A stretch of DNA of 36,967 bases from Selenomonadaceae bacterium (GTDB lineage Bacteria > Bacillota > Negativicutes > Selenomonadales > Selenomonadaceae): NCBI GenBank assembly GCA_029338835.1, contig JAQYBD010000042.1:1-36967 (forward strand). The letters run 5' to 3'. Made by a program: the position numbers and the translations under genes. Shown in pieces: positions 1-36,967 of this stretch. Within the stretch, counting starts at the first letter, position 1. Every line of letters starts with the position of its first letter. The notes beneath the pieces are model-generated. The model worked only from the letters and a program-made list of their open reading frames with translations, did no database searches and was not told the DNA's origin.

Positions 1-48
1 AAGAAGGTGCGGTGAAAATGGGAAGGCATTTTCACGCACCTTCTTTTT
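1..48 (+). terminator. Rho-independent terminator of an upstream gene
   Basis: A stem of about 19 base pairs with one bulged G (arms 1-20 and 27-45) closes a six-base loop and is followed by a T run. It probably ends a gene lying left of the window, and may also stop the leftward DeoR transcript. The hairpin touches the window edge, so its full extent on that side is unknown. Confidence 0.85.
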
Positions 49-132
49 GTTTGCCTGTTTTGTGTAGAATAGATGAAACGCGTACAGCCAGATATGAGGT
101 TCCTTGAGCGATGATTTGATTTTGGCGTGCGG

Positions 133-891
133 TCAACGGGTCCTGGCCAGGATGAGGGGAACGCCGCGTTCTTCCATTTCCGTGCGGGTATCTCCGGTAA
201 GCTGGTCATCTGTGTAGACCATGGCAAGGCGGTCATAGGCGATGAGCGGGATACGGCCGGTCCGCAGGAATTTCTCAGATTCTGTCAGGATGATGATGTT
301 TTTGGCATGATCCGCCATGGCCTGTGTTGCTGCAGCACGATCCTCGTCATTCGTCATGAACCCCGTTTCATTGCAGCCGTCTGTACCGATGAATAGCTTA
401 TCAACGGCGAGTCCAGCGACGCAGCGCTGGAGCATGGGGCCGACCATGACTTGCGAATCATGCTGGTATTCTCCACCCAACAGGATGATGCGGGCCCCAT
501 TCTGGCGGCGGATGTATGCTGCGATAAAGGCGGAGTTGGTGATGATGGTGATGTGTTTATGTGTTTTGACGAGTTCTTCGGCAAGCAGGGAGCAGCAGCC
601 ACCGGATTCAATCATGACGGTTTCGCCATCACAGACGGAGATGGCAGCGCGGCGGGCAATGGCACTCTTGCGCTCATGGTTGAATGATAGATGCTTGGCG
701 GTGTCGTCACTTTCCAGCAAGACAGCATAGCCGTGTTCGCGGCGCAGGTATCCCTGCTGGGCGAGCTGGTTGAGGTCCTTGCGGATCGTGACTTCTGAGA
801 CAGAGAGTGACTGTGAGAGTTCAGAAACAGGAATGCGTTTCTTCTGGCCGATGAGATTCAAGAGTTCTTTGTGGCGTGCGGGCAGATCCAT
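133..891 (-). CDS. DeoR-family transcriptional regulator
   Basis: A DeoR-type repressor of about 252 residues. The N-terminus holds a winged helix-turn-helix (SVSEVTIRKDLNQL and the following YLRREHG wing). The rest is the DeoR sensor domain of the sugar-phosphate-isomerase-like fold, with typical blocks ITIITNS, ILLGGEY and FIGTDG. Such regulators usually sense a phosphorylated sugar and control a nearby catabolic operon; that target is not visible here and may lie left of the window. I chose the ATG at 891 because a GGAAAGG ribosome site ends nine bases before it; the in-frame ATGs at 909 and 900 lie upstream of or against that site. A TG-extended -10 lies about 35 bases upstream. The serC terminator separates it from serC. 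Confidence 0.88.
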   Translation of the reverse strand: MDLPARHKELLNLIGQKKRIPVSELSQSLSVSEVTIRKDLNQLAQQGYLRREHGYAVLLESDDTAKHLSFNHERKSAIARRAAISVCDGETVMIESGGCCSLLAEELVKTHKHITIITNSAFIAAYIRRQNGARIILLGGEYQHDSQVMVGPMLQRCVAGLAVDKLFIGTDGCNETGFMTNDEDRAAATQAMADHAKNIIILTESEKFLRTGRIPLIAYDRLAMVYTDDQLTGDTRTEMEERGVPLILARTR

Positions 892-924
892 ATAGCTCAT
901 CCTTTCCATCCGTAGTTCTTTTTT

Positions 925-930
925 ATTATA
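925..930 (-). promoter_or_regulatory. Extended -10 promoter element of the DeoR gene
   Basis: On the minus strand the sequence reads TGATATAAT, a consensus -10 with the TG extension, about 35 bases before the chosen DeoR start and after the serC terminator. No good -35 is seen at the usual distance, which is common for extended -10 promoters. Confidence 0.5.
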
Positions 931-950
931 TCATGCCGATCATGGCAGGA

Positions 951-994
951 AAAAAGCCGCTGTCACAGGGGATGGCTCTGCGACAGCGGCTTTT
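951..994 (-). terminator. Rho-independent terminator of serC
   Basis: Arms of 13 bases (AAAAGCCGCTGTC at 952-964 and its complement at 982-994) form a strong hairpin. On the minus strand it is followed by a run of Ts. It lies just past the serC stop codon. Confidence 0.88.
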
Positions 995-1012
995 GTGGTT
1001 TTCCTTCGTTTC

Positions 1013-2104
1013 TCAGGCGTTTTCCTTGCGGAATTTTTCCATGAATTCTGCGAGAGCTACAGCACCCTCATAGGGCATGGCGTTGTAGATGGAGGCGCGC
1101 ATGCCGCCTACGCTGCGATGACCCTTGACTCCGCTGAGCTTATGCGTCAGTGCCTCGGCAACGAACTTTTTCTCGAGTTCTTCGCTCGGCAGGCGGAAAG
1201 TGACGTTCATGAAGGAGCGGCTGTCCTTTTCCGCATGGCCGCGATAGAAGCCGTTGGAGTTATCGATGGCCGCGTAGACGACCTTGGCCTTGCGCTCATT
1301 GCGGCGTGCCATTTCCTCAAGGCCGCCCTGAGACTTGATCCAGGCAGCGACCTTGCCGACCATGTAGATGCAGAAAGCCGGCGGCGTGTTGTAGAGGGAA
1401 TCCTTCTTGTAGAACGTATCATAACGGAACATCGTCGGCAAAGTTTCCGGGCTCTTCTCGAGCAGGCTCTTCCTGGCGACGACGAGTACGACACCGGCCG
1501 GGCCGAGGTTCTTCTGGACACCAGCGTAAATGAAGTCGAATTTTTGGAAGTCAAGCGGACGCGAGAGCATATCCGAGGACATGTCGGCAAAGAGGGGGAC
1601 GCCGTTCGTTTCCGGGATGTAGTGATACTCCGTGCCGTAGATCGTGTTGTTGTAGCAGAGATGGACATAGGCAGACTGTGGATCGATTGCCAGTTCCTCC
1701 TGGGTCGGGATGTGCTTGTAGCCGCCTTCCTTGCTGGACGCTGCAATCGTGCCGATGCCAAGATGCTCCGCTTCTTTATAGGCCTTTTCGGCAAAGCTGC
1801 CAGAGAGGACATACGTACCCGGGTGTTCTTTCGTGGCGTAGTTCAGCGGGATCATGGCGAACTGCTGGCTGGCGCCGCCTTGGCAGAACAGCACCTCGTA
1901 ATCATCGCCGAGCCCCATGAGTTCTTTGATGTCCTGTTTTGCCTGCTCATGAACGGCAGCGTACTGCGGTGCGCGATGACTGATCTCAAGGATCGACATG
2001 CCGCTGTGGTTGAAGTTCAAGAATTCTGCCTGTGCTTCTTTCAGGACTTCGAGCGGCAGGGTGGCTGGGCCGGGGTTAAAGTTGTAAACGCGATCTGCTT
2101 CCAT
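1013..2104 (-). CDS. serC: Phosphoserine aminotransferase
   Basis: A class V PLP-dependent aminotransferase of 363 residues, the usual SerC length. It converts 3-phosphohydroxypyruvate and glutamate to phosphoserine and 2-oxoglutarate, the second step of serine synthesis, and in many bacteria also serves pyridoxal phosphate synthesis. The N-terminal YNFNPGPATLP motif, the HSGMSILEISHR block and the VQKNLGPAG motif with the Schiff-base lysine at residue 198 are all intact. AGGAGG precedes the ATG by a good distance. It is divergent from serA, which makes its substrate, so the two genes share one intergenic control region. Only the serA side shows a T-box. Confidence 0.97.
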   Translation of the reverse strand: MEADRVYNFNPGPATLPLEVLKEAQAEFLNFNHSGMSILEISHRAPQYAAVHEQAKQDIKELMGLGDDYEVLFCQGGASQQFAMIPLNYATKEHPGTYVLSGSFAEKAYKEAEHLGIGTIAASSKEGGYKHIPTQEELAIDPQSAYVHLCYNNTIYGTEYHYIPETNGVPLFADMSSDMLSRPLDFQKFDFIYAGVQKNLGPAGVVLVVARKSLLEKSPETLPTMFRYDTFYKKDSLYNTPPAFCIYMVGKVAAWIKSQGGLEEMARRNERKAKVVYAAIDNSNGFYRGHAEKDSRSFMNVTFRLPSEELEKKFVAEALTHKLSGVKGHRSVGGMRASIYNAMPYEGAVALAEFMEKFRKENA

Positions 2105-2170
2105 GGGATAACCTCCTGTACGTGAATGGTGACATGAAAAGATATGCCGATATCGTGACTGGTCTCACTT

Positions 2171-2202
2171 GTGTCCGAGGGATGTCCGTATGATGTGGAC
2201 AC
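2171..2202. repeat. Inverted repeat in the serC leader
   Basis: GTGTCC and GGACAC bracket a region that contains a second GTCC. Read from the minus strand it can fold in the serC 5' untranslated region, between the predicted promoter and the ribosome site. It could be an operator or an RNA hairpin; nothing in the sequence decides between them. Confidence 0.3.
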
Positions 2203-2217
2203 GCGGCGTTTTGTTAT

Positions 2218-2246
2218 ATTCTAACGCGAAAAAAACAGAAAAGCAA
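2218..2246 (-). promoter_or_regulatory. Predicted serC promoter
   Basis: On the minus strand TTGCTT (2241-2246) and TAGAAT (2218-2223) are 17 bases apart. The leader to the serC start would be roughly 105 bases. Confidence 0.5.
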
Positions 2247-2282
2247 GGGAAAAAATCAAGCATGTTTTTCTTGAGAACACAC

Positions 2283-2311
2283 TTGACGTTCGAAAATGGA
2301 TGATTTATAAT
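2283..2311 (+). promoter_or_regulatory. Predicted serA promoter
   Basis: TTGACG and TATAAT are separated by exactly 17 bases, a near-consensus vegetative promoter. It lies just ahead of the T-box leader. Confidence 0.75.
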
Positions 2312-2317
2312 ACACCT

Positions 2318-2547
2318 ATGCACATAAAATAGGCAACGCGAGGAAGAGGAAGCCGAAGGGCAATTCCTGAAAGAGAGCCAGCGGCTGGTGTGAGCTGGCA
2401 GGGATTCCGGAGGTTCCGCCTTGGAGCGGCTGATGAAAGTCAGACGGTTGCGCCCGATATCGCGCCGAGAGAGATGCCTTGGGCATCACTTGGGTGGCAC
2501 CACGGAACAGCGCGTTTCGTCCCAGTTGCGGGACGAGGCGCTTTTTT
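2318..2547 (+). ncRNA. T-box leader of serA, probable serine specifier UCC
   Basis: The transcript carries the T-box sequence GGGTGGCACCACGG at 2492-2505, followed by a GC-rich hairpin and T run (2510-2547) that is the conditional terminator. In the Stem I region the TCC at 2415-2417 stands five bases before GGAGC. The cysE leader in this window has TGC at the same offset, so TCC is the likely specifier, a serine codon. Uncharged serine tRNA would then stabilise the antiterminator and let transcription enter serA. T-box leaders are an established Firmicutes mechanism. The specifier is inferred from alignment, not from a computed fold. Confidence 0.92.
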
Positions 2548-2632
2548 ATTGGCGCAGCTCCAGACGATGCATCGTGCAGTGCAGCGTCTGCAGGATCTGG
2601 TTGTGGAAACAAGATAAAGAGGAGCGAACAAG

Positions 2633-4225
2633 ATGAAGGTTTTAGCAGCAGATGGTATTTCACCGAAAGGGATTGAGCTTTTGCAGAAGGAATTCGAGGT
2701 AGTGGTCAAGGACAAACTGCCGGCAGAAGAACTCCTGGAGATCATCCCGGATTTTGACGCACTCATCGTGCGTTCGGCATCAAAGGTTACGGCAGAAGTC
2801 CTGGCTCGTGCGACGAAGCTCAAGATCATTGGCCGCGCTGGTGTTGGTGTCGACAATATTGACATCCCGGCCGCTACGGCCAAGGGCATCATCGTCATCA
2901 ATTCTCCGGGCGGCAATACGATTGCCGCCACGGAACACACGATGGCCATGATGCTCGCGATGTCCCGCAACATCCCGATTGCCAATGAAACGATGCACAA
3001 GGGCGAGTGGAACCGCAAGAAATACGTCGGCGTTGAGCTGCGCGGCAAGACGCTCGGTGTCATCGGCATGGGCCGCATCGGTTCCGGCGTGGCAAAACGT
3101 GCCATGGCCTTTGATATGAATGTCATCGCTTACGATCCTTACATTAATGAAGAGCGTGCGCAGGCACTTGGCGTCAAGGTGGCAACGTTTGATGAAGTCA
3201 TCGAGAATGCGGATTTCATCACGGTGCATATGCCGTTGACCAAAGATACCAAGGGCATGATTGCCATGGAGCAGATGAAAAAGATGAAAAAAGGCGTGCG
3301 TCTCGTCAACTGTGCGCGCGGCGGCATCATCGACGAAGCTGACCTGGCAGAAGCCCTGAAGCAGGGGCTGGTGGCAGCCGCCGCCATCGATGTCTACACG
3401 AGCGAGCCGCCTGCCGAGAAGGGCAATCCTTTACTCGAGGCACCGAACATCGTGCTGACGCCGCATCTCGGTGCATCGACCATCGAGGCGCAGATCGGTG
3501 TCTCGGTTGACGTGGCCAAAGGCATCATCGCGGCTCTCCATGGCGAGCCGGTGGCTACAGCTGTCAATATGGCTCCGGTATCTCCGCAGGTTATGCGCGT
3601 CATTGCTCCGTATCTCACGCTGGCTGAGCGTCTCGGCGGTACGGTGGTCGGCTTGGCGGAAGGTCCCATCGAAAAAGTCGAAGTCACTTACAATGGCGAG
3701 ATCACGGAAGTCAATACAGGCCTCCTGACGACGGCCGTCATCAAAGGTATCCTCAATCCGGTCATGGAAAACGAAGTCAACTATGTCAATGCACCGGGGC
3801 TTGCCAAAGAACGCGGCATCAAGGTTTCGGAGCGCAAGGAGAAAGAGGCGGAAGCCGATAACTTCACGAATCTCATCACGGTTACGGTCCAGGCCGGCGG
3901 CAGCGAACTTTCTGTTCAGGGGACGCTGTTCGGCAAGAAGGGACGCATTGTCCGCATCAATGATTTCCGCGTCGATGTTGACCCCCATGCCCGCATCCTC
4001 GTCTGCCCGCATATCAACCGTCCGGGTGTCATCGGCACGGTCGGTACGCTGCTTGGCGGCAATGGTGTAAACATTTCGGCCATGCAGGTCGGTACGACGG
4101 AAGAGGAAGGCAAGAACCTCATGGTCTTGACCGTGGACAACGATATCCCGCCCGCACTCCTGGAAACCGTCAAGGCTCTCGATGGGATTTTCGATGCCAA
4201 ACTCGTCAACTTCTATGCAATCTGA
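2633..4225 (+). CDS. serA: D-3-phosphoglycerate dehydrogenase, long form with ACT domain
   Basis: A 530-residue protein that oxidises 3-phosphoglycerate to 3-phosphohydroxypyruvate with NAD, the first committed step of serine synthesis. It has an N-terminal substrate domain, a Rossmann domain with GMGRIG at 145-150, and the catalytic trio Arg229 (NCARGG), Glu258 (SEPP) and His278 (TPHLGAST). An intervening domain and a C-terminal ACT domain (about 455-530) follow, as in the long type-1 enzymes. The ACT domain commonly binds serine for feedback inhibition. AGAGGAG precedes the ATG. Control is probably double: T-box at the RNA level and ACT at the protein level. Confidence 0.97.
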   Translation: MKVLAADGISPKGIELLQKEFEVVVKDKLPAEELLEIIPDFDALIVRSASKVTAEVLARATKLKIIGRAGVGVDNIDIPAATAKGIIVINSPGGNTIAATEHTMAMMLAMSRNIPIANETMHKGEWNRKKYVGVELRGKTLGVIGMGRIGSGVAKRAMAFDMNVIAYDPYINEERAQALGVKVATFDEVIENADFITVHMPLTKDTKGMIAMEQMKKMKKGVRLVNCARGGIIDEADLAEALKQGLVAAAAIDVYTSEPPAEKGNPLLEAPNIVLTPHLGASTIEAQIGVSVDVAKGIIAALHGEPVATAVNMAPVSPQVMRVIAPYLTLAERLGGTVVGLAEGPIEKVEVTYNGEITEVNTGLLTTAVIKGILNPVMENEVNYVNAPGLAKERGIKVSERKEKEAEADNFTNLITVTVQAGGSELSVQGTLFGKKGRIVRINDFRVDVDPHARILVCPHINRPGVIGTVGTLLGGNGVNISAMQVGTTEEEGKNLMVLTVDNDIPPALLETVKALDGIFDAKLVNFYAI

Positions 4226-4258
4226 TTCCCTGTATATTATTAGAAAGAAATCGTGATA

Positions 4259-4297
4259 AAAAGACAGGCAGCTGGATGCTCGCCTGCCTTTTTTTGT
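4259..4297 (+). terminator. Terminator after serA
   Basis: An AGGCAG/CTGCCT stem with a pyrimidine-rich loop, flanked by an A run before and seven Ts after, lies about 40 bases past the serA stop. Confidence 0.75.
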
Positions 4298-4382
4298 CTC
4301 CATGTTCGTATTATGTATACAAGTTATAAAAAATCATATAATTCTTTAAACATAGTTGGAAGTATACATGCATACAATTTGC

Positions 4383-4410
4383 TTTACATGTAAACCTGTG
4401 CTACTATATA
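4383..4410 (+). promoter_or_regulatory. Promoter with palindrome over the -35 box
   Basis: TTTACA (4383-4388) and TATATA (4405-4410) are 16 bases apart, about 23 bases before the next gene. The -35 is part of the perfect palindrome TTTACATGTAAA (4383-4394), a possible repressor site. Related TATAC and ATGCATAC words lie just upstream. Confidence 0.5.
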
Positions 4411-4432
4411 TCCATGGATGGAGGAATGACGT

Positions 4433-4786
4433 ATGTACATGAAAGATATGCTTGTAACAAGAATAAAAATGATTGCACTCAGCAAGATTCGTGGGATCGA
4501 GGATGCTGTCAACAGCAATCCGTTGGCTTACCGTCGGGATACGCGTGCGTATTGCGAAGCCATGTATGATGTAGTAAGCAACATGTCTTTGGCCCAGCTT
4601 AAACGTATTGTCGTTCCCATCTATGAGAACTATGCGGAGATGGGCATGGCCGATGACGGCTATGTCGCAGATTCTCTGATGATGATTGCCTTGGCGCTTT
4701 ATCAGAATGAGATTGGTGAAGAAAATATCTATGATCAAGGATGGACGAGCTATGTCGAGGATTTTTTCCGCCTCGCAACAGCTTGA
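4433..4786 (+). CDS. Small protein of unknown function
   Basis: A 117-residue protein that I do not recognise. The start is supported by GGAGG eight bases before the ATG. The N-terminal 20 residues are basic and the middle is predicted mostly helical. The C-terminal half is acidic and aromatic (YENYAEMG, YNNEIG-like segment, YVEDFF). There is no signal peptide, clear membrane span or cysteine motif. It has its own promoter and a strong terminator, so it is a single-gene transcript. It lies between serA and a reductase fragment, neither of which suggests a role. Confidence 0.7.
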   Translation: MYMKDMLVTRIKMIALSKIRGIEDAVNSNPLAYRRDTRAYCEAMYDVVSNMSLAQLKRIVVPIYENYAEMGMADDGYVADSLMMIALALYQNEIGEENIYDQGWTSYVEDFFRLATA

Positions 4787-4860
4787 GCATCATGTGATGA
4801 AATATCTTGTACAATATGAATCTGTCTTCGGCATAGAGATTGCCGGAGCGGAGTCCATGC

Positions 4861-4905
4861 AAAATAACGGATCCGAGTCTGGACTTTGGATCTGTTATTT
4901 TTTAT
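4861..4905 (+). terminator. Terminator after the 117-residue gene
   Basis: AATAACGGATCC pairs with GGATCTGTTATT over 12 bases with one G-U pair, followed by six Ts. Confidence 0.85.
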
Positions 4906-4930
4906 ATTATACGATTTTACAAAATTTAAT

Positions 4931-4958
4931 TTGATAAAGCTGAATTGATGCGTATCAT
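4931..4958 (+). promoter_or_regulatory. Possible promoter of the FAD-fragment gene
   Basis: TTGATA and TATCAT are 16 bases apart, about 48 bases before the start codon at 5006. It is a moderate match only. Confidence 0.35.
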
Positions 4959-5005
4959 ATAACCTGTAGAGGATATCATATCAGAGAAGGAAAGGAGATT
5001 CGTTG

Positions 5006-5383
5006 ATGGAGAAGAAACGAGTTCACAAAGATGTGGTTATCATTGGGGCCGGCATGGCAGGGCTTACTGCTGCACTTTATGCAGGCCGCATGAATCTTTC
5101 CGTGCTGGTGTTGGAAAATGGCATTGTTGGCGGACAGATTGCAAATGCAACCGGCATTGAGAATTATCCAGGGTTCCTGAAGATTTCCAGTGGTGAACTC
5201 ATTGATACGGTGGCCAGTCAGGCAGAGAAATTCGGTGCTTTGACGAGCAAGGGGATTGACTTTGCGGTCCACAATATCGAGATCAATGAAGCGGATCGTG
5301 TGGTTCCCACCACTACGGCAGACGATGAAAAGTATGTTCTTGGCTTTGATAAAGCGAAGCTGGATGAATTGCTGGGCCTCTGA
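5006..5383 (+). CDS. Thioredoxin-reductase-like N-terminal fragment
   Basis: A 125-residue protein whose first 95 or so residues match the FAD-binding start of thioredoxin reductase: the dinucleotide fold VVIIGAGMAGLTAALYAGR, the GGQI block and GIENYPG. Full-length enzymes are around 310 residues; here the NADPH domain, the redox CXXC and the second half of the FAD domain are missing. After the FGALTSKGID region it continues with a charged tail unlike the family and stops at a normal codon. No continuation is seen in the 240 bases that follow. The start at 5006 has AAGGAGA well placed. It may be a decayed gene or a small stand-alone flavin-binding protein; the good ribosome site favours expression. 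Confidence 0.65.
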   Translation: MEKKRVHKDVVIIGAGMAGLTAALYAGRMNLSVLVLENGIVGGQIANATGIENYPGFLKISSGELIDTVASQAEKFGALTSKGIDFAVHNIEINEADRVVPTTTADDEKYVLGFDKAKLDELLGL

Positions 5384-5551
5384 GGCATGACGGATATTTT
5401 CCTTTCTGGACATGTGCGTACTGTTCGCCAATTTTTATGAGTTTTGACTGATCGAGGATCGATGATAGTTTTGCTTTTTTTGCTGTTGTCCTGCAGATCA
5501 TGGTGGCAAGGCAGGCGTCCTATGCCAAAAATAAAATAATCTTGCGATAAA

Positions 5552-5580
5552 TTGACAGTCAAGGTATAGTAGTGGTATAC
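5552..5580 (+). promoter_or_regulatory. Predicted com promoter
   Basis: TTGACA and GTATAC are 17 bases apart. An overlapping alternative, TTGCGA with TATAGT at 17 bases, lies a few bases upstream. Either would transcribe comEA-comEC. Confidence 0.5.
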
Positions 5581-5623
5581 ACGCAAGAGGGAAGGGATGA
5601 TTTTTCGGTTAGGAGGCGATGAT

Positions 5624-6220
5624 GTGCCAATGTATCGAAAATCCATGCTGGTATTGCTGGTCTTGGCGGCAGCGGTGATCGGCGGCATCTTTTATGGGCT
5701 GCATGCCCAGGAAGAGACGGTAATCCTCGATGCTGCCAGTGAGAAGCAGGGACCTCTGCCTGCTGGGCAGGCAGAGGTCACGGTTTATGTGACGGGAGCC
5801 GTCCATAAGCCTGGGCTCGTGACGGTTCCCGCGGGTACGCGGCTTGCGGAGGCGGTCGCTGCTTGCGGCGGCATGCTGCCTACTGCGGTGAAGGAGGGCG
5901 TCAATCTGGCACAGATTCTGAAGGACGGTCAGCAGATCACGGTGCCGGAGCGTCAGCAGCCTGCTTCTGCAGCAGCGGCTCCAGGTGCCCGGACGGCCAA
6001 TCCGGCAGCGGGAGGCGAGGCGTCTTCGCCCCTGGTCAATATCAATACGGCCGATGCGAAGTTGCTCGATACCTTGCCAGGTATCGGCCCAGCTATGGCA
6101 CAGCGTATCATCGAGTACCGCGAGACGCAGGGGCCATTTACGGCCATTGAGGATCTGAAACGCGTGCGGGGCATCGGCGAAGCGAAGTTTGCCAAACTCA
6201 AGGACAAGGTCTGTATTTAA
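5624..6220 (+). CDS. comEA: Competence protein ComEA (DNA receptor)
   Basis: ComEA is a membrane-anchored protein that binds incoming double-stranded DNA during transformation. The sequence shows one N-terminal membrane segment (MLVLLVLAAAVIGGIFYG), an SLBB domain (VTVYVTGAVHKPGLV onward), a flexible Ala/Pro-rich linker, and a C-terminal pair of helix-hairpin-helix motifs (VNINTADAKLLDTLPGIG and LKRVRGIGEAK), the DNA-binding part. I chose GTG at 5624 because AGGAGG lies seven bases before it; an ATG at 5597 has a ribosome-site-like run directly against it, and ATG at 5630 is too far from AGGAGG. comEC follows after 32 bases, so the two are probably one operon. Confidence 0.9.
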   Translation: MPMYRKSMLVLLVLAAAVIGGIFYGLHAQEETVILDAASEKQGPLPAGQAEVTVYVTGAVHKPGLVTVPAGTRLAEAVAACGGMLPTAVKEGVNLAQILKDGQQITVPERQQPASAAAAPGARTANPAAGGEASSPLVNINTADAKLLDTLPGIGPAMAQRIIEYRETQGPFTAIEDLKRVRGIGEAKFAKLKDKVCI

Positions 6221-6252
6221 AACAGGCAATTGTGTTTTGATGGGAGGATGCT

Positions 6253-8727
6253 ATGCGTTATGGACAACATCCGGAATGTTTCTTGGTATCGTTGCTTTTG
6301 TCTCTGTCGCTGGGGATTGCTGCCAGTCTTGCTTTTTTGCCGACGATGCGGGAGGTGCCGTGGCTTGTTTGGCTGTTCGTCCTGTCTGTGAGTCTGCTGC
6401 TGACGGCGGTGGCTGTCTGGTGCCGTGGCAAGCTGGCCTGGCCGCTTTTCCTGATGCTGTTTTTCCTGCTGGGGATGTGCCGCCTGGTGCAGGCTGTGAA
6501 CTTGCCTCCGGATGATGTTTCACGGTTCGCCGGTGAGACGGTTGGCCTGACAGGGCGCTTGACCGGCGAGATGCGCTGGCGTGAGGATGAAACGGGCATC
6601 CAGCTCAGTTATCCGCTGGAGGTCCTGCAGGTGCGCCGTGCGCACCGTGACTGGCAGAAAGCTTCGGGATGCATATGGCTCTATGGTCATGTCGCTTCGC
6701 AGGAGGAAGCATCCGCCCGCATTGGAGATCTCGTTCAGACTGCTGGCGAAGTACGGCTCATCCATGGTTACCGGAATCCGGGACAGATTGACATGACCCT
6801 GCTGCGCCGGGAAGAGGGGATTACGGCGCAGGTCTTTGCCGGCAAGAACAAGATCCAGGTAGAGCGGCAGGAGACCGAGCCATTGCTGCGGCTGGCTGCG
6901 AAGGTGAGGCAGCATTACCGTGCCTCGATGTCAGCCGTCATGCCAGCCGATGATGCCGCAGCCATCTTTGCTTTGCTGTTCGGCGGGTATGAGGGCGTGT
7001 CTGCCGATTTGCTGGAGTCGTTTACGGCTACCGGTCTGGTACACATCCTGTCGGTTTCCGGTTCCCACATCAGCCTGGTGGCAGCTGCCGTGGCTGGCAT
7101 TTGCATGCTGCTGCGCCTGCCCAGCGCAGTTTCGGCTGTATCTGTCGTGGCTGCCATTGCTTTTTACAGCCTGCTGGCAGGTTTTGTGCCGCCAGTCCTG
7201 CGCTCTGCCGTCATGGGCGTACTCTCGTTCCTGGCCCTGGCATTGGGGCGCGAAAAGGATTCCCGTCGCATTCTTCTGCTGACAGGGCTCTTTATGCTGC
7301 TTCATTCGCCGTTGCTGCTTTTCCACATCAGTTTCGAGCTTTCTTTTCTTGCTACGGCAGGTCTTCTCTATCTAGCGCCGTTTTATCACCGGTACCTCCG
7401 GGCGTTGGGGCTGCCTGCCGCGCTTTCGCTGGGACTTTCGATTACGCTGGCCGCTCAACTGGCAACACTTCCGGTATTGGCCTGGTATTTCCAGCGTATA
7501 TCCATCGTGTCGCTGTTGGCCAATATCCTGGTCACGCCGCTGCTTGACCTCTTGATCCTGCTGAGCCTGCTATCTGGTATGATTGCATTGCTGCTGCCGA
7601 CGGCGGGCAGTATCCTTTTTGCCGGCGGCAGCCTGCTCCTGGGGCTGACTGCAGAAATGACGCACTGGCTGGCTGACTTGCCGTTCAGCATGGTCATGGT
7701 TCCTGCCATGCCTTTCTGGGCTGTGACGATATTCTATCTGCTCCTGCTGCTGCCCATGCTGCCGGCTGCCTGGCGGGAAACGTCCCGGTCTCTTGTCCGT
7801 CACCATGCATCGGCCGTGTCTTTGTTCCTGGCAGGCATGATGTTCCTGGTATTCTCCAGGCAGTGGCTGACGCCACCGGAGTTGACGGTGCATTTCATTG
7901 ATGTGGGACAGGGGGACGCCGCTTTGGTCACAACGCCTTCCGGCAAGGCATTGCTTTTTGATGCCGGTGGCAAACGCACGGGGAATTTTGATATCGGCGA
8001 ACGGGTTACCCTCCCTTATCTGCGTCATTACGGCGTGCGCCGCCTTGAAGCAATCTTCCTGACGCATGCACATGAAGACCATGCGCAGGGATGCGGTGCC
8101 ATCCTGCAGCATTTGCCAGTAGGCGCGGTTTATACGGCAGGTGAGGGGCGCGAAGCCTATGCCAGGAGCATGGGGCTTGGCGACAATGACCCGGTACTCG
8201 GCGTGTTCCAGACGGCTATGGCCGGGCAGCATTTCCATCTGGACGGACTCACAGTTGAGGTACTGCATGCGCCTTTGCAGGAAGCAGGGAAGATTCCGCA
8301 TGGCAATGAAGCCTCGAATGTCTATCGTCTGCGTTACGGCCAGGCCAGTTTCCTGATTACTGGGGATTTGACGTCAGAAGGCGAGGCGGGTATGCTGGAA
8401 GAGGCAACGGATGTGCAGGCGACAGTGCTGAAGGTGGCTCATCATGGATCCCGGACTTCGACGTCGGCAGATTTCCTGGCAGCGGCCAGGCCGGTTTATG
8501 GAGTCATCAGTGCAGGAAAGGACAACAGCTTCGGGCATCCTCATGCGGACATCGTGACTCGTCTGCAGCAGCAGGACGTCAAAATCTTGCGGACCGACCA
8601 TGATGGTGCTATTGTTTTTGTTACGGATGGGCGCCATTTGCGGGTTTCCACCTTTGCGGAGCAAAGCCTGACGGATCGCTTGCAGGAAGCTGCTGTTGCG
8701 CCGCAGAAGCAGACGGCCCCGTCGTAA
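6253..8727 (+). CDS. comEC: Competence channel protein ComEC/Rec2
   Basis: An 824-residue polytopic membrane protein, the proposed channel that passes single-stranded DNA into the cytoplasm. It starts with membrane segments and an N-terminal soluble domain (about 90-215). The Competence core follows, with many hydrophobic helices and the AIFALLFGG and LVHILSVSGSHISL blocks (about 235-530). A C-terminal metallo-beta-lactamase domain follows (from VHFIDVGQGDAAL). The metal-binding HAHEDH motif at residues 605-610 and a later HHGSRTS are intact, so the predicted nuclease site looks complete. GGAGG precedes the ATG. No other com genes are in the window. Confidence 0.95.
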   Translation: MRYGQHPECFLVSLLLSLSLGIAASLAFLPTMREVPWLVWLFVLSVSLLLTAVAVWCRGKLAWPLFLMLFFLLGMCRLVQAVNLPPDDVSRFAGETVGLTGRLTGEMRWREDETGIQLSYPLEVLQVRRAHRDWQKASGCIWLYGHVASQEEASARIGDLVQTAGEVRLIHGYRNPGQIDMTLLRREEGITAQVFAGKNKIQVERQETEPLLRLAAKVRQHYRASMSAVMPADDAAAIFALLFGGYEGVSADLLESFTATGLVHILSVSGSHISLVAAAVAGICMLLRLPSAVSAVSVVAAIAFYSLLAGFVPPVLRSAVMGVLSFLALALGREKDSRRILLLTGLFMLLHSPLLLFHISFELSFLATAGLLYLAPFYHRYLRALGLPAALSLGLSITLAAQLATLPVLAWYFQRISIVSLLANILVTPLLDLLILLSLLSGMIALLLPTAGSILFAGGSLLLGLTAEMTHWLADLPFSMVMVPAMPFWAVTIFYLLLLLPMLPAAWRETSRSLVRHHASAVSLFLAGMMFLVFSRQWLTPPELTVHFIDVGQGDAALVTTPSGKALLFDAGGKRTGNFDIGERVTLPYLRHYGVRRLEAIFLTHAHEDHAQGCGAILQHLPVGAVYTAGEGREAYARSMGLGDNDPVLGVFQTAMAGQHFHLDGLTVEVLHAPLQEAGKIPHGNEASNVYRLRYGQASFLITGDLTSEGEAGMLEEATDVQATVLKVAHHGSRTSTSADFLAAARPVYGVISAGKDNSFGHPHADIVTRLQQQDVKILRTDHDGAIVFVTDGRHLRVSTFAEQSLTDRLQEAAVAPQKQTAPS

Positions 8728-8754
8728 GAATGACATGGAGAAAGGAGAGCCGGC

Positions 8755-11331
8755 ATGGAACTCAATGAACAACAGAGACAGGTCGTGGAAGATCTGGAAC
8801 AGAATATCCTGCTGCTGGCTCCAGCTGGTACGGGCAAGACGAATACGCTGGCCTGCCGGATTGAACACATCTTGGCAAACGGGAAAGTCCTGCCGGAGGA
8901 GATCCTTTGCCTGACCTTTACGAACAAAGCCTGCCGTGAAATGCAGGAACGCGTGAAAAAGCAGGCAGGAGCGGCAGGGATGCGTGTACTCATCAAGACC
9001 TTCCACAGCTTCTGTTACGATATCATAAAGACAGAAGCCAAGCGCCACTCGGATCTCTTTGCCGATTTCACGATTTTTGATGAAGCGGACTGCCAGATCC
9101 TGTTGCGGGATATTGCGGGGGAGTACCCTCTGCGTGCCTTGCAGCAGCTGGTTTCTCAGCTCAAGGAGTGGCGGGCGCGTTACCAGCTGTATACGGAGGA
9201 TGAGGAGGAGGATTACCGTCAGACCCTGCTGCATCTCTTGCAGGAGCAGCCGCAGCAGGTACAGGCTCTGGCTGTTGATGGGCGTTACCAATTCGACCGG
9301 GATTTTTTCGCGGCCTGGCAGGCTAAGGGTGCTGCCTGGACTGCCGCTTATGACCGGCGTCTGCACGATATCCATGGTTTGGATTTTACGGATCTCATCG
9401 TGCAGGCTAAGGTCCTGCTGGAGCAGCCGCCGCTGGCCATCAAGTGGACTCGTCGTTTTGCGTATATCCATATTGATGAAGTACAGGATACGAGTGAACT
9501 CGAGTATGATATCCTGTCGCACATCTTTGGCGGCAGCCGTCTGCTGCTTTGTGGCGATTATTTCCAGACTATTTACGAATGGCGGGGGTCGCACCCGGAA
9601 GTGGTCCTGCGCCGTTTCCAGGAGGAATGGCACCCGCGCCGCATCAGCCTGCGTGAGAATTACCGCAGCACGCAGATCTTGCTCAATGCTTCGTTTGCCT
9701 GGCTCCGTCACCTGTTTCCCGAACGCGTGGCAGCCTTTTATCCACAAGGCCTGGAAGCTGTGAGCCGCGAGCCCGGAGAAGCAATCGTGCTCAAAGGAGC
9801 CCTGGACTTTACTGATGAAGCCCAGTGGATTTATTACACCATCCAGCAGCTGCCAGCGGAAGCGTATGATAAGGTCTGCATCCTGACGCGCAGCAATTCG
9901 TACAATAAGGCACTGGCGGGGCAGTTCCTTAGCCTGGGGCGTCAGCTGCCCAAAGCTCAGCGGCTGCCATTCATGCTGATTGATGAGATGAAGTTTTTCC
10001 GTCGCCAGGAAGTCAAGGATGTGCTTGCTTTCTTGAAACTCATCGTGAATCCGCATGATATCGCAAGCTTCATCCGGCTGCTGAATCGTTACGGCCGTGG
10101 CATCGGTCCGGCGGCCATCCGGGAGATTTCTTCGCCGCGTTACCGTAAAACGGGGTTGCGCCTGACGGATTTCCTGGATGAGGATGCGCGTCGTACCGGG
10201 GATTTCTTTGCTGTGCTTAACAAGGCTCTGGCGGAAGAGAATCTTGTTGTCTTCGATGTCGAGGCTACGGGGGTCGATGTGACACGCGATGAGATCATCG
10301 AGATTGCCGGCTTGCGCCTGGCACGTGACGGCTCGGTAAAAGATACGTTCAAACGGTTCCTGCTGCCGACGCGTCCCGTCGGGGAGAGTGTTGCCGTCCA
10401 TGGGATTTCTGATGACTGGCTCCATCAGCATGGCAAGAGTCCGGAGCATGTATTGAGGGAGTTCTGTGATTTTGCCGCAGGAGCAGTCATTGTCGGCCAT
10501 AATGTGACGTACGATCTCCATATCCTGGGCAGCCATTTGAGCCGCTTGCATCTGCCACCGCTTGTCTATCGGCGGTATTACGATACGCTGGATATTTTCC
10601 GTCGTTTTTTCCCGGAGCTGGCCAATCACAAACTGGAATTCCTGAGCAAATTCTGCGGGGCGGAACATGAGCCGAGCCACGATGCTCTGGCTGATGTGGA
10701 AGCTACGGCCGATATCCTGCTTTATGCCTGGAAGCGGGCCATCCTACCGCAGGAAGAGCATCGCCGCCAGTACCTGGCCAGATGGCAGGAGAAATTCGAT
10801 ACGCTTGCAGCCAAGCTCGAGTCGTTTCGCCGGGCTGCGGAGGAATTGCGGCCCTGGCAGCTCATCGGCAAGATTGTCGTGGAGATGGGGATGGATGCGT
10901 ATTATCGTGAGCGGGGTGAGCTGCCGCGCATCGAGAACCTGCGGGAGCTTTTCCGGCGGGCGCGCGATGCGGATGATGATGATATCCGTCCGCTGGACGC
11001 GTTGCTGCGTTTCCTGAGCGAGGCGAGCCTCACGACTACGGATCTAGATTTGCGCTCAAAAAAAGTGGAGATCCCCATCATCACGATCCACCAGGCCAAG
11101 GGAACGGAATTTGATTACGTGTTCCTGGCCGGGCTGCAGGAAGGCACGTTCCCGGGACTCCAGGCCGAGCGTACAGGGCGTCTTACGGAAGAAGCGCGCC
11201 TTTTCTATGTGGCGATCACGCGTCCGCGCAAGCGGCTGTTTCTTTCGTGGTGCCAGCATCAGTATGGCCATGAGCGTCAGATGAGCCGTTTTATCCGAGC
11301 CTTGCCGCGTCAGGATGTGCAGAATGTGTGA
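8755..11331 (+). CDS. UvrD-family helicase with embedded DEDDh 3'-5' exonuclease
   Basis: An 858-residue superfamily 1A helicase with a nuclease inserted. Helicase motifs in order: Walker A APAGTGKT (22-29), TFTNKA (54-59), Walker B DEVQD (241-245), CGDYFQTIYEWRG (266-278), LRENYRST (299-306), and near the C-terminus TIHQAKGTEFDYVFL and FYVAITRPRKRL. Between motif IV and the C-terminal motifs, residues 497-655 form a DnaQ-like exonuclease: DVE at 501-503, GHNVTYD with Asp587, and HDALADVEAT with His642 and Asp647, so all DEDDh residues are present. It probably unwinds and trims DNA in repair or recombination. It starts 27 bases after comEC with AAGGAGA, suggesting co-transcription. The partner process is inference; similar fusions may exist elsewhere. 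Confidence 0.9.
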   Translation: MELNEQQRQVVEDLEQNILLLAPAGTGKTNTLACRIEHILANGKVLPEEILCLTFTNKACREMQERVKKQAGAAGMRVLIKTFHSFCYDIIKTEAKRHSDLFADFTIFDEADCQILLRDIAGEYPLRALQQLVSQLKEWRARYQLYTEDEEEDYRQTLLHLLQEQPQQVQALAVDGRYQFDRDFFAAWQAKGAAWTAAYDRRLHDIHGLDFTDLIVQAKVLLEQPPLAIKWTRRFAYIHIDEVQDTSELEYDILSHIFGGSRLLLCGDYFQTIYEWRGSHPEVVLRRFQEEWHPRRISLRENYRSTQILLNASFAWLRHLFPERVAAFYPQGLEAVSREPGEAIVLKGALDFTDEAQWIYYTIQQLPAEAYDKVCILTRSNSYNKALAGQFLSLGRQLPKAQRLPFMLIDEMKFFRRQEVKDVLAFLKLIVNPHDIASFIRLLNRYGRGIGPAAIREISSPRYRKTGLRLTDFLDEDARRTGDFFAVLNKALAEENLVVFDVEATGVDVTRDEIIEIAGLRLARDGSVKDTFKRFLLPTRPVGESVAVHGISDDWLHQHGKSPEHVLREFCDFAAGAVIVGHNVTYDLHILGSHLSRLHLPPLVYRRYYDTLDIFRRFFPELANHKLEFLSKFCGAEHEPSHDALADVEATADILLYAWKRAILPQEEHRRQYLARWQEKFDTLAAKLESFRRAAEELRPWQLIGKIVVEMGMDAYYRERGELPRIENLRELFRRARDADDDDIRPLDALLRFLSEASLTTTDLDLRSKKVEIPIITIHQAKGTEFDYVFLAGLQEGTFPGLQAERTGRLTEEARLFYVAITRPRKRLFLSWCQHQYGHERQMSRFIRALPRQDVQNV

Positions 11332-11400
11332 GTCTGCCTGAGGCAATACATTTTTCCGGCAGTTTTGTCGGCAAGCGAAAAGAAAGGAATATTTGCAGCA

Positions 11401-12453
11401 ATGAAATACGGTGAATTTATGATGCATCTCAAGAAGGATGGCTTGCGCCATCTTTATCTTTTAGCCGGGGAAGAACATTATTATATAGAAAAAGCCCTGG
11501 AAACTCTGCTGGGCAAACTGTTCCAGACCGTGCAAGAGCGGCAGGACGGGTTGCAGAGATTCCAGGGGGATGCAGATCCAGCTGTGCTGGCTGGCAGTAT
11601 AGAACAGGCTCCTTTCTTTGCCCCGCAGAATGTCATCCTCGTACAGGATGTTCCCTGGTTCCGCAGCAGCAAGAAAGGCGGTGAAGGAAAAGAAGCAGAG
11701 GAAAAAGACAAGCGCTTGGCAGCGCTGATGCAGGTCTTGTCAGATATGCCCCCGTATAGTTATATCATTTTCGTGGTGAATTATCATGTGGATAAACGGC
11801 GCAAATTGACAAAGCTCGTGGAAAAGCATGGCCAATTCCTGGAGGCAGAGCCCCTGCGTCCCTGGACCATCCAGGAATGGCTGCAGGGCAAGCTGCAATC
11901 CCTCAATAAGGAAATGGATCGTGACGCTTATGCTTATTTTGCCGGCGCCGTCAGCATGATGCAGCAGATCTCGCTGTCGTACCTGGATAAAGAATTCGAC
12001 AAACTAGCACTCTTCAGTCGTGAGCAGCGCATCACCAAAGCGGAACTCATGGAGGTGTTTGCCGGGATTCCCGAGGTGTCGGTCTTTTCTCTGCTCGATG
12101 CCATCAGCGCGCGCGATGCAGGGAAAGCACTCCTCATCCTGCACCGCCAGCTGGCGGACGGGATTTATTTCACGGTCATCCTCAGTCTCCTGACGCGTCA
12201 TGTACGTCAGCTCTGGCAGGCACGTGTCTTGCAGCAGCAGGGAGTACGCGGCAAGGCTCTGGCCAAGCCCCTGGAACTCAATCCCTTCATTGCCGAACGT
12301 CTGGGACGCGCAGCAATGAAATTCCCGGAAGCCGTGTTGAAAAAGGCCATGCTGCAGCTCATCGATGCGGACTATTATCTCAAGACGGGCCAGGCTGGCG
12401 AAGAAGTCCTGGAGGAGGCGGTCATTGGACTCTGCTGTGGTCAGGCGGACTGA
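11401..12453 (+). CDS. holA: DNA polymerase III delta subunit
   Basis: HolA is the clamp-loader subunit that opens the sliding clamp. The protein of 350 residues has the family N-terminus HLYLLAGEEHYYIEKALE, a central LSDMPPYSYIIFVVN region, and the C-terminal segment VSVFSLLDAISARDAGKALLIL followed by LSLLTRHVRQL, all typical. I chose ATG at 11401: AAGGAA lies about 11 bases upstream. An in-frame TTG at 11365 would add 12 residues unlike the family. It lies 69 bases after the helicase gene in the same direction. The stop is only nine bases from the stop of the convergent transporter, with no clear terminator, so the transcripts may overlap. Confidence 0.92.
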   Translation: MKYGEFMMHLKKDGLRHLYLLAGEEHYYIEKALETLLGKLFQTVQERQDGLQRFQGDADPAVLAGSIEQAPFFAPQNVILVQDVPWFRSSKKGGEGKEAEEKDKRLAALMQVLSDMPPYSYIIFVVNYHVDKRRKLTKLVEKHGQFLEAEPLRPWTIQEWLQGKLQSLNKEMDRDAYAYFAGAVSMMQQISLSYLDKEFDKLALFSREQRITKAELMEVFAGIPEVSVFSLLDAISARDAGKALLILHRQLADGIYFTVILSLLTRHVRQLWQARVLQQQGVRGKALAKPLELNPFIAERLGRAAMKFPEAVLKKAMLQLIDADYYLKTGQAGEEVLEEAVIGLCCGQAD

Positions 12454-12462
12454 GTGGAGGAA

Positions 12463-13650
12463 TCATGCTTTCTTTGGCGGGAACGGTGCGAAGATGGCGA
12501 AGACGGCAGCCAATGGCAGGGTCAGGGAGGAAAGAAGCAACGCATTGGCGAGTCCAATCTGGTCGCCCAGTGCAGCTACGAGTGCCGTGCCGAAGCTGCC
12601 GAGCCCGAAGGAAAGGCCGAGCATCATGCCGGAGGCCATGCCTTCTCCGCCGGGCATGGCACGTTGTGCCCAGACGAGTGAACTTGGCTGAGAGGCAAGC
12701 AGTAATGCTCCAGACAGGAAAAGTGCGATGAGAGACAAGGGTTCGGTACCCGGATGCAGATAGAAATAAACGGTAGGGAAGATTGCCAGGGCGAGTGCAG
12801 TGATGATGATGCGTTTATGTGCGATACGGTCGCCCAGGTATCCGCCAACCAGGCCGCCTGCTGTACAGCCTGCGAGAAACAGGGTAAGCAGGGAACCGGA
12901 CAGGATTCCCGAATAGCCGTTGGTCACGAGCAGGAGAGGCAGGAACGTCGACATGGATACATGGGTGACGCAGCGCAGTCCCATGGCGATATTTAGGCGC
13001 AGGATGGAAGCATTCTGCAGGATCTGGCGCAGGTGGAAGGTCTTGGCCTGCTCGGCTCTGGTGGAAAATTGTGTGAGCCCGCTGCGAAGGCAGACGAATG
13101 CAAATAAGAAGCCAGGGATCATCAGGAGCGGCAGGTCTCGCAGCGAAAAGGCGTTGAGGTACATGACAATGATGATGGGAGCCAGTGCATAACCGAGATT
13201 GCCCCCGGCGATGTAATAGGACATGGAGCGTCCCTGCCGTTTTATGGATGCAGTCCTGGCCACGAGCGTTGAGCCCAGCGGATGAAAGGCGGACACCGAC
13301 AGTCCCGTCAGAGCGATGAGCAGGAAGAGCATGGTCTTGGTCGTGATGAGACCGATGGAACAGATGCAGATGGCACCGAAGGGGATCACAGGGAGCAGCA
13401 GGCGGCTCAGGTCACGACGATCCATGACGTAGCCGAAAACCGGCTGCAGCATATTGCTCGTGATGCTGAGAACCATGACGAGCAGGCCGCTGAGCGTCAG
13501 GGAAAGGCCGAGCTGCGGCATGATGATCGGCAGCAGGATCGGCAGGAAATTGCAGTAAAAATCGTTGAGGAAATGGCCGCAGCTCAAGAGCAGCGTGCCG
13601 TCTTTCCTGGTGGTGTCCGCTGGGACAGCTGGAGCAATCGTGGAATACAT
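12463..13650 (-). CDS. MFS efflux transporter, fosmidomycin-resistance (Fsr) type
   Basis: A 395-residue major facilitator transporter with about 12 hydrophobic helices. The N-terminal GHFLNDFYCNFLPILLP segment, the VFGYVMDRRD loop after helix 2-3, and the SAFHPLGSTLVA segment are characteristic of the Fsr subfamily. These proteins are proton-driven drug exporters; the natural substrate is not shown by sequence. An AAGGAC ribosome site precedes the ATG. It lies 50 bases downstream of thiT on the same strand, so the two genes probably share a transcript. Confidence 0.85.
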   Translation of the reverse strand: MYSTIAPAVPADTTRKDGTLLLSCGHFLNDFYCNFLPILLPIIMPQLGLSLTLSGLLVMVLSITSNMLQPVFGYVMDRRDLSRLLLPVIPFGAICICSIGLITTKTMLFLLIALTGLSVSAFHPLGSTLVARTASIKRQGRSMSYYIAGGNLGYALAPIIIVMYLNAFSLRDLPLLMIPGFLFAFVCLRSGLTQFSTRAEQAKTFHLRQILQNASILRLNIAMGLRCVTHVSMSTFLPLLLVTNGYSGILSGSLLTLFLAGCTAGGLVGGYLGDRIAHKRIIITALALAIFPTVYFYLHPGTEPLSLIALFLSGALLLASQPSSLVWAQRAMPGGEGMASGMMLGLSFGLGSFGTALVAALGDQIGLANALLLSSLTLPLAAVFAIFAPFPPKKA

Positions 13651-13700
13651 GAAGGAGTCCTTTCAAAATTAAACAGATGGAAACGGGGAACCGTGAGCGT

Positions 13701-14306
13701 TCAGTGCTGCCCAGACATGGCAGAGAGGAGGCGCTGCAGCGGCAGGATCTTCAGCAGCAGGCAGCAGATGATGAATTCCGGCAGCAGATAGCTCGCATTG
13801 AAGACCAGGGAGTAGAGTGCTGGATTCATGCCTTCAGGAGCATAGGAGGCAAAGAAAACGACTCCAGAGATGAAATGACAGGCAAACCGTGCCGCAAAAG
13901 CCACAGCCGTGCCCAGATAGAGATGCTTGTGCCAGATTCCCGCCAGGCCCATGGCCATATAAGGCAGAGGATAGTCAAAAAGCACCTGGACAGGATGAAC
14001 GATGAAGGGATCCTGCATCATATTGATCATGCCGTAGAGGAACCCGGTGAGTGCCCCGATACCGGGGCCGTAGCGGTAAGAGATGAGCAGCAGCGGCACC
14101 ATGGCGCCAGCTGTCACACTGCCGCCTTGCGGCATGTGAAAGAGCCGGAATTGGTGCAGGATGATGGTCAGAGCCAGCATCAAAGCGATGTTGATGATGG
14201 TGCGCGTCGTCAGTTTGACATGACGGAGATAGAGTCCTGCCAGGATCAGCAGCAGTACGCCGAGCAGAGCAAAGCCTGCAGCGGGATGTGTCAGGATTTC
14301 GGACAT
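13701..14306 (-). CDS. thiT: Thiamine ECF transporter S component
   Basis: A membrane protein of about 201 residues with six hydrophobic helices, matching the ThiT substrate-binding component of energy-coupling-factor transporters. Matching features are the FRLFHMPQGGSVTAGAMVP block followed by YGPGIGALTGFLYG and the HFISGVVFFASY helix. It would bind thiamine and dock on a shared EcfA-EcfA'-EcfT module encoded elsewhere. I chose ATG at 14306, with AGAAAGAAG eight bases before; the GTG three codons upstream overlaps that site. No TPP riboswitch is visible in the 170-base upstream region, unusual for a thiamine transporter. Confidence 0.87.
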   Translation of the reverse strand: MSEILTHPAAGFALLGVLLLILAGLYLRHVKLTTRTIINIALMLALTIILHQFRLFHMPQGGSVTAGAMVPLLLISYRYGPGIGALTGFLYGMINMMQDPFIVHPVQVLFDYPLPYMAMGLAGIWHKHLYLGTAVAFAARFACHFISGVVFFASYAPEGMNPALYSLVFNASYLLPEFIICCLLLKILPLQRLLSAMSGQH

Positions 14307-14328
14307 GAAAAGCACTTCTTTCTATAAA

Positions 14329-14357
14329 AATATGTTTTACTTATTGGATGTTGCCAA
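14329..14357 (-). promoter_or_regulatory. Possible thiT promoter
   Basis: On the minus strand TTGGCA (14352-14357) and CATATT (14329-14334) are 17 bases apart, about 25 bases before the thiT start. The -10 is weak. Confidence 0.35.
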
Positions 14358-14374
14358 CTTAAACGTTTTCTATT

Positions 14375-14412
14375 GTAACAAAGGTTACGGTGAAACACAA
14401 GGTGATTATGAT
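14375..14412 (+). promoter_or_regulatory. Possible flavodoxin promoter with inverted repeat
   Basis: TTACGG (14385-14390) and TATGAT (14407-14412) are 16 bases apart. The perfect inverted repeat GTAACAAAGGTTAC (14375-14388) overlaps the -35 and could be an operator acting on one or both divergent genes. Confidence 0.35.
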
Positions 14413-14477
14413 AAACTGATAATAGAAGAAAATGGGCGGCGTGTTGGTACGTCGCAGATGCAGCAGGAGGAATAACG

Positions 14478-15059
14478 ATGGGAAAATGGGCGGTCATTTA
14501 TTCGTCAGTCACGGGCAACACGAAGTGCATTGCGGAAGCCATTGCAAAGGAAGCAGGAGAAGCGGATGTCTTCCGGGTGCAGGATGCACCTCTTGATTTG
14601 TCGGCTTACGAGGTCGTGGCACTCGGCTACTGGCTGCGGCTCGGACAGCCGGATCCCTTGATGCTCCGTTACTTGCCACAGGTACAGGGCAGGAATGTCG
14701 TATTTTTCCAGACGCATGGCACGTCGCCGACAAGTGAGCATGCCATCACGTCATTTGCAAGAGCGGGCTACCATCTTGGTCCGGATTGTGAGATTCTCGG
14801 TACCTTTGGCTGCCGTGGCAAGATCAATCCGGCCATGCTGGAGAAGCGCAAGAATGCAGGTCCTGACGATCCGCATGGCGGCGCCAAGAGCATGGAACGC
14901 TGGAAGCTTGCTTCAACGCATCCTGATGCCGAGGATGAACAACATGCACGGGAGTTCGTACAGCAGATGAAGCGCAAGCTCGTGCAGCGTGAGCGTTTTC
15001 GCGCAAAACGGGCGGCGAAGCTGGCTGCCTTGCGTCAAAAGACGGAAAAAACGGAATAA
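14478..15059 (+). CDS. Flavodoxin family protein (BilS-like)
   Basis: A 193-residue protein with a flavodoxin fold. The FMN phosphate loop is SSVTGNTKCIAEAI near the N-terminus; then come VVALGYWLRLGQPDP, the QTHGTSPTSEHA loop and ILGTFGCRGKI. It would carry electrons with a bound FMN. The GTFGCRGKI and HPDAEDEQHAREF blocks resemble the short flavodoxins annotated as BilS in bilirubin-reducing gut anaerobes, but no bilR-like partner is in the window, so that role is not claimed. About 35 residues at the C-terminus are highly basic (KRKLVQRERFRAKRAAK), an extension that could bind nucleic acid or a partner. GCAGGAGG lies upstream of the ATG. It appears to be a single gene. Confidence 0.82.
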   Translation: MGKWAVIYSSVTGNTKCIAEAIAKEAGEADVFRVQDAPLDLSAYEVVALGYWLRLGQPDPLMLRYLPQVQGRNVVFFQTHGTSPTSEHAITSFARAGYHLGPDCEILGTFGCRGKINPAMLEKRKNAGPDDPHGGAKSMERWKLASTHPDAEDEQHAREFVQQMKRKLVQRERFRAKRAAKLAALRQKTEKTE

Positions 15060-15090
15060 GGGCAGAATCCTTTCTTGACGAAATGCAAAC

Positions 15091-15145
15091 AAAGAGGAGC
15101 TGCGGCACATGATGTACATCCACATCGGCCGCAGCTCCTCTTTTT
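15091..15145. terminator. Bidirectional terminator
   Basis: AAAGAGGAGCTGCGGC (15091-15106) pairs perfectly over 16 bases with 15128-15143. There are Ts on the right and As on the left, so it can end both the flavodoxin and the convergent flavoprotein transcripts. Confidence 0.92.
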
Positions 15146-15153
15146 ATGGCAGT

Positions 15154-16383
15154 TTATTTTGTTTCGCGTTTCTTGGTCAGATACTCATCGATGCTTTTGG
15201 CTACATGTTTGGCATCCTTGACGACCTCTACGACATTGCAGGGGCCGAGGACGACATCACCGGCCGAGAAGACGCCTTCTCTTGTGGTCGCGCCGTTTTC
15301 ATCGACTTCGACAAGGCCGCGCTCGTTGACTTCCAGGCCTGTTGTCGTGCGGACGATCTTGTCCTTCGGTCCCTGGCTGACGGCGATGATGGTGCTGTCA
15401 GCGGGAAAAAGCTTCGCTTCATCTTCGCCGATGAGATGGCCTTCTTCATCGAAATGACGCTCCTTGAACATCGGACCTTCACGTGTGATGGAGTCGACAC
15501 CCTTATTGAATTCAAATTCGACTCCGTCGGCTTGTGCATATTCGTACTCGCGGATGCTCGCGCGTACCTCGTTGCGACGGGCGTAAACGGTAACGTAGCG
15601 ACTGCCTTTGCGGATGGCTGTACGGGCGGCATCCATGGCTGAATTGCCGGAACCGATGATGGCGACGCGGTCGCCGAGGTCATAGACATCCGGATTCTGC
15701 AGATAGTCAACCGCGTAGTGACAGCAGCCAAGACTTTCACCTTTCACGCCGAGACCGCGCGGACGCCAGACGCCAGAGCCGATGAAGATGGCATCGTAGC
15801 CATCGCGGAACAGCGTGTCCAGTGTGATGACACTGCCAATCGTCGTATTGGGGCGGATATGGATGCCGAGTTCCACGAGTTTTTTCTGATAGCGATCCAG
15901 GATGGAAAGTGGCAGGCGGAAAGAAGGGATGCCGTAACGCATCATGCCGCCGAGCTTGCTCTTGCGTTCAAAAATCGTGACGTCGTAACCGCGCTGGGCC
16001 AGTTTGACGCTGACTGCTATCCCGGCCGGGCCAGAGCCGATCACTGCGACGTTTTGTCCCTTGGGCGGCTCATGCTCCATGATGACCTTATCGAGATAGA
16101 TGTCAGAGATGTAATGCTCAATGCTTGAAATCTGCACAGGAGCGCCCTTATGGCCTTGGATGCAATTGCCCTCACACTGCTTCTCATGATCGCAGACGAG
16201 AGAGCAGACGACACTCATGGGGTTGTTGGCAAAGAGCATTTCACCGGCTTCGTTGATGTTCCCTTCCAGAAAGAGGCGGATCATTTCTGGGATATTGGTT
16301 TGTGCTGGGCAGCCTTTCAGACGGCATAATGGTTTTTTGCACTGGAGACAGCGGCGTGCCTCGTTGATGACATGGATGGCCAT
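15154..16383 (-). CDS. GltD-like NAD(P)-dependent FAD oxidoreductase
   Basis: A 409-residue protein of the glutamate-synthase small-subunit family. The N-terminal iron-sulfur domain has cysteines at 12, 15, 20, 25, 60, 64, 70 and 74, in the pattern that binds two 4Fe-4S clusters. The FAD site GSGPAG is at 116-121. A second dinucleotide fold (IIGSGNSAMDAAR) should bind NAD(P)H, and the C-terminal GVFSAGDVVLG closes the FAD site. It would pass electrons from NAD(P)H to a partner. No glutamate synthase large subunit is nearby, so the partner is unknown; such orphan subunits occur with many reductases. AGGTG lies about nine bases before the ATG. Confidence 0.88.
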   Translation of the reverse strand: MAIHVINEARRCLQCKKPLCRLKGCPAQTNIPEMIRLFLEGNINEAGEMLFANNPMSVVCSLVCDHEKQCEGNCIQGHKGAPVQISSIEHYISDIYLDKVIMEHEPPKGQNVAVIGSGPAGIAVSVKLAQRGYDVTIFERKSKLGGMMRYGIPSFRLPLSILDRYQKKLVELGIHIRPNTTIGSVITLDTLFRDGYDAIFIGSGVWRPRGLGVKGESLGCCHYAVDYLQNPDVYDLGDRVAIIGSGNSAMDAARTAIRKGSRYVTVYARRNEVRASIREYEYAQADGVEFEFNKGVDSITREGPMFKERHFDEEGHLIGEDEAKLFPADSTIIAVSQGPKDKIVRTTTGLEVNERGLVEVDENGATTREGVFSAGDVVLGPCNVVEVVKDAKHVAKSIDEYLTKKRETK

Positions 16384-16526
16384 CGGATAATCACCTGTTC
16401 CTTCGCTTTAGTGTTGAAATAGACGTGTTTCTTCCTTATCTATTCCATTTTACTCGAAAGTTTGCGTGGATACAAGTTTATGACATCGCTGTGATATTTT
16501 TTTTGGGCAAAAAGGATATTTTAGGG

Positions 16527-16555
16527 TTGACAATAAACATAAACAATAATATAAT
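16527..16555 (+). promoter_or_regulatory. Consensus promoter of the first cobalamin riboswitch
   Basis: TTGACA (16527-16532) and TATAAT (16550-16555) are both perfect consensus and 17 bases apart. They lie about 35 bases before the riboswitch core. Confidence 0.88.
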
Positions 16556-16584
16556 AAACGCCGTGAGTTGATTCTCGCGAATTG

Positions 16585-16780
16585 CATAAGGTTGGATCAG
16601 GTGTCGCAAGACTTAATAGGGAAGTCCGGTATAGTCCGGAGCGGTCCCGCCACTGTAGCAGCGAGTGAATCTGTACATATGTCACTGGGGGAAACCTTGG
16701 GAAGGCGCAGAGGAGCAATGACCTGGAGCCAGGAGAACTGCCTGATTGACAATCACCGCTAGACCTGCGAGCGATGGGGA
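16585..16780 (+). ncRNA. Cobalamin riboswitch 1
   Basis: The B12 box GCCACTG with GGTCCC before it (near 16645-16657), GTCACTGGGG, GGGAAGGCG and AGCCAGGAGAACTGCC are the conserved blocks of the adenosylcobalamin-type aptamer. ATCAGG near 16597 pairs with CCTGAT near 16741 to close it. A further hairpin (about 16754-16777) has CTGCG in its loop (16765-16769), complementary to CGCAG in the aptamer (16706-16710), a likely kissing interaction. With cobalamin bound, the downstream terminator should form and turn the permease off. Confidence 0.93.
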
Positions 16781-16833
16781 TGGGGATTTCGAGGCATGTC
16801 CTGACTGGGACGTACTGGATGTCATGATATGGC

Positions 16834-16871
16834 AAGCTCTTTCCGCGCGTGGCGCAGGAAGGGCTTTTTTT
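16834..16871 (+). terminator. Riboswitch expression-platform terminator
   Basis: AAGCTCTTTC pairs with GGAAGGGCTT over about ten bases with two G-U pairs, followed by a run of Ts. It lies about 55 bases after the cobalamin aptamer and well before the permease start, so it is the probable regulated stop. Confidence 0.8.
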
Positions 16872-17026
16872 GGCGAAAGGTTTTTCTTCCCGCTTCCGGC
16901 AGGGAGAAAGCATTGCTCATACAGTTTCATTTCGTTCTGTTCCGGTGGCAGCGTTGCCGCCGAGGCGCTGGCTTCCTTGGTCAGCGCCATCTTTTTTCAG
17001 CCAGATTGTATATGATGTATCCGGAC

Positions 17027-17059
17027 TGCCGGCTGAAAATCATCTGGCAGTTTTTTTAT
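17027..17059 (+). terminator. Second possible terminator ahead of the permease
   Basis: ACTGCC and GGCAGT form a six-base-pair stem directly followed by seven Ts. An overlapping pair, GCCAGAT near 17000 and ATCTGGC near 17048, could form instead. The two structures exclude each other, which looks like a second attenuation step. This is weaker evidence than for the first terminator. Confidence 0.45.
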
Positions 17060-17098
17060 GCCCGCTCAGCGGTGGAGAGAAAGGAGACGATTCGTCTG

Positions 17099-18517
17099 TT
17101 GGAAGCATTATGTATCGCGGTGGCACTGATCGGTTTGATGTACTTTGCGTATCGCGGCTGGTCAATCATCCTGATTGCACCATTTTTTGCCGGACTGGCT
17201 GCACTGGCCAGTATTTTTGGCGTATTGCCGATTTATAGCGAACTATACATGACACGCCTGGCAGAATACACCAAGACGTATTATCCGATTTTCCTGTTTG
17301 GCGCGGTATTTGCGCGCCTGATGGAAAAGGGCGGCCTGGCTTCTTCGGTGGCAGCCAAGATCGTGGAAGTACTCGGTGAGAAGCGTGCTGTCCTTGCGGT
17401 GCTGCTCGGCTGTGGCGCACTGACGTATGGTGGTCTGTCGGTATTCGTTGTCGCTTTTGTCATGTATCCCTTTGGTGCGGTGGTATTCCGCAAGGCGGAT
17501 ATCCCCAAGCGCCTGCTGCCGGCGACACTCTGGGTCGGCATCTTCTCTTTTGCCATGGTATCCCTGCCAGGAACGCCGCAGATCCAGAACATCATCCCGT
17601 CTTCGTACTTTTCGACAAGTACTTGGTCGGCGCCCATCATCGGTCTTTTTGCTTCCTTCCTTTTCTTGCTCATCGGCTGGGGATGGGTTACGCACCGCGC
17701 AAATAAGCTCAAGGCTCGCGGGGAAGGATATGGCCGTCATGTAGAAGGTGGGCGTGCCAAGCCAAAGCCGAAGATTCACATTCCCTGGTATTGGTCCCTG
17801 TTGCCGCTGGTCATGGTCATTGTCATCAATATCATCCTGTCAAATCCATTCCACTGGACCTGGGGATTCCACTGGGCTGAAGATGCTCTGGAGACCTTCC
17901 TGCCACTCAATCTCAGCCTGATGGCTGTGAATGTCGGCAAGGTATCGGCCATCTGGTCAATCAGTGTGGCGCTGGTCATCAGCAGTTTTGCTGCGGCATT
18001 CATTGGCCGCAAGCGCTTTATCGTCATGGATGGATTCCTTGCACCCATCAATTATGCTGCCATTTCTTCGGCTACGGCTGTCCTCAATGTGGCTTCTGGC
18101 TATGCGTTCGGCTGTGTCATCACGAGTTTGCCGGGCTTCGTGCCGGTCACGCAGATGCTCATCGGCATTGCGGATTCCTTTGGCCCGCTGCTTTCTGCCG
18201 TCATTACGACGAATATCATGGCCGGTATCACGGGCTCTGCTTCGGGCGGCCTTACCATTGCACTCTCGATGCTCGGGGAGCAATGGGCATATATGTCGCA
18301 GAATGCCGGCATCCCGCTGGAGGTCCTGCATCGTATCACTGCGATTGCTTCGGTCGGCATCGACCCGGTTCCTCACTGCGGTGCGCTCGTGACGCTGCTG
18401 GCTATCTGCGGGCTCACACACCATGATTCGTATTACGATATTGCCGTAGTCATGGGACTCAAGTTCTTCGTACCATTCCTCTGTATCCTCTTCTACATGG
18501 CGACTGGTCTGGCCTGA
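17099..18517 (+). CDS. GntP-family permease under cobalamin control
   Basis: A membrane protein of about 472 residues with 11-13 hydrophobic helices. The order of segments (LMYFAYRGWSIILIAPFFAG, then LFGAVFARLMEKGGLASSVA, YGGLSVFVVAFVMYPFG and LPGTPQIQNIIP) is that of the GntP gluconate/hydroxy-acid proton symporter family. The start is unusual: TTG at 17099, 12 bases after AAGGAG, which gives the N-terminus typical of the family. The open frame extends upstream but runs through the riboswitch terminator, so earlier starts are rejected. The substrate is unknown; a carboxylate linked to a B12-dependent pathway such as methylmalonyl-CoA metabolism is only a guess. Confidence 0.82.
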   Translation: MEALCIAVALIGLMYFAYRGWSIILIAPFFAGLAALASIFGVLPIYSELYMTRLAEYTKTYYPIFLFGAVFARLMEKGGLASSVAAKIVEVLGEKRAVLAVLLGCGALTYGGLSVFVVAFVMYPFGAVVFRKADIPKRLLPATLWVGIFSFAMVSLPGTPQIQNIIPSSYFSTSTWSAPIIGLFASFLFLLIGWGWVTHRANKLKARGEGYGRHVEGGRAKPKPKIHIPWYWSLLPLVMVIVINIILSNPFHWTWGFHWAEDALETFLPLNLSLMAVNVGKVSAIWSISVALVISSFAAAFIGRKRFIVMDGFLAPINYAAISSATAVLNVASGYAFGCVITSLPGFVPVTQMLIGIADSFGPLLSAVITTNIMAGITGSASGGLTIALSMLGEQWAYMSQNAGIPLEVLHRITAIASVGIDPVPHCGALVTLLAICGLTHHDSYYDIAVVMGLKFFVPFLCILFYMATGLA

Positions 18518-18533
18518 TTGAGAAAGAGCCTGG

Positions 18534-18564
18534 AAGACGCGCAAATTTCTTGCGTGTCTTTTTT
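18534..18564 (+). terminator. Terminator after the permease
   Basis: AAGACGCGCAA pairs with TTGCGTGTCTT over 11 bases with one G-U pair, followed by six Ts. Confidence 0.88.
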
Positions 18565-18574
18565 GATGGATGTG

Positions 18575-18606
18575 TCCTTGTGACAAGGATATGTCCATGT
18601 TAGAAT
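18575..18606 (+). promoter_or_regulatory. EamA gene promoter with palindromic operator
   Basis: TTGTGA (18578-18583) and TAGAAT (18601-18606) are 17 bases apart. The perfect 15-base palindrome TCCTTGTGACAAGGA (18575-18589) covers the -35, and TGTCC words flank it on both sides. This is the layout of a repressor site; the regulator is not identified. Confidence 0.5.
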
Positions 18607-18650
18607 AAGGATACAGTTTTTGCGATTTATTTATTGAAAGGGGCGATATC

Positions 18651-19541
18651 ATGCATGTACGCGGCAACATCATGCTGCTGCTGGCAGCATTCATCTGGGG
18701 GACGACCTTCGTGGCACAGATGGTTGGCATGGATGGCCTGGGGCCGTTTTCGTATGCGGCGGCGCGCTATGCGTTAGGCTTCTTGTTCCTGGTAGGCTTG
18801 TGGTTCGTGTGGCAGGGACCCCGCCGCACGGCGAAGCAGGCAGGTACGTATCGACCGGGCTGGAAAGCCGGACTGGGTGCTGGCTGCATCATGTTCCTGG
18901 CCACGTCCCTGCAACAGGTGGCCATGCTCTATACGACGGCCGGCAAGACAGCTTTCATCACGGCGTTGTACATCATCTTTGTCCCCATTGGTGCCGCCTT
19001 CCTGGGGAACAAGATCCGCTGGGAGAACTGGCTGGGAGCCGTCCTGGCATTGGCGGGGCTTTATTATCTTTCCATCCACGGCTCCGTGGAGCTGAGCTTC
19101 GGCGATGTGCTGGTGTTTGTCAGCGCGCTTTTCTGGACGGCACATATCCTTTTCATCGATCGCTTTGCTTGTCTCGTGGACCCCATTGAACTGTCGACTA
19201 CGCAGATTGGCATTTGTACCCTGGGCAGCGTGATTTTTGCGCTGCTTTGGGAAACGGCAACGGTGTCGGCTTTCACGCATGCCTGGTTTGCCATTTTCTA
19301 TGGTGGCGTCATGTCTGCCGGAGTGGCCTTCACACTGCAGATCGTAGGGCAGAAGTATGCGGAACCGAGCCAGGCAGCCATCATCATGAGCTTTGAGGCT
19401 GTGTTCGGAGCTGTCTCAAGCTGGCTGATCCTCGGGGAGACGATGGCACCGCTGCAGATATTGGGCTGCCTGTTGATGCTTACGGGGATGATTGTCACGC
19501 AGCTTGGACCAGTGCTTTCCCGTGTACGCCGTTCTGCTTGA
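18651..19541 (+). CDS. EamA/DMT-family transporter
   Basis: A 296-residue inner-membrane protein with ten hydrophobic helices in two EamA repeats. The first repeat starts LLLAAFIWGTTFVAQ and contains RYALGFLFL and TTAGKTAFITALYIIFVPI. The second runs from LSFGDVLVFVSALFWTAHILF to the LILGETMAPLQILG segment near the end. Members export or import metabolites such as amino acids; the substrate cannot be told from sequence. AAAGGGG precedes the ATG by nine bases. It is a single gene between two terminator or promoter regions, and a palindrome at its promoter suggests a dedicated repressor. Confidence 0.9.
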   Translation: MHVRGNIMLLLAAFIWGTTFVAQMVGMDGLGPFSYAAARYALGFLFLVGLWFVWQGPRRTAKQAGTYRPGWKAGLGAGCIMFLATSLQQVAMLYTTAGKTAFITALYIIFVPIGAAFLGNKIRWENWLGAVLALAGLYYLSIHGSVELSFGDVLVFVSALFWTAHILFIDRFACLVDPIELSTTQIGICTLGSVIFALLWETATVSAFTHAWFAIFYGGVMSAGVAFTLQIVGQKYAEPSQAAIIMSFEAVFGAVSSWLILGETMAPLQILGCLLMLTGMIVTQLGPVLSRVRRSA

Positions 19542-19566
19542 AAAATCATCCGCTTCATTGTATAAT
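19538..19566 (+). promoter_or_regulatory. Strong promoter after the EamA gene
   Basis: TTGAAA (19538-19543, overlapping the EamA stop codon) and a perfect TATAAT (19561-19566) are 17 bases apart. It would start a transcript near 19573, some 280 bases ahead of ftsZ and 45 bases ahead of a small open frame. Confidence 0.7.
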
Positions 19567-19616
19567 CGTACATATCAATTATTGCAGGCTGCAGACCTGC
19601 TGGGAATGAAGACTGG

Positions 19617-19694
19617 ATGAGGAAGTGTTTTGACGTGAAGCTGGATAGCTTGAAGATTGTTCTTGCCTGCCTGGCTGTGCTTCTCTTTCACTGA
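19617..19694 (+). CDS. Possible 25-residue membrane peptide
   Basis: An ATG-started frame of 25 codons encodes a peptide with a basic start (MRKCFDVK) and a hydrophobic end (KIVLACLAVLLFH). It lies between a strong promoter (19538-19566) and a hairpin (19729-19753), so a transcript of about 180 bases could carry it. The ribosome site is weak: only GGGA about 11 bases upstream of the ATG. An internal GTG at 19635 has AGGAAG nine bases before it and would give 19 residues. The layout resembles small toxic or regulatory membrane peptides, but no family is recognised and it may simply be leader RNA of ftsZ. Confidence 0.3.
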   Translation: MRKCFDVKLDSLKIVLACLAVLLFH

Positions 19695-19724
19695 GATGCA
19701 AAGAAAAAAGTGAATGTTTCGCGA

Positions 19725-19757
19725 GAGCAGAGCTGCCCTGTCAGCCCTGCTCTTTAT
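19725..19757 (+). terminator. Hairpin between the peptide and ftsZ
   Basis: AGAGCAG pairs with CTGCTCT over seven bases around a GC-rich loop, followed by TTTAT. It is a weak or leaky terminator, and could instead be an attenuator for ftsZ. TATAAT at 19755-19760 just after it could act as a -10, but no -35 is seen. Confidence 0.4.
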
Positions 19758-19850
19758 AATAAACAGAGATTGACAGGCAGGAAGGAAAATCTTTTTCTCA
19801 TGGCGAATTACATCATGATTAAGATTGGATTGTGAGAGGGGTAGAGGCTC

Positions 19851-20999
19851 ATGGCAGCAGACGAAACATCTATCATAAAGCCGAAAGTGAAGATCAAGGT
19901 ATTTGGCGTAGGCGGTGGCGGCAACAGTGTACTCATGCGCATGGGCCGTCACAAGGAATTGGATATCGACCTCATTGCCATCAATACCGATGCCAAACAG
20001 CTGGCACAGGCAGACGAAGCAGGTGTAGAGACGCTCCAGATTGGTGCGGATTTGACCAAGGGACGCGGGACTGGCGGCAATATTGCCGTTGGTGAAAAGG
20101 CGGCCAAAGATGCAGAAGGCAAGATCCGTGATGCCATGAACGGGGCAGACCTCGTTTTCATCACGGCCGGCCTTGGCGGTGGTACGGGTACGGGCGCAGC
20201 TCCTGTAGTCGCGCGGATTGCCCGCGACCTCGGCCTGCTGTCGGTGGGAGTCGTGACACAGCCGTTCAGCTTTGAGGGCAGCCGGAAGAAACGCCTGGCC
20301 AATGAAGGCCTGGTCAAGATGCAGTCGCAGATGGATGCTCTCATCCTGGTAGCGAATGACAACCTGCTCAAGTTACCGGAGAATCGCCACATGACTTTGG
20401 TCAAGGCCTTTGAATGTGCCGACAACATCCTGCTGCAGGCTATCAATTGCATCGCGGAACTCATCCTGACGACAGGCGTCATCAATGTAGATTTTGCCGA
20501 TGTCACGACGATTTTCCGCCAGAGTGACAGCAGCGATGCACTCCTGGGTATCGGCCGCAGTGCGCGCAGTGCTGTGGAAGCGGTGCAGCAGGCCGTCGAC
20601 AGCCCGCTCATCAGCAAGAGCCTGGAGGGGGCACGCGGCATCATCCTCAATCTGACGGGCGATAAGACGCTGAGCCTTTACGATGTAGATGAGGCCACGC
20701 GTTATATTTATGAGCATACGGATCCGGAAGTCAATATCATCCTTGGCACGGTCATCGATGATTCTCTGAGCGGCGATGTACGGGCGACCATCATCGCAAC
20801 GGACTTTGCAGACAGCGTGGTACTGAAGACGCCGGAAGTAAAAGTGCCGGAGAGCAAGGTCAAGAAAAATACGTTCTCACTCGAAACGCCAGGGTTCATG
20901 CAGGCAAAGACGCAGCCTGTGCGTTCCGCCGGAGCTTTTGCTATCCCGGCATTCCGCTTGACGAAGGAAGATGGCAGTCCGGAAAATCCGCAAAAATAA
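19851..20999 (+). CDS. ftsZ: FtsZ-family tubulin-like GTPase
   Basis: A 382-residue FtsZ, the GTPase that polymerises into the division ring. The GTP-binding signature GGGTGTG is at 109-115 and the synergy loop NVDFADV at 212-218, so nucleotide binding and hydrolysis residues look intact. The C-terminus ends with AIPAFRLTKEDG, close to the conserved peptide that binds FtsA and similar partners. It differs from common FtsZ: the N-terminal loop reads GGGGNSVLMRM rather than the usual GGGGxNAVNRM, and the following helix is altered. It is not near ftsA, ftsQ or mur genes but is followed by tcdA. It may be a second FtsZ; the genome is needed to tell. GAGGGG lies before the ATG. Confidence 0.92.
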   Translation: MAADETSIIKPKVKIKVFGVGGGGNSVLMRMGRHKELDIDLIAINTDAKQLAQADEAGVETLQIGADLTKGRGTGGNIAVGEKAAKDAEGKIRDAMNGADLVFITAGLGGGTGTGAAPVVARIARDLGLLSVGVVTQPFSFEGSRKKRLANEGLVKMQSQMDALILVANDNLLKLPENRHMTLVKAFECADNILLQAINCIAELILTTGVINVDFADVTTIFRQSDSSDALLGIGRSARSAVEAVQQAVDSPLISKSLEGARGIILNLTGDKTLSLYDVDEATRYIYEHTDPEVNIILGTVIDDSLSGDVRATIIATDFADSVVLKTPEVKVPESKVKKNTFSLETPGFMQAKTQPVRSAGAFAIPAFRLTKEDGSPENPQK

Positions 21000-21027
21000 G
21001 GAATGGTTGCAGAAAGGAAATGAAATC

Positions 21028-21795
21028 TTGAGTAAATTAGGCCGGTTTTCCCGCACGGAATTGCTGCTGGGAGAAGAAGGAATGGATAAGCTGGCAAAGA
21101 GTACCGTGGCGATTTTCGGCGTGGGCGGTGTCGGCTCGTTTGTGGCAGAAGGTCTTGCACGTGCCGGTGTGGGACACCTTGTCCTCATCGATAACGATCT
21201 TATCTGCCTGACAAATATCAACCGTCAGATCCATGCGACTTCGAAAACTGTTGGCAAAAAGAAAACGGAAACGATGAAGGAAAGGATCCTGGATATCAAT
21301 CCGCAGGCTGTGGTGGATACCATCGAATCATTTTATCTGCCGGAAAATGCCGCAGACTTTTTCCAGCAGCATTATGATTATGTCGTGGATGCCATTGATA
21401 CGGTGACGGGCAAGATCGATTTAGTCCTGCAATGCCGTGACCGTCAGATCCCCATTATCTCCAGTATGGGAGCAGGCAATAAACTGGATCCGACGAAGTT
21501 TGAGGTCACAGATATCTACAAGACGAGTGTCGATCCCCTGGCGCGCGTCATGCGCAAGAAGCTCAAGGAGAACCGTGTGCGGAAGCTCAAGGTGGTCTAT
21601 TCGCGCGAAAAACCGCTGGCTGTGCGCCAGAGCGGCTGCGGCAAGAATTGCATCTGCCCGCCGGGCAGTGCGCGCAACTGCGATATGCGGCGGGCTGTTC
21701 CCGGCAGTATTTCGTTTGTGCCTTCCGTGGTCGGCCTGATCATTGCCGGCGAGATCGTGCGTGATATCACGGGGGCGAAGGTGGAGGTGTCGTGA
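21028..21795 (+). CDS. tcdA: tRNA threonylcarbamoyladenosine dehydratase
   Basis: A 255-residue ThiF/E1-like enzyme that uses ATP to cyclise t6A to ct6A at position 37 of ANN-decoding tRNAs. The N-terminus RFSRTELLLGEEGMDKL, the nucleotide motif GVGGVGS (from residue 31), the LIDNDLICLTNINRQ block and the C-terminal SISFVPSVVGLIIAGE are family marks. A four-cysteine segment (GCGKNCICPPG to NC) sits before that. The start is TTG at 21028, with AAGGAA eight bases before it; this lies 28 bases past the ftsZ stop. An upstream in-frame ATG inside ftsZ is rejected for lack of a ribosome site. It overlaps gpsA by one base. Confidence 0.92.
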   Translation: MSKLGRFSRTELLLGEEGMDKLAKSTVAIFGVGGVGSFVAEGLARAGVGHLVLIDNDLICLTNINRQIHATSKTVGKKKTETMKERILDINPQAVVDTIESFYLPENAADFFQQHYDYVVDAIDTVTGKIDLVLQCRDRQIPIISSMGAGNKLDPTKFEVTDIYKTSVDPLARVMRKKLKENRVRKLKVVYSREKPLAVRQSGCGKNCICPPGSARNCDMRRAVPGSISFVPSVVGLIIAGEIVRDITGAKVEVS

Positions 21796-22757
21796 TGAAG
21801 ATTTCAGTGCTTGGCTGCGGCCGCTGGGGAACATTTCATGCCTGGTATGCACAAAAGATCGGACATGAGGTCATGCTTTGGGGACGCAAGGGTTCTTCTC
21901 ATCTGCAGACCCTGTCAGCAACGCATCAGAACGAATACCTGACGTTGCCGCAGGAGGTCGTCCTGACGGATGATCTCGTGGCTGCCGTATCCCATGCCGA
22001 TACCATCATCATTTCCATAAGTTCCCAGCAGCTGCGTTCGTTCTGCCGTCAATTGGCAGGCCTGGGGATAAATCTTGCGAAGAAGCGTTTCGTGCTTTGC
22101 ATGAAGGGCTTGGAAATCGGTACAGGCAAGCGTCTGACGACCGTGTTTTATGAGGAACTCGGCACAGATATGCGCGTGGCCGTCTGGGTAGGCCCCGGAC
22201 ATGTGCAGGATTTCGTCAGAGGGATCCCGAACTGCATGGTCATCGCAGCCCGGGAGATGCAGCTCACGAAAGAACTCGTGGCAGCATTCTCGAGCCCTTT
22301 GATCCGCTTCTATTATGGCGAGGACCTCCTGGGAACAGAAATCGGTGCAGCTTCAAAGAATGTCATCGGACTGGCTGCCGGCATGCTTGACGGCTTTGGT
22401 TACAGCAGTCTGAAAGGCGCGCTGATGGCACGCGGCACACATGAGCTTTCCCGCCTCATTGAGGCGATGGGAGGCGACCGCATGACCGTGTACGGTTTGT
22501 CGCATCTCGGCGATTACGAGGCCACCCTGTTCTCGCCGCACAGCAATAACCGCCGCTTCGGCGAAGACCTTATAACGGGCAAGCCGTTCACGAAACTGGC
22601 AGAAGGGGTCTATACGGTAGAGGCTCTGCTGGCGCTCTCTGAGGAGTTTCATGTAGAGCTGCCCATCTGTGCGACCGTCGATGCTATCGTCCATCACCAC
22701 AAGGATCCGAAGGAGCAGCTGACACAGCTTTTCCTGCGGGCAACAAAAGCAGAGTGA
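21795..22757 (+). CDS. gpsA: NAD(P)-dependent glycerol-3-phosphate dehydrogenase family
   Basis: A 320-residue enzyme of the GpsA family, which reduces dihydroxyacetone phosphate to sn-glycerol 3-phosphate for phospholipids. The N-terminal Rossmann motif GCGRWGT, the WVGPGH block, the catalytic lysine motif SKNVIGLAAGMLDGFG and the GDYEATLFSPHSNNRRFG block fit GpsA. Several positions differ from the common form (HLGDYEATLFS where GLGDLVVT is usual; MKGLEIGTGK where KG(I/L)E is kept), so it is a divergent member. GGAGG lies before the ATG, and TGATG overlaps the tcdA stop, implying coupled translation. Confidence 0.85.
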   Translation: MKISVLGCGRWGTFHAWYAQKIGHEVMLWGRKGSSHLQTLSATHQNEYLTLPQEVVLTDDLVAAVSHADTIIISISSQQLRSFCRQLAGLGINLAKKRFVLCMKGLEIGTGKRLTTVFYEELGTDMRVAVWVGPGHVQDFVRGIPNCMVIAAREMQLTKELVAAFSSPLIRFYYGEDLLGTEIGAASKNVIGLAAGMLDGFGYSSLKGALMARGTHELSRLIEAMGGDRMTVYGLSHLGDYEATLFSPHSNNRRFGEDLITGKPFTKLAEGVYTVEALLALSEEFHVELPICATVDAIVHHHKDPKEQLTQLFLRATKAE

Positions 22758-22761
22758 GACA

Positions 22762-22799
22762 GGAAGCAGGACCATCCGGTACCTGCTTTTCCTTTTTTT
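22762..22799 (+). terminator. Terminator after gpsA
   Basis: GGAAGCAGG pairs with CCTGCTTTTCC (two bulged Ts), followed by seven Ts. Confidence 0.85.
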
Positions 22800-22812
22800 C
22801 ATCTCTGTGAAA

Positions 22813-22868
22813 TCTTCACATTTTCTTCACAATCCCGCAACATCTTCTGCACAGTCTTTGCGTATACT
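22813..22868 (+). promoter_or_regulatory. Promoter with direct repeats, probable response-regulator site
   Basis: TCTTCACA occurs at 22813-22820 and again at 22824-22831, 11 bases apart, one helical turn. A degraded third copy (TCTTCTGCACA) lies near 22843. A good -10, TATACT (22863-22868), follows but no consensus -35 is at the right distance. OmpR-type regulators bind such repeats and activate promoters with weak -35 elements, so this is a likely site for the adjacent response regulator. Confidence 0.55.
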
Positions 22869-22909
22869 GGGAACATCGAATGGTTCCCAGGTTCGCCGGA
22901 TTGCCGGCG
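22868..22909 (+). repeat. Two hairpins in the 5' leader of the Met/His-rich gene
   Basis: TGGGAAC (22868-22874) pairs with GTTCCCA (22883-22889), and CGCCGG (22894-22899) with CCGGCG (22904-22909). Both stems are perfect and lie between the promoter and the ribosome site. Neither has a T run, so they may stabilise the RNA or control translation. Confidence 0.45.
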
Positions 22910-22960
22910 CTGGGGATCAGCCTGCAGGATCGTGATTGAAAAGAAAGGAAGGTTTTCTTT

Positions 22961-23521
22961 ATGATGATGACGAATTACATGGAAGTACTCATGAGCAACC
23001 AGCCATGGAACCTCATTGCCTTCATGGTACTGCCTGTTGCGATGGCGGAGCTGCTGACAGCGGCGGAACTCTTCATCCTTGCGCGGCCGGAGACGAGCGC
23101 GGGCTGGAAGAAACTCAGTCACGGCCTCGGGATCGCTCTTGGACTCTACTTCCTCGGCGTGTTCTTCTGTTTCATCTTGCACATTCTCCCGGGCATCTCA
23201 CTACGCGGCTGGATTGACAAACTCGCCATTGCTGCGTATCTTGCCGGCGTCCTGCCGCTTGGCGCGATTGCTCTGCAAGAACTCGGCTTGTTCGGCGGCC
23301 CTTCGGCCAAGCGCCAGTGGCACCACATCCTGCTGCTTATCAGCTTCCTTGTCGTCAGCCATATCGCGATGATCTTCGGCATGGTTGACCCGACGCTCTC
23401 CGGCTGGCAGCCGGCAAGGCCGCAGATGGAGATGCAGCATATGGGGCACATGGATCACATGGACCATATGGGGATGGACAGCAGTATGCACCACGATTCC
23501 GTGCAGATGGATCACAAGTGA
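22961..23521 (+). CDS. Four-helix membrane protein with Met/His-rich tail
   Basis: A 186-residue protein of unassigned family. Four hydrophobic segments lie at about 17-40, 55-78, 87-109 and 119-141. Residues 153-186 form a hydrophilic tail with nine methionines and seven histidines, including HMGHMDHMDHMGM. Such tails bind Cu(I), Ag(I) or related metals in known proteins, so a metal-binding or metal-handling role in the membrane is likely but inferred. GGAAGG lies eight bases before the first of three tandem ATGs. It heads an operon with a response regulator and a histidine kinase, and repeats at its promoter suggest self-regulation. Confidence 0.8.
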   Translation: MMMTNYMEVLMSNQPWNLIAFMVLPVAMAELLTAAELFILARPETSAGWKKLSHGLGIALGLYFLGVFFCFILHILPGISLRGWIDKLAIAAYLAGVLPLGAIALQELGLFGGPSAKRQWHHILLLISFLVVSHIAMIFGMVDPTLSGWQPARPQMEMQHMGHMDHMDHMGMDSSMHHDSVQMDHK

Positions 23522-23528
23522 TTCTCAA

Positions 23529-23550
23529 GGGAGAGCAGCATTGCTCTCCC
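23529..23550 (+). repeat. Intercistronic hairpin
   Basis: GGGAGAGC pairs perfectly with GCTCTCCC around a six-base loop, just after the stop of the Met/His-rich gene. There is no T run, so it more likely sets relative RNA levels within the operon than ends transcription. Confidence 0.55.
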
Positions 23551-23627
23551 TATCGTCATGCAAAGGCAGGGATAGACGGGATTTTGGATCTCTTCCCAAT
23601 GCCTTATTTTCAGAAAGGATGGAACAC

Positions 23628-24329
23628 ATGCAACGAAGTGTCTTGATTGTCGATGACGACGTACGGCTGCGGCGCGTACTCATCGACTTCCTGCAGAAGG
23701 AGAACTGGCAGACACACGAAGCAGCAGACGGCATCGAGGCACTGAAAGCCGTTGCAAGATGCCACCCCTCTATCATCATCCTTGACCTTGCGATGCCGCG
23801 CCTCGACGGCATGGAGGTTTGCCGTCGGCTGCGCCAGACCTCACAGCTCCCGATCCTCATGTTGACGGCCCGCGACGACGAGGTCGACAAGCTGCTCGGA
23901 CTCGAACTTGGCGCTGACGATTACCTCGTCAAGCCCTTCAGTATGCGCGAACTCGCTGCTCGTATGAAAGCCATCCTGCGGCGCACGCAGCAAAAGCCTG
24001 GCAGCACACAGGAGGATTTCCTGCTCCGTTGCCAGGATCTTGTCCTCGACGTCCGCCGTCACACGGCATTCATCGGTGAAAGCGAGCTTCCCTTGACACC
24101 GATTGAGTTCTCGCTGCTCGAACTCTTCCTGCGCCATCCCGAACAGGTTTTCAATCGCCTGCAACTCCTGGAGGCCACACACGGTTTTGCCTTCGAGGGT
24201 TACGAGCGGACCATCGATGCCCATATCCGCAATCTGCGCCGCAAGATGGAGACAGCAGCCCCTGGGACAAAATACATCCAGACGGTGTACGGCATCGGCT
24301 ACAGATTAGGAGGAACCGGCCATGTTTGA
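23628..24329 (+). CDS. OmpR-family response regulator
   Basis: A response regulator of about 233 residues. The receiver domain has acidic residues DDD at 9-11, the phosphorylated Asp53 (ILDLAMPRLDG), Thr80 and Lys102 (DYLVKPF). The C-terminal winged-helix domain ends with ERTIDAHIRNLRRKME and YIQTVYGIGYRL, typical of OmpR/PhoB DNA-binding domains. I chose ATG at 23628, with AAGG nine bases before; the ATG at 23619 abuts that site. The last bases overlap the kinase gene by eight. It probably binds the direct repeats at 22813-22831 and activates the operon. Confidence 0.93.
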   Translation: MQRSVLIVDDDVRLRRVLIDFLQKENWQTHEAADGIEALKAVARCHPSIIILDLAMPRLDGMEVCRRLRQTSQLPILMLTARDDEVDKLLGLELGADDYLVKPFSMRELAARMKAILRRTQQKPGSTQEDFLLRCQDLVLDVRRHTAFIGESELPLTPIEFSLLELFLRHPEQVFNRLQLLEATHGFAFEGYERTIDAHIRNLRRKMETAAPGTKYIQTVYGIGYRLGGTGHV

Positions 24330-25410
24330 CCACTGCAGCATCCAGCTCAAGCTCGCCGGCAGCACCTTCCTGCTCTTGGCTTTTACTGTCTGCAGCTTGA
24401 TTGCCTTGACGAACGAACAGATGGAGATAGCCTTTGGCGATTACCTCGCCTTGCACATAGCCGTCATGGACCATGGACCGGCTGAGATGATGTTCATCCA
24501 CTCGGTACATCAGTCGCTCTGGTGGGTCGGCCTATTTTTCATCCTGCTCGGCTTCATCATCACATCCATTCTCGCCGCAGGCATCACGCGGCCGCTGCGC
24601 CGCTTGACAAAAGCTGCTGCGGCTGTGGAGCGCGGCCATTTCGACCAGTGCGTCCCTGTCGACTCGCGCGATGAGGTTGGCCATCTGGCCAACGTCTTCA
24701 ACAAGATGGCCGCCAAGCTCTCGCAAAACGAGCAGGCACAGCGCGACTTCTTCGCGAGTATCACGCACGAACTTCGTACACCGCTCGCTGTCTTGCAAGG
24801 TACCCTTGAGAACATGACGACTGGTGTCACCGAGCCGACACCGGAGCGTCTCTTTGCGATGCAGGAGGAAATCATGCGGCTCAACCGCCTTGTGACTGAC
24901 TTGCGCGACCTTTCGCTGGCTGCTGTGCATGAACTCCGGCTGCACCTGCGTCCGACCGACCTTGGTCAGCTTGCCCGCCAGAGCGCCATGCTCATCCAGC
25001 CGCTGCTCGACGAGAGCGCGCAGCAGCTCCAATGCCAGATCCCTTCGCGCCTTACACTGCTGCCGCTCGATGCAGACCGAATGCGGCAAGTCATCGGCAA
25101 TCTGCTCGTCAACGCCAGTCGTCATTCAGGCAGCGGCAGCCATATCCGCCTAAGCATCAGCGAGCAGTCCGACTGTATTGAACTCTGCGTCGCCAATGAC
25201 GGCCCGTGTATCGCCCCCGAAGACCTGCCCCATATCTTCGAGAAGTTCTACCAAAGCCACTCTGCCCAGGGCGCAGACGATGCCCGGCGCGGCTCCGGTC
25301 TCGGACTGGCACTCGCCCGGCAGTATGTAGAGATTCACAGTGGTACAATCTTTGCCACATCAACACCAGAAGCGGGTACAGTTTTCACGATGCGCCTGCC
25401 CAAAGCATGA
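24322..25410 (+). CDS. Sensor histidine kinase, possible metal sensor
   Basis: A 362-residue membrane kinase: membrane helix about 11-30, a short extracytoplasmic loop about 31-66, a second helix about 67-88, HAMP domain (ITRPLRRLTKAAAAVE onward), phosphoacceptor His149 in ITHELRTPL, and an ATPase domain with NLLVNASRHS (N box), VANDGPCIAPEDLPHIFEKFY (G1/F) and GSGLGLALARQYVEIH (G2). The extracytoplasmic loop holds four His (45, 51, 60, 63) and four Met (34, 49, 56, 57), a makeup that fits binding of a soft metal such as copper or silver. GGAGG precedes the ATG. It overlaps the response-regulator gene, so the two are translated together. Confidence 0.92.
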   Translation: MFDHCSIQLKLAGSTFLLLAFTVCSLIALTNEQMEIAFGDYLALHIAVMDHGPAEMMFIHSVHQSLWWVGLFFILLGFIITSILAAGITRPLRRLTKAAAAVERGHFDQCVPVDSRDEVGHLANVFNKMAAKLSQNEQAQRDFFASITHELRTPLAVLQGTLENMTTGVTEPTPERLFAMQEEIMRLNRLVTDLRDLSLAAVHELRLHLRPTDLGQLARQSAMLIQPLLDESAQQLQCQIPSRLTLLPLDADRMRQVIGNLLVNASRHSGSGSHIRLSISEQSDCIELCVANDGPCIAPEDLPHIFEKFYQSHSAQGADDARRGSGLGLALARQYVEIHSGTIFATSTPEAGTVFTMRLPKA

Positions 25411-25412
25411 TG

Positions 25413-25457
25413 AAAGGAGGCTGTTGCACGCAATGTGGCGTGCAACAGCCTCCTTTT
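25413..25457 (+). terminator. Terminator of the two-component operon
   Basis: A perfect stem of 19 base pairs (AAAGGAGGCTGTTGCACGC at 25413-25431 with 25438-25456) around a six-base loop, with Ts at the end. The start arm also carries As, so it could work in both directions. Confidence 0.92.
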
Positions 25458-25503
25458 GCCATGGGTGTTGCAATTCGGGGCTAGAAGATATGTTGTATAT
25501 GTG

Positions 25504-25532
25504 TTGACTATTATATATGAATGTGATAAAAT
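25504..25532 (+). promoter_or_regulatory. carD promoter P1
   Basis: TTGACT and TAAAAT are 17 bases apart, with a TG extension before the -10 (TGATAAAAT). Confidence 0.6.
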
Positions 25533-25547
25533 AAAATTTTTATTTAT

Positions 25548-25576
25548 TTGAAAAACAACAATAAATGTGATATAAT
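25548..25576 (+). promoter_or_regulatory. carD promoter P2
   Basis: TTGAAA and TATAAT are 17 bases apart, with the TG extension TGATATAAT. The 11-base words around the -10 of P1 and P2 (AATGTGATAAA and AATGTGATATA) are nearly identical. Confidence 0.7.
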
Positions 25577-25629
25577 AAGATTGTAATTCGGGTTTTCTAT
25601 GAGTTGGTTGGCATGCAGGGGGTGTATTT

Positions 25630-26124
25630 TTGTTACAGATAGGTGATAAAGTCGTATATCCGATGCACGGAGCCGGTGTGATTTCCGGGATCGAGAACTG
25701 TGAAGTATTGGGGGAAGGCAAATCCTATTACGTCCTCAAGATGCCTCTGGGCAATATGAAGGTCATGATCCCAACCGATAATGCTGACCATATCGGCCTG
25801 AGGGATATCATCCCAAAGGGTGAAGTGGACAAGGTACGGGATGTACTTGGAGCCAAGCCGGAAAAGCCGCAAGGCAGCTGGAACAAGAGATTCCACGCCA
25901 ATCTGGATCGCATGAAGAGCGGTGATATCTGTGATGTTGCCGCTGTGGCTCGCAATCTCATCCTGCAGGATCGCCATCGCCGCGTATCATCGGGCGAACG
26001 GCGCCTGATGGACCTGGCCAAGCAGATCCTTGTCAGCGAGCTGGTATTTGCTTGTGACAAGAGCCCACAGGAAGTAGAGACCTGGATGGACACGGTCCTA
26101 TCGCACAATGCATATGCTTCTTGA
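25630..26124 (+). CDS. CarD-family RNA polymerase-binding regulator
   Basis: A 164-residue CarD/CdnL-type protein. The N-terminal Tudor-like RNA polymerase-interaction domain begins IGDKVVYPMHGAGVI and the C-terminal helical domain contains RDVLGAKP, RMKSGDICDVAAVARNL and SSGERRLMDLAKQIL. These proteins bind the RNA polymerase beta subunit and stabilise open promoter complexes, often at ribosomal RNA promoters. The start codon is TTG at 25630, five bases after an AGGGGGTG run, and gives the usual family N-terminus. It has two close tandem promoters. The PIN-TRAM gene follows after a further promoter. Confidence 0.92.
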   Translation: MLQIGDKVVYPMHGAGVISGIENCEVLGEGKSYYVLKMPLGNMKVMIPTDNADHIGLRDIIPKGEVDKVRDVLGAKPEKPQGSWNKRFHANLDRMKSGDICDVAAVARNLILQDRHRRVSSGERRLMDLAKQILVSELVFACDKSPQEVETWMDTVLSHNAYAS

Positions 26125-26138
26125 TGGCAGTATTCTTT

Positions 26139-26168
26139 TTGACAAGTCTGAGCAGAGTAGAGTATACT
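26139..26168 (+). promoter_or_regulatory. Predicted promoter of the PIN-TRAM gene
   Basis: TTGACA (26139-26144) and TATACT (26163-26168) are 18 bases apart, just after the carD stop. Confidence 0.55.
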
Positions 26169-26222
26169 GATTCTGTTCGGACTTTTCTTTTTTATTTATT
26201 TATTTTTAAGGAGGTGAAGCAC

Positions 26223-27404
26223 ATGCTGGATCGTGTTTTACGTTTTTTCATCACACTCTTCCTGGCCATTGCTGGAGGAGCGCTCTTGGATCTTGCCAGC
26301 CCGTTGCTCACACTGTATATCAGTACGGAAGTCTTGAAGATGGACATGGGAGCTATCAAGATCACCATGGCTAGTCTGCTTTGTATCCTGCTGGGAGCCA
26401 TCCTGGGCGGTTTGATTGGTTTTTTCCTTTCGCCGTACCTCATACGCCGTTTGAAGAGATTCTCGATCTGGGTGGAAACGCAGCTTGGCAAGATGCCCAT
26501 TCACGATGTCATCGCTGGTGCTATTGGACTTTCAATCGGACTTATCATAGCGAATTTATTAGGTTATTCATTTGCCAAGATTCCAGTGGTCGGCGATTAC
26601 ATTCCTGTGATTTTCAGCATCGTGTTTGGTTATCTCGGCATCCATATCACGATCAAGAAACGCGAGGAACTGTCCGGCTTGTTTGACTTCATCCCGCGTT
26701 TCATGAAAGAACTCAGTCGGGCGAAGGACGCCAAGCTGCAGGCTGATAAATCCGGCAGGAATCCAGCGGCAGGTGCAGTGACAAGCGGGAAAGAGACGGC
26801 CACGGACAAACTTTACAAGCTGCTTGATACGAGTGTCATCATCGATGGGCGCATTGCGGATATCTGTGATACTGGCTTCATTGAGGGGACCTTGCTCATC
26901 CCGGTTTTTGTGCTGGAAGAACTTCAGCATATCGCTGATTCTGCTGATGTACTCAAGCGGACGCGTGGCCGCCGCGGGCTGGATATCCTGCAGCGCATCC
27001 GTCAAGGAACGAAAGTCAAGGTCGAGATCACGAATGTCGATTTTGATGATATCGCGGAAGTGGATTCGAAACTCGTACGTCTTGGACAGCAGGTCGGTGG
27101 CAAGATCATCACGAATGATTTCAATCTCAACAAGGTGGCTCAGCTGCGCGGCGTGCCGGTCCTCAACATCAATGAACTTTCCAATGCCGTGAAGCCGGTG
27201 GTCATTCCTGGAGAGACGATGCAGGTCACGGTGGTCAAAGCCGGCAAAGAACCTGGTCAGGGCGTGGCCTATCTCGACGACGGCACGATGATCGTCATTG
27301 AGAATGGACATCGCCATATGAATGAACATATCCAGGTCGAAGTCACTTCTGCGCTGCAGACGGCAGCGGGCCGTATGATTTTTGCCAAGCCGGTTCATGC
27401 GTAA
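26223..27404 (+). CDS. PIN-TRAM domain membrane protein (YacL type)
   Basis: A 393-residue protein with four N-terminal hydrophobic helices (about 5-30, 46-72, 96-116, 121-143), a linker, a PIN domain (about 198-325) and a C-terminal TRAM domain. PIN acidic residues are present: Asp202 (KLLDTS), Glu232/233 (VLEEL), Asp239 and Asp299 (TNDFNL). PIN domains usually cut RNA with metal ions and TRAM binds RNA, so it is a likely membrane-bound ribonuclease, although YacL function is poorly known. I chose ATG at 26223 because AAGGAGGTG stands directly before it at proper spacing. ispD follows after 13 bases, the same order as in Bacillus subtilis. Confidence 0.9.
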   Translation: MLDRVLRFFITLFLAIAGGALLDLASPLLTLYISTEVLKMDMGAIKITMASLLCILLGAILGGLIGFFLSPYLIRRLKRFSIWVETQLGKMPIHDVIAGAIGLSIGLIIANLLGYSFAKIPVVGDYIPVIFSIVFGYLGIHITIKKREELSGLFDFIPRFMKELSRAKDAKLQADKSGRNPAAGAVTSGKETATDKLYKLLDTSVIIDGRIADICDTGFIEGTLLIPVFVLEELQHIADSADVLKRTRGRRGLDILQRIRQGTKVKVEITNVDFDDIAEVDSKLVRLGQQVGGKIITNDFNLNKVAQLRGVPVLNINELSNAVKPVVIPGETMQVTVVKAGKEPGQGVAYLDDGTMIVIENGHRHMNEHIQVEVTSALQTAAGRMIFAKPVHA

Positions 27405-27417
27405 AGGAGGGAGCGGC

Positions 27418-28179
27418 ATGGTCAGTGTCATCTTTCCTGCGGCAGGTCAGGGAAAACGCATGCATGCAGGTTTCAATAAGGTTTTCCTGGAAATCATTGG
27501 CGAATCCATCCTGCTGCGCACGCTGCGCCGGTTTTCGGAAGTGCCGGCTGTGCAGGAACTCGTCGTGGTGACAGGCACAGATGAGGTTGCTGCTGTGCGC
27601 CGTCGCTTGTCCCATGTGCCGGGGCTCAAGCCGTTGAAGGTGGTAGCAGGAGGCTCCGAACGCCAGTATTCCGTCTGGAATGGTCTGCGTCAAGCAGATC
27701 CTCAAGCGGATATCGTACTCGTCCATGATGCGGCGCGCCCGCTGGTGACGCCCAAAACGATAGAAGCTGTCATCGCTGCAGCTCAAGAGCATGGTGCTGC
27801 TGTAGCCGCTGTGCCAGCTAAGAATACCGTCAAGATCGTCAAGGATGGCATCGTGACGGAGACTCCGGATCGTTCCACGCTCTGGAGTGTCCAGACTCCG
27901 CAGGGGTTCCATCGTGATATCCTTGTGGCAGCAAATGAAAAAGCGGAGCAGGAAGGCTTCCTGGGGACAGACGATGCGTCTCTGGTTGAGCATTATGGCA
28001 TGCCGGTGCATGTCGTCATGGATTCCTATCGCAATATCAAGATCACGACGCCGGAAGACCTCATCATTGCGGAGGCATTCCTGCGTCATGAAAACGGTGG
28101 TGTCCGGGGATCGCTGCGCAAGGTGGCCAAGCGGGCTGGGGCACATCTTTCAGGACATTGTCAAGGAAAGGATGGTTGA
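27418..28179 (+). CDS. ispD: 2-C-methyl-D-erythritol 4-phosphate cytidylyltransferase
   Basis: IspD joins CTP to methylerythritol phosphate in the MEP route to isoprenoid precursors. The 253-residue protein has the CTP-binding AAGQGKRM near the N-terminus, [22 protein letters not shown] and [14 protein letters not shown], and TDDASLVE, all typical of the family. A basic tail of about 20 residues ([14 protein letters not shown]) extends past the usual end. ATG at 27418 follows AGGAGG by seven bases. It is a tight neighbour of the PIN-TRAM gene and of ispF, five bases downstream. Confidence 0.96.
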
Positions 28180-28184
28180 AAAAT

Positions 28185-28661
28185 ATGACACGATTCGGTA
28201 TGGGGTATGATGTCCATCGGCTCGTCGAAGGACGCAAGCTCATCATTGGCGGGGTCGAGATCCCGTATGCCCTGGGCCTCCTTGGTCATTCCGATGCCGA
28301 TGTCCTGCTGCATGCCATTGCAGATGCGCTGCTTGGAGCCGCCGCGCTTGGCGATATCGGACGCCACTTTCCCGATACGGATCCACAGTATGAAGGAGCG
28401 GACAGCATGAAACTGCTTGCACGCGTGGCAAAGCTCCTGCATGAGTCCGGATATCGCGTGGGCAATGTCGATGCGACCATCGTGGCGCAGAAACCCAAAA
28501 TGAAGGATTTCATCCCGCAGATGAATGAAAACATTGCGCAGGTACTGGGCGTATCCGTCGGCCAGGTCAATGTCAAGGCTACGACGGAAGAGCGCTTGGG
28601 CTTTACCGGTGCGGAGCAGGGCATTTCTGCTTATGCGGTTGCGGGAATCGAGAACCTGTGA
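28185..28661 (+). CDS. ispF: 2-C-methyl-D-erythritol 2,4-cyclodiphosphate synthase
   Basis: IspF closes the cyclic diphosphate in the MEP pathway. The 158-residue protein shows the zinc ligands Asp9, His11 (GMGYDVH) and His43 ([13 protein letters not shown]), the HSDADV block, [14 protein letters not shown] and the C-terminal [16 protein letters not shown]. It works two steps after the neighbouring ispD. ATG at 28185 gives the standard N-terminus; the ribosome site (AAGGAAAGGA) lies at the end of ispD. Its 3' end overlaps the promoter of the next leader. Confidence 0.96.
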
Positions 28662-28667
28662 TAGAAT
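28639..28667 (+). promoter_or_regulatory. Predicted promoter of the cysE T-box leader
   Basis: TTGCGG (28639-28644) and TAGAAT (28662-28667) are 17 bases apart, with a TG extension (TGATAGAAT). It overlaps the last codons of ispF. Confidence 0.55.
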
Positions 28668-28674
28668 AGGCTCT

Positions 28675-28908
28675 ATATAAGGAAAAGCTGAGAACGGGAG
28701 AGTACATCCGGACGTTCATGCAGAGAGGCCGGCAGATGGTGTGAGTCGGCTATGGACAAAGAGATGGAATTGCACCCGGGAGCTGCTGTGCTGAACAGAG
28801 TGGTAGGCATAGCCGCAGGAATGCGTTACATTTTTTGAGTGAAAGGGCTTTGCCCTTTAAGCAGAGTGGAACCACGGCCCCGCGTCTCTGATGAGATGTG
28901 GGGCTTTT
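28675..28908 (+). ncRNA. T-box leader of cysE-cysS, cysteine specifier UGC
   Basis: The T-box GAGTGGAACCACGG ends at 28876. It is followed by a terminator stem GCCCCGCGTCTC/GAGATGTGGGGC (28877-28904) and Ts. The specifier region reads GGAAT-TGC-ACCCGGGAGC, with TGC at 28771-28773, a cysteine codon. Uncharged cysteine tRNA should favour antitermination and raise cysE-cysS. This fits the cys T-box known ahead of the same genes in Bacillus. The 5' limit is approximate. Confidence 0.93.
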
Positions 28909-28938
28909 GATATAGGTATGTGTTTAGGAGGGACGTCC

Positions 28939-29697
28939 ATGAGTTTCTTTTCGCGGCTCCGCAAGGATATCCGTGTGGTTTTTGAGCGTGATCCAGCAGC
29001 TCGCAGCGTGCTGGAGGTCCTTTTTTGCTATTCTGGCTTGCATGCCATCTGGTTCCATCGCATCTCGCACAAGCTTTACAAGCGAGGCTGGATCCTCATC
29101 CCGCGCATGATCTCGAATCTTGGACGCTTCCTGACTGGCATCGAGATCCACCCTGGTGCTACGATCGGCGAAGGCCTCTTCATCGATCATGGCACGGGAA
29201 TCGTCATCGGCGAGACGGCCGAGATCGGCAAGAACGTTACGCTTTATCAGGGCGTGACTCTCGGCGGTACCGGCAAGGAAAAGGGCAAGCGTCATCCGAC
29301 CATCGGCAATAATGTGGTCGTGGCTTCGGGAGCCAAGGTTCTTGGGTCGTTCACGGTGGGTGACCATGCAAAAATCGGTGCGGGTTCTGTGGTGCTGAAG
29401 CCGGTGCCGGCTTATGCGACGGTAGTCGGCATCCCCGGGCGCATCGTCGTCATGCATGGCAAGCGTGTCCATACGGCGCAGGAACTCCGCCAGGCCGTAC
29501 GCGATACCCATCATCTGGTGGAACCAGAAGACAGCATCACAGATATCGAAGAAGAACTCGATGTCGACCTCGACCACGATATGCTGCCGGATCCGGATGA
29601 AGAAGCACGCGAGTGCATGATGCGCCAGATCCAGATGCTGGAAAAGAAGGTCAGGGAACTCGAAAAGAGAATGGAGGAAAATCATAACAATGCTTAA
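28939..29697 (+). CDS. cysE: Serine O-acetyltransferase
   Basis: CysE acetylates serine with acetyl-CoA to give O-acetylserine, the carbon skeleton of cysteine. The 252-residue protein has the N-terminal helical domain ([20 protein letters not shown]) and a left-handed beta-helix of hexapeptide repeats ([20 protein letters not shown] through [11 protein letters not shown]) with the catalytic HGTG and DHGTG histidines. A C-terminal charged coiled coil ([17 protein letters not shown]) makes it longer than the common Firmicutes form. GGAGG precedes the ATG at 28939; the open frame before it runs through the T-box terminator. It overlaps cysS by eight bases. Confidence 0.96.
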
Positions 29698-31117
29698 AGT
29701 CTACAATACGATGACTCGTCAGAAAGAGGAATTCAAGCCGCTCAAGCCGGGTGAGGTCAGCATTTATTGCTGCGGTGTCACGCCGTATAACCATCCTCAT
29801 ATCGGCAATGCCCGTCCGTTCGTGACATGGGATGTCATCCGCCGTTATTTTGCGAAGAAGGGCTATCGCGTCCATTACATCCAGAACTTCACGGATGTAG
29901 ATGATAAGATCATCGCTGCGGCCAATAAAGAGGGTGTGACCTGGAAGGATATCTCTGACCGCTACATCAAAGCGTACTTTGAGGCCATGGATGCCCTGAA
30001 TGTCCGCCATGCGGATGTATATCCGCGTGTCAGTGAGACAATGCCAGAAATCATCGCTATGGTCCAGGATCTCATTGACAAGGGGTTCGCTTATGTCGTC
30101 GACGGCGATGTCTTTTACAGCGTGGAGAAATTTGCAGGTTATGGCAAGCTCAGCGGGCGCGATCTTGAGGATATGAAAGCCGGGGCGCGCATTGAAGTCG
30201 ATACGCGCAAGCATCATCCGATGGATTTTGCTCTCTGGAAGTCCGCGAAACCAGGCGAGCCGTCCTGGGATAGCCCGTGGGGCAAAGGACGTCCAGGCTG
30301 GCATATCGAGTGCAGCACGATGTCTCTCAAATACCTCGGTGAGAAGTTCGATTTCCATGGCGGCGGCAGTGACCTGATTTTCCCGCACCATGAGAATGAG
30401 ATTGCCCAGTCACAGGCATGCATCGGTGATGACCACAGTTTTGCCCAGTACTGGCTCCACAATGGCTTCATCACGATCCATAACGAGAAGATGTCGAAAT
30501 CCAAGAATAATTTCTTTACGGTAAAAGACATCCTCAAGGAGTACCCGGGAGAAGTCATCCGCTTCTTTATCCTGCAGACGCATTACCGCAGCCCGCTTGA
30601 TTTCTCGGATGAGCGTCTCAAAGAAGCGCAGACGAGCCTCGGCCGTCTGACCAACACGAAAGAATACAGCGATGAACTCGCGAAGAAAGAGGGGACTGCA
30701 GACACGGCGGCAGAACTTGCCGCTACGGCCGACAAGCTGCTGAAAAACTTCTATGAGGCCATGGATGATGATTTCAACACGGCTCTGGCCATCAGCCAGA
30801 TGTTCGCGCTGTCCAAGGAAATCAATATCTACTATCAGGATGTCACGAACGGCAGCAAGGCCTTTGATGCAGAGGATTTTGCGAAGGTACGCGCTGACTA
30901 TCTGGAGATGGCCGGCATCATTGGCATTTTCGAGCAGCAGGAAGCAGCCGGAAACGATGGCCTTGCAGATAAGCTCATGGAAATCATCATCGCCATCCGC
31001 CAGGATGCGCGCAAGGAGAAGAATTGGGCTCTCGCTGACAAGCTTCGCGATGAACTCAAGGAAGCCGGCATCATCCTTGAGGATACGCCGAATGGGGTAC
31101 GGTGGAAGAAAGCATGA
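29690..31117 (+). CDS. cysS: Cysteinyl-tRNA synthetase
   Basis: CysS charges cysteine tRNA. The 475-residue class I synthetase has the HIGH-type motif HIGN (37-40) and the KMSKS motif (around residue 267), with zinc-ligand cysteine near residue 28 (YCCGVTPYN) and [10 protein letters not shown] downstream. Length and domain order are usual. It follows cysE with an eight-base overlap and the mrnC start overlaps its stop codon (ATGA), so cysE-cysS-mrnC are coupled. The T-box senses the same tRNA this enzyme uses. Confidence 0.97.
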
Positions 31118-31617
31118 AGTTTTCACGATTCAAGCAGCTGGTGGATATGATGTTCCAACCGGATGGCCAGGGGGGCATTGCCGAGCGTTATGCTGGCAAA
31201 GACCCGAAGGCCATTCATCCGCTGGTACTTGCGTATGTGGGGGATGCCTATTTTCATCTGTTTGTACGCACGCGCCTGCTTTCCTTTGAACAGGCACAGG
31301 TCCAGGCCCTGCATACCTTCAGTGCCCAGATTGTTTCAGCTGTCTGGCAGGCAAAGGCTTATCGGGGCATTGAGAGCATGTTGACGGAAGAAGAAAAGGG
31401 CATTTATCGTCGTGGCCGCAATGCCAAGAGCCATGCACCCCGCAGTGCAAGCGTGGCGGAATATCATGCAAGTACAGGCTTTGAGGCCCTGATTGGCAGT
31501 CTATATCTGGCCAACCAGGAAGACCGTCTTGAGGAAATCTGCGAGGCGTCCTTCCAGGTGATCAGCCGAGCCATGATGGAATCGATACAGGAACGTCATC
31601 CGCAACGAGAGTCTTGA
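31114..31617 (+). CDS. mrnC: Mini-ribonuclease III
   Basis: MrnC is a small RNase III catalytic domain without an RNA-binding domain; it matures 23S rRNA in Bacillus. The 167-residue protein holds [18 protein letters not shown] (the RNase III signature with the catalytic acidic residues), RRGRNAKSH, and [10 protein letters not shown] near the C-terminus. I chose ATG at 31114, which overlaps the cysS stop as ATGA and has GGAAG about eight bases before; a GTG four codons earlier has no such site. It sits in its usual place after cysS. Confidence 0.93.
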
Positions 31618-31657
31618 GCTTTTTGTTGTGCTGGATGACAGGAAAGGAATTTCACCG

Positions 31658-32350
31658 ATGATCAAAGTGAAACTTTTGGATTATACACCGGAACCAGAAC
31701 GCGTCGTGGCCATGGCAGCGCGCCTTTGTTATTCGGCCAGCGGTGCTGAAGAACTTGCCGAACGCCTGGATGATGATAAAGTGCGCGCGATGGTACGCAA
31801 GATGGTGCGTATCGGACATGGATCTACACTGGAACACGCTTCATTCACTTTTGGCATAGAGGGCGTTTCACGTGTACTCACGCACCAGCTCGTACGCCAT
31901 CGCATTGCCAGCTATGACCAGCAGTCGCAGCGCTATGTGGCTGCGCATGGCTTCCAGTACATCACTCCCCCGAGCATTGCGGAAAAACCTGAGGCCAAGG
32001 CCCGGTACGATGCTTTGATGGAAGAGATCCGTGACGCTTATGATGCCTTGACGGAGATGGGAATCCCGAAAGAGGATGCCCGCTACGTACTCGCGAATGC
32101 GACGGAAACCAAGATCCTCGTGACCATGAATGCGCGCAGTCTGCTGCATTTCTTTAACCTGCGCTGCTGCAACCGCGCACAGTGGGAAATCCGCGAGATG
32201 GCTTACAAGATGCTGGCAGAGGTAAAGAAGGTGGCGCCGACCCTTTTCTTCAATGCCGGAGCCAGCTGTGTCAACACGGGTCGCTGCCCGGAAGGTGAGA
32301 TGACCTGCGGGAAGCTCCAGGAGATGCTCAAACTGCGGGAAAAGGACTGA
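31658..32350 (+). CDS. thyX: Flavin-dependent thymidylate synthase
   Basis: ThyX makes dTMP from dUMP with methylene-tetrahydrofolate and a flavin. The 230-residue protein has the ThyX signature [14 protein letters not shown] at 80-93; the usual asparagine of this motif (RHRxxSxNxxSxR) is Asp87 here. [12 protein letters not shown] and [12 protein letters not shown] are also present. AAAGGA lies eight bases before ATG at 31658. It stands between mrnC and rlmB, where Bacillus has no gene, and is followed by rlmB after two bases. Confidence 0.95.
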
Positions 32351-32352
32351 CT

Positions 32353-33294
32353 ATGGAACGGAAAGATAAAGAGAACATGAAGAAGAGAATGGCCAGGGAC
32401 AAGCAAGTGACAGACCGGAAGCCGCGGGAATGCCAGTTGCCGGCAAAACGCTATCGGAAGGGCCGCAGCGTGTATCCGGAAGACACGGCGCGTTTTGCGG
32501 CGCGCTCCGGACGCCAGGGACGACATGATGAAAATGAACGTGAGCTGCCTGCTGATGTGCTGGTTGGCCGCAATGCCGTGCTGGAAGCCTTGAGAGCAGG
32601 TCGCGGCATCAACAGAATCCTTGTAGCCAATGGCGACCGGGAAGGATCCATTGCAGAAATCCTGTCTCTGGCCAAAGAACGTGGCCTGGTGATACAGAAT
32701 GTGGAGCGTGCCAAGATTGAAGCTCTATCCGGCGGTCAGCGCCATCAGGGCGTCCTGGCCTATGTGGCTCCCGTTCCCTATGCCGAACTTGAGGATATCC
32801 TGAAAGCCGCGGCAGAGAAGGATGAGGCCCCTTTTCTTGTGCTGCTCGATGAACTGGAAGATCCTCATAACTTAGGGGCGCTGCTGCGTACCGCGGATGC
32901 AACGGGGGTGCATGGCATCCTGATCCCCAAGCGCCGCAGTGTTTCCTTGAATGCTACTGTAGCCAAGACCTCGGCCGGTGCCGTGGAATACGTGCCTGTA
33001 GCGCGCATCGGCAATATTGCTCAGACCCTCAAGGCACTAAAGGAAAAGGGCTTCTGGGTCGCTGGGGCCGATATGGATGGCGAGAAAGCTTATTATGAAG
33101 CCGACCTGACGGGGCCTCTGGTCCTGGTGGTCGGCAGTGAAGGCCGGGGCATGAGCCGCTTGACCAAAGAGGCCTGCGATTTTATCGTAAGCATGCCGAT
33201 GGTCGGTCACATCAATTCCCTCAATGCCTCAGTTGCTGGCTCTATCCTCATGTATGAATCCATGCGCCAGCGCCTGGCAAAACGGAACTGCTGA
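32353..33294 (+). CDS. rlmB: 23S rRNA 2'-O-methyltransferase, RlmB/TrmH type
   Basis: A 313-residue SPOUT methyltransferase that methylates a guanosine ribose in 23S rRNA or a similar site. The C-terminal domain has the knot motifs DPHNLGALLRTADATG, VVGSEGRGMSRL and SLNASVAGSILMYE, intact. The N-terminal substrate domain starts near residue 66 (ADVLVGRNAVLEAL). About 65 extra residues before it are strongly basic and disordered-looking (MKKRMARDK, KRYRKGRS), longer than the roughly 250-residue Bacillus protein. The start at 32353 has AAAGGA six bases before; a second ATG at 32377 is possible. Confidence 0.93.
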   Translation: MERKDKENMKKRMARDKQVTDRKPRECQLPAKRYRKGRSVYPEDTARFAARSGRQGRHDENERELPADVLVGRNAVLEALRAGRGINRILVANGDREGSIAEILSLAKERGLVIQNVERAKIEALSGGQRHQGVLAYVAPVPYAELEDILKAAAEKDEAPFLVLLDELEDPHNLGALLRTADATGVHGILIPKRRSVSLNATVAKTSAGAVEYVPVARIGNIAQTLKALKEKGFWVAGADMDGEKAYYEADLTGPLVLVVGSEGRGMSRLTKEACDFIVSMPMVGHINSLNASVAGSILMYESMRQRLAKRNC

Positions 33295-33304
33295 GCTGCC
33301 CGCC

Positions 33305-33334
33305 TTGACGCCTGGCGGAGAAAAGGGGTATAAT
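33305..33334 (+). promoter_or_regulatory. Predicted sigH promoter
   Basis: TTGACG (33305-33310) and TATAAT (33329-33334) are 18 bases apart, in the gap between rlmB and sigH. CCGCC and GGCGG flank the -35, a small inverted repeat of unknown meaning. Confidence 0.6.
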
Positions 33335-33394
33335 CTCACTATTGAGAGAAAATGCATAAATATAAAAAAGCGTGTTTGTAAAGGAGAAGGTGCG

Positions 33395-34135
33395 ATGGGA
33401 GCAGAAGCAGACACGGATGACATGGAGGAAATGTACCGTGGATATGAACATCTGACGGATGAAGAAATCCTTCTGGACATCAAAGAAAACAACAATAAGG
33501 TCGCACTGGATTATCTGATCAACAAGTACCGGAATTTTGTCCGGGCGAAGGCACGTTCGTATTTCCTCATCGGCGCGGACCGGGAAGATATCATTCAGGA
33601 AGGGATGATTGGTTTTTACAAGGCCATTCGTGACTTCCGCAATGACAAGCTGTCTTCCTTCCGGGCTTTTGCGGAGCTTTGCGTGACTCGTCAGATCATC
33701 ACGGCCATCAAGACCGCGACCCGGCAGAAACACATTCCTTTGAATTCTTATGTTTCCCTGAACAAACCGATTTATGATGAAGATTCGGATCGTACGCTGC
33801 TCGATGTCATATCAGGGGCTAAGGTGTCGGATCCAGAAGAACTCGTCATCAGTCAGGAAGAATTCGCGGACATCGAAGCCAAGATGGAAGAGATCCTTTC
33901 TGATCTGGAATGGAAAGTGCTGATGAGCTACCTGGATGGCAAATCGTATCAGGAAATCGCCGCCGATCTTGGCCGTCATGTCAAATCCATCGATAATGCC
34001 TTGCAGCGTGTGAAGCGCAAGCTGGAGAAATATATGGAAAATCGCAGTGATGATATTGACATCAATACGATTTACAAGGGGCTATCCTCTATCAACCGTC
34101 GCTTGCGTGCCACGGAGGATGACGATTGTCTGTGA
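33395..34135 (+). CDS. sigH: RNA polymerase sigma factor, SigH type
   Basis: A 246-residue sigma-70 family protein close to Bacillus SigH. Region 2 has YLINKYRNFVRAKARSYFLI, GADREDIIQEGMIGFYKAIRDF and SFRAFAELCVTRQI. The HIPLNSYVSLNKPIYDE linker follows, and region 4 has LDGKSYQEIAADLGRHVKSIDNALQRVKRKL. In Bacillus SigH drives early sporulation and competence genes. In this organism the presence of comEA-comEC suggests a link to competence, which is only inference. AAGGAGAAGG precedes ATG at 33395. The open frame extends back into rlmB, but earlier starts lack ribosome sites. Bacillus has yacP before and secE after sigH; both are absent here. Confidence 0.93.
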   Translation: MGAEADTDDMEEMYRGYEHLTDEEILLDIKENNNKVALDYLINKYRNFVRAKARSYFLIGADREDIIQEGMIGFYKAIRDFRNDKLSSFRAFAELCVTRQIITAIKTATRQKHIPLNSYVSLNKPIYDEDSDRTLLDVISGAKVSDPEELVISQEEFADIEAKMEEILSDLEWKVLMSYLDGKSYQEIAADLGRHVKSIDNALQRVKRKLEKYMENRSDDIDINTIYKGLSSINRRLRATEDDDCL

Positions 34136-34142
34136 TTATGGG

Positions 34143-34172
34143 TTGACAATCCATTGCTGTTGGGGTTATCAT
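34143..34172 (+). promoter_or_regulatory. Predicted promoter of the second cobalamin riboswitch
   Basis: TTGACA (34143-34148) and TATCAT (34167-34172) are 18 bases apart, just past sigH. Right after it, ATAACA and TGTTAT (34171-34190) form a six-base inverted repeat, a possible regulator site at the transcription start. Confidence 0.55.
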
Positions 34173-34204
34173 AACATATGAAATTGTTATATTAAAATTG
34201 CATA

Positions 34205-34400
34205 TGAGGGAACAGGTGCCGCCTGCGGGCGGCTGAAAAGAGAAGCCGGTGAAAGGCCGGCGCGGTCCCGCCACTGTATGGGGAGCAACTCTGCAAGAAT
34301 GTCACTGGGGAAACCTGGGAAGGCGCAGAGAAGCGATGAACCAAGCCAGGAGAACTGCCTGTCCGAAAATCACCGTTATACCTGCGAGCGATGGGAAGGC
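34205..34400 (+). ncRNA. Cobalamin riboswitch 2
   Basis: The B12 box GCCACTG after GGTCCC (near 34265-34276), GTCACTGGGG, GGGAAGGCG and AGCCAGGAGAACTGCC mark a cobalamin aptamer closely like riboswitch 1. ACAGG near 34212 pairs with CCTGT near 34359. A hairpin with CTGCG in its loop (34382-34386) is complementary to CGCAG at 34324-34328. It should lower cbiK when cobalamin is plentiful. Confidence 0.94.
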
Positions 34401-34438
34401 GATTTTATATCGATGGCAATGATACAGGACATGGATAT

Positions 34439-34475
34439 AAGAGGTCTTTTTGCAGAAGCAAAAGGGCCTCTTTTT
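34439..34475 (+). terminator. Expression-platform terminator ahead of cbiK
   Basis: A 15-base-pair stem with two G-U pairs (AAGAGGTCTTTTTGC with GCAAAAGGGCCTCTT) closes a four-base loop, followed by a run of Ts. It stands 40 bases after the aptamer and 36 before the start codon. Confidence 0.88.
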
Positions 34476-34510
34476 ATATGATTTCCAAGGGTTGAAAGGG
34501 AGGATTTCCA

Positions 34511-35512
34511 ATGAAGAGATGGGAAAAATTACTGGCAGCTGGTCTTTTCTGCACGGCGGTGGCAGGCTTTTATGCTCCGGCTACGGAAGCTGCGTATCAG
34601 CTGAATCCGGAAGTCAAGAATGCAACGATGGCGTTGAAAACGGCATCGGAAATCGGTGTCTTGACGAATGAGAATAAAGATTTGGCTAACTTGCCGGATA
34701 AGGATGCCATTGTGGTCATGACATTTGGCACGACCTTCAAAGACACGCGTACCAAGACGATAGATGCTACCGTCGATGCCATCAAGGCAGCTCATCCTGG
34801 CGTCAAGGTCGTGACGGCTTACACGTCCCATATCATCATTGACCGCGTTGCCAAGAATGAAGGCATAAAATTCCCGACGCCGGAAGAAGCCTTGGAGCAG
34901 CTCAAAGCGGCAGGTTACAGCCGCGTAGCTCTCGTTTCTCTCGATGTCATCCCGGGCATGGAATACAATTACGATATGGGCGTCTATCAGAACTACAAGA
35001 ACGATTTCAAGAAGATGACACTTGGCACTTCGCTCATGTATTGGCAGGGGCAGGCTGAGCAGGCGGATGATGTGACGGAAACCATCAAAGCCATGGCTAC
35101 GCAGTTCCCGAAGCAGGGCAAGCATGATGCTATCCTCATCATGGCACATGGCACACCACAGGTCTCGAATGCATATTATTCCGTCATCCAGGCAAAGATT
35201 GATGAACTCGGCTATAAGAACGTATACGTCTATACGGTAGAAGGCTGGCCTTCCCTTGAAACCGTCATGCCAAAACTCAAGGCTAACGGCATCAAGAATG
35301 TAACGTTGATGCCGATGATGATGGTTGCCGGCGATCATGCGAACAATGATATGGCCGGTTCCGAACCAGATTCCCATAAATCCATCCTTGAAAAGGCCGG
35401 CTACAAAGTCACGCCGTACATCCATGGTATTGGCGAGAACAAGGCGATACAGGCAATCTATGTCGAGCGCGCCAACGATGCATGGCAGGCTCTCGAAGCG
35501 ACAAGCAAATAA
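34511..35512 (+). CDS. cbiK: Sirohydrochlorin cobaltochelatase CbiK, exported form
   Basis: CbiK inserts cobalt into sirohydrochlorin in the anaerobic cobalamin pathway. The 333-residue protein has the chelatase fold, with metal ligands His213 (IMAHGT), Glu244 (YTVEGWPSLE) and His276 (VAGDHANND), spaced as in the Salmonella enzyme. The first 28 residues are a signal peptide (MKRWEKLL, hydrophobic AAGLFCTAVAGF, cleavage near TEA-AY), so the mature enzyme should be outside the cytoplasm, as described for the periplasmic CbiK of Desulfovibrio. GGAGG precedes the ATG. Control is by the cobalamin riboswitch just upstream. No other cob genes or cobalt transport genes are in the window. Confidence 0.94.
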   Translation: MKRWEKLLAAGLFCTAVAGFYAPATEAAYQLNPEVKNATMALKTASEIGVLTNENKDLANLPDKDAIVVMTFGTTFKDTRTKTIDATVDAIKAAHPGVKVVTAYTSHIIIDRVAKNEGIKFPTPEEALEQLKAAGYSRVALVSLDVIPGMEYNYDMGVYQNYKNDFKKMTLGTSLMYWQGQAEQADDVTETIKAMATQFPKQGKHDAILIMAHGTPQVSNAYYSVIQAKIDELGYKNVYVYTVEGWPSLETVMPKLKANGIKNVTLMPMMMVAGDHANNDMAGSEPDSHKSILEKAGYKVTPYIHGIGENKAIQAIYVERANDAWQALEATSK

Positions 35513-35570
35513 AAGATACTGACCGTATGAAATCGTATTGATGTTTCCATAGGGATCATCGTCATGCCAT

Positions 35571-35630
35571 GACCTGCAGAATGATATCATTCGCATTTGA
35601 ATGTTATCATTTTTGCAGGTCTTTTCTTTT
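35571..35630 (+). terminator. Terminator after cbiK
   Basis: A long hairpin: GACCTGCA with TGCAGGTC outside, AATGATA with TATCATT and CATTC with GAATG inside, then CTTTTCTTTT. It ends the cbiK transcript. Confidence 0.88.
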
Positions 35631-35653
35631 GTGCAAGGCGAAAAAGTAGTCAG

Positions 35654-35695
35654 AATTCGACAAAAAAGCAGGAGGAATGACTTTTTTGTCGAATT
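35654..35695. repeat. 15-base perfect inverted repeat with ribosome-site-like loop
   Basis: AATTCGACAAAAAAG (35654-35668) pairs perfectly with 35681-35695. The 12-base loop contains AGGAGGAATG. A short open frame of 61 codons begins in the loop at 35677, but its ribosome site is one base from the ATG, so it is probably not translated. The structure may end transcription or hide a ribosome site. Confidence 0.5.
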
Positions 35696-35800
35696 TAAGA
35701 AATGTAAAATTCATGATGAAGGTCGATGGAAAATCGTTAAGGTTTTCTATTCAGACTTTGGTTATTCAAATATTTTTATATAATGAAGGGAAGGATAGTT

Positions 35801-36244
35801 ATGGCCGAGATGACGAAAAAAGCCCAGATTTTCCAGGATTTCTTGAAGAAAAAAAATATTGAAGCGTTTGAAGTAGAAACTCTTCCCGATGACCCGGAAA
35901 AAACGACAGCATTCCGTTCTCATGTCGAAGTGGATGGGCAGCGCCTGCCGATGCTTGTCCTTTTGGATCGCAGTGTATTCTCGATGATTCGCGTACAGAT
36001 CTCGCCGCGTTGCCGTACGGCAGAGAATGAAAAAGCTGTGCTGGAACTGGCCAATGAGCAGAACTTCAAATATAAACCCTTCAAGCTGTATTTCGATAAA
36101 GAAGGTTCTCTGATCCTTGATATCTGCCTGCTGACGCCGGATGAAGATTACCAGGAACTTGGCAACATGCTTTATGCCATGTTTGATGTGATGATTGGCT
36201 ATCTCAACGAGAATTATCGTACCTTGATGAAAGCTATCTGGTAA
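35801..36244 (+). CDS. Small protein, YbjN-like
   Basis: A 147-residue protein of uncertain function. It starts with a helical segment (AEMTKKAQIFQDFLKKKN), then alternates strands and helices: FRSHVEVDGQRLPMLVLLD, VRVQIS-like block, LELANEQNFKYKPFKLYFDKEGSLILDICL and a C-terminal helix LYAMFDVMIGYLNENYRTLMKAIW. The order resembles YbjN and type III chaperone-like folds, which act as protein-binding regulators; this is a fold-level guess. AAGGATAG precedes the ATG at 35801. It is a single gene between the cbiK terminator and the ribosomal RNA operon. Confidence 0.75.
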   Translation: MAEMTKKAQIFQDFLKKKNIEAFEVETLPDDPEKTTAFRSHVEVDGQRLPMLVLLDRSVFSMIRVQISPRCRTAENEKAVLELANEQNFKYKPFKLYFDKEGSLILDICLLTPDEDYQELGNMLYAMFDVMIGYLNENYRTLMKAIW

Positions 36245-36327
36245 GATGCAAAAGCCACGGAAGCTGCCGTTGCAGGGGAATTTGTCTGCAATGACAGTTT
36301 TCGCAAAATGAATCTGGCTACAAAGCA

Positions 36328-36359
36328 CCCGGTGCATGAGCAATGTGCCGGGATTTTTC
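36328..36359 (+). terminator. Terminator after the YbjN-like gene
   Basis: CCCGGTGCAT pairs with ATGTGCCGGG over ten bases with two G-U pairs, followed by five Ts. It insulates the ribosomal RNA promoters. Confidence 0.85.
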
Positions 36360-36384
36360 TATCTTGAAAAAATAAAAAAAGGTG

Positions 36385-36413
36385 TTGACAAGTCACTACG
36401 TATCCTGTATCAT
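36385..36413 (+). promoter_or_regulatory. Ribosomal RNA promoter P1
   Basis: TTGACA (36385-36390) and TATCAT (36408-36413) are 17 bases apart, preceded by an A-rich stretch that could act as an UP element. Confidence 0.7.
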
Positions 36414-36510
36414 AGTACAAGTCGCTGAGAGATACGGCGGAAGCAAATTCCTGGAAGCCTTGACTGGCAAAGGTCTTGCGGAACCCGCAAGGGCAGCAGA
36501 AAAAAAGTTC

Positions 36511-36539
36511 TTGACAGCCCTGAAGGAATGCGATAAGAT
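36511..36539 (+). promoter_or_regulatory. Ribosomal RNA promoter P2
   Basis: TTGACA (36511-36516) and TAAGAT (36534-36539) are 17 bases apart, about 126 bases after P1. It is a second promoter of the same operon. Confidence 0.75.
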
Positions 36540-36748
36540 AATAAAGTCGCTTGAAGCGAGAGCTTCGAAAGACGACAAGTTGTTCTTTGAAAACTAAACA
36601 ATGCAACATGAATCATTTGTGATTCAAGCCAGATGTTAAAAAACATCGATTGATTATGAACATAAGCAATCGGCAATTTCTTTACTAAGCTTCATTTTTG
36701 AAGGTTAGACCAAAAAGATAATTAGAGCCAATCAAGGTTCTTCATAAT
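36540..36748 (+). promoter_or_regulatory. Ribosomal RNA leader with boxA-like element
   Basis: The leader holds TGTTCTTTGAAAA (36581-36593), a boxA-like antitermination site. It also has the hairpin TGAATCA/TGATTCA (36609-36626) and an arm CGATTG/CAATCG near 36648-36674. Such sequences form the processing stem for RNase III. No protein gene is seen between 36245 and 36748. Confidence 0.6.
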
Positions 36749-36967
36749 TTTATGGAGAGTTTGATCCTGGCTCAGGACGAACGCTGGCGGCGTGCTTAAC
36801 ACATGCAAGTCGTACGAGGGGATTTAAAAGCTTGCTTTTGAAGAACCGAGTGGCAAACGGGTGAGTAACGCGTAGACAACCTGCCGTAAAGATGGGGACA
36901 ACAGTCCGAAAGGACTGCTAATACCGAATGTTGTAGAGTTTCCGCATGGGAATCCTACTAAAGATGG
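36749..36967 (+). rRNA. rrs: 16S ribosomal RNA, 5' part
   Basis: The universal AGAGTTTGATCCTGGCTCAG begins at 36756, which is position 8 in E. coli numbering, so the mature 5' end is near 36749. It continues through the first two variable regions and runs off the window. The sequence ATACCGAATGTTGTAG and the short V1 loop point to Negativicutes (Selenomonadaceae). Confidence 0.97.

Follow-up and report, generated by a model that had tools for sequence, protein, structure and literature searches.

The window, a stretch of 36,967 nucleotides that makes up a whole contig (C42) of the 2.24-Mb genome of a gut-type Selenomonadaceae bacterium, contains an operon of three plus-strand genes. It lies between a glycerol-3-phosphate dehydrogenase gene upstream, which was assigned by PF01210 and PF07479 matches in a profile scan, and a CarD gene on the other side. 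The following features were located.

22758..22800 (+): hairpin with T-run, the terminator of the glycerol-3-phosphate dehydrogenase gene upstream, which also insulates the operon (fold -19.8 kcal/mol, z -5.0)
22814..22831 (+): proposed response-regulator operator, the perfect direct repeat CTTCACA-TTTT-CTTCACA with an 11-bp period; no other perfect copy exists in the genome
22837..22853 (+): two further, weaker repeats that keep the 11-bp phase, GCAACA at 22837-22842 and TGCACA at 22848-22853
22863..22868 (+): -10 element TATACT with no recognisable -35, an activator-type promoter
22961..23521 (+): DUF6803 membrane protein of 186 aa with four predicted TM helices and a Met/His-rich C-terminal tail (residues 153-186); PF20617, E 1.1e-52
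23528..23551 (+): intergenic stem-loop between the DUF6803 gene and the regulator gene (-18.6 kcal/mol, z -5.8), with no T-run after it
23628..24329 (+): OmpR-family response regulator; PF00072 (Response_reg) and PF00486 (Trans_reg_C)
24322..25410 (+): sensor histidine kinase with two TM helices and a short Met/His loop; HAMP, HisKA, HATPase_c
25415..25457 (+): operon terminator, a strong hairpin ending in TTTT (-39.3 kcal/mol, z -8.9)

Position 23628 is the start codon of the regulator gene with the best-placed ribosome site, and the regulator and kinase genes (genes 2 and 3) overlap by eight bases. The stem-loop at 23528-23551 is a possible transcript-end or attenuation point. A preliminary description of this DNA had proposed an operon from 22813 to 25457 consisting of genes for a four-helix membrane protein, an OmpR-type regulator and a histidine kinase. 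Pfam matches place all three genes where they had been claimed; moreover, the proposed start coincides with the perfect direct repeat and the proposed end is the last base of the terminator hairpin. Among named organisms, Mitsuokella jalaludinii DSM 13811 has the operon most closely related to this one; its first protein is 91% identical and it carries the same operator.

The first protein matches PF20617 over residues 1-155 with 178.9 bits (curated cut-off 27), which is a full-length match to a family that has no annotated function. A literature search for a published function of DUF6803 (PF20617) returned no paper naming the family. The last 34 residues contain nine Met and seven His, exactly as counted in the preliminary description. 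This sum of 16 is unmatched by 1578 other distinct proteins from related loci (mean 1.6, maximum 13); the next-highest value among the other window proteins is 6. The four helices are also present, as long helices, in an AlphaFold2 model of the protein (m84c15787559c; pLDDT 77.6, pTM 0.64). The loops between helices 1 and 2 and between helices 3 and 4 are rich in Lys and Arg. According to the positive-inside rule, both ends of the protein are predicted to face outward, and the tail would therefore be extracytoplasmic. Two other identities were considered for this protein and rejected. A CopM-type protein, marked by a DUF305 domain and a signal peptide, does not agree with the four TM helices and with DUF6803 as the only Pfam match. 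The Ctr family of copper transporters is characterized by three TM helices and an MxxxM motif; the window protein has four helices and no Ctr match in Pfam, and the motif is all that the two have in common.

The tail is not consistently absent from homologues, which had been named as a finding that would refute the metal reading: Met and His make up at least 20% of 116 of the 141 homologue tails of at least ten residues (8% of the core). The Met/His residues of the membrane core are nevertheless better conserved than the tail, and they are kept where the tail is lost, as in the distant, nearly tail-less homologues L146, L164, L169 and L180. M7, M22, E30, H134, M137 and M141 are invariant in 73 aligned homologues from Bacteria and Archaea. 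Of these, Met7 is located in the N-terminal helix, Met22 and Glu30 in TM1, and the His together with the MxxxM motif (M137-x3-M141) in TM4. Neither this invariant Met/His/Glu set nor the operator repeat was part of the preliminary description.

DUF6803 might thus be mainly a Cu(I) transporter that imports the ion, or transfers it laterally across the inner membrane, along a path formed by MxxxM, His134 and Met22, the tail serving only for its capture. The position of the invariant residues and the preservation of the core in nearly tail-less homologues fit such a core function better than sequestration by the tail. However, the protein matches no Ctr-type or other transporter family in Pfam, and it has no solved relative by sequence and no clear fold match. 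A sequence search against solved structures yielded one weak match, in the tail region (E 0.01), and a Foldseek search of the model against the PDB gave nothing under E 0.4. VIA-align Z scores of up to 11.5 versus assorted four-helix bundles correspond to the background level for helical bundles and are therefore uninformative on the ancestry of DUF6803. Furthermore, the operator described below is common to efflux operons, which fits detoxification better than uptake. We consider a primary transport function possible, albeit rather unlikely.

Of 300 Negativicutes genomes, 67 encode DUF6803; in a phylum-wide set of 398 genomes, 21 do. The family was also found in Clostridium, Campylobacter concisus, Pasteurellaceae, alphaproteobacteria (Magnetospirillum), methanogens (Methanomicrobiales) and others. 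No relatives were found in viral contigs and PHROG gave no match; a plasmid search yielded one weak match, from Deinococcus ficus (34%).

The second and third genes code for an OmpR-type two-component pair. The regulator combines a receiver with a winged-helix output domain, and the kinase contains HAMP, HisKA and HATPase_c domains. The two kinase helices are separated by a loop of about 37 residues, in which four Met and four His were counted, the same numbers as in the preliminary description. The phospho-acceptor His149 is invariant in 17 kinases. Invariant in an alignment of the sensor region (two helices plus loop) from 18 genomes are Gln33-Met34, where helix 1 ends, Glu55, and His63, where helix 2 begins. 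The length of the loop varies among these relatives, and it is often very rich in Met, Gly and His; examples are MSHMMGNSQMGMGGMGSMGGMHGTMHG from the Megasphaera locus L055 and MHGGTMHGGMMHGGMMGGGMGMMG from the Acidaminococcus locus L037. Judged by this alignment, the kinase is a member of one recognisable sensor family. The scores for the curated models of known copper systems are below the cut-offs: the kinase reaches 169.4 bits with TIGR01386 (CusS/CopS/SilS; cut-off 292.55), and the regulator 158.9 bits with TIGR01387 (CusR/CopR/SilR; cut-off 279.2). The preliminary description had also noted a matching ligand chemistry in sensor and output. Qualitatively this holds, but the quantitative agreement is poor, as the Met/His richness of loop and tail is only weakly correlated (rho 0.31, p 0.09).

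A profile of the sensor region alone was used to search the 300 Negativicutes genomes and detected this type of sensor in 84 of the 300. Of these genomes, 61 encode both sensor and DUF6803 and 210 encode neither; 6 have only DUF6803 and 23 only the sensor (Fisher p 4e-37, odds ratio 93). For Selenomonadaceae alone, 10 genomes have both, 94 neither, 3 only DUF6803 and 2 only the sensor (p 4e-10). Both p-values are inflated by shared ancestry; the effect is large in both partitions. The kinase gene lies at most 5 kb from the DUF6803 gene in 34 of 65 intact loci, namely in 26 cases downstream, in five upstream with the same orientation and in three divergently. It is conceivable that the pairing reflects neighbourhood and shared descent without functional meaning, since genes of one class share ancestry and the co-occurrence counts are not independent. 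Yet the association holds in Selenomonadaceae alone and in three gene orders, and the operator still precedes DUF6803 where the sensor gene is distant. In addition, the three-gene unit of M. jalaludinii has different neighbour genes, and the unit therefore seems to move as a block. We thus regard a pairing without functional meaning as very improbable. As far as comparison of sequences can show, sensor, operator and DUF6803 travel together across related genomes and form part of a broader set of copper defences. The partnership is not universal, because none of 19 DUF6803-bearing genomes from outside the Negativicutes has the sensor; for the same reason, DUF6803 must be regulated otherwise there.

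The sequence CTTCAYA-N4-CTTCAYA precedes DUF6803 in the majority of Negativicutes loci, also where the regulator genes are located elsewhere. Among 53 promoters examined, 51 have a distance of 15, 26 or 37 bp between the second repeat and the -10 element, which corresponds to steps of exactly 11 bases; it is 37 bp in the window. The third repeat is weak, and the fourth, TGCAYA, is found at exactly +33 in 15 promoters of the 37-base type, window included. The operator is absent in L039 and L061, both from genomes that also lack the sensor. Some Megasphaera and a few other loci have no operator within 250 bp; in L062 the site is located 410-420 bp upstream and in L057 at a comparable distance. 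A similar repeat is present in some Clostridium loci, outside the Negativicutes. As the consensus was first seen in DUF6803 promoters, independent support comes from a scan of 602 kb of loci, which had been selected for the sensor or DUF6803, irrespective of the repeat, and from class-wide counts. The scan yielded 92 sites; shuffled versions of the 40 sensor loci gave 0-2. With few exceptions the sites are intergenic, and they precede DUF6803, regulator-kinase pairs, RND/TolC operons, multicopper oxidase, and Met-rich exported and SHOCT proteins. Negativicutes genomes with the sensor contain on average 1.57 exact sites, compared to 0.23 in genomes without it (p 5e-21). The exact pattern is also found in 26% of sensor-less Selenomonadaceae, often as one recurring site, CTTCACAGTTACTTCACA, which is frequent in the genomes of one genus of this family (g2) even in the absence of the sensor. 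In the genome under study, near matches to the operator are weak (14 versus 6 in a reversed control), and further regulon members are therefore not claimed there. Taken together, the conserved 11-bp repeats and their phasing to the -10 element have the form of a copper-type direct-repeat operator, and we predict that 22814-22831 is such a site.

The preliminary description had pointed out that no standard efflux pump adjoins the operon. This is correct here: CsoR and CopA of this genome are encoded on another contig and their genes lack the operator, which suggests separate control of the copper responses in the cytoplasm and at the outer face. Some relatives have CopA/CsoR or an RND pump next to the unit. 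In L220, the sensor lies away from DUF6803 in a row CsoR-regulator-kinase-CopA; sensor relatives adjoin CopA and CsoR in L216 and L218, and CopA in L055, L056 and L059. In L084, the order regulator-kinase-DUF6803 is followed a few genes on by CsoR and CopA. In L199, the sensor adjoins a CusA/CzcA-family RND pump, a CzcB/CusB-like adaptor and a TolC-like channel. Genes in these loci were called by a simple script and some starts are wrong; key neighbour identities were checked by profiles, and the remaining neighbours were named by reading. The copper-translocating ATPase (TIGR01511) and the CsoR-family repressors (PF02583) scored above the cut-offs, and multicopper oxidase was likewise detected by profile scan. 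The RND pump reached 683 with TIGR00914 (cut-off 701) as a fragment that is cut at the end of the locus. Thus CopA, CsoR-family repressors, CusA/CzcA-type RND pumps and multicopper oxidase appear among the neighbours and predicted targets of close relatives, as is typical of a CopRS-type function, and the comparison strongly supports a link of the sensor family to copper.

A response to another metal (Zn, Ni or Co) or to general envelope stress, with the Met/His richness being incidental, has to be weighed against this copper context. The curated models that score best for regulator and kinase are BaeR and BaeS, which are envelope-stress regulators, but the scores are far below their cut-offs. 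His-dominated tails occur in three sensor-less Selenomonadaceae with DUF6803 (L039, L040, L061), and genes resembling the cobalt chelatase CbiK, named by reading, are found near some homologues. On the other hand, genes for copper-type pumps, CsoR-family repressors and multicopper oxidase lie next to the sensor gene, and Met-rich loops are known to prefer Cu(I) and Ag(I). Another metal or envelope stress is consequently an improbable stimulus.

The copper or silver response that had been suggested in the preliminary description is thus supported by the co-occurrence of sensor and DUF6803, by the copper-efflux neighbours of sensor relatives and by the common operator. In our view, the operon is quite probably a CopRS-type two-component unit that is self-contained, responds to copper or silver and has DUF6803 as effector. 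We infer the ligand, the direction of regulation, and the topology and action of DUF6803 as follows. The kinase would sense extracytoplasmic Cu(I) or Ag(I) by means of Met34 and His63 at the membrane edges and of the variable Met/His-rich loop, and would phosphorylate the OmpR-type regulator. The latter may bind the tandem 11-bp repeats CTTCACA-N4-CTTCACA and the two weaker ones up to 22853 and recruit polymerase to the -35-less promoter, leading to transcription of DUF6803, regulator and kinase up to 25457. If the stem-loop at 23528-23551 reduces read-through, DUF6803 might be produced in larger amounts than regulator and kinase. DUF6803, which would reside in the inner membrane, probably binds or moves Cu(I). 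It could bind Cu(I) or Ag(I) via its extracytoplasmic tail and the intramembrane Met, His and Glu residues, and then sequester the metal or hand it over to export; these two actions are favoured because the operator of DUF6803 is common to efflux operons. Counted against this model were the scores of regulator and kinase below the CusR/CusS cut-offs, the sensor-less genomes outside the Negativicutes, the loci without operator, the sensor-less genomes with a site, and the weak correlation of loop and tail. As a more general proposal, to which we incline only slightly, DUF6803 may represent a widespread class of Cu(I)/Ag(I)-handling membrane proteins with an invariant intramembrane site, which in Negativicutes is a core member of a new CopRS-type regulon defined by CTTCAYA repeats.

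This model assigns a testable function to DUF6803, a family with members in both Bacteria and Archaea. It also predicts that an entire class of diderm Bacillota has a copper/silver regulon, together with the operator of the latter. Many Negativicutes are strict anaerobes, in which copper is found as Cu(I), its more toxic form, and copper oxidases that depend on oxygen are unable to work. A non-enzymatic membrane protein that handles copper would therefore make sense in these organisms. Moreover, as a minimal operon whose operator occurs once in the genome, the unit is a compact candidate for a copper/silver biosensor.

No relevant publication on a copper two-component system of Negativicutes or Veillonella came up in literature searches, and a search for short Met-rich sensors returned a paper on Pseudomonas CopRS alone. 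The operon can be compared with three known systems. With Escherichia coli CusRS and Pseudomonas aeruginosa CopRS it shares the OmpR-type regulator, the presumed periplasmic sensing of Cu(I)/Ag(I) by His and Met and, in relatives, the efflux targets; however, the sensors of these systems possess a folded periplasmic domain of more than 100 residues, whereas the corresponding segment of the window kinase comprises about 37 residues and its score is under the family cut-offs (PMC7763554). The copMRS operon of Synechocystis sp. PCC 6803 codes for a Met/His-rich copper-binding protein and CopRS, and its regulator is reported to bind a TTCAT repeat (PMC4335983, PMC4182526). It thus resembles the window in the order effector-regulator-kinase, in the Met/His-rich effector and in the type of repeat. 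In contrast, CopM is a soluble periplasmic or extracellular DUF305 protein and the window effector a four-helix DUF6803 membrane protein, and the spacing TTCAT-N4-5-TTCAT differs from that of the window operator (PMC4335983, PMC4182526). CopRS of Corynebacterium glutamicum, which responds to copper excess, has a sensor loop of 31 residues with three His and two Met (PMC3140484). Its targets include a multicopper oxidase and a P-type ATPase, and DUF6803 is not described there (PMC3140484). The likeness lies in the short extracytoplasmic His/Met loop, the OmpR-type regulator and the direct-repeat operator: the CopR operator TGAAGATTTnnTGAAGATTT was proven by gel shifts with mutations, and its complement AAATCTTCA-nn-AAATCTTCA presents CTTCA at an 11-bp period, where the window reads AAATCTTCACATTTTCTTCACA (PMC3140484).

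The sensor kinase of the proposed copper regulon, a histidine kinase with a short Met/His-rich extracytoplasmic loop, occurs in 4-5 paralogous copies in each of the two Sporomusa-like genomes G119 and G107 (loci L191-L197). These genomes further contain 8-9 exact sites of the operator, the direct repeat CTTCAYA-N4-CTTCAYA proposed to bind the response regulator, and many small exported proteins rich in Met and His. Together these make up a putative copper programme of unusually expanded size. Small SHOCT-domain membrane proteins turn up repeatedly, either as neighbours of this kinase or with the operator repeats in front of their genes (L084, L199, L210, L213, L215, L221 and L227), and are likely an overlooked member of the regulon.

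In the Selenomonadaceae genus g2, the exact site CTTCACAGTTACTTCACA recurs (G011, G062, G072, G097, G152, G262 and others), and it is conserved even in genomes lacking this sensor kinase. Three Selenomonadaceae that lack the sensor (loci L039, L040 and L061) encode DUF6803, the four-helix membrane protein, with a His-dominated tail (HSHTHS, HSHDHS and HEHSHGHKH). L040 has retained the operator and a remnant of the regulator, which suggests that the sensor was lost recently and that the metal has perhaps changed. The DUF6803 tail is very rich in Met and His in Campylobacter concisus (L136, L145 and L161), where the gene lies directly 3' of what appears to be a TorD-type chaperone gene.

Two further genes of the window are the following:

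19851-20999, FtsZ-like protein of 382 residues with Tubulin and FtsZ_C domains
34511-35512, CbiK-type cobalt chelatase (PF06180 match)

CbiK-like genes, identified by reading, adjoin DUF6803 in about six Sporomusaceae-type loci (e.g. L083, 6798-7679); the proximity of CbiK-type genes to DUF6803 may be coincidental. The FtsZ-like gene is followed downstream by a ThiF-family gene, with no recognisable division cluster around it, and its product is possibly a divergent FtsZ paralogue.
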